This document shows, one piece after another, positions 1-64,000 of a DNA stretch of 64,000 nt. The position numbers and the translations under genes were made by a program. Source of the stretch: Physcia stellaris (lineage: Eukaryota > Ascomycota > Lecanoromycetes > Caliciales > Physciaceae); contig JABSSW010000001.1 of NCBI GenBank assembly GCA_018902385.1, positions 1,488,001 through 1,552,000 on the forward strand. Reading direction: 5' to 3'. Every line of letters begins with the position of its first letter. Position 1 is the first letter of the stretch. The notes under the pieces are model-generated. The model was not told where the DNA came from. It did no database searches and saw only the letters and a program-made list of their open reading frames with translations.

Positions 1-1501
1 CAAGCAAGCCGCTGAAGTATACTTGCAAGATTGCCCGGTCTTTTTAAGAGCCTGTAATTACATTTCTCCTGAGAGATGCTACATCTCGTTCATCGCTCTC
101 AAAGCGGTACATACAAGGCATTGCACAGTCAGTATGCATTGGTACATCAATCTGGGCTTTGCGAAGCAAACCGACGTAGGATAACTTCGGGCCCAAGTCA
201 CCCAGTGGACCATGGTTTGTCCGAAAGAGATCGGCTCTCGAGACAAGAATATTGTGCCTTGAGGTCCGAGCGTCCATCAACGGCGCTTTGTCGTTACTCA
301 ACATCCCACATCTTCTGTACTATGCAGCCGATGAGTGGGGGTCTGGCTTTTGAGTGTTTGCTACATATCTTCGCTTTCACATACTGGCAAATTCATACAT
401 GTCATTCTGACACCTACGCAATCGTCACCCAATGTGCTGGGCTCCTCTTAGCTTTGCATTGGTCCCTTTCGCTGCGCTGCTGCAGCAACTCTGCAGATTC
501 TGATACCGCTACATTGTTCCTGGCATCCCAGCCTCTTGGGTCCCTGACTCCAGTACCCCTTCATGGGTTGAATGCTCACCGGTACCGTGTCACTTGATAC
601 TGCTGGATCAGGATAGCTGCATCCAAGGTTGTTACACATGATTCAATGACTTCCACAATCGCACGCTCGTGAGCCTGCAGTGGCGCGAAAATTGGCGAGA
701 GTCTTACTTGATAGGGTACCATCATGCAAATAGCAGCTTTCCCCCTGAAGGAACGGAAACAAGATCCTGCGTCGATATGCATGTCGATATCGCTGTCTCT
801 ATTGAGCCTCGTCTTTCGGGTCAATGCAGACCGGCCATATTTCAGTCAGAAGACAAATGGCCCGCGGTCTCCTACAGAATGCAATGCCGCCCACCTACAG
901 CCGGAGCCAAGTAGATATTTTCATACTAAGAAGAACGGCAGGTTTTAGATTTACATGCATCACCGCCACTTGCCGTGCGGTGACCTACCTTACATACTGG
1001 CCGCCAAAGTCCACATCATGTGATGACTTGGCGGTCAAGTACCAGAGAGAGATCGTCCAGGCCTGCCAGGCGTTGAACACTTCGAAAGATAGCTATTTCA
1101 GAGCACGGACGGCATCGTAGAGGCACATAGATGATTGAAAAGGAGGGCAAATAGTTGCTTGTAACATCAAACCATTTGCATATGATGAGCTCTCGTGACG
1201 ATTCTCATTGATTGACTCTAGAATGGAAACTACATTAATATTGGAGGAGGTTCCGATTGAGTTTAGTGGATCTCATTTCTTATCTCTTGGCGATCTCGGA
1301 ATGACTCCAGCGTGGTCCGCGTCTGCCCCTTTCATTTGAGCCTCCGAGTCGCATTCGAGTTCCAACCTCCTTGCCATTGCCTGTCATCCTCGTTTGCGTC
1401 GTGCTCCTCGGCACATTTCAGTCTTTACTGTCCTTACTCTCCGGATCATTGTCACTCATTTACAGTCCCTTCTTTACAATTTTCCCCCTTCTCTCTTCGA
1501 A
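1..1501. other. no recognisable gene
   Basis: Short open frames occur on both strands but they overlap each other, have no recognisable domain and no convincing splice structure. The last 200 bases are pyrimidine-rich and read as the promoter and 5' leader of the Crh gene that starts at 1502. Confidence 0.5.
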
Positions 1502-2654
1502 ATGCTTCCTCCATCTCCACTTCAGTCCCTCGCCCTCTTCTCGTTGATCGCACCAATTGCAGCGCAAACATGGACTTCATGCAACCCCTTAAACCAAACC
1601 GACTGTCCTACGGACTCTGCGCTCGGCATGAGCCACGTGTACAACTTCACCGAAACCGCCGCGGGCGAAACCTGGAATACGACTGCGGGGACTATCCACT
1701 ACAACGACCAGGGCGCCGAGTTTACCATCAATGCCAAAGGCGATGCGCCCACTATGCAATCCAAATTCTACATCTTCGGCGGCGAAGTCGAGGTTTGGCT
1801 CAAAGCTGCCACGGGCCAGGGCGTGATTAGTAGCATCGTGCTCCAGTCCGACGATCTGGATGAGGTCGATTGGGAATTTACTGGCACGAATACTACGCAC
1901 GGGGAGACGAATTACTACGGCAAGGGGAATGTGACCGCTGCTGCCACGCGCGCATTCTGGTACCCGGTCGAGAGCCCGCAGGATATGTTCCATAACTACA
2001 CTACCAGATGGACGGAGGACAAGATCGAGTGGTTCATTGATGGGAAGTCTGTACGCGTCTTGGAGGCCGCGGATGCGAATGGAGGCACGAGCTTCCCACA
2101 GTCACCCATGAATGTGCGCTTGGGGGTTTGGGCTGGTGGAGATAAAGATAACAATAATTATACCATTGCCTGGGCAGGTGGTGAGACGGACTACGACAAG
2201 GGGCCGTACACGATGTATGTGCAGAGCGCGCGCGTTGCGGACTTTTCGAGTGGGAAGGAGTATAAGTATGGGGATCAGACGGGGAGTTGGAAGAGCATCG
2301 AGATTGTTCCGTAAGTCCTCTTTCAAGTTGCATCACCCAGTATTTCGAATCTCGCGTCTATCTACTTACAGACATTGCAGAGGCAACTCCACGACCGCGA
2401 ATACTCTTAACCGACCACCACCCAAGACCGTAGCCCAGCGTTGGTCTGGCCTCTCTACTGGCGCGAAGATCGCGATCTATGTCTCCATCTCTGCCGTTGT
2501 CCTTGCAGTCATCGGTGTCTCAGCTATATGCTGCATTAGCCAGCGCAGAGCGGGAAGGCGAGAGCGGGCTCTTGCCGACGCCAACTGGGAGAAGGACCAT
2601 GCGGAGGCTATGGTCTACCGAGCGCGATACAGAGGGCAGTGCAGTGAGATCTAG
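1502..2654 (+). CDS. Crh-type GH16 cell-wall transglycosylase, membrane-anchored
   Basis: Proposed exons 1502-2310 and 2381-2654, 360 aa. The family cross-links chitin to beta-glucan at the cell surface. Residues 1-21 form a signal peptide ending near AIAAQ-type small residues. The GH16 catalytic motif DEVDWEFTG is at about residues 120-128, with Glu121 and Glu125 as nucleophile and acid/base. Several N-x-S/T sequons follow. After the intron the protein has a Pro-rich linker and one strong membrane helix (start KIAIYVSISAVV) followed by a basic tail. So it is held by a C-terminal transmembrane segment rather than an obvious GPI signal; no CBM18 is seen. The intron donor is GTAAGT; two acceptors 9 nt apart (after 2371 or 2380) keep the same frame. 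ATG 1502 is chosen because the signal peptide starts there. Confidence 0.9.
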
Positions 2655-3293
2655 TCAGAGTTGTAGGCTGTGCAGTCTTCGGCGGCAGAACGTTTGTGAC
2701 GCGCAATGAGCGAGCTGGCTTCGCTTGAGCGGATCTCTGTTACATAGACCATCTGCTGCTTATTCGAGATGAGCTATTTGCAGCTGGATTGTAAAGTATG
2801 AAGACACCGTCTTCTGTGTTCGAACACCTGTAGAAGGTTGCTCATCACCGGATCCCGGTAGTAGCACAAAGTCTTGGCATATGACTGGTAGTCTGTGCCC
2901 ACGCGAGGAAGTCACGATCCAACCCCAACAACAACCAGCATTGGCAGTCACACAGAATATTTCTCAATGTCCATCACTTAAAGTTCCCTCGTAGACTCTG
3001 TAACATCTTACGAAAGGCTCATATGCTGGCATCGAGCAGTCATGTCAGCCGTGAAAATTTTCCGGGCGTTTCGGCGGCTGCTTGTGCGACGCAGCCTTGC
3101 ATCTTCCTGGAACCACAGCCTTCTTCTGCTGTTGCCCCTCTCTGTTTCTTTTCCTCTGCATCACCTTTCGCTTTGGACGTCATCTTCTTTTTGGCATGCT
3201 TTCTCCTTCGTAGTCCTTTCAGACTGTCAGGTTGTACTCCTAGCGCAGCGACGCGGCGATATCCGTTTTTTGGGCTGGGTTGCGAATTCCTAG
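2655..3293. other. intergenic, terminator of Crh gene and promoter of ankyrin gene
   Basis: No domain-bearing frame. Bases 3100-3200 are strongly pyrimidine-rich, as expected for a fungal core promoter and leader ahead of the ATG at 3294. Confidence 0.4.
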
Positions 3294-6200
3294 ATGGAGG
3301 CTGCGGCGGCCGTCATCGCTGTCATCACCTTCTCGCTCCAGTCCACTAAGTTTGTCTACCAGACTGTTGAGGAGATCCGAGATGGGCCTTCTGTCGTTAA
3401 AGAATTAGCTGAACGAGCAAGAAGGCTCGATGGAGTTCTACAGCAGCTCCTCCAGTTGGCGGAGCACAGCGAGCGCTCTGCTCGAGTTCACGACCCTAGC
3501 ATTTGGAAGCCGCTGGAAACGAAAGTCTCACAATGCTCTAAAGACTTGCAGGAGACAACTAGTAAGCTGAAGGCTCTGGATCTCGACAAGACGAAACATC
3601 ATCTTGATAGAGCGTGGAAACGAATTAAGGTGTCTCTGAAAGAGAAAGATCTTGCGAGGATTAGTGGTCAATTGCAATGTCATTTAGCCGAGCTGGGAAC
3701 GCAACTTCTTATTGTCAATAGGTATGCCTTTTGTATCCTTGTTTCAACTACCTGCCCAATTCAGAGCAAGAAATTCGAGCGCGACGAAGTCTTTGTACTA
3801 CAATTTGGTCAATATTCCATGGCCTGGTAGCAAGTGGTACCATTCTTCATTCACAACTTCTTTCCAACATTCGTTCATCCGACTTGGAAGTAGTCAAAGA
3901 GATGAAGACTCCTTCCCCTCACTTTCCTTTCCTTCAACCCAAGTACCTGTCTAGCCACAATCAGAGTTCAGATCATGATGACTGAATCAGTCAATGTACC
4001 AGTTCTGGCCAAAGAATAACTCAACAAAAATTCCAGCAATATATGTTTATTAGAGTACAGCTAGCACAATGCTAATTATGATTCTTGAAGCCGCTTAGAC
4101 ATCGTAAGGGACGTCGACAAAAGACAACAACTAGATATTATCCAAGCATCAGTATACAATACAGATACTCAGCTGAATCTACACTCTGCCGATCTCAAGA
4201 ATCTTTTCTCCGAAGATGCACAAAAAATAGAGTCGTCCTTCACAAAGCTGGCAACGAATGTGCGGGACTCAAGCAGCAGGCAAGAAGAGAGGTTTGACCA
4301 AGTGCTTGCCGGCCTTCGGGATATGAGCCATCTCGTTGCTGATCGAACACATGAAACGCAACATCGCTTCCAGCAGGGTGCTCATCAACTGACGGAAGAA
4401 TTTGCCACTCGATTGGACAAGCTTCCGAGTATGTCTACAGACCAGCATGACGCTATCATCGATCGTCTACGCCGAATAGAGCTACAGACTTCTGTAATGT
4501 CTGAAACCGTCACCTCACTTGCATCCAACAGCATGTTGTCGAAGGGCGAGCCAGATGACCAACACGAGGAGACATCCCAAAGTGAATTGAACCTATCGGC
4601 AGCCATTGATAGGCTCTGCAACTTGGCTTCCAGTACCGCTCAAGTCTGTTATTCGAAAGATGCAGAAGAGATCATCGATGACCTGGGATGTATTCTAGAT
4701 GCAATCTTGCATCAAGCAGCGGGTATGACCGACAAGAGCTCTGGAGCCAGTAAGCGCAAGCGGTACGATGAAGATCATTTCCCAATTATCCATCGCAACA
4801 TTAAAAGAGTATGTGGGCTATTGTCGGCTTCTTATGCTGTTGAGTTTGGTGGGAATATCAGTGCTAGGTCCGCTTACAGCTCAATTGGAATCAAGAAAGT
4901 ATTAAAGCGTTCCACAGATATATTCAATATGACTGCCTGCACTGCAGTGGTATCTCTTAAGACTGAGACTTACCCTGGAGTTGAGCGGCGGGGAAAGCAA
5001 GGTACTCTTCGAGGAAGCATTAGTATTCTACCTAGAAAATCTACGAAACGAGCCAAAATATCGGTACACTTTCTCCAACGATTCATAGGATCAGGTTTCA
5101 ACAGCCTTGACCCTATTCTATGGTTTCACCCAGTCGTTCCAGACAACGCTGAAATTTTCGGCGCTGTGGAAAATGGTAACTTGGATAAGATGCTCGAACT
5201 TCTCAATGCTGGCAAAGCATCTCTTCGAGACTGTGACTCGGAAGGGAGGTCGCTGCTGAATGTCAGTTATTCGACCGTGACAACGTAGACATAGGTTTTA
5301 CTGAATAAGCCGTAGTTTGCGATCTACCATGGGCAACTTCTTGCATGTCGTTTTCTTGTCGCTCACGGCGCTGATGTTGACTCCATTGAAAAGTCCAGGT
5401 GTGGCGACGTCGTTTATGGGTACGTTGTATTTCTCATTGTTGATGAATATGGGAAAAATTTGATGCTCTGCTGTTTCCTGATCCGCCTCCAATTTGGGCC
5501 TCCCGGGCGTGAAAATTGGCTTATCTTTGTTATATAGACCTCCCCTATATCAGCTACCTCTCGATGATTACCATCTTAAAAGGAAAGACCGATTGCAGAC
5601 CAGCTCGGCAATCAGACAGTGTCTGCTGGAAAACGGTGCAGATCCAATTTCCATAGTCGACCACGGCTTCAATCAAGTAAGCTTATTTGTAGAGGATCTG
5701 AATTTCTCTCATCCGGTAATTCTGTAGTAGCATCTACGTTCTGAAGCTATGCTGATGAGATCTAGGATACTTTAAGCATGTATCTGAGGCACGGCAGAGA
5801 CTACATCGATCTGGAAGAACAAGACGACTACGGCCGAACGCCTCTTCTTCAGATGCTAGGAGAACCCCAGTTCTACTTTGACATTGAAGACGACATATTT
5901 CGAAAGCTTCAAATTCTCTTAGACCATGGCGCCGACATAGATGGAAGGGATGATGAAGGACGAACCTGTCTTCATACAGTTCTTCATAATTTCACCATGA
6001 TATCTTTCCCAAGTGTGATGAAAGTTCTTACATACCTGATACGCATGGGCGCAGATGTTCATGCGGTAGACAATAAAGGTGTCTCTGTTACAGAACACGC
6101 TCATCTTCGTCGAGTCGGACGTAAATGGGAGGAAGCTCTGAAAGAGTGTGAATTAGATGTTCAGGAAGTCTATACTAGGGACTGTCATCATGGAACAGCA

Positions 6201-6584
6201 TCGTCCGATGACATATATGCGCCGTATGGTGGCCGCCCGCGGCTAGTACACACCTTGGGCCGGGCGTATTACGACATAAAGATGGACCCTATATCTGTTG
6301 ATGTCCTCCTGTTGGAACCTTTGCGACAAGCTCAGTTAAGGGCTGTCGACCTATATGGTTCAGAACATTTCGAGCATGGCGAACAGTCTTCGGACTTCTC
6401 CGACTACGATGAGGAGTCCCAGAACCCCGACTACGACATCCCGAACGGAGGAAATGAGGACACGCCTTTGAACCCCGAGGACATCAACAAAGACAATGAG
6501 AATTTAAGCGGAAGCGAGACTGATGATGCGGCCCAATGTTCAGACTCAGATGATGATACGGGCGGCGTCCCCATTGTTTGCTGA
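3294..6584 (+). CDS. ankyrin-repeat protein with fungal N-terminal domain
   Basis: Proposed exons 3294-3721, 4091-5261, 5316-5419, 5538-5676 and 5766-6584, total 886 aa with consistent phases. The N-terminus (start MEAAAAVIAVITFSLQSTKF) matches the 'fungal N-terminal' helical domain found on STAND/NLR-like and ankyrin proteins. It is followed by a long coiled-coil stretch and a central region of unknown fold. The C-terminal half holds ankyrin repeats, with visible signatures VAHGADVD, LENGADP, LDHGADIDGRDDEGRT and IRMGADVHAVDNKG. The tail is very acidic. Intron 1 (369 nt) is long for this genome and may hide another exon; its donor is GTATGC at 3722. Such proteins are often linked to self/non-self recognition or scaffolding, but the function here is not shown. 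Confidence 0.75.
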
Positions 6585-8516
6585 GTGCATCCATACCGGC
6601 GCGAAGAGGAGCGTATGTCTCGAGAGCTACACTTTCCCCTACGAGATATACAGTTAAAGTGACCATCTGGACAAAACTCAATTCACATCCATAATCTACG
6701 TCATTCTCACTGTGAAACCAGACAGGACGCTGGACAGTACTCGTCGGACCTTGACAAGATTGATGCTACGGAACCATATCCTCTGAGGACAACCATTCCA
6801 ACATCCTTCGCGGTTCTGGAACTAGTCGGCTTTACAATTCGAATTTGTCTCAAGGCGTTGGACATTTGGAGCAGTGGCCAGATGCACTCCTTGCCAGATC
6901 AGGGTTAACCGTCGTTGGAATGTACTTTGAGTGTAACATTTCGACGCTTATCCCACGTTGTGCTACCAGCAGTTCATTTCCCATTCGCCCATATCTTGCG
7001 ATGCTATTAGACTGGAAGGAGAGTAATGCATTGGTACCTGTGCCCGTTGCATCCAGGGCGAGTGGCGTAACTAGATAAACAGATACAGGCAGGACTCATC
7101 GACTCAATCTGAATCCCTCTTCAATCATTGAACTTTCGCAATTTCGCCAGAATACGTAGCGATTCAAGGTGAGTAGCGTAAACAAATCAAGCAAATACCA
7201 GCAGGACTCAACCACTTAATCCAATTCTCTCTTCAATCACTCAATTTCATCAATTCTCCATATCACGTATCTCTTCTAGACCCATTCAGATTCGGATTTA
7301 TCGTACCTAGAAGCACACTAGCGCAACCTTTGTGAAAGTGAGGAGATGTTTGCACAGTGAGGGGTATGAGCAAAGGGATGGATATCGAGTCCGTAAAAGC
7401 AATGATGCTCTCTGGGAAAGGATGTCTTGTAATTGATATGCCTACATTATCAATACCATCTTCCCTCCGAAAAGCTACCTCAAACAAACAAGAACGACAA
7501 TTGGAACCAAACCGTAAGACTCCTACTGCTAAGAGCACCGATTTTACTAGGATACCCACCCCAATAGTGATATACAACCCACAGATCCATCATGCTTTGC
7601 TGAATACCAAGGTTTTCTCGAATAATTATACCTAGCTCTCCAATCTTCGCTAGCATCGAGGTTTTTGGTGAGGGATGATGGTTTGCCTGCCTGCCTCCCC
7701 TCCCTTTTCCCTTCTATGAAGAGGAAGATTTGGAATCGGAAATTAGATTGCTCTCATCTGAGAGAGATTTGGTGATTGCTTACTCAGAAAAAGGGATGAG
7801 GAAGTGAAGGAAATGATTGAGATATCAAGAAGAAGAGATAGTTGAAAAACTATAAAAGAAATTCGACGTAAAAATCTGATGGTAACCCCCCGGATTCTTA
7901 ATTTTCTCTCTCTCTCTCTATCATCGATCATCTCCAAAGCTCCCAACCCTCCTCCCTAATCCCCTCCAGCTTTCCTGAAAGCATGGAAATCAAAAGACCA
8001 TTCACCCGTGTATTTTGTACTCGTATCTGACGAAATGATTTATGAAGATATATACATGACCGTCAACACATCAGTTCTCGGTGGAATCTGTCCCAAGATA
8101 CTCGTATCTGACAGAATAGTTCTGTGGCATTTGAAGATTGAAGAACTAGCATACAAGAATATGGCTTGATTCGCGGATCAATAAATGTTATTTGAGAAAA
8201 GAGAAAGGGGAATATGTGGAGGTAAGAGGCGAAACTAAAAGAAGAAAAGGAAAAGAAAGGAACTTGTAGCTTGATAAGCGGGGTAAGACAAAGACACCTC
8301 TATGTACGACTATGCTGTTTTGATAGTATAATGAATATAACGATCTCCAAATCTATCAGTTTTTAATGACTTGTACACATCTTACAGGCACACATAGACT
8401 GGCCACGGCAAGTCAAGGGCTAGAAAAGTCTCAAGAACTGAACTTGGAAAAATTCAAGTCAAGCCTTTCTACTTGGGCTTGACGGTCAGTCTAGTGTCAC
8501 AACATAATCGGTTGCT
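6585..8516. other. intergenic, no recognisable gene
   Basis: About 1.9 kb with only short frames (for example 7357-7635 on + and its antisense) lacking any domain I recognise. It contains the diverged tandem duplication listed at 7060-7270 and a CT-microsatellite near 7900. The right end is the 3' side of the minus-strand transporter. Confidence 0.4.
7060..7270. repeat. diverged tandem duplication, period about 111 bp, two copies
   Basis: Copy 1 begins GAGTGGCGTAA at 7060 and copy 2 GAGTAGCGTAA at 7171. Both then share GCAGGACTCA, a CTCTTCAATCA block and end in a shared ACGTA. Mismatches and small indels show it is old. Confidence 0.7.
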
Positions 8517-10431
8517 TCAATTCAGCGTATGGCGACCTTCTTGATCTTCGTCCCCTTCAGCACTCTGCCCTTCTTCGATAGTATATCCCCCCAACCACTC
8601 AATATCCCCTCGCCCCTCCATCCCTCCCCCGCAAAAACAATCACCCTCCCTCCCCCCACCACAGGCAAATCGACTCCTCCCCCTCAACGCCGGCCCCCAA
8701 ACCCACAGCACCCACGGCGCAGGCACGCCCAACCCCAGCGCCACGAACGCAATCACCGAGTTGCCCCACCCGTACCCGAGCCGCGCATACAGATACGGCG
8801 CGAAGAGCGGGAAGGCGAAGCCGGCCAGCGAGCGCAGGACGATGGCTGCTGCGCTCGCGGAGGCGGCGTAGAGGGTGTAGGTGTCTACTAGGTAGGCCTG
8901 TTATGGGGGGTTTCGTTAGAGAGAGATGATTTGAGGTCTGGGGAAAGGGAAGGACGAGGATTTTTTGGGGGAGGGGGGAGATGGGGGGATGGTGGGGAGG
9001 ATGAGAAGGGGATGGGGAAGGAGGGAGGAGAAAGCAAACCTGGGTGCATTGCGTCGCGATCTTCATGCCGATGCCGAAGATCAAGATCCCGATGTTTGGC
9101 ATCGTCCAGTGGAGGTGGGCTTGTGCGCTCCAGCCGTACCAGAAGATGCCTGCCGGCACGAGCACCGAGCCGGGAACGAGGAGCGGGAGGCGGAATTCTG
9201 GGCGGCCGGGTGGTAATGGTGATGATGGCAGTGCTTTCTCGCACTCTGTTGCTTCTGGGGATTTCGAGGCTGAGGGCGGTTGCGGAGACTTTGGTAGATC
9301 TGGTCGTTGAGGCGTGCGGTGGCTTGCGTGCCGATTAGGTAGCCGATGCCGAGGGAGATGTAGTTGAGACCTGAGATGCTGAGGGATTCGTGGTAGACTT
9401 TTGTCCAGAGAGTGGGGAGGGTGGTTAGCACGAGGTAGAGCAGGCCGTAGAGGTATGCCATGTATATCGCGATTGCTTGAACGATGGGCTGGGTTCCGAG
9501 GAGGATGGCTGGGCGGATGAGCGCTTTCTTGATGTTGTGGAGTATCGTTTGGTCATTGTTCTCCCACTTGGTGTGGAATCTAGGGTCGCCAGTCCTTGCT
9601 CGGGCTTTAGCGGCTTTGAGGGAGAGAATTCGTGGTGGGTATGTTTCGCTTAGAAGGAAGAAGCCGAGGATTTGGATTACACTGTCAGCGATGGAGATTG
9701 ACCAGAAGACCCATCTCCATGTCGTGTAATCGGCAATGAAGCCACCGATGATGGGGCCTAGGACCTAGACCAATCATCGTCATCCTGAGAGCCATGAGAT
9801 TAGTGAGGATAGACCCACTGGACCCAAGAGAGGAGCTAATGTATATATTCCCATAGATTTCCCCCTTTCTTCAGGAGCCCAGCAGTCGGCGAGAATGCCA
9901 TTTGCCACAGTGAACGGGGCACTAAGCCGCATTACAATAAGAAAGGGTATAAATCGGCCTTGCATCCCACCTGCTTCCAATACCGGCCAAAAAACGGAAA
10001 GCTAGCAATTGCCCAGTGGTCCTTGCGAAACCGCAAGCGGTATTGAAAATCAAATATGTCAAGTTCGCCAGCTGAAGCACAATGACCCGGCCATAGACCT
10101 CGGAGAATGGCCCAGTAAGAAAAGGCCCAAATGCATAGGCCAAAACGAAAATGGATTGTGTCATGAATAACGTGAAGCTGCTGGAAATATGAAGATCATT
10201 GCCGATCTGATCGAGTGCTGGGGCCATAGTTGAGCTCGACATGGTTGAAATGAAGGTGTAGGTCGATACAATGAATGTGATGGTCCATTTCTTCGAATAA
10301 GTCCAATTCTGGGGATTCGTCTCATCGGCGGGTCCAGCCCAAGTAATCTGAGATCGAGGATTACTTCTTGAAAGCAAATGTAAGGGGCATAGAACAGATC
10401 TGGGATTCGTTACCAGGTGTTCATCGTCCAT
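8517..10431 (-). CDS. DHA1-family MFS multidrug-type transporter (one-base frame loss)
   Basis: Proposed exons (minus strand) 10431-10414, 10347-9971, 9921-9819, 9764-9040 and 8897-8517, about 534 aa, 12 transmembrane helices. Family signatures seen: ITWAGPADETNPQNW before helix 1, PFSEVYGR after helix 2, a LAGIGSSAP block and APEERGK in the middle, and GPIIGGFIADYTTWRW. These are typical of fungal H+-antiporters of the Flr1/Tpo type at the plasma membrane. In exon 4 the frame must change by one missing base between residues ending RNRPQPRNP and the block GRPEFRLPLLVPGS. The simplest site is the G-run 9257-9260 (C-run on the coding strand). A very short 44-nt intron is an alternative. It neighbours a hydrolase, an A-T-TE synthetase and a laccase, so product export is a fair inference. 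Confidence 0.85.
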
Positions 10432-11468
10432 TCTTTTACACAAGATAACAGGTTACGACAAGCCCTCGTGATCGAGCATATGAAAGTCAATAAAGCCGTG
10501 CCTTAATGACGTCTAAAAGGATTGATATTGTTGCCGAGCCAAATATTTGGCTACTGAGACCTGGCCACCAGCATGCTTCCAAGGTCTTGCTTTGTCTAAC
10601 GGACTGTCATTTAAGACCTTTCAGGATATCAGATCACGGCATTTGTTCTCTTGATGCTCTCAGAGCTTCATGGATTGGATAGGCAAAATCAGAAATCTAT
10701 AGGAGGGCGTGCTTCTGCGACTTGTTAAAATTAGTCTGACCATGCATCTCTGGTTTCTTAAGGGGCGCGATAACGGATACAAGCCGAGGATGGTGCTTTG
10801 AATGAGCTGATCACTTACGATAGACTTTGTTGAGACTTGATAAGAAAGAGGGAATAATCCCGACGGCACAGTCAGATCCGAATGAGACACCTTTGCCGGT
10901 TATGAAGACTCACCGTTGGATTTTCCGAGCCATGTATTGGCCATCATTACCAGTAGAGTTACCACTTCCTGCAGATCTGGTGCCATCCCGGATGAACCCT
11001 GCATGATGGTTACATGGCAATGCATGCTGATGCCGGGTGGTCGGGTGTAGTCTGCTTACTGTCGCATCGTCTTGTCTAGTGCTGATCGAGGTTCATCCCC
11101 AGTGCCGCCGCATTATCGCAGCAGCATATCTCGGCTGCTGCAGGACGATAAGCAGTCATATCTTAGTTGTTCCTCTTGCACATCTACTACGTCACACGGA
11201 GACAGGTGTCACAATCGTTCTTTTCTGTCGCAATGCAAACGCCTTCGCATGTTCTGGGCTTATAGCTAGAAGAATTGATGTGCAGTGGAGAAGGACTATC
11301 TCTCACACAGTACGTGGTCTTACAGCAATAGATTGCTCCATCTTGCCCAGCAATCAAGCTGCCCCAAACATGTTAAAATGCGGTCAAACACCCCGACGTC
11401 TTGCATTACAGGTACTTTTGGCTATAGCGTGTGAGCTTGGATCGGTCTGGATAGGTTTAGGATATAAC
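10432..11468. other. intergenic between transporter promoter and hydrolase 3' end
   Basis: About 1 kb; no recognisable coding domain on either strand. The left part must carry the transporter promoter (reads leftward). Confidence 0.4.
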
Positions 11469-12417
11469 TCACAAGAATTCAACTATAATTTGGTATCCAC
11501 GCGAAAATTCCGCACGAACCTTCTCCTTCTCCAGGTCGCCGCGTGCTGCCATGAAGCCATGAACTTGATCGCCGAACGTTTCATGATAGCTGGGCACCTT
11601 AAGAGCCTCGACAAAAGACTTGACCGCATTAGCATCCTCGTCGCCCGAGGCGACGACGCATGTAGGTATAGTGATCCCGGGCGCGTCTTTCGGATCTACC
11701 ATTGAGGGATGTGCTTCTGCGGCCGCAGAGAACGGCGTTCCTTCGCCACAAGAGAGGGATACCACCTGATTCCAAGTATATTGTCAACTATGCCAAAGGC
11801 ATGGTTTCAGGTCAGACCATACCTTGGCACCCCAGCAGAGTCCCACGACCCCCCATTTTTCGATCTTCCCTCCAGCTTTCTCTTGGATCTCCTGCACAAC
11901 CTTGGGTACCAGGGCAACAGTCTTTGGTGGAGCGCCAGGGCCTTGGATGAAGGCGCCAAGCTTGGTCTTCTTCTCCGGTGTGTCTGGGGGAAGGTCGGCG
12001 GGGTCATAGTGTTGGCCTCGCAGGACGTCTGGCACAAAAACTTGATACCCTGGCGCCGCCAGAAAGTCGGCACCCTAATCACACAGGCGTCAGCTGAAAT
12101 AGAGAGGGCTGTTGAGGCATTGCTCACTTGCAGAACCTGAGCACTGAAACCGAATATGTCGGGAATGACCAGGATGGCCGTGGTCGCATCGGCGGGACCT
12201 GTTTTGTCTGTGATAACGTCAGCGAAGCAGTCAGCCCATGAGCGTGTCATCACACTCACACGTTTTCATGCCATCTATCTCGATATAGGTACCTTTGCCG
12301 TCATACTCGGCCTTGGCAGGGGGACGGTACAGCAAGCCTGTAAATGGAGGCAATTAGTCAATTGAACGATGTACGGTCGCCAGAAAGACATACCTCGCTG
12401 TGGCCTGGGAAAGCCAT
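11469..12417 (-). CDS. dienelactone hydrolase family protein (one-base frame loss)
   Basis: Proposed exons (minus) 12417-12394, 12337-12260, 12207-12128, 12074-11823 and 11765-11469, about 243 aa. The alpha/beta-hydrolase DLH family uses a Cys-Asp-His triad. Here the nucleophile elbow GLCWGAK carries the Cys, an Asp lies in ASGDEDANA, and the His is in VHGFMAARGD. The N-terminus (PGHSEACC-like) also fits the family. In exon 2 the frame that opens ACCTVP must slip by one base to give PPAKAEYDGKG; the G-run 12319-12323 is one base short. Using a weak donor four bases further on would also restore the frame. Other introns are 52-57 nt with good signals. It sits head-to-head with the A-T-TE gene, suggesting a shared promoter and pathway, but substrate is unknown. 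Confidence 0.85.
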
Positions 12418-13445
12418 AATGCCAAGTCAGCGTAGAATGTCGGCAGACACAGGCCAGGAAACAATGGATGGTGGAGTGCTCGTGTGAAGAATTTAAAGAA
12501 GGCTGGTGACAGAGAGAGTGTGTGTGTGTGCAGGTGGGGTTGTGTTGCCCGAGCGAGGTAGATAGAGGTGAGACAGTCAGGGTCACATGCTGACCGTGCT
12601 TGCGAAGTTACACAGAAACGCCTTGCGTCGGGCAGGAAGCGGCAGAGTTTCTTCGAGCCATGGTAGGTGGTGCCGGTGAGATAGTAAGATGGTAACGAAT
12701 TGTGCTCAGACTATATGTAACACCATCCATCGAGTGGTATCTTACTTGCACGAGGAATTACGAGTATTATGCAGACGAATCCTTTTATCGCACACTACCA
12801 GGTACCATCACCAGCCATTTCCATTCGTTCCCGGCTTGGCATCGGCCCGTATCCGCACGGGCCGAGGTCTACTACTAGGCTCTTAGACGACGCCGTAGGC
12901 ATTGAAGGGAGAACCTGCCTTACTCTACTCTATCGCCTTCCTCGTCGCCTTCACCATGTTTAGTTCCAGCGTCTCGACGTCAGTCCTCTCAATGTGTTTA
13001 CTCAGTGCTCGGCTACGCCGACGTGGATCAGGGAGATGTGGAAAGCGGAAACGAAGGCAGCTGCTTACTTCTGAGACAGCCCTTACAGGCTTATCGACGT
13101 TACATTGACAAGCGACATCACTCGACTGGCCTGTCCAGCAGCGTGCCCGATAAGATGGCGGTGAGTGTAATGTCCCGCCGATGGAAGTACTCGGCCGATA
13201 TCTTTCTGCATCAAGTGGGTATCTACAATGCATTATTTTCGTCCTTCGACACGAACTGGCACTTGTAAGAAACTGAGTGGTCCAGCTCGTGACTGGTCAA
13301 AGATTGGATATGATATGAGGCTCGCATCAGTCACCTACAAGTATGATACACACACGAACCCCCAGAATTATCATTTTCCCCTACGGTCAACCTTCGCAAG
13401 GCTCTCTCCGTTCAGAATCAGCCTCTGATAGCCTTCCGACCTGTG
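12418..13445. promoter_or_regulatory. shared divergent promoter region of hydrolase and A-T-TE synthetase
   Basis: About 1 kb between two divergent start codons (12417 minus, 13446 plus). No coding domain seen. A short GT-repeat tract lies near 12518-12530. Co-regulation of the two genes is inferred from the layout only. Confidence 0.45.
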
Positions 13446-16238
13446 ATGGATGTTCACCACCCTACCAATTTGCAACAGCTTTTACGGAGAGCTGCTGCCG
13501 ACCCTCGAGACCGAGGATTAGCAGTCTACCTGCCTGGCGATGTCAAATACGATGCTCGACGGCTGACATACAGTGACCTTCTCCAGCTCGCGACCAAATA
13601 TGCACCTATGATCCAGAAGCTTTCCAATTTTCAGCCTGAAACCATATTTTTGTTGCATCTCGACAACCATCTCGATGGCATCTTATGGTTTTGGTCCGTA
13701 GTTATCGCTGGTCATGTTCCAGCGGTGTCTACGCCGTTGACCAACGATACCGACCAACGCCGTAAGCATCTGCTGCATCTGAAGAAGCTTTTTCACGATC
13801 CTATAATCGTCACCCAGAGCCACCTCGTCTCAGACTTTGCAGTCTTGCACGATGATCTCAACATTGAGACGATCGAGGCTCTCCAGAATCAAGTTTCTCA
13901 ACAGGCCCTTCGTGAGACGACTTGCAAATCGGTGGACGATCTTGCAGTGCTCATGCTTACCTCCGGTAGCACGGGGAATGCCAAGGCCGTAGAACTTCGC
14001 CATGGCCAGCTGATCAAAGCAGTGAATGGCAAATCATTGTATCACGAGACAACTCATGACGATACCTTCCTTAATTGGATAGCCCTCGATCATGTAGCCT
14101 GTCTGACTGAAGTCCATCTACATGCCATGGCCCTCATCGCCGATCAGGTGCATGTCAGCGCCGTTGATATGCTCTCCAGTCCATGGACATTCCTTGAGCT
14201 CATCGATAGACATAAGATCAACTATACTTTTGCGCCGAATTTCTTCTTGGCCAGCCTCAACAAAACCCGAGAGCGGAAAGCTCACGAGCGTTCGGATTTC
14301 ACCCTCCGGCTAGATCTTAGCACCTTACGTGCTCTAATCTCTGGGGGCGAAGCCAATGTCACCGAGACATGCAAGGCTGTAACTCAATTATTGCAGCAGT
14401 ACGGTGCGCCTGCCAATTGTATTCGGCCTGGGTTTGGCATGACTGAAACCTGTGCTGGATCTATCTATAACAAGAACTGCCCTTCCTACGATCTTAACAA
14501 GGGACTTGAGTTCGCGTCTTTGGGTTCCGCAATACCTGGCCTCAACTTCAGAGTGGTCGGAGATGACGGAGACCTGATGAAGGCTAATCAGCTTGGTAAT
14601 CTCGAAGTCTCTGGACCTATCCTCTTCAAGGCGTATTATAACAACGATCAAGCTACCAAGGATGCTTTCGGTGATGATGGCTGGTTCAAGACTGGTGACA
14701 GGGCGTATGTTGACAAGGCCGGATACCTGAACCTGTCGGGCAGAGCCAAAGAGAGCATCATCATAAACGGGGTAAAATACTTCCCACACGAAGTTGAAAC
14801 GGCAATTGAGGAAGCTGGCACACGCGGAGCCACACCATCTTTTACCGTCGCTTTCGCTCACAGACCCCAGGGCTTTCCGACGGAGGTTCTTTGCATAGTC
14901 TATCTGCCGACATATGCTGAGGATGACTCGGCTTCGAGGCTCGAGACTCGCAATGCGATACTTGAAGTAGCTGTGCGCTATTGCGGGGCTCGACCATACC
15001 GAATTCTTCCTTTGAGCAAAGAAGCTTTTCCAAAATCGTCCCTCGGGAAACTATCCCGCGCAAAGTTCCGGACTGCTTTCGAAAGTGGGGCCTATGCGGC
15101 GTATGAGAAGATCGATAGTGCATACCTCCAGAGCTTACAACAAGTACGAAATCAACAGCCAAATACCAAGACCGAGTCTCTAATTCTGGACGTTGCCTCC
15201 AACGTGCTGGAGGTAGACAAACACGAGGTAGGTGTGAATACGAGCCTTTTTGAGCTTGGAGTCAGTTCTGTGGAGATTTTGAGTCTTAAGACTGCAATGG
15301 AACATGCATTGCATCTCGACAAACCCATCGAGATATCTACCATCATGGCAAATCCGACTATTCGGGGTTTGGCAAAGAGTATTGAAAGGCCAGGCAAGAA
15401 GCCTTACAGACCCACGGTCACTTTGTCCAGCGAGGGTGATAAAGTACCACTTTGGCTTGTGCATCCTGGTGTCGGGGAAATCTTGATCTTCCTACGTTTG
15501 GCTAGATTCTTGACAGATCGCCCAGTGCACGCCCTTCGAGCTAGAGGTTTTGACGGGGAACCTTTCTTTCAAAGCCTGGAAGAGTGTGTGACTACCTATT
15601 ATGATGATATCAAGAGGGTCCAGCCGAAAGGTCCTTACGCGATACTCGGATATTCCTATGGCGCAGCGCTTACTTTTGAGCTGATGAAGCGACTGGAGCA
15701 CAGCGGTGACGTCGTCAAGTTCTGCGGCTTGATAGACCAGCCACCATACATCCAGGAACGTATGCATATGAGTAATTTCGCCAGCGTTGTGCTTACGCTG
15801 GCATGCTTCGTAGAGATAGTGACCCACGAGCAGTCACAAACGCTTCGAGCTCAGCTATCGGGACTGGCCAGAGACGATGTTCTCGATCGTGTACTCTCCC
15901 TGACAACGCGAGGACACTTGGAAAAGTTCGCGCTCGATAAACCGAAGCTAGCCAATTGGGCCGATCTGGCCTTGAACAATCACCATGTGGCCCGTACTTA
16001 CCGTCCCGAGGGAGAAGTTTCCAAAATGGATGTCTTCTATGGAGAAGTCCCAGTAGCTTTTTACGCCAAAAACGGGGCAGAGATGAAAGAAAAGCATCTC
16101 AAGCAATGGCAGGGCTTTGTTACCACCGAAGTGGAATTTCATCCGGTACGCGGCACCCATGATGACATTCTTCAGGCAGAGCATGTTGGATCCTTCTACA
16201 AGTCGCTCAAGACTGCCATGAGTCATCGTGAGGTCTAG
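13446..16238 (+). CDS. NRPS-like A-T-TE synthetase, 2-oxo-acid-activating type
   Basis: Intronless, 930 aa. Start is the ATG at 13446, one codon after an in-frame GTG. Order: adenylation domain (A3-type motif LTSGSTGNAKA near residue 170; FGMTETCAG; TGDRAYVDKAGYLNLSGR), thiolation domain (ELGVSSVE near residue 606, with the phosphopantetheine Ser), and thioesterase (PLWLVHPGVGE; nucleophile GYSYG near 734; His in RGTHDD near 903). There is no condensation domain. The motif ALDHVACLTEVHLHAM strongly resembles the AtrA/TdiA/MicA group, which activate aromatic 2-oxo acids such as phenylpyruvate or 4-hydroxyphenylpyruvate and dimerise them to quinones, furanones or dioxolanones. The exact product cannot be read from sequence. 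The frame is fully open, unlike its three neighbours. Confidence 0.92.
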   Translation: MDVHHPTNLQQLLRRAAADPRDRGLAVYLPGDVKYDARRLTYSDLLQLATKYAPMIQKLSNFQPETIFLLHLDNHLDGILWFWSVVIAGHVPAVSTPLTNDTDQRRKHLLHLKKLFHDPIIVTQSHLVSDFAVLHDDLNIETIEALQNQVSQQALRETTCKSVDDLAVLMLTSGSTGNAKAVELRHGQLIKAVNGKSLYHETTHDDTFLNWIALDHVACLTEVHLHAMALIADQVHVSAVDMLSSPWTFLELIDRHKINYTFAPNFFLASLNKTRERKAHERSDFTLRLDLSTLRALISGGEANVTETCKAVTQLLQQYGAPANCIRPGFGMTETCAGSIYNKNCPSYDLNKGLEFASLGSAIPGLNFRVVGDDGDLMKANQLGNLEVSGPILFKAYYNNDQATKDAFGDDGWFKTGDRAYVDKAGYLNLSGRAKESIIINGVKYFPHEVETAIEEAGTRGATPSFTVAFAHRPQGFPTEVLCIVYLPTYAEDDSASRLETRNAILEVAVRYCGARPYRILPLSKEAFPKSSLGKLSRAKFRTAFESGAYAAYEKIDSAYLQSLQQVRNQQPNTKTESLILDVASNVLEVDKHEVGVNTSLFELGVSSVEILSLKTAMEHALHLDKPIEISTIMANPTIRGLAKSIERPGKKPYRPTVTLSSEGDKVPLWLVHPGVGEILIFLRLARFLTDRPVHALRARGFDGEPFFQSLEECVTTYYDDIKRVQPKGPYAILGYSYGAALTFELMKRLEHSGDVVKFCGLIDQPPYIQERMHMSNFASVVLTLACFVEIVTHEQSQTLRAQLSGLARDDVLDRVLSLTTRGHLEKFALDKPKLANWADLALNNHHVARTYRPEGEVSKMDVFYGEVPVAFYAKNGAEMKEKHLKQWQGFVTTEVEFHPVRGTHDDILQAEHVGSFYKSLKTAMSHREV

Positions 16239-17344
16239 AATTATAGTGTTTGATAGGCTCTTGCACTTTGCTATCAAATGGTGTTATAAAGATAGCGAAT
16301 CTGGAAGTCTGATCATTAGCTACTATACTTTTGATACCGAAAATTCCTCTTTGTCTAGGTCTTATCTATTTGCCGAACAGTGCGGAGTTCCATTTCACGC
16401 TCATGTTATGATATCAGTCATGGAAATGTCTCCCTATGTCATTCCCTTCCGCATCAACGCCCCTGGCGTGTAGGATGATCAATTCGCCTTTGATCAAGAT
16501 TGCTCAAGTTGGGTAGCACCAAGAATTTGGCCCCCTTTCAAAAATAGCCTATTGTGTCGGACCCCAAATCAGTTTCTCATTTTCGGTTAAGGTTTTCGGC
16601 TGCATATACGAACTCGGTCTGTTGACTCACAATCGTAATATACTGTCAAAGCTTAGATCATTCCCTGGTCTTTTCTAAAAGCCGCGTCGGATACATCTAT
16701 GTGGTGGTGCGCCTCAGCTGACTCCAGCCCAGTCCCTCAGTGTGTCTTTCAGAAACATTATCGGATATTAGTCGCTCAGCCACCTCCCTAACAAACAGCC
16801 TACGGAACAAAGATCCAATCATACCTCCATGACTCGATAAATCAGTGTTCGGTCGCCACTTGGTGCTCCCATGGCTGATAGGATCATCTTCCTTTAACTC
16901 CCAGATTTAGCTCTGCTGATCCAATGTCACCCTGAAATGGAGCCTTAAAGCAACCTTGCAGGACAGAGCTGATAGAAGGCGCCAGATGAGAACAGGCAAT
17001 GCACGGACATTTACTCGGTCATAAAATTGGCTGATTCCCCGTTCAAGTTTCTTGTCAACAGTTCCATCTTCTTGTTTCTTTGAGTATCACAGAATCTTGT
17101 TGTTCGGTCCTTTTAATCTAGAAGAATCGCTGGCGTTGTGAGGCTACCTAGCTTATCATTTTAAACACAATTCTTCCAAAAAGATTCAGGTAGAGGGTTA
17201 CGGCCAGCGAACGACTCTAATAGTGGATTCATTGGATTGTCGTATCTCCAAGCAGTGTGTCCAGAGGTGTTCTACTCCTGCGTAGGGTCGCTCCCGGGTT
17301 ACTCTACCCTGGCACCATAGAAGAAAACAACATCCGCGTTGGTA
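16239..17344. other. intergenic, terminator of synthetase and promoter of laccase
   Basis: No domain-bearing frame. The last 300 bases before 17345 are T-rich and pyrimidine-rich, consistent with the laccase promoter. Confidence 0.4.
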
Positions 17345-19696
17345 ATGGTTTTTTCCATAAGCTCGCTTTTGGCCTTGCTCGGCACTTTTGCGTTTTCTCA
17401 GAACGTACACTCGAGCCTCCTCCATAATGCTCTGCACCAACGTCAGACAAACGGTTCGTTACTCTTTCTGGCGTCACTTGTATGTCAAAGAAGCTGACAG
17501 GACAGGGGCGACTTCTCTTGGTACTCTGAAAGCGCCTACTATGGGTAAATTTCTAACAGATAATGTAAGTCCAAAAACATATCTTCTACTCTTACAGGAA
17601 TCAAAGGCTAAATTTAGACCGGCTAGCCTCTACCAAATGGCTACCCATGGAGCAAGCGAAACGTGAGCAATTCAAATCCATATGAAGACTCACCAACCAC
17701 TGGAGTCATACGGCACTATCATTTTGTTATTGCGCGTGGAAATTTGGCACCAGATGGTGTCAACAAGAGCTGTATGCTGATCAACGGACAATTTCCCGGA
17801 CCCATGATTGAAGCCAATTGGGGTGATACTATTCAAGTGACCGTTGAGAACAAGATCACAGGTCCTGAAGAGGGGACCTCGCTTCACTGGCATGGTCTAT
17901 TACAGAAAGAAACACCCTGGTACGATGGCGTACCCTCGGTTCAGCAATGTCCGATTGCTCCAGGAAAATCTTTCACATATAGCTTCAAGGCCGACACCTA
18001 CGGCACTAGCTGGTATCACTCTCACTATAGTGCTCAGTATGCCGACGGCCTCGCGGGTCCTATGATTATCCATGGGTGAGGCAACCCGTCGTAAAAATTC
18101 GGAGAAGTCTTCTCGCTGACGACTAATCCAGACCACACGTTCAGGATTATGACATCGACCTTGGCCCGATTATCCTAGTAAGGGAGACGGAGAAGAACAC
18201 AAAAAGGATTTGCTGACTTTTGTCAGTCTGATTGGTATCATGACAGCTACTACTCCATCGTCGAGTCACAAGAGTCCAATAATCCTCCTCCACCAACACA
18301 GCCGTACTCTGACAACAATCTCATCAACGGCAAGAATAACTTCGACTGCTCCAAGGTGAAGCCAGGCGTTTCCTGCACACCGAATGCCGGTGTATCGAAA
18401 TTTAAATTTCAAAAGGGGAAAACGCATCGTCTCAGGCTTATTAATGCAGGTTCTGAGGCTTTGATGAGATTCACCATCGATAACCATGAAATGACCATTA
18501 TCGCCAACGACTTTGTGCCCATCGTGCCCTACAAAACCACCATGGTCACGCTCGGAGTCGGGCAGCGTAGCGATGTGCTCGTGTTCGCCAATGGCAGCGA
18601 TACAGATGCGGTGTGGATGCGGTCGGACATCGATCCTGTCTGCTCCGTGAGTCACCAACCTCATGCCTTAGCAGCCATATATTACAACAAGGCCGACACC
18701 AACGCAGCACCCACGACAGCCGCTACACCTTACGACGCATCCGTGTGTGGAAATGTAAGCTTCTGAGGTGAGATAATTAAAAGCTCATCATTAATCATGA
18801 TTCTACAGGATCCGCTCGAGAAAACTGTACCTTATTACCCATACTCTCCACTCGGACCCCCAACCGTGACGCAAGAAATCGACATCAACTTCCACAAAAA
18901 CGCGACAGGGTCATTGCAGTGGTACATGAATAACTCCACCTTCCGCGCCAACTACGAGTAAGCCCCCTCCTCTCCCACCTTTTCATCCCCCTTTGCAGCA
19001 CAACCATCCTTCGTTCTCTCCCCCATAAATATTTCCTCTGCGGGCACGACCCACAGACTAATAACCCTCCTCACAAAACAGCCACCCTCTCCTCCTCCTC
19101 GCCAACCTCGGCAACACCTCCTACCCCAACAACCCAGAATGGAACGTCTACAACTTCCACTCCGCCCCAACCATCCGCATCATCCTGCGCAACCTCGTCT
19201 ACGTCCCCCGCGGATCCCACCCCATGCACCTCCACGGCCACAACTTCTGGGTCGTAGCCGAAGGCGTCGGCGACTGGGACGGGCGCGTCAACAGCGTGAA
19301 CCCCAGCGCAGAGACACGCAGCTGCTGCAACCGGGCCGGAACCTCACCCTCTCTTCCCCTAATCCCTCTAGTTCCAGCCAAACAGCTAAACCAACAGACA
19401 TCACCGCCCCGGGCGCGAGTAGCAACTCCACCACCACATCGGTTTCGAATAGTGCTGCGAGAACAGAGCTCCTGCCGGGCTACCTGGTGCTCGAGTTCCA
19501 GGCCGATAATCCCGGCGTGTGGCCCCTGCATTGCCATATTGCGTGGCATGTCAGTAGTGGGCTTTATGTTAATGTGATGGAGCGGCCTGCGGATATTGCG
19601 CGGAGGACGATCCCTGCGGTGATGGCGCAGACGTGTAGGGATTGGGCGGCGTTTAGTGGGAGGGGGGTGGTGGATCAGATTGATTCCGGGTTGTGA
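17345..19696 (+). CDS. laccase-type multicopper oxidase (one-base frame loss)
   Basis: Proposed exons 17345-17453, 17506-17564, 17627-18075, 18132-18177, 18227-18754, 18809-18957 and 19082-19696; 651 aa if one missing base is allowed. Signal peptide at residues 1-23. The four copper signatures are present: LHWHGL (L1), [13 protein letters not shown] (L2), [10 protein letters not shown] (L3) and [12 protein letters not shown] with axial Leu (L4). The C-terminus is DSGL, the plug typical of ascomycete laccases. The frame breaks near 19301-19304: GRVNSVNP is followed one base out of phase by [11 protein letters not shown]; the C-run there is one base short. Total exon length is 1955, i.e. one below a multiple of three, which supports a single lost base. 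Laccases oxidise phenols to radicals, so action on the A-T-TE product is plausible. Confidence 0.88.
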
Positions 19697-21208
19697 AGTG
19701 GGAGGTAGGGTTTGGGAGGAGGGGGGTTGGCCTTTTTTTGTGTATAAGCATGTGTCGTGTATAGGAATCAGTTGGGGTTGCGCCTGCCTAGGCACTACTA
19801 TGTAGCTCGCGCTAGATCCTTCTGAATAAATGAATTGGGAGGGAGGGATGGGATGGGGATAAGAGAGGAATAGAAATAAATCAAAACTTTCCTATTCCAC
19901 TCATAAAATAGAGATATTCCGGGTTTCTACACATATCCCCGCCGATGATCTTCTCCTCCCTTTTTCTTCTCCGCCCTGCAGCCAACCCATTCATGAAATA
20001 TCCGTGCGAGCGCTCAATCGCAATCCCTCTCCGTTCCCAGACATCAATTTTTCCGTCATTATTGTTGCCCCTTTCCCTATCTCCTCTCATACCACATACC
20101 CAAAGCCCACCACAAAAGCCTGAGATAGACCTCGAACCCCCCCCTTCCCCTCCCAACAAAAATCCAGAAAATCAAAACTCCACGCTTTGCAACAAAATAC
20201 TTCCATCGAACCATATCTCCCCTCGAAAATATCCAACTCAGCACAATTCCTCTGCGTGTGAAATTTGTGGTTCTACTGTCCCAATTTGTGAGTGTGGCGT
20301 TGTATTCCTCAGGACTGCTGATGATGTCTGAAGCCAGCATTGGGATCCCTATTCTGAAAGCCGATTTAGTTGGTGGAATTTGAGTCAGAGAGGTCAGGAG
20401 GGCGGATTCAGGAATTTTGGATTTTTTTGTTGGGAGGGGGAGGGGATGGCTGGAGTGTTTGGGGAGTGATGGAGTGGGGATTATGAGAGACTGAGAGGGG
20501 GATCTGTGGAGTGGAGCTTTTGGGGCTGGTTGGTGGGAGGAGGAGGTTTGGGGCGTGATGTTGTGGGGAAGCAGGGAAGGATTCCGGATGTTCCAATGAG
20601 GAAATCATTGCCGGCGACAGATGGCTGTTTTTGCGGGGGGGTTTTGGGAGGGATGAGTTGGTAGCTAGTGCAGTTCCCTAATCTATCACTGTATCTAAAC
20701 CTCGGCGCCTCCCTTTGAAACTTAGTGGTGTTAAGGGCCCTGGGGGACGATGGGGAAGAACAGGAGAAAAATAGATGCGTTGAGGGAAATTGAAATAGAA
20801 GGTGGTGCGTAGAAGAAAGGTCCGATATGGAAGAGGTGGATGAGTGGCAGATAGAGCTGATCACGGATTGATCGTTTAGGGAGAATAATATCAGAATTGA
20901 ATCAAGAAATAGAATTGAACGGATTGATGTCCTAATTACAATAAGAAGAGGTTTTAAGGAACAGTTCCTCCCTATGATACTATTTTAAAGCGAAAAGACA
21001 AAATTGCGCCGCCCATGTGAAATACCATGCTCATGACCCTATGTACATCGCTATCATGCAGATCATATTTACACATGAACGATAGAGCTCTAAGAAGCCA
21101 AAAAACCACCCAGACATGGCCAACATTACATAGGTATATCATATGATATCACAAAAGGACCTTGACGAAATCATGCGAACCCCATAGCTAACTCTTAGAG
21201 AATGACTA
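19697..21208. other. intergenic, strand-skewed low-complexity DNA
   Basis: C-rich then G-rich blocks (about 19950-20160 and 20390-20640) give misleading open frames rich in Pro, Ser or Gly. No domain, splice pattern or repeat unit recognised. Confidence 0.45.
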
Positions 21209-23209
21209 TCATGAGTAATTAGGTCCACAAGCAGATGCGGGCAGCACCTTGACAGGCACCGCACCGGCAACAGTCGTGGGCGCGAAGACATATTGATCAA
21301 CTCCGTCCTTGCCCTTCGTGGTGGTATAGAGCGGATTCCTCGACGTGGCCGACTTGCCGATGATGGTGGCGGCAGACTTGCACGTGAGGGCTGTGCCAGT
21401 AGGAGGAGCATCGCAGACCAAAGGCTCGAGGTTCATGTTCTTGCCGATTTGGTCCGAGGTTGAGCCGGCGATATGGCCCTCGGACATGCCGTCGGTACCA
21501 TATGTCTTGATGTCGAGCACTGCGATGGTCCCGGTGACTACAGACGTTAGGCGGCCTTGGCTGTCAAGACGGAACAGTGACGGAAGGTCTTTAGGGCTTG
21601 TCGGATTGAAAGCCAGCCCGTTGCCGGTTTGTCTAAGAGATGCAAATTGTCCAGTCCCTGAATTCTGCAGACAAAAGCTTCCCAGGGTAGGAGTCGAACT
21701 TGTAGTGGAGCTGGATGACGACGACGTTGCACTGGATGTGCGGGAACTTGACGTGGTTGGCATCGTGGATGAGCTTGAAGTGCTTGAAGATAATGTCGTC
21801 ATCGAAGTGGATAGTGTCGAGCTGGAAGTTGACAAAGGAGTGCTGGAACTTGATGTTGTTGGCATACTGGACGAGCTTGAAGAGCTTGAAGAGCTTGAAG
21901 ATGCTGTCACAACGCTGGACGAGCTTGAAGATGACGTTGTCAAAGGAGTGCTGGAACTTGACGTCGCACTTGAAGATGAGCTGAAACTTGTTGGGCTCGA
22001 GGTAGACGACGGTGATGTTGTCGTTGTAGTCTGACTCACGCTCGAAGTTTGGGACACAGCCACCGAGGTGGTGGACTCGGATGTTGAAGATTGGACTGTA
22101 GATAACTGGGATGTAGAGCTCTGGGATGTGGACAATTGGGACGAAGAGGACACTGACATTGTGCCAGTTCCGCAGACGTCGCTTCCAATGTCCAAAGAGT
22201 AGCTGTACGATCGAGAAACGGTGTATCTATCACTTCCTCTGTACTGCCCGTAATTTGTCGCGTATGAAGGATCCCAAACCTGAGAATATTTAGAGCAATA
22301 GAGACCTTGGGGGGTTGAGTTCAGGGAAAGGACATAAGCATTGAAGAAGATGCAAGTCTGATATGACCCATCTGCTGCAGGATGACGCTTATTGTAAGCA
22401 GTCTGAGCGTTGCAGTCGGCCGCACAGGTCGACGGGTCGTAGCCTTGAGATTGACTGAACGGATGGTAGTTGTAGCCCATGTAGGTGTTCTGGCCTTGAG
22501 AGTTCAGAGGAGCATTGATGGCGCCTCCGAGCGCAGTTGGTCCGGTATAGCAGCTGATACCTGGTGGTGGGGATACTTTATTGTATGCGTTAGAGCCAGC
22601 GATGACGACTTGAAAGCTGTCCCTCCATTGACCCGTGTTGGTTGCCTCTGTGGCCGCAACTGGAGAACCCCACAGCGTACATTTGTAGTTTGTGAGACTG
22701 GGAGGATTGGGGCAATCGACTGCGTTAGGATCCACGGTCGGATCGCGTTCGACATACATGTTGTAGGCCTGACAGCCGGGGGCTTGATCGCAAAGCGAGG
22801 CGCATCCGAGTGTATCATAGCTTTGCAGTGTTCTGAGACCCATGTAATTCGAAGCACTTAAGGACGCACCACTGTTTTGCATGACCATGGAGTATCCATC
22901 CGGGGTAGGGGCATTGTTAGCCAGCGCTGCATACTCAGGGTTCGATAAAAAAGCATCCGTCGTGTCTGGGGACGATACGGATCCACTCCCAGCAGGCTGC
23001 GGGGCACAATTCCCGTCTCTTTTGACAAGTTGGCTTCTCGCGGCGATGTCAGGTTCGTTCGTAGCCCCATCTTGCCGTTGTACGTCGTAGGCAGGAGTGA
23101 CAAATTGAGGGTCTGCAGCTTCCTCAACCCCTTTAAGGTCAGTCAGCTGAGGTCTGGGAGCAGCAGCAGTCAGACCCAGGAAGGCGGACAAAATTAGGAA
23201 TGAATGCAT
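21209..23209 (-). CDS. secreted Cys-containing protein with Ser/Thr-rich linker
   Basis: Intronless, 666 aa. Signal peptide at residues 1-17, then a propeptide ending in a Kex2-like LVKR at about 61-64. The N-terminal half holds two related Cys-containing modules resembling PAN/apple-like folds (around LGCASLCDQAPGCQAYN and YDPSTCAADCNAQTAYN), each with a following F-x-x-Y type core. A long linker of almost pure Ser/Thr (about residues 350-490) is expected to be O-mannosylated and is encoded by degenerate repeats. A conserved C-terminal module (start FCLQNSGTGQF) follows. No GPI signal is seen. Function is unknown; apple-like modules bind carbohydrate or protein, so a cell-wall or extracellular adhesion role is possible. 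Confidence 0.85.
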   Translation of the reverse strand: MHSFLILSAFLGLTAAAPRPQLTDLKGVEEAADPQFVTPAYDVQRQDGATNEPDIAARSQLVKRDGNCAPQPAGSGSVSSPDTTDAFLSNPEYAALANNAPTPDGYSMVMQNSGASLSASNYMGLRTLQSYDTLGCASLCDQAPGCQAYNMYVERDPTVDPNAVDCPNPPSLTNYKCTLWGSPVAATEATNTGQWRDSFQVVIAGSNAYNKVSPPPGISCYTGPTALGGAINAPLNSQGQNTYMGYNYHPFSQSQGYDPSTCAADCNAQTAYNKRHPAADGSYQTCIFFNAYVLSLNSTPQGLYCSKYSQVWDPSYATNYGQYRGSDRYTVSRSYSYSLDIGSDVCGTGTMSVSSSSQLSTSQSSTSQLSTVQSSTSESTTSVAVSQTSSVSQTTTTTSPSSTSSPTSFSSSSSATSSSSTPLTTSSSSSSSVVTASSSSSSSSSSSSMPTTSSSSTPLSTSSSTLSTSMTTLSSSTSSSSTMPTTSSSRTSSATSSSSSSTTSSTPTLGSFCLQNSGTGQFASLRQTGNGLAFNPTSPKDLPSLFRLDSQGRLTSVVTGTIAVLDIKTYGTDGMSEGHIAGSTSDQIGKNMNLEPLVCDAPPTGTALTCKSAATIIGKSATSRNPLYTTTKGKDGVDQYVFAPTTVAGAVPVKVLPASACGPNYS
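21700..22150. repeat. degenerate coding repeat (Ser/Thr linker)
   Basis: Repeats such as GACGAGCTTGAAG and AAGGAGTGCTGGAACTTGA recur many times in this stretch (plus-strand view) and encode the Ser/Thr-rich linker of the minus-strand secreted protein. Copy number is likely to vary between strains. Confidence 0.75.
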
Positions 23210-26011
23210 GACTGGGACTACTCGAAAGAGTGACTAAACGACGAGAGCGAGAGCCTCGGAAAGAGTGAATAAATAAGTTGAAAAGAATCGAACTGCTGGA
23301 ATGAGATCTAGGGAAAGAGCCAGATAGAAATACTTATATGAAGAACATGACATGAGATGAAGGGTAGGGACGCGCATCTAGGCTCACAGAGAGAGATCTA
23401 TCGAAATCAGCCATGCTGACCGAGGTCCAGTGGACCTGGAGGTCTGGGGCAGTGGCGGAACCGCATAGGAATTAGTTCATGATGAGTCTTGTGAGCATCG
23501 AAGGGATCTCCTCGCAATTTTATCGACATGGCAGGCCTACCCCGACCTAGAACAGCTCGAACAGCACCGGAGACTGAGCGAGTGGACACAGCAAGGATTA
23601 GTGTATCATCTTGTGGGGTCGGTGGTCTGAATTAGGTGAGCTGCCAAGCAACGGATCTGCCAGTCATCGACTAATTCAATCGAGTGGATCGGACGCTAGC
23701 CCGGTAAAGTGCATTGCCACCGATCTGGGCTCGATCTGGTCTAAGCTACCCTCCGTATCGCTCGATAAAGATTAGCTCAAGAGTCTTCGCCTAATACAAC
23801 TAGCCGATTGGGTCAATGACCTTGTACGGTTGTACCTTACTTCCAATAGTGTGCCTGGAGTCGTTACACATCAGGACTCAGGAGGAACAAACCGAGCAGC
23901 TATCCAGCTATTCGATCTGGGCCTACATTTCCCCTGGAATTGAGCGGAGCCAGTCCATCGACCAGTCATCATCGCCGCGAACGTGGTTCTATTGGGCACA
24001 GGCGGCCCATATCCTTGAGTACTGACCTTTGCTGACCTCGTCCATCGAACATATATGTCGGGTCTAAACAGCATACAGGAATGCAAAAACAGTGGCTGTA
24101 GGTCACATTCGGTGACAAAGAGCTGTCAGTGCGTGGGGTCTCCGCTTTTTGCGATACTATTAAAACCCAAGTATCAACTAGTGGTGCATTGATGTCAGTG
24201 ACTCAGCCATGGATTCGTGAGGCACGCTACCGAGCACTTCCAGTCGGAGTGAAGCGTCGGAAACACTGAAAGGACGTGTCTGAATGTCATCTGCATCTCG
24301 GCCTTCCCATGGAATCCGAGCGGGAGCCATGTGGTCCTCCGACGTATCAGATGTTGCGGATCTGGAGCGGAGAACGACCATTTCTTGCGGGGAATGCTGT
24401 CAAGAGCAGCGTCGATGAACCAGGGTGATCCAACATGATGGCAACTAATTGATTCGGTCATTTATTAGGAATAAAGGCTTGGTGATAGCAGGACGGAGGA
24501 CGCACGGCCCTTCTTGCTGAGAGGTCGGCCCCCAAGCATGGGAGTATGGAGGATCAGGGAGCGGACTAGCCGGTCTGTGGCAAGAGCCCGTGGCGGAAAC
24601 GTCTATCCACCCATGGATCGGATTCCTTTGGAGATAGTGGCCGCGGAGAGCAAATGAGTAGCGTGACGCAGACGCAGTCCGCAAGGAGTCATGGCTTATC
24701 TACCCTCCTCTCGATCGATTCCGCAAATACGATGTTGCCATAATAGCCGTGGCATCAAAGCCAGTGGTGTTGGTCGCATCAGTAGCGCTGGTGTTCAGAT
24801 ATCCACCTTTCGGGCGAGATGTTCAATGGTGTAGTCCAGATTGGCGAATTTTTCCAAAGACCGTGAGACCAGAGAAGGCGTAGAGACTCCTGCTCAACGC
24901 CTAGATCGAATAAGTCGCCATCGCGCTTGCAAGATCAGCCAAAGGTTGCCTTTTTCCTGAGGACTGTCGCTCTTGTCGACATTTAAGCCTTCCACCATGT
25001 CAACAAGCCGATACGGCTCCATTCACTCCGCCTCCATGGTGTTTCCGGTCTCGTCGAGTCTCTACCTCCACGCTCCCTTGACCATGATTTTTACTCACTT
25101 CAGCATCACCTTTTTCCAAAGCCTCCATCCAGATCAGGAGATTGTTTCCTATCGACCTCTTTCCAAGGCCTCCATCCAGATCAGCAGACGCCTTCCTATC
25201 GGCCTTGTTCCAAAGCCTCCATCCAGATCAGGAGACGCCTTCCCATCACCCCTGCTACTAGCCCAGGAGCATTGACTTCGGAACCTGCGTCATCAGTCTC
25301 AATAACACCCACGGATAGACCATGCGTACAAGATGCCATATCTGGACAAACAGTCGAGGATCAATATCCAAACACCTCCGTAACGCCACCCTAAGCGCTT
25401 GTGTTAATCGCCGCACGTCCAGTGTTGTGTGCAGCAGCTGAGGAGTGGGTAAGTACGTAGCAAGTCTCTACAGTGCAAAGCCGACTTAGCGTCTTCCTTT
25501 CCATTCACAATTCGAGCTAAGCTCAAAAAGAAAGACTCAACATGCCGACGACCCTCCAGGAAGACGTACACAAACGTGGATCCGTCCAGAGTAGACTCGT
25601 GCAGTATATTGATAGCCCGAGCGAGGACATGATGTGCTTGCATGGCTGTTGACTCGTCTCCGCGACCGATCGATATAGAGAATTGACTCTCCGGTCCTTG
25701 CCACTTTAGTTCGATCTCCAAACTTTTGAAACACAATCTGATTAACGCAGGCCGCAAAGTTGTAGAACAAGGGCTTATCAATAACAGTGACGCTGAGTAC
25801 ATACGGACTGCAAAGGTCAGTTACGGCAGCCCAATCTTCGGGCTTTCGTATGCTTTAACAGCGCTCAACATGCCCTCTCCTACTCATCGACTGGGGGATA
25901 GAGTCTTCTTGCTCATGGATAAGCCATTGCGGGGATCGGGTCGATTGGCTCAGTATTATCATCATAGCTTTCCATTACATTGAGTCACCGCGCTGAACCT
26001 AAAGTCTGAGT
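23210..26011. other. gene-poor intergenic stretch
   Basis: About 2.8 kb without a recognisable gene. A minus-strand frame at 25404-25802 (start MYSASLLLISPCSTTL, 132 aa) has no domain I know and no clear partners; it may be a fragment. The three-copy tandem repeat at 25110-25256 lies here. The left end is the promoter of the secreted protein. Confidence 0.4.
25110..25256. repeat. 47-bp tandem repeat, three copies
   Basis: The phrase CCAAAGCCTCCATCCAGATC (one copy with a G) starts at 25116, 25163 and 25210, giving an exact 47-bp period. The spacer between phrases (CCTATCGRCC and similar) is also shared. 47 is not a multiple of three, so it is unlikely to be a protein repeat. Confidence 0.85.
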
Positions 26012-26914
26012 TTATTGCACAATGGCAACAAGCTGCTCGACCACAGCGCCAGGTCTTTCGAGCGGAATCAGATGCCCACAATCTTCCAGCTCCACGAGCC
26101 GAACCTCAAACCCACAGTGCTTTAGAAAAGCAACCGTTTCCTCCTCAACCCTCGGCATCGTCTCGACCTTATCACAACGCCCGGCCATTACCATCACAGG
26201 AAACCTGCGCTTTTCCACACTTACATTCTCAATTAGGTCCGTGATAGACTCCGCCATGCCGATCTCGATCCACCCTTTCTTCGCTCCAGGACTCATAGAC
26301 GCGCAGGCATCCGCCAGCTGTGCGGCTACACTTCCATCTAGTTGCTTGTATGAAAGGATGTTTGCGATAGTCCACATGGCGCTGTCATAGCTTTCGTAAG
26401 CCGTGAGCTGCCCCTGCCGCACTTCAGGCGGGAGAACCAGCGGTCCCGGTGGTGCAGGCGCCAGCAGTAGTAGCGACTGCACCCGAATACCTGAATTCAG
26501 ATCGAGGGTGCAGGCTAGTCGGAGCGCAATCTTGGCCGACATACTGTGCGCGCAGATTATCAGACTCGACACGTTCGCGATTTGCCCGACTTCAGGACTC
26601 CGCAAAAAGTGCAGGAGATCGGCTGTAAGCAACTCGATGGAGTGGCGTGCTGGCTCGTTGTCCGAGTCGTCTCCAAGACAGGCTTTGCCGGTCCCTCTGT
26701 AGCTGATTGCGATACTGGCATTATCGGCGCATTTTGAGCCCAGGCTGCGTTGAATCTGGGAATATGTATCGGCGCTGCCGCCCCAGAACGGAAGAAATAA
26801 AAATGTTGCCGGTCGGGTTCCAGATCTTGGAGGCTCGTAAATCTCAGCAGCTGTTGCTACCTGAGCGGTGCCAGACTCGTGCAACAGTATCGTCCTGAAT
26901 CCTGAATCGGCCAT
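26012..26914 (-). CDS. alpha/beta-hydrolase fold protein
   Basis: Intronless, 300 aa from the ATG at 26914; an upstream in-frame extension has no ATG. Fold signatures: LFLPFWGGSADTY (oxyanion strand), nucleophile elbow CAHSMSAK, Asp in AGRCDKVET and His in CGHLIPLERPG near the C-terminus, all in the right order for a Ser-Asp-His triad. No signal peptide, so likely cytosolic. Resembles small fungal esterase/peroxidase-like hydrolases; the substrate is unknown. Isolated from its neighbours by 1 to 2.5 kb. Confidence 0.85.
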   Translation of the reverse strand: MADSGFRTILLHESGTAQVATAAEIYEPPRSGTRPATFLFLPFWGGSADTYSQIQRSLGSKCADNASIAISYRGTGKACLGDDSDNEPARHSIELLTADLLHFLRSPEVGQIANVSSLIICAHSMSAKIALRLACTLDLNSGIRVQSLLLLAPAPPGPLVLPPEVRQGQLTAYESYDSAMWTIANILSYKQLDGSVAAQLADACASMSPGAKKGWIEIGMAESITDLIENVSVEKRRFPVMVMAGRCDKVETMPRVEEETVAFLKHCGFEVRLVELEDCGHLIPLERPGAVVEQLVAIVQ

Positions 26915-28630
26915 CTTTAGGATTTTTATCGCGATATTGAGAGGATGCAAAGATACGGAAACAGCAAGCCATCATGGCTACTGCGACATGGATAAATGGG
27001 AAGGATCACGCTAAGCGTAAAACGCTGGCGGGGCTTTTCAGCTAGGATCTATGGTCACTCGCAGCGACTGGAGCACTCACATCCCTCACGAAAGGTACTT
27101 AGGGTCCCTGATCATACACGAATCAGTGTGATTACTGGCTCACCTTCTCTCTAAAGTCTGCTGTTCAAGGATAAAAGAAGACATTGCAAAGAGTGAACTG
27201 GACCTACTACATCACGTCCCAAATAACATGATATCACATCATCGGATCTGGACATACATCTTCCATAAAAAGAAATATGTAATACTGAAAATCGAAAAAG
27301 CTGGAAGTAGATGATGATTGCTCGAGGAGTACTTGAGCTTGTGATGGGATCGACAACGCGAGGAATATCCCCGATTATTTCGGTTCACCGTCCCACTCGG
27401 TGAACCTGTTTAAGGATACGAATCTTAGGACCTCTTCATACTTCCTTAGATTTTTCAATAGAAAATGTGGTCACTATTGACTACTATCTCCAGCGACCTC
27501 AATATTTCAATAGCATCTTCACCTCAAGACTTCAATGTTTATTTCTCTTTGTTTGGCCGAAGGCTCGGTTAACATCGCAGCTGTGCTAGACGATGAGATA
27601 GCTAGGCGTTTGGTAGAAAAGGGAAAAGTCAAGTGACTGTTCGCTGGATGACGATCATTTCTTGCTTGGATTTGCAGCCTGATCTTGTTCGGTGGTGCTT
27701 AGGACTGCTTTTGGTGATGGCATACTGATACTATTAGTTCCTTCGTCGGTGGTTCTTCCTCGGATGATGATTGTCTTCCGAATACAATTATCCTACGAGA
27801 GTATATTGTAATAAGATTTGAGGTCGAGATTTAGAGAGGAATCGAGCAGTTGGGCGAATGTAGGAGAAGCAAAAGCGGAATCATCTTCCGCGAATGGAAT
27901 CATTCCCGCACAGCTCTTGGCAAAATTCGGAGTGCTGGAGTGCAAATTTTTCTTTCCTGCGGATTGCGGAACCACAATGGTTGTTCCAATGCTGGAAGCA
28001 ACGATACATAATTTCAAAACAACATCAGCTGGTTTCGGAATCTCGGTTAGTGCGTTTTGCTCATCGCTGAGATGGCAATTGTGAGGTATACCAGTTGCCG
28101 AGCTGTCCTTTCCTACATGTAGGCTTCTGTGCAATATCAAGCTTTCGCAAAGGTCCGTAAATCGGATTTTGGCTTTTTCGGTTAAACGCGTACCTGTATG
28201 AAAACCCTTCAGTCCAAGTCAATCCAGTCGAGGGATCAACCAATCTCGGTTCGGAGTTCATTTTAAGCCGACTTTTCTGCTTTTGTTGCTGCCTGCTTGG
28301 GGCTTACGTGCAACTGTTCCAATTTCAATTTACCCCCTTATAAAATTTGCGGCACTATAAACGGTAATAATGATTACCACACCTGGTCGATGTGGCATTC
28401 AGTGCTCGGAAACGGAGATGTGATACACCGATCCCTTCGGTGCGATTGAAGTATCCAAACTGCTATTTGAACGCGTTCCCTCCTAATGTCATTGTCTTGA
28501 TGCCGTAGGGGGAACCTCTAGCCATTTACTAATACATAGTGATTTCCGATACTCTTCTCAACAGTTTCCAGCTCTTTTATCTCTTATCTATCGTACAATT
28601 GTCACACTTCATCTTCAATCTGCATCACCA
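26915..28630. other. intergenic, no recognisable gene
   Basis: Contains frames on both strands around 27793-28261 that mirror each other and have no domain. The last 80 bases before 28631 look like a pyrimidine-rich fungal leader. Confidence 0.4.
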
Positions 28631-28792
28631 ATGGGCCGCGTACTATCCAGAATGCCTCCGTTAAAAGTCTTGATCTGCGGTGGCGGCTGTGCTGGGCCTA
28701 TGTTCTGCAGAAATAGTTGCTATCCTATAAAGCCTAAGCATCGAAAACTCTGTTTCCGGCTGCAGAAGGAAGCCATTGGATCGTTATCATAA
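28631..28792 (+). pseudogene. decayed start of an FAD-dependent monooxygenase
   Basis: An ATG at 28631 after a clean CT-rich leader opens a frame reading PPLKVLICGGGCAGPM. This is the beta-strand/GxGxxG dinucleotide-binding start of fungal PHBH-type flavin monooxygenases. The expected next helix and strand are absent; the frame ends at about 28792 without further similarity, and no continuation is found in the next 600 bases. It seems to be a truncated relic keeping promoter and first exon. Confidence 0.5.
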
Positions 28793-29389
28793 CTGATCCT
28801 AAGTTAGCTTTGTAAAAACCTTTATTCTTGCTTTACAAAATAATATACAACAATGCTGAAATTTTCAGAACCTCGGTCTTCTATTATTAAAGCCGCCAGG
28901 GATATCAACGTCTCGAGGCGATCCGTGATGTCTTTCTGCTCTGTGGCATGGAGCCACACTATGAAGCCAGACTAGTCCAACGAAATTTCGACATGCCTTC
29001 CAATGAGCGACTTACCGATAATCTTGTATTAGCGGTTTAAGCGAAAACATCCAGTGGTCTGTGATGTTCTGTTCCATATTTAGGTCTTCAAACCTTACTG
29101 TATCATGGCCTCATTTGCTGCCCCTCAACTTAGTTAGTCAAGATTGTAACGTGGCGGAGTAGAGGCTGGAACAAATCTCGACCGTAGCCATCACTTTGAG
29201 AGCTGAATAGTTGGAACCAAATGTCCTTTAGACATCGAACATTCAACATTGGATGCTGCCATTCAAGGTACCCACTCTGTTATGTACAAAACCATTGATA
29301 AGCCAGACCATTCCGCATTGCCCCAAATCGCTTCACAATGACAAATCATTCTCCGGCTCGGCCAGCGTGCCACTCAGTCTCGCTGACAT
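28793..29389. other. no recognisable gene
   Basis: Likely the decayed body of the monooxygenase relic plus the 3' flank of the minus-strand gene; nothing else seen. Confidence 0.35.
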
Positions 29390-30404
29390 CTACCGCCGTC
29401 TATGATCATCGCTCCGTCTGTAGTAATCATCATGCCGCCGGTAGTCATCATTGTGTCTGTGATTCTCCCCACGCCGGTAGTCGTAGTCGTAATCGTCCTC
29501 CCGATCCCGCAGCTCAGCTAAAAGTCTCTCCTTTTTCCTGATTGCTCTTTCTTCCTGCTCTTTGCTTAGTTTCTTCGCAGCTTGATGCCGCCCCCACCCC
29601 AGCCTGACGTTGTTTGCACTGATGCCAAGCACCGCGACACTAAACATATCCATTGCAAGGGCTTTGTTGCGTAGCTTCTGCTCCTCATGTGAACACATTT
29701 CGCCCTGCTTGACGGCATTTTTGCGCGCATGGTACGCCTTCGTGGTTTGATACAGACCGTTGGCAGCAGCAATGCTGGTAATGCAGGCAAGACCAGCTGT
29801 TAGGGCGATGTTCTTCCGGCGTTGCCTCTTTTGCTTGGCTTCTTCCGAAGAAGAGTAGTCACTTAGCTCCTCCTCTTTCTCTTCTTTGGGGTTATCGTTG
29901 CATTTATCGCTGCATGGCACATGGCGGAGACCTCTGCTGTCCTTCTTGCGTCTGGATGACCTTCGACTAGAGGTATCTGAATCGGAGTCGGAGTCTGCAT
30001 CGGAGTCATAGTAGTGCCGGCGTTGAATCTGACCTGGGCAATTTAGAATCAGTTGGTTCACCCTGGAAGAAGGGTTTTCTATACCTCCGGCCGGCGAGAG
30101 GCTATGTCGTCGTCGTGCTACTGCGTTTCCACCCCCTGTGCCAACCGTAGCCGCAGCAGTCGGGCTTACTGATTTGACTGACCTGCAGCCATAGTCATCG
30201 TAGGCAGCCGGGCGAGCTTGTGATCGGTAGCTGTCGCGAGAATTTGCTCTCCGACGAGCCTGGAATTCCTCAACACGATCATTGGGTGATAGCATGTAGG
30301 GGGAGCCTTTTTGGTAAGTCTCTACAATTTCTGTCCTGTGTGTGAGTTTTTGCACTCGAAGAAGCTGTTGTCAGAAACTCACCTCTGTCACGGTACTCGG
30401 GCAT
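29390..30404 (-). CDS. Arg/Ser/Asp-rich protein with central hydrophobic segments
   Basis: Proposed exons (minus) 30404-30383, 30330-30085 and 30033-29390, about 303 aa. The second intron (30034-30084, 51 nt) contains no stop and is a multiple of three, so it may be retained; it has GT..AG ends and a CTGATTCTAA branch-like stretch. The N-terminal half is basic and Ser-rich with an acidic run DSDADSDSDSD. Two moderately hydrophobic segments follow (start IALTAGLACITSIAAANG and MFSVAVLGISANNV). The C-terminus is a tail rich in Arg, Asp, Tyr and His repeats (DDYRRHDDYYRRSDDHRRR). This resembles fungal proteins of the DUF3824-like kind with charged low-complexity tails. Function unknown. Confidence 0.7.
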
Positions 30405-31242
30405 TTTCAGGTTATGGAGTAATGGTAAGCAATGGTAAGAATGGATTGCGAGGACTGTAGGCGAATAATCAGGGAGCTGAGACAGAGAGATTGTGAAGAC
30501 AACGATCACGGAGGCAACAATTACATCGAGAGGAATTGACGGTGAAAAACAGAAGAGATGAAGCTTGAAGGCCAGATAGCGGTCAATTAGCTATGACAGA
30601 TGTGAAATGATAGCGGAGGCTGTGCCTGGATCCTTCTGAACCGCATTCTGTTTCAGAGCAGCAACAGCGGCGATGAAACGACAATTATAGGCAAATTAGT
30701 CCGACACCGATCAGACCAGGCACCGGTACGATTGCGAAGATAATGCTTGCTCTTCCCGCATCATTGTTGTGCTTACCCCAGTCATGGCGGATTCAATCAC
30801 ATATCTTGTGAGAGAGGGGTGAATGCGAGGTGGCCTAGATCCTGCCATGAAAACTGTACAATGATTGCACAAGGACCCATGTTTGCAGTAAGTACCGCAA
30901 GATGTCAGCACGAAGGATCAGCGGAGTGGTGATGAGACCAGGCTCAAGGTCTTCAGTGTGCAAAAGCCATCCAACCATCTGGCAAATGAATGTATTGGAT
31001 ATCGGGGTTGGGAGTAGTTCTACTGCGGACACGCGAATGTTTCTGCATGCTTGGCATTCCTCCGCCCTACCAATCATTTGTCTATCGACGGCAGCAAATT
31101 CAACAACGTCGTTAATTCCAGCTCGATACCAAGTCATTATTATTACTCTTCCTTCATCGAATTCTCACCCTCCACCTGGGTCTCATCACCTTTCCACGCG
31201 GATTCACGCACACCGCTCCAGAGCAGCCGTCATACTCCAGTC
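30405..31242. other. intergenic, no recognisable gene
   Basis: Carries the promoter of the Arg/Ser-rich gene on its left and the 3' end of the NADase gene on its right. Overlapping short frames only. Confidence 0.4.
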
Positions 31243-32101
31243 CTACCAACAGCCCTCACCCCTCCCTGGGCCTGGCTCTGTCCCAATACCTTTGTGCCTC
31301 ACGAGAAAGCCCTTCTCGATGAGCTGTAACACATTGCCAGCGTCTCCAATGTAGAATTGCGCTCCAAGTCCAGGCTGTCCGAACCATGGTGCTATCGGAC
31401 CTCCAATAACAGGTAATTCCCTTTCAACTACATAGACATGGTAGTTGTATGGGTAGTCAGGAGCCAAGGGTGATGTGTCAAGACTGGAAGGTGGTAGAGC
31501 GCGCTGAGCGTACGGTGATTCGGCTGCCGATACGAAGCTGCCTTGACGAAGGTTAGGACTGGTTCACCGTGGCAATGGAGAATTTGGAAAGTAAGACAGG
31601 AATGACGCAACAAGAGAAAACCTACCGTACTCGCTTCCAAAGCGATCCAACTTCGTCCCTGGCAGCAACGTCATATTACCCTTGATTGGCTTTCCTTCCA
31701 CATCCAATTGGAACCCATCTTGTGGCGGGTACCTGTATAGACCAGTCTCTGGATCTGTCCACTTGGCAAGGAACACTCCCGGAGGATGACCGCCAAAGCG
31801 ATCATAGTCCGACACAAAGCTGCGAAGAGGGAAGGCCGTCGGAAGTTGCACGGGGCCAAGTCGTGGATCATTGCAGACGTAAGCCGAGCCTGATGGACCG
31901 GTATCATTGGTACCTCTGCAGTCACACTGGGTCGGCGTTGAAGAAAGGGAAAGAGGCCGCTGCTGCTGGGCGTCAGACCGAAATGAAGGCTAGGGAGGAG
32001 GAGGTCCCTACCAAGGCTACACGCACTTCAATACTGGGATACGATAGCGAGGACTGGATGTATGATATCAGGATGAGAAGGAAGAACGACTTCATGTTCA
32101 T
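31243..32101 (-). CDS. secreted TNT-domain NAD glycohydrolase
   Basis: Proposed exons (minus) 32101-32027, 31965-31626 and 31541-31243, 237 aa with matching phases. Signal peptide at residues 1-20 (a second ATG lies two codons on). A Cys-rich segment (CDCRGT and later YVCND) resembles that of fungal NADases. Then comes the TNT fold (tuberculosis necrotizing toxin family): motifs PPQDGF, LPGTKLDRFGSE, YAQRALP and APWFGQPG. The Arg of YAQRALP and the Gln of FGQPG match residues known to matter in the Aspergillus fumigatus conidial NADase. Enzymes of this family split NAD to nicotinamide and ADP-ribose outside the cell. No immunity partner is apparent nearby, as expected for a secreted fungal form. 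Introns are 61 and 84 nt. Confidence 0.85.
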
Positions 32102-32228
32102 TGTATGCTTTGCTCATACACAAGTACAGAATACGAAAGCATCCTCCGTCCGGACAGATGCCACTACTTTATATTACGAAGTCGACATACTGAAAGCGGG
32201 GAAAGGGTGTGCATGTTTGTTGAGGAGA

Positions 32229-32562
32229 CATGGATACATGCAACAGATAGTGGGTTATGCGAGAACGAAAATCGTGGTCAGAAGGTTGGACGGGATCCGA
32301 TGCGTAACGAAAATGAAAGAATTGACCTTGACGGGAATGACCGCGTCGTTCACTTTATGCTGACCGCCTCCGCAACGGTGTGATGTGGATACGGTTAGAG
32401 GCATGCCCATGTGCAACAGGAAAGTGGCCATGCAAGACGAGAACCGCGGGCAGAGCGTTGGACGGGAACAGCTGCGTAACGAAAATGGGGAGGATCGATC
32501 TCGACTAGAATAGCTGCATCATTCGGGCTATGATGATCACCTCCGCAACGGCGTCCTATGGG
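32229..32562. repeat. diverged direct duplication of about 172 bp
   Basis: Shared blocks GTTGGACGGGA (32285 and 32457), TGCGTAACGAAAATG and CCTCCGCAACGG (32367 and 32540) recur with a spacing of 172-173 bp. It lies just upstream of the NADase start codon, in its presumed promoter. Confidence 0.7.
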
Positions 32563-33074
32563 CTGGCATGATGCATGGAATCCTCTGAGGTGGCCCTGTA
32601 CCTCTTTGCGTGACACGATCTACATCGGCCATAAGACGCTCACCCGTCTATGGACTATGCATCATATTGTCACATGAAAAGTCCAAAGACGTCATGTGAA
32701 CGAAGTTTCCTTTCTCTTCTCATCCAAGGTCGGCTACCCGTTGAGTGGATTTGTACCGCTTCTACAAGCCCAAGAGATAGGATCGAAACACCATTGGAAA
32801 CCCGAGGCGGCCACTAATCTGGCTCAACGCTTGGTAAACCAGATGAAGTTTGAATGTCCAGTGCGTGTTAGGGATAGGTATAGCCAATATTGGTTTCTTC
32901 GTTCGTAAGACACGGTGATGTGAGTTTGGACGGCTGGGGCTTTATAGCATTCTGTTTATGTGTCGATTTCAATTTATGTAGTAGAAAATTGAGGTAACCT
33001 TGATAGCGCGAATCAGGCCGATCTCAGCGGCTGGAATCTAGACTTTTCTCTGACTTGGAGATCTGGAATTCAGA
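32563..33074. other. no recognisable gene
   Basis: Only short frames; 3' flank of the GrpB-like gene at the right. Confidence 0.4.
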
Positions 33075-33659
33075 TTAAGGGTGTCTCGAGGCCGCCCTGG
33101 GATACGGAGTCTCTCGATCCAACGTCGTATTCATTCGCTCGTTCGTCGCAGATTCTTCCTTCCGGATGCTGACGTTCTCAAGGATCTTACTTACAACCTC
33201 GTTCTTACCTTCACAATACTCATCCATATCGCTTAAATCTTGACTAGCTAGCCGCACTTTCACAGCAGCGTATTCGTTCCTCAAGCCTTTATCCAGCTTC
33301 AAAATATCCCTCACAGCGAGGTTATTGATGAGCGCAAAACAGCCTTCAACGCAGACATAGAGGTTTCTAACTGGGCTCTTCGAAGGCGCGCGCAGTGCAT
33401 GACGGTCTGGAACTCCCCATTCGCCCCTGTACTCATACCCAATTGCCTTGCACGCCGAGACTGCATCTTGAACATTCTGGCGTGTGACGATGATATCGAT
33501 ATCTATGATCGGCTTCGCGACGAGGCCGGGTACAGATGTACTACCCACGTGTTCGATAGAGTGATACGAGACTGCCTTGAGTGCTTCTGTAAGTTCAGAC
33601 TTGATCTCGAGGAAATCTGAGGCCCATCGTGGGCTATATGGCTCGAGTACTACTCGCAT
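33075..33659 (-). CDS. GrpB/UPF0157 family protein (nucleotidyltransferase-like fold)
   Basis: Intronless, 194 aa. The core motif IEHVGSTSVPGLVAKPIIDIDI is the hallmark of the GrpB family, with the GS and D-x-D residues of the polymerase-beta-like fold. The middle contains RNLYVCVEGC and a domain-end RNEYAAVK. The start MRVVLEPYSPRWASDF is as usual for the family (Y-x-x-x-W). About 170 aa is the normal size; the extra Arg-rich C-terminal 25 residues are not conserved. Biochemical role of the family is not settled. Cytosolic, no signal. Confidence 0.9.
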   Translation of the reverse strand: MRVVLEPYSPRWASDFLEIKSELTEALKAVSYHSIEHVGSTSVPGLVAKPIIDIDIIVTRQNVQDAVSACKAIGYEYRGEWGVPDRHALRAPSKSPVRNLYVCVEGCFALINNLAVRDILKLDKGLRNEYAAVKVRLASQDLSDMDEYCEGKNEVVSKILENVSIRKEESATNERMNTTLDRETPYPRAASRHP

Positions 33660-33789
33660 AATTCTGTTTGATCAGTAATGTAATCTTCGAAAAAGAGAGA
33701 CTGGCGTACGCAGTCCGACTACATACTGTACATTATTACCTTAAGTATCAGGAGTACGGTGCTGTTGGGGGGCGCTTCCGATTGGTTTT

Positions 33790-34121
33790 CCCGGGTGCAG
33801 AACTCTTGCTAATGCTTGGCACTCGTAGATCTTTTTTACCCCACAAGATCCCGAGTTCGTCACCAAGATTTCATATCAAACCTAACCCTGAAACGAAAAA
33901 AGTCTGGCATTTGATCATGTCAAATTTTCAACTCGATCAATACGTTGTCATTCGATATCAAATTTACTATTTCATTTTTGTATCGATCATATTATCGAAC
34001 AAACGTGTTTGAATAATAAATTATGTTGTTAACATTGAGTTACATCGACTGGAAATCTTGAATCTGTTGAGGTAAAAAAGATTTACGAGTGCCAAGCATT
34101 AGCAAGAGTTCTGCACCCGGG
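33790..34121. mobile_element. MITE with 51-bp terminal inverted repeats
   Basis: The left arm 33790-33840 (start CCCGGGTGCAGAACTC) and the right arm 34071-34121 are inverted copies with a single C/T mismatch. The 230-bp interior is AT-rich and non-coding. Total 332 bp. No clear target duplication found. It lies between the divergent GrpB-like and F-box genes, ending 176 bp before the F-box ATG. Confidence 0.88.
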
Positions 34122-34297
34122 AATTGTTGCTCGTATGACTCACGTGATGGATTTCAGACCTACACTACTATCGTACCTTCTCTAAACTCCTTCGATTCAC
34201 CAGATGCCGCCTCACATATAAAGGCGCTTTTGTCCCAAATGCTTTTGACATTAGTATAGAGTATACCAACAATCTGTGCGGCAGCTTTCTAGCATAT

Positions 34298-35931
34298 ATG
34301 GACATACGTGGCTGCTACGTCCCCAATGAGATCCTTCAGTGTGTGTTCTGTCTTTTAAATCTGGACGACATTAGAGCTACTCGCCAAGTCTGCAGAGCTT
34401 TTAACGCAGCTGCTTCTCCGTACCTAATCTACTATGTATGGATATCGACACAGCCGCGCGACTGGCAGATCCTACATTCAATCGCGCAGCACCATATTTT
34501 CAGCAAGAGTGTACAAGAGATCTGCTACGATGTGACCTATTACGAATCATCAGTTGCTGATGATCACGAAACATGTGTATCCAGGCTCAAGGATAGTGAA
34601 ATCAAGTCCGCCTGGAAGTACGTACCCAAGTGTGACAGAGCATCCATCCTCAGAGGCTGTGACATCTACAGGGAAAGATATAAATGGCAGCATTGGGGAT
34701 TAAGCCAAGATTTAGGCGTTAGCATATCTGGCAATATGCCTGACTTAGAAGGGCCCAATACCTGGAAAGATCCGGACAATTTCAAGATTCAGACGTCGGA
34801 TGTGGAAAATGATATCACCCACCTGACTCACGCTCTCAAATCCATGCCGCGGGTTCGGACGCTGAGTATCTCATACGGTAGATATCAGCCCAGATGTCTC
34901 AAATATAAGAGTCATTACCGACGCTTTTCACACTGCAACCATCGGAAATGCCGCTACCTTCGGCAATCAAATTACTTTCTGGAAAACCAGCATGAAGAAG
35001 ATGCACGAGCCGTGCTGATTTGCCCTCAACCATTGTGGCCGCGGTACGTCCCATCGGACGACCTCCTTCCCATTCGGGACAGGGCTCTTGCTGTGCTTGA
35101 TGCGGCTAGTGGAGCTACCGATGGACAACGTGTAACAAATTACTCTCTTCATGTCCCAGGTGGGTTCTGGGCCTTTTTTGATGAGGAGGATGCTCTATTT
35201 CTACCGAAGAACCCTGAAACCTACCACCCTATGTTTAGTGAAAGCCTCACGAGTATCTCGTTGCACTTATTAGCAGTTGGCTATATGTCTAGATTTTCGG
35301 AACTGGGTGGCAACGGACAAGTCGAAGCTTTCCTTTCCAAGGCACCACAATTAGAAACCCTCAGCCTAGCTATGGACCCCAGCAGTAACCGATGTTTTGT
35401 AGACCTTAAGAGTCTCCTTGGAACTTGTGTTTGGCGATTTTTGCGCAGCCTCAATATGGAAGGATTCGGGTTCCGCGATGATCAGTTCGCGGATTTGCTC
35501 AGACGACACCAGGGCTCTTTGATACATGTAGAGCTGGTACACGTTGGTTAGTATCTGTGAAGCATGCACTCCCTCTCTTGCTTTACCTTTGCTGTTTATC
35601 TCTTCACCCCAGTGGCCTTTCCAAAACGGACTGCTGACTTTACGCTCTCGTAACAGGTATAACAAGCCCTGCAGAATACTTGAAATCACCACTCATCCAA
35701 GAATATGACTTGAGTAGATGGCAAGAGATGTTCGGCTCCATGACCACCCTTAGTCTGGAGCACCTATTGCTTAAGTCTCTCTGGGATAGCTCGGACTCAA
35801 ATACACGAGAATGCCAACATGGAAAATCGAGATTCTGGCGTGGAGATGATCGCGGAATTATTCTCGAATTCCTTGAGTCTAAAGGAGCAGACTATCTGCC
35901 CTCGCTTGCCGTAAGCTTGAAAACGTTCTAA
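34298..35931 (+). CDS. F-box domain protein
   Basis: Proposed exons 34298-35546 and 35657-35931, 507 aa. The N-terminus has the F-box pattern VPNEILQCVFCLLNLDDIRATRQVCRAF in pieces (LP-x-E-I, L-x-x-D-I, R-x-V-C-R-x-F), at about residues 8-38. This part recruits Skp1 in an SCF ubiquitin ligase. The rest has no named domain but contains leucine-rich-like stretches (ETLSLAMD, LRSLNMEGFGF) as often seen in fungal F-box proteins that choose substrates. The 110-nt intron has donor GTTAGT and acceptor TAACAG. The substrate is unknown. Confidence 0.8.
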
Positions 35932-36255
35932 TCACCGATATAACAAGCTATGCATGATGATCGGATCAGGTTGGGGCCTTGCTATGTAGCAAGCCTCAGG
36001 TTGTCAAGGGCTGAGCTTAGACAGGATCGGTACAGTCTAATTCGGGCTTATAGTGGCTCGCTTCTATATATTCTCCAATATCCAGCGACCCTATCGGGAG
36101 AGCACGACAAACATTGTTTCCGCTCGAGAGCATTGAACATTCAGTTCATACATGCGGCCTCTTACTGTCCACCTCAGCCACGGCGTTACAATTCGCATCG
36201 AAGGCGTTGCGAATACACTATCAAACTTCGGACCATCTATCGAACGCCAAATCGC

Positions 36256-36720
36256 TCAATGGAAGACGGAATTGACCAGGTCACCACCAGCAGTTGCCCC
36301 AGCTCCGAAGACGACAGCATTTCCCAACCGACTGCCGAGATTCTTCGCCCACTGGCCATGATTCGGATGCTTTGGATGGGCAGGATGGTTCGGGTCTTGG
36401 CTTGCCTGGGCAATAGCCGAAGGATCAATGTTGTTGCTTCCTTGTGCGTAGCGAGGATCTGTGTACTGGGATGGCACTCCACCGGATTGCTGTCATGAGA
36501 GACGATGTTAGCATCGGAGCGAGAGAAAGAGTGAAGATGGTCCACTCGCAGCTGGCTGCATAGCGAGATTGACAAAGACGCCAAGGAGGGGATGTCATAC
36601 AGGTAATTGGGCCATTATCGACTGGAATTGTGGAGGTGCAAGCACACCAGAGTCCCGGAGGTACTCTAGTTCTGTGCGGACATTGTTGAGGGACCGATTA
36701 ATGCCTGCTTTATCGCCCAT
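36256..36720 (-). CDS. small LSB1-like protein with C-terminal glycine-rich segment, no SH3
   Basis: Proposed exons (minus) 36720-36601 and 36489-36256, 117 aa. Residues 4-40 (INRSLNNVRTELEYLRDS, then VLAPPQFQSIMAQLP) match the N-terminal helical part of fungal LSB1/PIN3/Csh3-type adaptor proteins. The last residues GNAVVFGAGATAGGDLVNS match their glycine-rich C-terminal end. The SH3 domain that normally lies between is missing; the 111-nt intron sits where it would be and is too short to encode it. The intron has a CTAAC branch site and GACAG acceptor. It may be a natural SH3-less paralogue or a deletion form. Confidence 0.65.
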
Positions 36721-37402
36721 AGCTTGTGTTCAAGGCTTGTGGAGATGATTATCACACTTCTTGTCGGGAACGCTCGGAAAATTATCGTCGATGACGCTGG
36801 AGACGACATATGCAAGATGACGTCTTTTCAAGTCTCTACTCTAGCCGTCCTTACCGACAGCCGAGCGGTTTCTGACTGACAAGCTCATACCTTATGGAAA
36901 TTGAGAAGTACACATGTGTGATTACCATGATATCGAAACTCGATGAGAAAGAAATTGCCTCTGTTTTAGCAAGAATATGAATTATTACATTCATATCGCG
37001 CAATCACATCGTAAAATAGTAGGGCGGCGCTCATCCGAGGCCAGATGGGGGCACTTTAGAGTAAGCTCGTAAGGTAGGGCTGATTTGTGTCTCCTTGGCG
37101 CCCCAGACCCTGTCCGCGTGAAGGCCCGACCTTTGCGGCTGCGGCTGCTATTCAAAGTCGATGATTCCTAATCCTCTTGCATTGATAGCACCACTCCTGA
37201 AACTGCTGCTTTTCCTGAAGAATCCGCTCTGGAGGTGACGACAATGCTTCATCACCCGCAAGATGCGTCTCGATTGAGCGACAGCTTCGTTTGCCAGCCT
37301 AACCTCTCCGCCACCAGCTCTGCTACTTTTATCATCAGCCTTCCATGCGCCACGTACCTATAAGTTGTCTGCTGGACTCTTGAGATTAGGCCACCTTATT
37401 TT
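36721..37402. promoter_or_regulatory. divergent promoter region
   Basis: About 680 bp between the start codons of the small LSB1-like gene (minus) and the bZIP gene (plus). No frame or repeat recognised. Confidence 0.4.
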
Positions 37403-39054
37403 ATGGGGTTGACTGCCAATATGTCTGAGCACTCTGATTCATACCAATCCAATCTCTCCGAGGGTGCATCCCCTTCGGCCTCTACCCCACCGCAAACAAA
37501 GTCGAAAAGAGAAGGTAACGACTCATTGTGGAAACGCGCTAGAAGGACGCTGGGTACCAGCTCATTGACCTTCCTGCAGCCACAGAGCAGGCCTGCTCGA
37601 GGTAAGGCCGATCTTTGATCGTTCATTAATATCATCACATGGCCTGGGTGCTTCCTCTGAATCTTTCCTATCACCGGTTTGATGGTGTGAGGCTCCTGTA
37701 GGTCGTATGAAACACTAGGGATCCTAAGAAGGCTCTTCTTTGTCCTGGATCACATCATCTTCGAGCCGTACGGCGGGTCCTGAAAGCCAAGAATTGATAC
37801 TCGCCGAAGGATTACGTTAACATTTTTCTGATCCAGGAAGTAAAGCAGATGCATCCGGACCAGCAGCGCCTAGCAAGCGACGGGAACAAGTGCGTCACGC
37901 TCAACGGTATGTGATCATAGCCCTGTACCGCTGTTTTCAATTAATTCTCCAACCATTGATTTTCTTCTTAATTCATTTTCTAAGTCATCGCTGGTAGCAC
38001 TCATCGCCAACGAACCCAAAACTACATCAAGACTCTCGAGTCTGAAGTGATCCGCCTCCGTGGCTCAGAAAGTAGCCTCATACAGGAGCGCGACAACCTA
38101 CAAGGCAAGCTCGAGATATTAAGAAGCACTTGCCAGCTCTCAGGTATCCCGCTGCCGCCTGGTGTCGATAGGACCCACGAGGCGCTCTCCCAAAGAGCAA
38201 TCTCCATAAGTTCGAACATGCCAGCAACCGTCTCTATGCACGAAGACAGCATGAGCCACCAGCGACTCCACGTTCAGTGGCCGTCACCGCAGTCTTCTGA
38301 GGCGAATCCTCCACTCGCCCCCAATGACGCCATGTACGGTAGCCCTCAGCCTCTATCTAGTGTACCCAGTCATAGCAGTCCTGAGTCTCAGCCTAACCTA
38401 CCAAATGGTACGACCGTCCCCCAACCTTACTTCAAACGGGATCTAATATCAGCAAGACTTCAGCCTCGAACCCATCAACGTTTCAAGCGGCACCCAGCCC
38501 ATCTACCCAACCAAGCCCTCCAGCCTGGACAGTCCAGACATTGCCATCGACTTCGTCCTTGCCCTCGAGCACCCTTGCATGACACACATCCCGCATCCAA
38601 CAAATACCTCCCAAGAGCCATCCAATCACGTCCTCATGGCCTCCACGCCATTGATGTCGCGTGCGCCAAGCCCTCCTCAGCCTGACTCCTCATGGACGGC
38701 GAGTGCAGCAATCATCAAAGAGCTACTGAATCTCTCATCGAGCATTAACCTCAGTGGCGAGATCACGCCCGTTGAGGCGTGGCATCGGCTACGCCAACAT
38801 CCGGATTTTAGTAGGATGGACCGTGAGACGATCGAGCAGCTCAAGAGCGAGTTGAGTCAAGTCGTGAAATGCTGCGGGTTAGTCATCGCCGTCTTCTTCC
38901 TCTACAGTTACTCCATGTCGCTATGGTATGGTGAGTATCATTGCTGATCCTTGGTGGGTTTTCCAACAGCTTTGGAGCCGTTATTGAAGAGGATATCTTC
39001 TCGCAGATCTTGCAGAGGATACTCTTTACCAGAATCCAGAATCCTTACCAGTAA
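37403..39054 (+). CDS. bZIP transcription factor
   Basis: Proposed exons 37403-37601, 37837-37906, 37998-38361, 38453-38877 and 38970-39054, 380 aa. The basic region KRREQVRHAQR joins across the second intron to THRQRTQNYIKTLE and runs into a leucine-zipper-like helix (LESEVIRLR, then further heptads). This is the Q-x-x-x-A-Q-R type common in fungi. A Ser/Pro-rich middle follows, then a conserved C-terminal block (IDFVLALEHPCM, LLNLSSSINLSGEITPVEAWHRLRQHP) shared by a large family of fungal bZIP proteins. Nuclear, binds DNA as a dimer. Intron 3 (38362-38452) is the least certain; its donor GTACCC was chosen because the exon after it shows strong C-ending codon use. Two lost C's would be the alternative. 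Intron 1 is 235 nt and could hold another exon. Confidence 0.8.
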
Positions 39055-40850
39055 GATATAGTCGCTCATTTCCATTCGAGTGCCCCGCGATATATCACCT
39101 TAAATCATTTATTGCGCCGCGAAGCAGCATTCCAAACGTTGTTGGAGATTCCGAAATGGTGGATTCGCGTTGTATATACCATAGTCACATGTACATTTAG
39201 TAACATACTCCAATCTCTCAAGTCATCGGAAAAGTCACTGTACAGTACTGACCACACCCGAAGCTTTTGAAGCAGTGATCGTGAAGGAATGGCCAGAAGA
39301 TACACGGTCGAAGAGAATAGCTTCTGTTTCACTGTCCGGCGTCCAAAATACGTTCACTGGCCATTCCCGATCCACTTTGAATTACCTAGTGGATCACTCC
39401 ATCAACACCTGGCCCATCACAGGTCCAGACGCTGTATGTCGTACAACGGGGTGAACGCTGCGTGGGGCTAGTCACCGAGACCATACAGCCTGCCGCCAGG
39501 GCCAGTATATATAAATGCGCATACATCCCCGTCTCCAGTCATAAACCCAAACTATCCCAAAGAAAGCTCAAAACCACCAGTCGTTCACCGAATTCAAGTG
39601 CCCTTCCGAATCAAAACACACACTCACCCCACTCCACACACACCCAGGTTTCCGATATCCCGCAATGTCTCCGGCTCCCGATCCCGCATCCGCGCTTGGG
39701 GAGCGAGGGCATCTCCACCCCGGCAGCGCCGGTGAAACAAACCCAACAACCCGCGCCCGCGGCACCAGCAGCAACATCATCATCTTCGACCCCTCCACCT
39801 TTAAACTCTCGCTCAGGAAGCGCGCGGATACAGACAGTAAGTCGCCCCCCCTTCTCACCACCCATAATCACTAACCCATACGCCGTGCCAGCATCCCGCG
39901 CCATCAAAATAATCCCCATCACTCACAGGCTGGATAGCCATGTGGATGTCTACATGGATCGCTACCCGGGCGAGAATATGAGTGAGCGGCTTGTGGCCGT
40001 TTTGAATCTTGGGCGCTTGGGATGGGGAGTCAGGGTGAGGAGGTGGAGTGGAGGGTTGAGGGAGGTTTATCTTTTGGTGGTTAAGGAGGGGGAGATGGGG
40101 GGATGGGGGAGTCAGGGTGAGGAGGTGGAGTGGGGGTTGAGGGAGGTTTATGTGCTGGCTGTTAAGGAGGGGGAGAGTGAGGGGGTGGGTGCGGGGGTGG
40201 AGTGGGTGGAGTGGCGGGTTTATGTAGGGGGGCTATTGTATTAATGGTTTTGGGTGCGGAATTTAATACTTGTAGGATGGCTTTGGCGATAATATCAATA
40301 CATTAGAGAGGTTTTGCAGCCCTGTCCCTATAGATTTCACATCAATTGGAGCGGGTCTTGTGTCCACTGTCCCGCTCATAGAATCGGTCTTTAATCGCCT
40401 GCCCGATTCGGTAGGAAATGCGTTAAGTAAGTTAACGCAGGCCTGTTTACCTTACCTCTCACTCCCGATCGGCTCCAAACCTTCCGAATCAGGGAGTTCA
40501 GCGGGTATGAACAGGCTTATGAACAGGGCTGCAAAATCTCCCTGTTGAGCTTGCAAATTTTCGGGTCTGTGAGGTAGCTATTACTAACCCGCCTTTTTTC
40601 TCGCTGGGTTTGACACGAGGTCTGGTAGAGGTGCTGTCATCTGTTGGTATTTCGCTCTTGACGCTTGCCCGACTTGGGACCCGAGTACATGATGATAATG
40701 TGGATCTGCCCAACCGAAACAGATAGCTCAGAAAATACTCGATCCAAAAAAGTGGCAGTAACCATTATTACGCAGATATGTGAAGATGTGTCTCCTTACG
40801 TACTGCCAGTAATAAATCTACGGACATAAGCATCTACCGAAGAGTACTAA
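39055..40850. other. no firmly supported gene
   Basis: A frame opening with an ATG at 39665 (start MSPAPDPASALGER) with a GTAAGT donor near 39838, and a later frame around 39930-40245 (DVYMDRYPGENMSERL), look weakly coding. I could not join them with a consistent phase and know no relative, so I do not call a gene. Confidence 0.35.
40021..40183. repeat. 81-bp tandem duplication, purine-rich
   Basis: The block GATGGGGAGTCAGGGTGAGG begins at 40021 and again (with one more G) at 40102. Both copies continue with GGAGGTGGAGTG, GAGGGAGGTTTAT and GTTAAGGAGGGGGAG. High identity indicates a recent duplication. Confidence 0.8.
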
Positions 40851-40852
40851 TA

Positions 40853-40997
40853 GAAGATGTCACCCGGTAACCGGACAAACGGGGTAACCGGACAATCTAG
40901 GGTTGGCCTCGCAACTTTTTGCCCTAACCCTCGATGAGGCCCGCCAACCCTAGGTTGTCCGGTTACCCCGTTTGTCCGGTTACCGAGTGACACCTTC
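40853..40997. mobile_element. 145-bp foldback/MITE element with TA ends
   Basis: Two arms of about 58-62 bp (40853-40910 and 40936-40997) are inverted copies around a 25-bp loop. Each arm contains GGTAACCGGACAA. The arm ends are flanked by TA on both sides (TA-GAAG and CTTC-TA), as expected for Tc1/mariner-related short elements. The three base substitutions between arms are C/T or G/A at CpC; one arm has four extra bases near the loop. Confidence 0.85.
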
Positions 40998-41000
40998 TAG

Positions 41001-41024
41001 GGGTACTCAAAGCCTCGTTTTTCG
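41001..41024 (+). repeat. left terminal inverted repeat of the Harbinger-like element
   Basis: Inverted match to 51407-51430; the first 16 bases are identical, with one G/T difference at the 17th. Confidence 0.8.
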
Positions 41025-41349
41025 GTCCCATATGGGCCATGTGTACTGCAAACAGGAAATTGAAACATCTCTCTCACACTAATTTTCGTCGCAATTTCGT
41101 ACTACATGACTCACATGATTTGCAAACAAAATCAGACGAATTCGTCTGACTTTATTTGCAGATCGATCTCATATGATTTGCAAATATTAACGTTGAACAC
41201 GAAATACTCGTTTAACGCGTTGTTGTTGTTGTTGTTAATTATATGAATAATTTGACTAATTTAATGTAATAAACATTTCTCTCACACGTTTTTTCTTTTT
41301 TTTGCAAACAACTTGAACGATTCATCGAACTATTCAGCTTGTCAGACAT

Positions 41350-41664
41350 TGTAAGACGTATGGACACCAGAGATGTATAGTGTAACGGGAAATAATATTG
41401 CTCGTAGACTAATAACTGCAGAACTAACTATCTTACAAAAGACTGATTATATACACGTTTTGCTAAATGCAACGTACACATCAATTGTCGCATATGCGCA
41501 AATATCGATGCGCTAATCGTTGTTGCGCTGATTCTATTAATATGACGAAACTGCTTGTTTCATGATATAATCGATTTGATGTTTCGAATTTGCAGAATTT
41601 GAATCTTTGACAATCGGAATGCGATTCGCACTTCTTGCAGACTTTGAACTCTGAATTTTTTACA
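41350..41664 (-). repeat. LTR (3' LTR in element orientation), 315 bp
   Basis: Aligns without gaps to 47587-47901, with 32 differences, all transitions. Confidence 0.95.
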
Positions 41665-42808
41665 CGCGTTTTTTTCTAAGCATCGAAATTTCTTGAGATA
41701 ACAATATCATTTGATTTGAATCATTGTTGAAATTGTAAGCTTGTGTTCATATGCTGTATTCATGAAACTTGAAAAATCGCTGTAATCGCGATTTTCGCAT
41801 TCGAAAATTCTATGATTTGAAAAATCACTGTGATCGTGATCTTCGCATCGAATATTTTATCATTTTATTCGATTTCTAGTCAGTCTGCGTTAAAAATTTG
41901 AAAGTACATCTTTTTGAGTGACTCAGAAAAAGCATGATTTGATGATTTGATTGCTCGTTGCTTTCAGTATCGAGTTTGATTTCGTACAATTCACGATTTC
42001 CGATTTGATGATTGACAACTAATTGAATGACAATGAAATCTGAATTTGAATCAATCATTATCTTTCTATCTTCCTGTTCCGAATACTGAAATCGACGAGT
42101 TGTTCAAAAAAGAAATAATTAAACGCAAAAAACGCCGAATAGACGCGATCGCATTGAATATATCAAATTTCGAAAATTTTCTCGATTTTTTACTTCTATT
42201 TTATCACGATACTCGACGTTCAGTTAAATCGAACAGCAATTTCTGAAAATGTTTCTGACACAGTTCAGTCCTTTATGCGACGTAAATTCTTGACAATAAA
42301 CAGCACAAAATCATTGACGAATTTGTTTTCTAGTCAATGATTTCATCAAAAAAATTGCATTTATTTGACGTCGAATACGACGTCGATTCGACAATTTGCT
42401 GACATCGTTCTTCTTCGAATTTTTTGTGTGAAATTTTCGTATCAGATCTCTCAAATGCTTGATCATCGATATTGACTTTCAGATGCGTTTCTCATAATTT
42501 TCTCAACGAATGAGATAGTAGAGATTTGATTCGTTGTATGACTTTTTCGAAATCTGATTCTTTTTGAAAATTTTATTATTTTCAATTGCTTCAACGTCGT
42601 ACATTTTTTCTGTGATTTCGTTTTTTTCAATGTCAATATTTTTGAGCTGATATGTGAATTCTAGCGAAATTCTTTTTTTTCGTTTAATTTTGACTTCTTC
42701 AAAAAGCGATACATGAAAAACATTGTGAATTCGTCAACGTTTTGATATATTTATACGATAAGCTTGATCTTTTATAGTTTCGAATATCTTGAATGATTCG
42801 AAAAATTT

Positions 42809-43712
42809 TCATTCGAACTTTTTATTACGTTTTGTGCGAATATTTTTGACGTTAAAATTGACGTAATTTTTCACTTTGAATTTTATCGACGTTTTAATTT
42901 TAGCATTTTTGTATTTGATTTGTTGTTTCTGCGCGTGAACTAAATTGATCTTGAATACATTTAGCAGTTTTGTCAAATATTTGACATGTTCGTTGACAGA
43001 CTTTGATTTAGCTTTGAAATTCGCGAAGTTTTCGAATGACATTCTAAAAATGTATTTCTGCATGATTTCGAATGATGACATTTGAATAAATGCATGTTTA
43101 TTGTTGTTGTAAACGAATTTCGTTATGAGTAACAGCTTCATTCAATTGTTTTGTTCGAAATTAATGAACGTTCGAAAATACTGTTTCATGATGTTGTTTT
43201 GTCGTTTTGTTTGATCATCGATCTGCGAATGATATGCTGTGAACAATTTGAGTTTGATCTTGAGTGCGTAACACAACGAATCATGATATTTGAACGTGAA
43301 AATAGAATTTCGATTTGTTGTTATTGACGACGAAAAATCATGAAATTTTATAATTTCACGTATCAAAATCTCGACGAGATTTTTTGCGATCATCGTTTTC
43401 GTGACAGAAATGTAATGTGTCATTTTCGTCAATTTATTCATTACAACGAATATTGAATCGTATATAATTTCGTTTCATGTTTTATTTTCGAATAAATTTG
43501 TCACGAAATTCATTGTAATGTCAATTCATTTGAATTTCGATATTGAAAAAAAAATAACTTTTCATATGATTTGTGACGAAAAATTTTGTTTTTTTTGCAA
43601 ATGACGCATGTTTCGCAATATTTTTTGATTTGTGCACGCATGTTGAAATCATGTTCGATGTTTTTTTGATTATTTCGTTTTTGATTCGATCAATAATATT
43701 TTCGACGTACAA
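42809..43712 (-). pseudogene. integrase relic
   Basis: Recognisable integrase-core blocks: NKLTKMTHYISV, a changed catalytic TTNRNSIF (normally S-D-R-G), AYHSQIDDQTKRQN and FVYNNNKHAFIQMSSFEIM. The zinc-finger part upstream is very eroded. Confidence 0.78.
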
Positions 43713-44055
43713 ATTTCAAAATGCGTTTCACATCGAAGTGTTCGATCAAAAAATTGTCATGATTTGCACTAATGACGTTTTTTTTCAGACTCGACGAAAC
43801 GTACAAACAATTTTCGTGTCATAATACTTTATTTTCGTCATGTCAATGTCGAAATGATGTATCAAAAATAACTAATTTCTGTCTCATTTGAATCGCGCAT
43901 GAATTTTCTTTCAACAATGATCGAATTCGATCGACAATGATGTCAATCGTTTCATTATCGCATTTATACGCTGTATCATGCTTTTGAATATGTTTTCGCG
44001 CAATCATCGCGAAAATCGACTCGAAAATTGTTGCATTATTCAACATGAAAATCTT

Positions 44056-44948
44056 TCATTCGTCAACGATCACGTTTGATGCACTGTCGATGATAACGAA
44101 ATCGTCGATTTCGCACGTTGTTCGTTCGATGAAATTCGAGTTCGCAATTTTTCTTTGAATTGATTTTTGCATTGTTGTTTGAATCGCATCGATGCACGCA
44201 CGAAATTCGTTTGAATTCGTTTGCAAAAATTTTCGTAATTGTGTCAATATCTGACGATTATTTTCGATTTCATTTTCATTGATTTTCATATGATCAAATC
44301 GTCGAAACAAGTCGTTCGCAAGATTCTTGTTGCCAAATCGATAATCGATGACGAAATTATAACGAAACAACTTCTGAATTCATCGCATTTGCCGAGATGT
44401 AAACTTTGTAATTAACATGAAGCGACTGAAATTTCGATGATTCGTCAAAATTAAAATTTGCTTTTTGATTTTCTCAAAATAATGACGTCATTGTTTGAAA
44501 ACGAAAACAATTGTCAAAAGTTTTTTATCGTGAATTTCGTAGTTGCATTCGATCGAAATCATCTTTCGCGAGAAATAAATTACAGAATGTCAATGATTTT
44601 CGTCGTCTGATTGACTGAGAATATCATCGATGATTTTGTCGAAAACGTCGATTTTCACACGAATAAATTTAGTCGAGTCGAAATGTCGCAAAATGAAAAT
44701 CATTCAAAACGTCTTTCGCAGTCGTTTAAAGAATTCGTAAATCTCGAAAATCAAAAACTGTTTGACACACGTTTTCTGTTTCGATTTCTATTTCGATTTC
44801 TGTTTGCAGATCGTTTGCGTTTGACGTTTTTTTGTGAAATTTTGCTGATTTTTAGCATCGAGATTAAAGATAATGTCAACTTACTAAAATTTCGAATGAA
44901 ACGTCTGTAGAAATTACACAAATTCAGAAAGTTTTGAATTTTCGACAC
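44056..44948 (-). pseudogene. RT thumb/RNase H relic
   Basis: The segment at 44751-44948 contains NLCNFYRRFIRNFSKLT, the end of gypsy RT. The segment at 44056-44370 begins with a form of the RNase H end motif DYRFGNKNLANDLFRR. Stops separate the two. Confidence 0.7.
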
Positions 44949-45308
44949 GTTTCGCGATGCAAATCAATTTTGTATCGTTTTTATTTTGTTTTTTTGCATT
45001 TGCACACTCTTCGGAAAAACGACGAAATTCAAAAAATCGATGTTGTTTGTGAATCATTTGCTCTTTTCGTTGTTGATGAAAAGCTTGTTTTTTTTCAAAC
45101 GTTGTAAAATTCATTTGACGTTCTCAATGTGTTGCTCGCGATTCATAGAATATATGACGATATCGTTCAGATATACTATAACGCAGAAATCGAATCGTTT
45201 CGTCAGAATCTTATTGACGAAGCTCTGAAACGTTGCAAATGCATTAGTGAAATCAAAAAATAAAACGATATATTCAAAATGTTCATAACGAGTTCGAAAC
45301 GCTGTTTT

Positions 45309-45890
45309 TCACTCATCATTTTTTTTGATACGAAATCTATTGTATGCTGCGATCATATCAAGATTTGTATAAATGCGAATTTTGTTCAGACGGTTTAAAC
45401 TTTCATCGATCAACGATAAAAAATATCTGTTTTTGATAGTTAACAGATTCAAATTTTTGTAATTCACGCACAATCGTAAATTTTCGTTTTTCTTTTTAAC
45501 GAATAGAATCGAAATTTCGATTGCGAAAATAAATGATTTGATAAAGTCATTTTTCAAATGCTTGTCAAAATAAATTCTCAATATCGTTAGTTCATTTTCA
45601 GATAGAAAATAAATAAATTCATAAAATGATTTCTTGTTCGATTTCAGATTTATTAAATGATCGTCAAATTCATGTGCAAACAATTCGTAAGTTTTTTTTT
45701 CGTCAGTGATCTTTGCGAATTTTTTCAAAATTTCGGATATGATGATCTTGATATCTGATTTTTTTTCTATTTTCATTAAAATTGAATTTATTTGAACTCG
45801 TCGCTCGATATATATTTCATTCAAATCGATTTTTTTGTCATGAAATGTTCGTACGAACATGACGAAAATTTCATTCTTGTTGTCAATCAC
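45309..45890 (-). pseudogene. reverse transcriptase relic
   Basis: Recognisable RT blocks in order: SILFVKKKNENLRLCVNY, then LNLLTIKNRYFLSLIDE, then YTNLDMIAAYNRFRI (the last covers the first catalytic Asp block). Further RT sequence is broken by stops downstream on the minus strand. Confidence 0.8.
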
Positions 45891-46043
45891 ATCGTTGACT
45901 AGTTTTTTCGATTCGATTTTCTCGATACGATTTATGATGAAAAAAAAATTTTCGATCGATAGCTGTCAAGATCGAATTTTGTTTGCAATTCAATTCATTT
46001 TTGCTTTCGATAATTTGAATCATGAAAAATTCAGCGATATATT

Positions 46044-46508
46044 TCAAAGTAAATCGACTTTTAGAAAGCTTTCGTTGAAAAAACGATTCACATCGTTTTC
46101 GTTCGAAACTTTTAGTCGTACGAAATATACATCATAAATTTTGAGCTGATTGTTATCTAGAGTCATGATTTCGCAAAAAAAAACGTCGAACAAAATTAGT
46201 TTAAATTTTTTAACAAAAACGTTACTTATCAAACTAATTTCTGTTTTTGAATTCATGATCGCAAAAATCTCGTTGTCATTGATCTTGATTTTAATTTTAT
46301 CGCATTTAATCGTGCGAAGCTTTTTTCGACGACGTTTGACAAAAATTTTGCTGAAACTCGTCAACGAGAATTCGTCACTGTTACTATTGTTTGTTAAAAA
46401 GTTTTTCATTATATCAACTTGCTCGAAGATAATCAAGTCGCTTAGTTTTTTGTCTGTAAATCGAAAACTATTTTTTTTGAATGTATTTTCGACTTCTTGT
46501 TTTTGCAA
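46044..46508 (-). pseudogene. retropepsin relic of the gypsy element
   Basis: The stretch AIMNSKTEISLIS stands where the protease has D-S-G-x-x-x-x-x-I; the catalytic Asp is Asn and the Gly is Lys. Both changes are G to A in a GG or GA context, agreeing with the mutational bias of the island. Confidence 0.7.
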
Positions 46509-46594
46509 TCGTTGTTAAAATTGCAATTTGATTTATCGCAATTTCTGCACTTGTTTTTATCGACGATATTTTTATATTCGTTTTTCGTTCAACG

Positions 46595-47080
46595 TCATAG
46601 TTTGTTCTTGATTGACTTTTGATTAAAATTATTGAATTTGAATTTCTTATCATTTTCACTGTTGTTATTGTTGTTTGTTTTGTTTTTTTTGTTGAACTGT
46701 TTTTCATTGTTGATAAAATTCTCATCATTTCGTTTGCGCTTGTTTGAGTCATCGTGAATATAATTTTCGATGATTTTCTGCTTGTTGTGTAAACTATCTT
46801 GATAATCAGCGTTCTCGATTTTCTTGAAACGATTCAAAATTTCGATTTTAGTATGCATATCACGTTTTTTTGCAAAAAAACGTTTGTGTTTCGATAGCAA
46901 TTCTCGAACGAAATTCTGCAGTTTTTTTTTGTTGTTGAATTTCAGATTCGAAATGAATTGTGTCATTAAAGAAATTCGATGAACATCATAGTTCATGATT
47001 GATTGTTTAGCATGTTGTTTATAATTCAAATATTTATCATAAATGTTTTTCATTCTAGTAAATGCTTTTTGAACGTTCAA
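46595..47080 (-). pseudogene. gag relic of the gypsy element
   Basis: A Lys/Asn-rich frame with gag-like helices (MNYDVHRISLMTQFISNL) followed by a basic, Asn-rich tail. No intact CCHC knuckle is visible; cysteines may have been lost by mutation. Position just inside the 5' LTR fits gag. Confidence 0.6.
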
Positions 47081-47586
47081 TTTCAGAAACTTTTTATAGT
47101 CGATTCAAATACGCTTTTTATTCGAATTCGCAGTGATTTCTGTTTCTCATAACATATGTGAATGTGTCTTTTTTTTCAAAAAGATTTCGACATACACGAA
47201 TTTGACGTCGTTCGAATTCATTGCAAAACGATCGCATTGATTGATTTTGAATTGACTTTTCATGAATTTGATGTAAAACATTCATTCGACATAGAATTTC
47301 TCAATATAGAACGCAAACGTTTGCTCGATGATTTTGATGTGATAAAATTTGTCATTGCGAGAAGTTGTTGAAGCAGAGAAAGATTGCATCGTGATTTGAA
47401 TACGTTTAATGACTAAATTCATTTGTTGTCGATTATAAATTTTTCATTCGATTTGATTTGCTGTTCGGTCAAATTTTGACAAAACGTTTTCGCTGTCGAA
47501 CAAAAAAGAAAAAATACGTGAAATCATGAATGATATTTAACTTATACACGAATGATGTTAATCGTGAGTTATTGTAGTTATTAGAA

Positions 47587-47901
47587 TGTAAAACGTATGA
47601 ACATCAAAGATGTATAGTGTAGCGAAAAATAGTATTGCTCGTAAATTAATAATTGCAAAATTAATTATTTTACAAAAAATTGATTATATACACGTTTTGC
47701 TAAATGCAACGTACACATCAACTGTCGCATATGCGCAAATATCGATGCGTTAATCGCTGTTGCGCTGATTCTATTAATATGACGAAATTGCTTGTTTCAT
47801 GATATAATCGATTTGATGTTTCGAATTTGCAAAATCTGAATTCTTGACAATCGAAATGCGATTCGCACTTTTTGCAGATTTTGAATCTTGAGTTTTTTAC
47901 A
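47587..47901 (-). repeat. LTR (5' LTR in element orientation), 315 bp
   Basis: Partner of 41350-41664; same length, TG..CA ends, about 90% identity. Confidence 0.95.
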
Positions 47902-47949
47902 AACATTTGTTGTATCAAATCGTACGTTTTTTGCTCACGATGTCTCGCA

Positions 47950-49300
47950 ACAAAAAATTCAATCAAACAACGATTGAAATCGTCGAATCTCAATTTACTC
48001 AAAATCGTATCAAACGATTTTCGAAAATCGTGATTTCTATTGTTGAGTGATTCAATCGACGAAATTTCAAAACTGATCGATGCGATAATGTCAATTATTA
48101 TTTGAAGAAAATCAAAATAAAAAATGCGAAACGATGCTTCGATGAATTGAATTTGAAAATCGTATTTTCTGAAATCATTTCGCAGAAGCTCGTTGAAAAG
48201 CTTGCTCATATGATGAATATGTTCAAAAATCAAAAAAACAAAGTCGATTTCACGAATTGAAATATTGATTTTGATGATCATAATCAGTCATCGCAAAATC
48301 AAAAACATATTGTTGAAACGTTTATCATTAAATCAATCATTTTAAATAAAATTTCTTGATATTACGAATTCGAAAAAATCATGAATGAAAAATCGAACGT
48401 CATTTCGATTTTTTTTTTGAATTTGAACAATCGAATCGACGAAATTTCAAATTCGTTGATTCAAACGATGAAACAATCGAAAAAAACAACGACAACGATA
48501 TCGAGAACGACGTCGTTGATGATATCGATAAGAAATTGACTTGAAATTTTATTCAATCAAAAAAAAATTCTGTTTCGATCGCAATATCTGACGAAATCGA
48601 TGAAAAAATCAACATCGAAATGCAAATGAAAATTCGAATTGAGCGCGAAATTCAAACGAAAATTCAAAAATTGATTGTTCGTTTCGAATTCAACGATGCG
48701 CAATTGACAAAAAACGTGAATGAAAACTCTATTAATTCTCACGATTTAATTCACGATAGCTTTTCTTTTTTTGTTGCTCAAACATTTGTATTCAAAACGA
48801 CGAAACTCGCAAAGAACGTCGTCATCTCAATCGTCAAAGTCGAATTCTCGAAATTCTCTGTTCTCGTCAAAATCTCTGTTTCAGCTTTTGTCGCTGTTTC
48901 TGCATCGAGCAAAATTTCTGTCAAAATTTTTACTCAAGCGAAATTCTTCAAGAAATTCAAAAAACGCATCAAGAAAACATACGAGATTGAAAACGACAAC
49001 GAGCAAAAGCGCAACAAAAAAAAAACAAAATTCAATCAAAATCACGCTCGATCGTCGACGCGTTGATTGAAATCGAAAATAAACGAATCAAACTTGCATT
49101 GATTCAAAGTGAAACGAAATTGCGAAAACGTTAATTGCAATTGAATCGCGAGACGTTTCAACGCGATCGAAAAATCAGAAAACAAAATCAACAACACGAA
49201 AAACGCATGTTTCAAATGCGTATACAATTGATCGCGATGAAAAGCAAAAGAAATGAGAAAAAAAAAAATCTGCATATTTCTTTTTCGATAATCAGAATTT
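47950..49300 (+). pseudogene. possible second ORF of the Harbinger-like element (DNA-binding, coiled-coil)
   Basis: Harbinger elements carry a second gene for a Myb/SANT-like protein. Plus-strand frames here (for example around 48620-49066, Lys/Ser/Glu-rich) are compatible with such a gene after heavy mutation, but no diagnostic Trp residues survive. Weak call, made mainly from position. Confidence 0.3.
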
Positions 49301-50149
49301 GAATGATTATTATTCAATGCAATAAAAAACATCGAAAATTTGCATTGAATTACATAAACGTGTGTTTTTGCTTTTATTGCAAAAATCGAAAAATTGATTC
49401 AGATTGCGAAATTTCAATACAGTTTTTATCGTTGAAATCGATATTTCAATTTGCGAATTACATCGCGTTTCAATCGTTTTAATATTAATAGTTTGCGATT
49501 TTTATACACATAATTAATTATTTTGTTAATTTGATACATTCGAAATTCATCGTTGTCGCTGTACACGTCGTCGTTGTTGTTGTTGATGATTTGATTATGA
49601 TGAATTGCACATTTCTGAAAAACTTTAAGAAATTTTTTAAATTTCGCAATAATTTTATTGTCAAGAAACGTTAAATCTTGTAATGAAACATCATCACTTT
49701 TTTGTTAAAAAAGATTTAAGATTTTTGATGAGAAAAATTTAAAAAACAACGTTAAATGCAACTGTTACACGATTTTTTTTTTTATGTTATTCGATCGCAA
49801 TCGATTTTCGTGAAATTTTCGACATTTTTTCTCTTTCGTTTTTCGCATTAAATCGATTTCAATATCAATTTCAATTCGTTCATTTCTGTAATAAAAACTT
49901 CGAAACATACACTGATTACGTATTTTAGTCAGATTTCGATTTTAAAAAATCGTTGAAATTTTTATTCCGAACACGATATTTTTCAAAATCTTTTTTTTAT
50001 TCAAATCAATACGCGTTTGTTTCGTCTGAATTATCAACAAATTTTCGTCATGTTTTTTTTTTTCTTTTCAGTTCATCAGTCGTTCTCGATGTTTCAAATA
50101 TCGCTCAATGTTAAAAGAATGTTGTGAAAAACGACGCAAACGATGATTC

Positions 50150-50966
50150 ATTGAATCATGTATTCGTATTGTTTTTCGTTGAATAAACAAAAACGAAATT
50201 CGATCAAATTGTTTCAACGATTTTTCAACATATCAAACGCGTGTTCGATATCGATTCGAATGCTCGATAATTTGCGATTGAATTTCTTGTTGACGAATTT
50301 GAAAGCGACAGAATTTTTGTACGAAAAAATAAAATGATCGCAACATGCGTACGCATTGTTTGCAAAAATATATTCGTTATTTGCGAAATACTTCGTGAAT
50401 CGTTTATTGAGTGAAAAAGACGCAAAGATTCGAGCGTCATGTTGAAAATTGAGTCAATCGTTGAGCATGTACGTAAACATCTTGTTGAAATCGCAAATCG
50501 CTAACAAATTCATGACATAACGTTTTTTTCGATTGAAGAAATGTTCGTCGTCGTATTTGTTATCAAATTTTTTATTCAATACAATGTCTGTATCATTCGT
50601 TTTATTTACACAATCAATGAAATTTGCACGCGCGTCATTTTTCATGTTTTCAAATCTTTTTTTGTTGACATTCGATCATTTCACAAATTCGTCTTTCTTT
50701 TTGCAAAAAGCAAACACTATACGTTTCGTACAATTGTGAATATGATTTTCGAATACATCTCATAAAATAGCGCAACTCTGAAAATCATCATCAATTTCGT
50801 GATGATTCAATCGATGCAATGCAATGATCAATTGATGTTTGACAAAGATTTGAACGTTGTTCGTATCGCTGAAATGAAAAACGAAATCGTTTTCAATGAG
50901 ATCAAACATTTGTTTGAAAATTTTTTTATTCATACGCAAAATCTTGCGAAATCGTTTGTCGTTCAA
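50150..50966 (-). pseudogene. DDE_Tnp_4 (PIF/Harbinger) transposase relic
   Basis: Minus-strand fragments keep FRKILRMNKKIFKQMFDLIE (N-terminal conserved helix), EHFFNRKKRYVMNLLAICD (central DDE_Tnp_4 block) and, further on, a frame-broken match to the region after the second Asp. Multiple stops and frame breaks make it inactive. The location next to the right terminal repeat fits the outer element. Confidence 0.65.
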
Positions 50967-51406
50967 CTGAAAAAATATCGTGATGATTCAATTGAATTTC
51001 GATATAACGATGCTTCGAAGCGTCAAATATCGTTGCTCTTTAATGTCGTAATAAAGAGTTAGTTATCGCATTGCAACAAAAAAAATGAAATTTTCAACGA
51101 CAATTGTAATTATAAATTGTCATCAAAAATTTCGACGAAATTTATATTTCTCACTACGACGAGACATGAAAAACAAAATGTTTCGATTTTACAACAACAA
51201 CAACAACGCGTACGTGAATGAAAAGAAAACGAATAAATCGTTTGAATTTGACACGTCAAAAGATTTTTAATGTTGTTACTATACTTCTTATTGACTAGCA
51301 TGACAAAACATACAAAAAATCTGTTTCATGGAGCCCTCACGGCCGAAGAAAGCCATATGAGCCATATGATTCCTTGCAGTACATATGGGACGGAAGTTAA
51401 ATTGCT

Positions 51407-51430
51407 CGAAAAAAGAGGCTTTGAGTACCC
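51407..51430 (-). repeat. right terminal inverted repeat of the Harbinger-like element
   Basis: Reads GAGGCTTTGAGTACCC at the very end, followed directly by TAA. Confidence 0.8.
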
Positions 51431-51663
51431 TAATTTAAATTAGGTTACTACCCAGCCTCAGGTTCTTCTTCCGTGCATGAACGATGCGTCGCCAAGCCCC
51501 GAAAAGTTTAAATACCAATACCATCTTATACATTTTGTCGAAAGTGAGTGGTCTATGCAATTTTTGAGTCCGGCAGTCTATTGTTCGTCGTCGTTTGGCT
51601 TACAATCTCGCATTTGCTTGGAAAACCTCGGCCATTCGTTGGTTAGAGTCCCAAACCTATGTC
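51431..51663. other. flank of the transposon, 3' side of the Zn2Cys6 gene
   Basis: Normal base composition resumes at once after the terminal repeat; no gene seen. Confidence 0.4.
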
Positions 51664-52902
51664 CTATGGCGACTCGCAAATTATGCGACTAGGCCAAGCC
51701 ATCCATTCCTCCCAGTGGTGTCCAGTATGCTCTCTGACGGCCTTGATCAGAGTGCTACCGGAATCACCAACCGCCCATGACCTCCGATAAAAATGCAGGA
51801 GAACACCGTAATATGCAAGGATAATGAGAGCTTCAGGACGACGTTCTTTCATTAATCCGATATAATCATCTGGTAATTGAGCAGGCCATCCCATGAGCCA
51901 CTGGATCGTTGTAGGTTGCTCTGTTGGTGCTTGCGAAGCTGCAAAGGTCCAGTGCAAACGGTCCACCACCCTTTCATACGCCTTGATTGATGCAGGACCA
52001 AGGTCCGCGGTTTTCGCAAGAGATGTCAGCCGGCGACATTCCTCGGGGATGTTGTATGGTTCGTTCGGTTGCGGAACGTCGAGCAAAGGCTTCAGCTCTG
52101 ATTCTTTGAGATATTGCCACCAATCTGAAATTACCACATGGCGTACACTATGCATAAGGCTGACGCAGCTAATGAAATGTTCCAGGTGTTCCCCAAAGCC
52201 GATTCCCCTCGTACGTGATCGGTCTGCGAGAACGTGTACAGGAAGAAGGGATGAGAAGAGAAGGACTGCAGCACAATTTGAAGAATCGACTTTCCTCTGG
52301 GCTGCGGTGAAGCCGTTAAGGGCACGACTTTGGAGCTCTGTCGCATGGGTATAGTAATGCGATTGTCTTTCGGGTCTACATTGGGCTAAGTGTAGTGCCG
52401 CAATTGCAAGTATTTCATACAATAAAAATGGAAAGGACAATCCAATCTGAACCGCAGTCGACTGCCAGAGTAGCTGCTTGGCTGGCTCGAGTGTCATCGT
52501 CTTATATGTGACGGTGCAAAAGTGGTGCATCAGCTCCATGTGACTCAAATTCAGGAACGGGTCCTCCGCCAGTAATGGCCCTGGCAAAGAAGCTTCTCTT
52601 GATAATTGGTCAACGCCGTCACGGCTATAGGGAGTAGAAGCTGGTGATCTATCCTCAGCCTGACCCTGGGTGACTGCGGTGGCGCCTACAACGCTGTTTG
52701 GCCTAGATATTGGCCCAATGGCATAGCTGCAATGTAATTTCGCTGTCAGGCAGTTGACACACTGTGGTCGGGTTTCATCACACTGCCATCTCGACGTTAG
52801 CGGGCCGCAAAGGCACATTGTGCTTTTCTTCTGTACCTTGACGTGACGTCTCTTGCAGTTGATACAACCATATCTTGACTTTTTGTGGGGTTTACGCAAC
52901 AT
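51664..52902 (-). CDS. Zn2Cys6 transcription factor
   Basis: Proposed exons (minus) 52902-52837 and 52782-51664, 394 aa. The binuclear cluster reads GCINCKRRHVK, then after the intron CDETRPQCVNCLTAKLHC, giving C-x2-C-x6-C-x5-C-x2-C-x6-C. The 54-nt intron (52783-52836) lies exactly between the second and third Cys. It has no stop, is a multiple of three and contains a GCTAACG branch site; if retained it would add 18 residues and break the cluster. The middle and C-terminal region resemble the fungal_TF 'DUF3468-like' family (LSHMELMHHF, LHLAQCRPERQSHYYTHA, then WLMGWP). Nuclear regulator; target unknown. It lies 230 bp from the transposon edge. Confidence 0.85.
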   Translation of the reverse strand: MLRKPHKKSRYGCINCKRRHVKVQKKSTMCLCGPLTSRWQCDETRPQCVNCLTAKLHCSYAIGPISRPNSVVGATAVTQGQAEDRSPASTPYSRDGVDQLSREASLPGPLLAEDPFLNLSHMELMHHFCTVTYKTMTLEPAKQLLWQSTAVQIGLSFPFLLYEILAIAALHLAQCRPERQSHYYTHATELQSRALNGFTAAQRKVDSSNCAAVLLFSSLLPVHVLADRSRTRGIGFGEHLEHFISCVSLMHSVRHVVISDWWQYLKESELKPLLDVPQPNEPYNIPEECRRLTSLAKTADLGPASIKAYERVVDRLHWTFAASQAPTEQPTTIQWLMGWPAQLPDDYIGLMKERRPEALIILAYYGVLLHFYRRSWAVGDSGSTLIKAVREHTGHHWEEWMAWPSRIICESP

Positions 52903-55447
52903 GATGTTACCAGAGAGACATCAGTGAGCGTATGTCCATCTCACAGCTCGTGAAGGCTAATAAAAGCAGTTGGTAAGGTCGCATCTACGTTCTATATCTC
53001 AACGACGAAAAGTGAATCTGTGAGTCAACAAATCTAGAGGCTCTGTGCCTTCCCATGTCAGAGAAACACCACCATGAACTATTGCATCGCAGGAGCACTG
53101 ATATCCTCGACTGCCCTACTTTTAAGTATCCTGATGTCGATTGCCAATTGAAACGACCTTTATCTCCGGGCCAGAAAGTGTCGGATTGATTTTTAAGACG
53201 CCCACATCAGCTTCAGCTGGTACGCTCAGTTCATTTAGCGTCAACGAGGCTCGAATCAAGGGCGTGCTACTATCAAGGTACATAGCATTAGCTGAGTCTG
53301 ATGAAGCGTTCAGCACTGTATCTGTCGGCGACTGCGCCTCATGTGGCGAGCTTCAGATGACGTAATAGCCCGTCGGCTTCAAGATTTGTCGCGTTGAGAA
53401 GAGCACAGGTCAAGTCTTGTCAGATGTCGCACCAGCACATATCTCGTCCCATAGCTCCTCTTGCTAGATGAGATGCCGGGTCAGAACATCCACCATGGCG
53501 ACAGTTCGGAATTATTGACCTAATAAAACGACAATCCCGAGCGTGAAGTTTGGGAAGACGAAGTCAATCCTGCCCAGAGGGCCAAGGAAAGCCACCGGAC
53601 TATGAAAGGTGACAACCTTCGTATTGATATTAATTGGACAAGCTGGGCTCGGTCAAGTGCAGGTGTTTCTCGTTAAGTCTCAAAATGCATTTCGAGCGGC
53701 CGACCATCAAGTATCAACCGCGATCAATGACATTTTGGGCCGTGTCATCCCAAAGAAACTGGCTTCAAGTTCTTTTCTGAGGACGGAGATCCATCGTCGT
53801 AGCAGTAATTGAATCTTTCCATGTCTCCGTTTCTAAAATGGTTTACGGCATGCCTGAAGGCTATTGGAAATCGTGGTATCGAGCCAGATCCCAACACGAG
53901 CGTAATGGTTGTCGCAGAGACTATCATTGTCAACCTACCGAATTCCGCACAGGTAGACTGTGCCCAGGCTTTAAGCACCAGTGTATATTTGATCTGGCAG
54001 CATTGTTATGGGCGATGCCGAGAAATTGACTGCTCTATCGCTTAGCGCCAGCATATCTGTTGCTCCTCCTTGCGTGATCAACAAGAGGGTCAAAATCCTG
54101 CACTGGCTCCAATTTGCTTAAGGGCAGCAGCAACTGATGACAGAAGAGGGGGCATCCAAATCCGTTTGTACGCCATCTCAGTAGCCATCTTTCGTGCGCC
54201 ACAGCGCACCCAATCTGAGCTGTGCGACGATTGACCGGCAGCTTTTCCATCCGATCTTGGGGCTCCAGGTGAGTGGCAGTCGCGGGAGAGCCCCTCTGCC
54301 CTTGACCGAGCTGGGGCAGATTCTGGCCATTTCCTTCCGCCAACACTGCTAGGTGAGCGTTTTAGCCTCCGATAATGCGGGAGAAAGCAAGCAGAATTGC
54401 ATGGCCACGCTATGGAACATCGATGAACCCTCGATATCCTGAATATCTCTGCTGTGGACCCTGAGCTATAGATCAAAGGCATTTGACACAGCAATTACTC
54501 TATCCCTTCCTCTCGAAACCGAAGCACTTTCCTCGATTTCTTAACTCTTCTATGTTGATACACGAGCTCTCTCTCTTCTTCTTTCTGCAATCCCGCAGTA
54601 GAGCACGTAAGACGTAAGGTGCAGTATCAATTTTCGTAGTTTCGACTCCCCTTCCAGCTCCTACCTTAGTCTTTATTCAGTGCTAAGGACAAAGCATCTT
54701 GACTCCCCCTTCCTTATCAAATCGCGTGTTTTTGGCGCATTCGTGCGGCAGTGTTGCTGATGGCGCAATTTTATCTTTGGATTTGCGTTTTCTTGCGTGC
54801 TATTTGTATCAAGTTCGTAGCCGAGAGCGGAGAGCGGAGAAGAGAGAGAGGGGTTTAGCTAGTCTACTGCACGGCGGATGAAGTTGGGTATATATATGGG
54901 CTCAACTACTAGATCATAGTACAGAAGATGGGATCATAATACAGAAGATAGAACCGTAATATAGAAGATTGGGAGCGAAGAGGGATGTTGATTGGCCTGA
55001 GGCGTGGACTAAACCTTGGAAGAAGGAAGGGACAGGGCTGAGTGTTGCGGTTTCGGCATAGCTGAACTGATTTGAGGTGCATCTACTATCTTGGGTTTAC
55101 AGCACATGTGTACTCTTACGCTGCACTTATTCAGAATTCACAAAGGACGCACAAAGATGCCAATGCAAAAGGTTGATCCTGGCTTTGTTAGAACCTACTT
55201 CACCAGGTGTTTTATTCTACAATTTGACCAGAGAAGCAAACACATCCTGAAGCGGCATAAGCCGCCGGCAAGACTCCAGAGAAGCCCATAGTAAACAAAG
55301 CACAGCAGAAGGAACCCAGATCCCCACCATCCACTACCTTTACCAGCCTTTCCGAACTCCGTTATCGTTTATGCCGCTAGAACGCAAGAAGAGCCTCGGA
55401 CTGAACGATTGGGGATAAGGAGGGTCCTGGGATTTGCGCGAGGGCTT
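52903..55447. other. gene-poor stretch, possible relics
   Basis: Several plus-strand frames (53141-53365, 53609-53812, 53809-54045) overlap in different frames with no splice pattern or domain that I know. They could be remnants of one decayed gene. The right end is the 3' flank of the Seb1-like gene. Confidence 0.35.
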
Positions 55448-58072
55448 TCACATGGAGCCTGGTGGTGGAGGTTGAGAAAAATTTGCCCCGGGCGGCATGA
55501 TGAATCCAGGAAACATTGGCATTCCGTTTGGCATGCCGCCTGGCATCCCGTTTGGCATTCCATTCGGCATCCCATTTGGCATGGGAGGAAACTGGAATCC
55601 AAAGCCGGGAACAGGCGGAGGAACAGCCATCGGAGCGTTGTTGTGCTCAGGCTGACGGTAGCGGTCCTGTCCACCGGGAGCAGGGCCAAACCCATCACGG
55701 CTGGACCGAGGGCCAGAGTTGCCGCCCCTGTCGGTTTGCATGCGTCGGCTGATAGCTGCTATGGTGTCAGTAGTTGCGTTGATCGTGACTGAAAAGCTCG
55801 AGCTACCTTTCGATGAGACGCCTGCACCAATCTCAATATCCGGTTCCTCAACGACGAGACCACCTTCGATCGGCTTGCCGCCGGTGCCACCATATTCGGC
55901 AGTAAGCATCCATTTACGATCGGCATCTGTAAGTCGTTCTATGGGTATTTTGCTGATGCCTGTATGGTAATCGCTGCAATCGCGGGGTCCGAATCCAACA
56001 CCCCAACGTGTCTGTCTAATTGTCAGATATTTTGTGTACTAAATAATGACACACCAGTACTCACTCTGAGCTGCATGTCGGTGGATTTGAAAGTTTCCAT
56101 TCCGTCTTTGGCTCGCTGTGCGTCCACACGGGTTAACATCTTCACAAAGGCGTGGCGTTTGTCCACATTCACGATGCATGTTTGCACCACTCCAAAGCGC
56201 GAGAAGATCTCCCGCAGCACCTCTTCCGAGGACCTGCAAAAACTTCAGCTTTTGTTAGATTCGCCTTGCTTTTACGTTAACTTACGTGACTCCTCCGACA
56301 AATAGTGTTCTACTTAATACTAGGTATATGTAAGCACGGAAGATTGTTAGAACAGACAGATTCGGCTTACCCTGGATCCTGTCATTGCCAAGCGAGTAGT
56401 CATACTCTATCAATTTAGGTCCTGGTGGAGGCAGACCATTACCCTGACGACTAGGACTTATGCTTCTTCGGAAGCGATCTGGGCTTCGCTGGCGGTAGCC
56501 ATCTCCTCGACCTCGACCGCCACCACCACGCCCAAAGTTTCCGCGCCCTGCGTCGTACTCCCCGTACACAGGGCTATCTCGACGGCGACGAGGACTCGCA
56601 TCACGACGGTTCTCCCAGGCACGAGGTGAGCGAGATCGAGCACGCGTGTTTCTACTTTGACCTGGAGGAGATCGCATGTACTGGTCATTGTATCCGTTTT
56701 GGTCACGTGACTGATCATTGCCATACCCTTGACTCTGCTGCCAACCCGGCTGTTGAGCCGTAAAAGTGTTACTCGGCGGCGGAGGGAGATTCCCACCGTT
56801 GGCCATCAACATCGTCAACGCAGTTACTAATTGGTCCTGCGGTACCCCCTGAGATTGAAGGTATTGCAAAAGTGCCACTTGCTGCTGCACATCCGGAAGC
56901 CCCTGGGCTGCCGCAGGTGCACCATGCGCGTTCGGCTGCTCATTCGACGACACCGCTGGGTTTTGCGTAGAGCTTGGGGTACTACTAGCACCAGGAAACT
57001 GCACGGCACCATTGGCAGTTTGAGGGACGCCTACAGCCTGATTTAGAGGTACGCTAGGGTTTTGGTTTACGGACGATGGCACGTTTTGCGCGTAGTTATT
57101 CTGTGGATTTGTTACATTACTTGAACTAGCCTGCGGCGTCACTCCAGACGCTGCAGTATTCGTCTTAGCCATGTCTGCAAGAGCTTTCAGTATGGCGGAA
57201 GTGTCCTTTGTTGGTGCTGCAGCGGGTGCCGGCTGCTCTTTCGCTTGTTGAATGTTCAGAGGGGGAGTCCCAGGAGGTGTGTTGGATGCAACAGCTACAG
57301 AAAAGTCTAAAGTATCAGAAGCCATGTTTACGTGAAGAGTGATCACAGAGATAGATTTAGCGCATAGGATGTCTTACCATTTTGAACCGGGGCGGTCAAC
57401 TTCTCCTTGAAATTTGCGATCATGGGAGCTGGGAAAGTGCTCCCACGCTCCCAAATATCAACCAGTTTCTTGATCTTGTCCTAATACGCATAAAACCTGT
57501 GAGTCTACGCCTCACACAGATACGGGGAGGAAGATAGCCATCTTTTACAAAGCCAGACCATCGTGGCGGTAATGATATACGGCGAGTACGCGCATGTTCT
57601 TGGAGAAAGACGTTCTTGACTAGCCATCAATATAAGCGTACCTTTTGAGCCTCAGGGGCATTATTTATGATATCAGTCATGATCGATGGCAATAGTTCAG
57701 TTACGTGATTTACGCCAGCAGCATATGTGCCGTCAGTCGCACCAGGGCCGGGAGTTTGCCCGGCTTTGCGTGCATGTTCCAACCACTGGCGAGTTACAGA
57801 GTCTACAACATAGAGTACGCCCAGCTTGTGTGTCCCTGGTGCTTTTTTGAAGTGGGTGTAGACCTTCTGGATAAGGACGGATTCGGACTACTCAGGGAAC
57901 AGTCGTTAGTAAAGATCTGCATATTGGGAGAGACGGGTGTAGCCAGACATACCTGTATATTGGTGACACAGAGCGAGGTTATACTGCCAATCTTTGATCC
58001 TGTTACTCCGGGAGCCTTGAGGGCCAGCATCGACTGGAGATTGGCATCGAGTTCCGCCACGCAAGAGGACAT
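55448..58072 (-). CDS. Seb1/Nrd1-like RNA-binding transcription terminator (CID + RRM)
   Basis: Proposed exons (minus) 58072-57953, 57887-57642, 57480-57378, 57294-56371, 56319-56286, 56233-56065, 56011-55807 and 55758-55448; 703 aa with all phases consistent. The N-terminal CTD-interacting domain (about residues 1-155; VLIQKVYTHFKKAP, GVLYVVDSVTRQW) binds phosphorylated RNA polymerase II tails. A Gln/Asn/Pro-rich linker, an Arg/Ser and RGG-like part (FGRGGGGRGRGDG) and the RRM (TLFVGGVT, then CIVNVDKRHAFVKM) follow. The C-terminus has NGMP repeats. The family acts in the nucleus in termination and RNA surveillance. One intron (55759-55806, 48 nt) has no stop and keeps frame. The start ATG 58072 directly precedes the CID. 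Divergent to citrate synthase with a 659-bp shared promoter. Confidence 0.9.
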
Positions 58073-58731
58073 GATGGAATCTGGCCAATATTTACAGAGT
58101 CCCAGGGAAAGGATCAACGTATATCGCTTGTAATCGACCGCGCACCAGACACAAGGCCCACTCTACGAGACGTCTGAACCGAAGGGCGGTTTTCGAAAGG
58201 AAGAGTCTGATGATCTATGCCAGAATTACTTGTAGGAGCAGCTATGAATAGATACTATGTGGCCGTGGTGGTATTCTGGTTGAGCGGAAGTGACGTATAC
58301 TTAGTGAGTGAGTCTTTGCAGACACAATGAGAGTTAGTCACGGTAGGATGAATGACAAGGTACCGACCACACTACAGCGGTCGCTACAGTGAGATTCAGT
58401 GTCGATGAGGTATCGCGACAGATCTCTGAGATGAGCCGCACAAGTTGGGCTTCCAACGGTCCTTCAAGGTAATGATGGTGAGAAAATGGATTGTTGTTGA
58501 GAGGTTGAGTCTTCGCGGCAAAGTTTGAGGGCTGAGTTGTACTGCGCTAATTCTAGTGAATTAGAATCACGTGATATATGCCAGTCTCGGCGGATCCCGG
58601 CTTCCGCCAATTACTTTACGTTGGGGGAAAAGCCCGATTCAAGATGTCCTTTGACTTTTAGCCCGTTCGCTTTGTGCTTATCATCCAGCTCCCTCTCATC
58701 TCTTTCCCGACTTGATTTACAGCAAATCATA
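58073..58731. promoter_or_regulatory. shared promoter of Seb1-like gene and citrate synthase
   Basis: 659 bp between divergent start codons. The stretch 58670-58730 is CT-rich and ends with an AATCATA leader before the citrate synthase ATG. Confidence 0.5.
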
Positions 58732-60465
58732 ATGGCGACTGCCCTGCACGTCAGTCGTGCAGCTCTACGAGTTCCTTCTATCACCGCTTCTCTTCCCATA
58801 CGGTCAGTAACATTCAATGGTCTTCGAAGTTACTCCTCCGCCAAGCCCAAGGTCAGCTTCAATGACCGAAATCTTTGCGAAGCTCCCAACGCTGACACTC
58901 CCTAGACCCTCAAAGAGACATTCGCCGAGAAGTTACCCGGCGAAATAGAAAAAATAAAAAAACTGAGGAAGTACGAACAACAGCCTATCGTGCATTGCAT
59001 AGTGACTAATCGTGTTTCTCAGAGACTATGGCTCAAAAGTTGTGGGCGAGGTCACCTTAGATCAGGTTTATGGCGGCGCCCGCGGAATAAAGTCGCTGGT
59101 TTGGGAGGTAGGTGATCTTCCATTCAACACGGCCCCAGAGTCAACAAACTCATAAAATATAGGGATCGGTCCTCGATTCCGAAGAAGGCATCCGCTTCCG
59201 AGGGAAGACTATCCCAGAGTGCCAGAAGCTTCTACCCAAGGCAGAAGGCGGAGAGGAACCCTTGCCAGAGGGTATGTGCTCTGAGTAGAAATAATATAAA
59301 GGCGCGGCGCTTATAGCTCACAGGTCTCTTCTGGCTACTCTTGACCGGCGATGTACCGAGTGAACAACAGGTGAGGGAATTGTCAGCAGAATGGGCAGCT
59401 CGCTCCGAAGTACCAAGATTCATCGAAGAACTCATCGACCGCTCGCCCAATGATCTCCACCCAATGGCTCAATTCTCACTGGCTGTCACGGCTCTAGAAC
59501 ACGAGTCCGCGTTCGCAAAAGCCTACGCCAAAGGCATGCCCAAGAAAGACTATTGGGGGTACACATATGAGGATTCAATGGATTTGATTGCCAAGCTCCC
59601 AACTATTGCTGCTCGTATCTACCGAAACGTCTACAAGGACGGCAAAGTCGCCCCGGTGCAGAAGGACAAAGATTACAGTTTCAATTTTGCAAATCAACTG
59701 GGTTTCGCAGAAAATAAGGACTTCCTGGAACTTATGAGGCTATATCTCACCATCCATACCGACCATGAAGGTGGAAACGTTAGCGCCCATACCACGCACT
59801 TGGTTGGCAGCGCTCTAAGCTCGCCCATGCTTTCGCTTGCTGCTGGTTTAAACGGTCTCGCAGGTCCCCTCCACGGATTGTAAGTCTTAAGCTAGCTGCT
59901 CTTCATTGACCCAGCTGACGATTGTCAGGGCAAATCAGGAAGTCCTCAATTGGCTGCAGAAAATGAAGAAATCTATTGGGAATGATCTCAGCGACGCGGC
60001 AATCACAGACTATCTCTGGTCAACCCTGAAATCCGGTCAAGTTGTTCCAGGCTACGGCCACGCTGTGCTACGCAAAACCGATCCCCGCTATGTCTCTCAG
60101 CGCGAGTTCGCCCTTCGTCATCTACCTGACGATCCTATGTTCAAGCTAGTCAGCCAAGTGTACAAGATTGCTCCCGGTGTTTTGACAGAGCATGGCAAGA
60201 CTAAAAACCCATATCCTAACGTCGATGCAGTGAGTTTCAAACCCTCCAAGTGAGATTTCTAAACTAACGGCCGCAGCACTCCGGTGTTCTCCTACAATAC
60301 TACGGCTTGACCGAGGCTAGCTACTATACCGTACTCTTTGGCGTCTCAAGAGCGATCGGTGTCCTTCCCCAATTAATCATCGATCGTGCTGTCGGCGCAC
60401 CTATCGAGCGACCCAAGTCATTCAGCACTGAAGCCTGGGCGAAGCTGGTGGGAGCAACTCTGTAA
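58732..60465 (+). CDS. citA: mitochondrial citrate synthase
   Basis: Proposed exons 58732-58851, 58906-58970, 59023-59107, 59163-59271, 59324-59879, 59929-60229 and 60277-60465; 474 aa, the usual size. It condenses oxaloacetate and acetyl-CoA to citrate. The N-terminus (about 35 residues, Arg/Ser-rich, ending RSYSSAKPK) is a mitochondrial targeting peptide. Family signatures: [30 protein letters not shown], the active-site His in GPLHGLANQEV (interrupted by an intron), [14 protein letters not shown], and the catalytic Asp in [11 protein letters not shown]. The end [14 protein letters not shown] matches CitA-type rather than methylcitrate synthase. Six introns of 47-55 nt. Next gene downstream is the YHM2-like citrate carrier, same strand. 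Confidence 0.96.
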
Positions 60466-61150
60466 GCAGGGGTGGATGTAAATTCTTTGCGAGGGAGAGG
60501 TTTTCTGTACGCATAGGATTACGGTTATGCTGTATGACCATCTCCAGACGTTGGGTAAAGCTAGAGGCGATCTACCCAGCCGGAAGATACTTAGATTGTA
60601 ATTCAACATACGGCATCCAGACATTCATTCGTCCAGGTGATATCATGCCTCATCGGAATAGAAAACCTAGCTGATGAAAAAGCTACCTACGATGAAAGTA
60701 CCTTAAGGTATTGCCTACATACATTACATGTATGTACGTATTCGGTTCAGCCCTGCGGAACGGGGAAAGAACGAAGCAGGGGAGCTTGGACCCCTAGTTT
60801 CCAAGTGAGCAGGGGTCCAATATCGGCTTATCTGGTATTACTCCGTATTTACTTCTCGGGCACCGGACTTCAGCCATTTCTCTCGCGTGTTCTTGCCGTT
60901 CACCCCTCGTCTTTGAAATTTTCATATAGCAAGTGAACATCAATACAGAGTAATAACATTGTCGCATATCTGCTTTTTTAAAAGCAAGCTTCCCTCCGGA
61001 TCAAAGCCCAGCATTGACGATTACTAAGATAAAACAGGCTCAATCCTATCGCTAGTCACGAAAGCACCGTAATCCGCACATCGGATCCAATCCACCATCG
61101 GATTTTGAACTTTGCCTTGGTCAGGCGTGTCAAGAAATAAGTTTCCTGCG
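60466..61150. other. intergenic, citrate synthase terminator and carrier promoter
   Basis: No gene seen. The run ACATACATTACATGTATGTACGTA near 60718-60741 (in part palindromic) is the only sequence feature noted. Confidence 0.4.
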
Positions 61151-62437
61151 ATGGCTACCCTTCCTGCAGGTGCAGGCGGCGCCCCTGCGAAGCTCGAGAA
61201 GAAACCCGTCAAATTCAGCAATCTACTACGTAAGAGATGGCTGTCCGGCTACCTTACTATTCGGAATGTCTAACATAATTGTCATATAGTGGGGGCAGGC
61301 CTGAATATGTTCGAGTAAGTCGTCCTTCTGCGAGACCACTTTATTCGATGGCTGACTGGTCTTTGTTAGGGTAACAACATTAGGTCAAGTAAGTATAGAG
61401 CAGAGAAGAGCTTTGATATAAAAACCCTAATGGATCAACATAGCCTCTCGAGGTCGTCAAGACCACCATGGCTGCGAACCGTTCTGATAGCTTCGGCGGT
61501 GCTCTGTCACGAATATGGGCTCGAGGCGGTGTCCGAGGGTGTAGGTCTCCGTTTTTTCTCATGGTGGCTATTGCTGACCCGTGGTTCGAACAGACTTTCA
61601 AGGTCTTATTCCCTGGGCCTGGATAGAGGCCTCAACCAAGGGTGCCGTCCTCCTCTTTGTCGCCTCCGAAGCTGAATACTACGCCAAATCATTCGGTGCC
61701 TCGGACTTCGTAGGCGGTATCAGCGGTGGCATGGCTGGTGGGGTTGCTCAAGCTTACGCGACAATGGGTTTTTGTACATGCATGAAGACGGTCGAAATCA
61801 CAAAGCACAAAATCGCAGCTCAGGGTGTCAAGCCACCAGGTACCTTTGAAACGTTCATGGATATTTGGAGAAGAGAAGGTATTAGGGGTATCAATCGCGG
61901 CGTGAACGCCGTCGCTATTCGGCAGACCACCAACTGGGGCTCGAGATTCGGTTTATCGAGATTAGCAGAAACGGGCATCCGCAGGGCCACTGGCAAAGAG
62001 GAAGGGCAAAAGCTGGGCTCTATGGAGAAGATACTAGCCAGTGGTCTTGGTGGTGGGTTGAGTGCGTGGAATCAGCCAATTGAGGTCATACGAGTCGAGA
62101 TGCAGAGCAAGACTGAGGATCCCAAGAGGCCGAAGAATTTGACTGTGGGCAAGACGTTTAATTACATCTATTCGAACAACGGGATCAGGGGGCTTTATCG
62201 TGGCGTTGCCCCTAGGATCGGTCTTGGTGTATGGCAAACCATCTGTATGGTTGCGTTGGGTGATATGTGAGTCCACTACCCTTCTAAAACTAAAAGAGGA
62301 TTGCCAGCTGATATCTACGAAACCTAGGGCGAAAGAAGCTGTCGAGAAGCTGACAGGTATGCACGTCTCCATGTCTATCAATCAGTCATGCTAACGCCTT
62401 TCTCAATGTAGGGGATAAGGTTACTGCCAAACATTGA
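61151..62437 (+). CDS. YHM2: mitochondrial citrate/2-oxoglutarate carrier, YHM2 orthologue
   Basis: Proposed exons 61151-61229, 61290-61314, 61370-61388, 61444-61540, 61594-62266, 62328-62356 and 62412-62437; 315 aa (yeast YHM2 is 314). In yeast this carrier exchanges citrate for 2-oxoglutarate across the inner membrane and supports cytosolic NADPH. Diagnostic stretches: GAGLNMFEVTTLGQ, PLEVVKTTMAANR (the first P-x-D/E-x-V-K motif), LIPWAWIEASTKGAVLLF, QAYATMGFCTCMKTVEIT, GINRGVNAVAIRQTTNWGSR and WNQPIEVIRVEMQSK (third motif). Exons 2 and 3 are only 25 and 19 nt; the phases still join perfectly. It lies just downstream of citrate synthase on the same strand. Confidence 0.95.
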
Positions 62438-63544
62438 GCTGGACTTGATCCTCGAGCAGTATGGTTGGCGTGCCAGTCTTCCATACTATGTATACGTCCA
62501 GCAGCTTTTGCTTTCTATTTTGCGGTTCAGCATGTTTTTGTTAGCATAACGGGGGCGTACCATAAACGGCGTTGGCCCCCACTTGGCTGCCTCACTGCTG
62601 AGAAAACGGCATATGAACAATAAAAATACGCTTTCTTGTCAGCACTCTTCCGAAGAGGTTTCGACACCCCACTCGTAGTACACATGCATGCCCTCGAATT
62701 TCTCATCCTGTCGCGACTTTTGTTATTATTTGAGGTCTCTTCTTACGTTTACAATAGTATGCTCACCTTGTACTATCTCACCTTCAGAATTATTGGTTCC
62801 AACTCTAATCGTCCTACGAAGCTACCAATATAATTCTACCGAACTTTGAATACTATCTGCTGATAGCTAAGCGAAGCCAATTCTACAGTTGGCCCTGCTC
62901 GTCCCTGTCCCTAATGGATGGTCGCCAACACCCAAACACAATGAAAGAGTGATGGAGCAATAATGACTCCAGTCAACGAGTTAACCGCAGGCTTCCGGAC
63001 CCAAATTAGAGATTTCGGGAACCGACCGCGCCCGTACACTTGGAATCTTTGTCGGAGTGTCTGGTCGATCCACTGTGGCTTTCATCATTTGGTTCAGTAG
63101 CGCATAATCCCGAAACAAGCGTCAAGCAATGCTCGTATGAATAGCGTACCTTTGCTAATGTGTCTCGCTCTGCTTTGTTTGGTTTTCCTGAAACTCTATC
63201 TTTGGATGGATAACGTCTGTTCGCATGCCCTTTGTTTAAGATTCAGCTGAGACAAAAAGTGGGTATATTATCACCTTGGACGTACGATACTTTCTTGCAC
63301 TCATCGGCGTGAGAAATCTTCAAGTTTACCACCGCCCAAGTCTGCTTTTTCTGAGACCACGGTGCTTCCTAGACTACGAGAGCAGGACTTTCGAAATCCA
63401 CAAACCCATCTTCAACCGATTACCTTCAGTCAACCATCTTCAGCGACCCATCTTCAAACAAGCACCTTCAGCGACACAGTTGTAAAAAGCCGCCTTCAAG
63501 CGGTCACTTTCAAGCCGGCGCCTTTAAACCGTCACTCACCAACA
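62438..63544. other. intergenic, no recognisable gene
   Basis: Only short frames. Before 63545 the sequence has repeated phrases such as ATCTTCAACC, CCTTCAG and CTTTCAAGC at 63408-63530, giving a pyrimidine-rich degenerate repeat leader. Confidence 0.4.
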
Positions 63545-64000
63545 ATGGCAGCCAACCAGTGGCGACCAGCCGAACTCCTCAGTATCGGATATATCGACAT
63601 CAACAACTCCTTCCAGTGCGTAGGCTTCACGGACAAAAAATGCAAATGCACCAACAAGCTCAACAAGGATTGCCGCATCGAAGCATCAGACATTCTCCGC
63701 CGCATATCCACAATGGACACTCACTATGATGACTTCGATGAAATCCTGAGGGAACTCGCAACTGTCCTCCTGTGTACGAAAAGCCGACACCGTGAAAAGT
63801 GCATGCACAAAGTAGTAGAGAAGTGGAAGGCCGCGATCAAGGAGCATGGTGACAGGGAGTTTGCGAGGAGGGGAGGAGACACGGTTATGGGGGAGGCGTC
63901 GGACACACAGCAATATCTGCGGGATAAAGTGGCAGACCTGGAAGTGCGTATTAGGCGTTTGGATGTAAGCGACGCTGTTGGAGGATCTTCGACGAAACGC
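63545..64000 (+). CDS. Cys-containing hypothetical protein, cut by window end
   Basis: Frame open from the ATG at 63545 to the window edge, 152 codons, no stop. The start has CVGFTDKKCKCTNKL, a Cys pattern like the small zinc-binding-looking heads (C-x-G-x-T...C-x-C) on some fungal hypothetical proteins, including ones that carry a GIY-YIG-like DUF1766 domain later. A conserved-looking helical part follows (ASDILRRIS, LLCTKSRHREKC), then a charged stretch with coiled-coil character (LRDKVADLEVRIRRLD). Function cannot be told without the rest. Confidence 0.65.
   Translation, partial: MAANQWRPAELLSIGYIDINNSFQCVGFTDKKCKCTNKLNKDCRIEASDILRRISTMDTHYDDFDEILRELATVLLCTKSRHREKCMHKVVEKWKAAIKEHGDREFARRGGDTVMGEASDTQQYLRDKVADLEVRIRRLDVSDAVGGSSTKR

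Follow-up and report, generated by a model that had tools for sequence, protein, structure and literature searches.

The window analysed here is a stretch of 64,000 nucleotides from the assembly of the lichen-forming fungus Physcia stellaris, and it contains an AT-rich island (41000..51300, no strand assigned) with a GC fraction of 0.30. The observed/expected (O/E) dinucleotide ratios of the island were 0.06 for CpC, 0.49 for CpT, 1.22 for CpA, 2.6 for CpG, and 0.42 for TpA. The island carries a retrotransposon with two LTRs (41350..41664 and 47587..47901), which were placed on the minus strand by the reverse-transcriptase match (RVT_1, 45024..45500, minus strand; G000:C1:1533024-1533500). This domain is interrupted by three in-frame TGA codons, with no TAA or TAG. 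The LTRs are flanked by a probable 5-bp target-site duplication without strand, GACAT (41345..41349) and AACAT (47902..47906), in which four of five bases are equal and the sole difference is an ApG>ApA transition, equivalent to a CpT change. Because the two flanks differ by just one CpT-type change, the element looks like a single insertion whose LTRs were initially identical. A second repeat (48300..51000, no strand assigned) has a 92% copy on contig C25. No Pfam domains were found in seven short frames of the island, as expected of broken frames.

The first-pass annotation had reported 32 differences, all of them transitions, in a gapless 315-bp alignment of the two LTRs, and our recount agreed, with every difference being C/T or G/A. 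All of them lie at CpT or CpC, as it had also stated. Its division into 27 CpT and 5 CpC changes became 24 CpT, 4 CpC, and 4 sites whose 3′ neighbour is itself C/T-variable, a gap arising only from the way adjacent changes are assigned. CpA and CpG sites were indeed plentiful and identical in both copies: in the pairwise alignment, none of these 79 sites (45 CpA and 34 CpG) had changed, and 9 CpT and 0 CpC sites were unchanged. Thus, C before a pyrimidine (CpY) was changed at 32 of 41 sites versus 0 of 79 for CpR (P = 2.6e-21). Mutated states were found in both LTRs, 24 in the copy at 47587..47901 and 8 in the copy at 41350..41664, with C>T and G>A within each. At 25 of the 32 variable sites, C/G was retained in one or more of the other LTR rows in the alignment (32 rows from 31 distinct LTRs, one of which sits in two overlapping stretches). 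At the remaining seven sites we can only infer a C-ancestral state, because C/G occurs in none of the other rows.

Base composition was compared among 21 stretches of this one assembly, picked for holding copies of the window LTR. CpC loss combined with CpG excess was found in 320 of 324 AT-rich 500-bp windows and in 0 of 151 GC-rich windows. The AT-rich windows had a mean GC of 26.5% and a CpC O/E of 0.02 across all 324. The C/(C+T) fraction before each base was 0-0.03 for YpC, 0.01-0.16 for YpT, 0.41-0.56 for YpA, and 0.46-0.52 for YpG, against 0.45, 0.50, 0.59, and 0.44, respectively, in the GC-rich reference. These values show CpC and CpT approaching exhaustion and only a small loss of CpA, with CpG kept as well as in GC-rich DNA. 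The extent of CpT loss varied among stretches and copies. Partial CpC loss starts about 350 bp before the window LTR; therefore, the process, or an older repeat, reaches beyond the element.

A pair of LTRs differing only at CpT and CpC might also reflect ordinary CpA-type RIP seen late, with CpA exhausted before the insertion. CpT changes overshadow CpA changes in the Neurospora Tad1 family by RIPCAL (PMC2621366), and one alignment-based survey names CpT>TpT as the leading form in fungi capable of RIP (PMC7882544), so alignment counts alone can mislead on CpA versus CpT. Against this, CpA was plentiful (O/E 1.12-1.33) and TpA depleted (O/E 0.39-0.52) in the 21 stretches, a TpA O/E above 1 was seen in 0 of 324 AT-rich windows, and L049, the most CpT-depleted stretch (CpT O/E 0.04), still had a CpA O/E of 1.25. 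Abundant CpA together with depleted TpA rules out saturated CpA-type RIP for the sampled stretches, and a late view of ordinary RIP is hardly credible. By the classical indices, which look for a high product (TpA/ApT), a low substrate, and a composite above 0 (thresholds as given in PMC7882544), the island does not register as RIP-mutated (product 0.43, substrate 1.38, composite -0.95).

The bias extends to the other copies. Across 13 LTR pairs, changes were found at 13/13 CpC, 191/270 CpT, 30/502 CpA, and 7/395 CpG sites. Transversions were 0 of 32 differences in the window pair, 0 of 21 in L031, 0 of 20 in L038, and 1 of 28 in L034, and nearly all differences in these and other transversion-poor pairs were C:G>T:A. 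The 3′ neighbour decides mutation and the 5′ neighbour has little weight: direct CpC changes, with the next base unchanged, were 4/4 at ACC, 2/2 at GCC, and 7/7 at TCC, and CpT changes were 56/77 at ACT, 31/47 at GCT, and 103/145 at TCT. UV damage also yields C>T at dipyrimidines, and an APOBEC/AID-like deaminase could likewise be considered. However, neither predicts the contrast between ApCpT, mutated at 56/77 sites, and the largely spared TpCpA (15/177 changed) and TpCpG (2/187), nor is the signature present in any of the 151 GC-rich windows. UV and 5′-context deaminases are ruled out by this trinucleotide table, and such an origin is scarcely conceivable.

The claim that no change falls at CpA or CpG was correct for the window pair but held for only 3 of the 13 LTR pairs (window, L034, and L038). 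The other 10 have some change adjoining A or G, including pairs poor in transversions; L031 has 5 CpA changes with 0 transversions, and L035 has 6 with 1 transversion. CpA was changed more than CpG across the LTR pairs (30/502 versus 7/395, P = 0.002), and YpA drops slightly as YpT drops among the sampled stretches (Spearman 0.6, P = 0.004). A weak CpA component is present, and CpA is spared incompletely.

The second island repeat shows the same CpY bias relative to its copy, with changes at 113/132 CpT, 2/2 CpC, 24/337 CpA, and 11/335 CpG sites, and both copies were mutated (105 and 45 changes). In 320 matches to four transposon protein families, in-frame stops were 742 TGA, 144 TAA, and 8 TAG. 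Such a TGA excess would follow if stops could arise directly only through TGG>TGA. Integrase matches (PF00665) were excluded from the tally; of these six, one had 2 TGA and five had no stops. The stop signature was common to LTR-type and DNA-transposon families, the latter being DDE_1 and DDE_3. Reverse-transcription or RNA-level editing is ruled out, since the LTR differences postdate insertion and the DDE_1/DDE_3 DNA transposons share the TGA excess. Taken together, 13 LTR pairs, 10 internal comparisons, 6 other-repeat pairs, the second island repeat, and the stop codons of four protein families place CpY far above CpA in all copies and families examined. The RIP-like mutation with a CpT/CpC target proposed in the first-pass annotation is thus borne out, and CpA mutated as often as CpT, the pattern on which that proposal was to fall, was seen in no other copy or family.

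This pattern is very unlikely to stem from nanopore sequencing having misread modified cytosines within repeats. The published assembly is nanopore-based (Canu/Racon) but was polished twice by Pilon with Illumina reads, although repeats may polish imperfectly (PMC7513301). Miscalls do not look like near-total CpC loss, copy-specific CpT loss, and hundreds of protein matches carrying TGA stops.

Passive decay is another explanation, in which heterochromatic CpY sites, once methylated by a DIM-2-like enzyme, lose their 5-methylcytosines to slow, spontaneous deamination, with no premeiotic burst. A DIM-2-like gene is present in the genome, the extent of CpT loss differs among stretches, and Neurospora DIM-2 is reviewed as methylating chiefly non-CG sites with CpT preferred (PMC13297926). 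However, the most completely lost site is CpC, not CpT, and in the window element 32 of 41 CpY sites are changed, with the remaining 274 positions all identical. By our estimate, a rate ratio of about 130 at the least would be required, higher than is usual for passive 5-methylcytosine decay. We consider passive decay unlikely.

The best explanation, which we regard as very probable, is a RIP-type C-to-T mutation that targets CpY and is made by a Dnmt1-superfamily enzyme. Such a process would be directed at repeats and act on CpY on both strands, with a cytosine methyltransferase of the Dnmt1 superfamily probably working on duplicated DNA before meiosis. We infer this enzyme class because Dnmt1-superfamily methyltransferases read the 3′ base and APOBEC-type deaminases read the 5′ base. 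Three features of RIP in the broad sense were observed: C:G>T:A changes in repeats with GC-rich non-repeat DNA spared in the sampled stretches, the signature being restricted there to AT-rich, repeat-bearing DNA; mutation of both copies and both strands; and Masc1/RID-class genes in the genome (EQT on C5 and EET on C6).

The first-pass annotation had pointed to a different or modified cytosine-directed machinery, and the search for RID and Dim-2 homologues that it suggested recovered three Dnmt1-superfamily genes with no damage visible in the parts read: a DIM-2-like gene on C3, a RID-like gene (EQT), and a second, divergent RID-like gene (EET). The altered RID target recognition that it had raised has a counterpart in the shortened target-recognition stretch of this second gene, which as the cause of the bias is a candidate only. 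The divergent EET gene is a tentative choice for the acting enzyme; the EQT gene and the DIM-2-like gene are each only slightly less likely. The EET triad as a cause of the CpT/CpY preference may serve only as a lead: Rid of B. cinerea is given as EET (PMC6709928), but EET also occurs in Aspergillus and Penicillium proteins. A chromo shadow (HP1) search gave no match, nor did its controls, so that this negative does not speak for absence, and a Pre-SET search gave one match.

Classical N. crassa RIP resembles the Physcia process in C:G>T:A changes on both repeat strands and in the RID-like and DIM-2-like genes. The order reported for N. crassa is CpA>CpT>CpG>CpC; in Trichoderma reesei, CpA and CpG are about equal and rank ahead of CpT, with CpC last (PMC5496416). 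Physcia instead shows CpC>=CpT, with CpA far below and CpG lowest. CpA is therefore not the preferred site that defines classical RIP, which in direct meiotic counts of Zymoseptoria tritici took 240 CpA and 2 CpT of 242 changes (PMC10294615). CpT is predominant or secondary in Magnaporthe oryzae, Botrytis cinerea, and Sclerotinia sclerotiorum, which have a RID/Masc1 gene (PMC4352252); Anisogramma anomala, with two rid genes, shows changes at both CpA and CpT (PMC10998396). Unlike Physcia, these four fungi retain a CpA signature, and the accessible text of those papers reports no CpC target. The substantial CpA part of the Botrytis/Magnaporthe type is lacking in Physcia (CpA 30/502 versus CpT 191/270). 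Short rDNA repeats of Stagonospora nodorum show CpT>TpT without CpA>TpA, but its authors doubted that this was RIP, and the rest of the genome is under CpA RIP (PMC2621366). CpC>TpT double changes are described in Monilinia (PMC8959702). Monilinia and the RIP-capable control genomes (PMC7882544) are also reported with CpA>TpA or positive classical indices, whereas CpA was kept and TpA depleted in 21 of 21 Physcia stretches. The lichen fungi Endocarpon pusillum and Cladonia rangiformis, the latter with AT-rich mutated repeats and reported RID and DIM-2 homologues (PMC12542154), share mutated repeats with Physcia. They differ in that Endocarpon repeats have classical indices of 1.47 and 0.70 (PMC3897900) and the Cladonia TE-derived local peak lies at about 16% GC (PMC12542154), compared with the 26.5% mean of the Physcia AT-rich windows. 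Microbotryum likewise has context-biased C>T changes in transposons at a non-CpA target, CpG/TpCpG (PMC4352252), but CpG is the most spared site in Physcia. No description of genome-scale CpY mutation sparing CpA and CpG was found in the open-access literature searched. CpT-biased changes are already published, usually alongside CpA.

Most descriptions of RIP give CpA as its preferred site, and TpA/CpA indices are the usual score in genome surveys. In Physcia, the preference order is nearly reversed relative to usual fungal RIP and the standard tests miss it; the sampled stretches are near saturation at CpY although the classical indices of the island are negative. This offers a natural case for asking which Dnmt1-superfamily enzyme mutates and how the 3′ base is read; according to a review, no in vitro methyltransferase activity has been shown for purified RID (PMC13297926). 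It is possible, though we hold it tentatively, that in this lichen-fungal lineage a second RID-like enzyme (EET, with a shortened target-recognition stretch) reprogrammed RIP to C before a pyrimidine, that coding transposons are inactivated almost only via Trp codons (TGG>TGA), and that TpA/CpA-index surveys call such genomes RIP-free. Such a defence leaves reading frames unusually open, with direct stops from Trp codons only, which bears on transposon silencing and on erroneous gene calls in such genomes.

The retrotransposon at 41350-47901 (minus strand, two 315-bp LTRs, a reverse-transcriptase match at 45024-45500) was flanked by 5 bp that are probably a target-site duplication. The surrounding sequence, at about 41.0-51.3 kb, forms an AT-rich island with a GC of 0.30, set among ordinary genes in DNA of GC 0.495. 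The two LTRs differed at 32 positions, and every difference was a transition: 24 at CpT, four at CpC and four before a neighbor that itself varied between C and T. All 79 CpA and CpG sites were identical (CpY, C before T or C, versus CpR, P = 2.6e-21). The RIP-like mutation described in the first-pass annotation, directed to CpT and CpC rather than CpA, was confirmed for this pair. Near the left edge of the island, CpC was partly depleted upstream of the LTR at 41000-41349 (10 and then 4 per 200 bp), as expected of a remnant of an older repeat or of mutation that spread into the flank. A self-complementary inverted repeat of roughly 167 bp was located just beyond this edge at 40842-41008, and direct repeat copies were present at 40019-40146 and 40100-40228. 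Elsewhere, 13347-16238 encoded an NRPS-like enzyme of a single module, in which an AMP-binding, a phosphopantetheine-binding and a thioesterase domain were recognized.

To compare other copies, the genome was searched with one LTR, the best 40 of 207 candidates were scored, and 20 copy-bearing stretches were taken. Self-alignment allowed comparison of 13 LTR pairs, the window's and 12 others. When only sites with unchanged neighbors were counted, changes were found at 13/13 CpC, 191/270 CpT, 30/502 CpA and 7/395 CpG sites, so the 3' neighbor preference extended to the other copies. The 5' neighbor had little effect (ACT 73%, GCT 66%, TCT 71% changed). CpC was targeted directly, since ACC, GCC and TCC sites were changed while the next C was the same in both copies. 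Strict sparing of CpA and CpG held in the window pair, L034 and L038; the other 10 of the 13 pairs carried one or more changes beside A or G. Transversions were low in some of these ten (L031, 0; L035, 1; L041, 1), and therefore the CpA changes were not merely old-copy background. The CpA rate exceeded the CpG rate (P = 0.002) in the 13 pairs, and across stretches C/(C+T) before A dropped slightly where that before T dropped (Spearman 0.6). The CpA component is small next to CpY.

The internal region of the window copy was compared with ten fetched copies, giving 2667/3226 changed at CpT, 83/86 at CpC, 1042/5869 at CpA and 892/5420 at CpG. Ordinary divergence contributes to the last two counts, as each comparison also had 30 to 423 transversions. 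The closest copy, L031 with 30 transversions, showed 307/351, 9/9, 72/754 and 21/682, respectively. The bias was also expressed in repeats other than this element. Fifteen repeat pairs without a match to it were found, and the six at >=80% identity gave CpT 98/107, CpA 81/388 and CpG 48/355, with no CpC remaining. The second repeat of the island (48300-51000) and its 92% copy on contig C25 gave CpT 113/132, CpC 2/2, CpA 24/337 and CpG 11/335, together with 38 transversions and 23 more transitions next to a varying neighbor.

P. stellaris is a lichen-forming fungus in the family Physciaceae. An axenic culture grown from ascospores was used for nanopore sequencing, followed by two Illumina polishing rounds; the published assembly is described in the available text as 46.57 Mb in 184 scaffolds with a G+C of 43.32% (PMC7513301). 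The assembly analyzed here (43,974,083 bases, 147 contigs) is presumably a reduced version of it. Composition was analyzed in 500-bp windows of the 64,000-nt window and the fetched stretches L031-L050 and L055-L057, a non-random sample, as stretches were picked for containing the window LTR. AT-rich windows (GC<0.36, n=324), all from the window and L031-L050, showed observed/expected ratios of CpC 0.02, CpT 0.30, CpA 1.25, CpG 3.21, TpA 0.44 and TpT 1.31, whereas GC-rich windows (n=151; intermediate n=3) showed 0.95, 1.05, 1.09, 0.89, 0.72 and 1.03. CpC<0.35 combined with CpG>1.5 was observed in 320/324 AT-rich versus 0/151 GC-rich windows, and TpA exceeded 1 in 0/324 AT-rich windows of the sampled stretches. 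The standard RIP indices of the island (product 0.43, substrate 1.38, composite -0.95) pointed opposite to the RIP-positive thresholds in the available passages of PMC7882544. By our own estimate from the G+C of 43.32% and means of 26.5% and 49.5%, such islands would make up about a quarter of the genome.

Under CpY targeting, a direct stop arises only from TGG (Trp), by GpG>GpA to TGA; CAA, CAG and CGA yield none, as they would need a CpA or CpG change. TAG is also a CpY target (ApG>ApA, to TAA). A whole-assembly search for transposon families returned RVT_2 (137 matches), DDE_1 (10), DDE_3 (23) and RVT_1 (best 150 of 527). These 320 matches contained 742 TGA, 144 TAA and 8 TAG in-frame stops, counts that are not independent because some matches are fragments of one element. 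Island composition itself favors TGA, and the TGA excess was larger than that among the island's triplets in all frames, which stood at 666:352:94 (P = 6e-46). Only 6 TGG triplets were left in the island, where the remaining sequence would predict about 382. Some copies seem little mutated, since 17/320 matches were stop-free (RVT_2 4, DDE_1 1, RVT_1 10, DDE_3 2).

RID-like and DIM-2-like genes, which the first-pass annotation proposed to look for, were both present. PF00145 gave four matches in three genes, on contigs C3, C5 and C6. The C3 gene is DIM-2-like, with a 1118-aa open frame, not counting the N-terminal exons, and a DUF7893 domain; its best solved relative was 9bap_A, named DNA (cytosine-5-)-methyltransferase. 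The C5 gene is RID-like with the residue triad EQT, has relatives in many lichen fungi and corresponds to Physcia stellaris G7Y79_00005g016670 (99% over 95%). The C6 gene (stretches L051 and L055:1901-3403) is a divergent second RID-like gene with the triad EET and two in-frame stops, presumably introns, as both coincide with sequence that is absent from the annotated protein of Heterodermia. Its clade (support 0.997, stem 0.64) comprised 29 tips that without exception carry EET, with named members only from Physcia and Heterodermia. One segment of the target-recognition stretch was missing in 5/5 C6-type rows reaching that region and kept in nearly all other rows reaching it, Saccharata being without part of it; 8 rows stop short of the segment. 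In the alignment, the target-recognition stretch of the C6 gene is shortened, which as a cause of CpY mutation is a candidate only. A serious alternative to such a re-specified RID is DIM-2-driven mutation with a silent RID arm, given that RIP in Z. tritici was 240/242 at CpA (available text of PMC10294615) in a fungus reported without complete DIM-2 (available text of PMC7882544), and that Neurospora DIM-2 is said to favor CpT (available text of PMC13297926).

CpT changes by themselves are not new. The available passages of the respective papers report CpT-biased RIP alongside CpA in M. oryzae, B. cinerea and S. sclerotiorum (PMC4352252) and in A. anomala (PMC10998396), dominant CpT>TpT by alignment in RIP-capable control genomes (PMC7882544), CpT outweighing CpA by alignment in Neurospora Tad1 and CpT changes without CpA in short rDNA repeats of S. 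nodorum (both PMC2621366); site-preference orders for Neurospora and Trichoderma are given in PMC5496416. Searches of open-licence literature turned up no description of repeat DNA that retains CpA and spares CpG but has lost its CpC and is poor in TpA. We infer the machinery and timing of CpY mutation. The P. stellaris pattern itself is real, strong and specific, and it is a variant of RIP-type mutation, apparently new in its CpY form.
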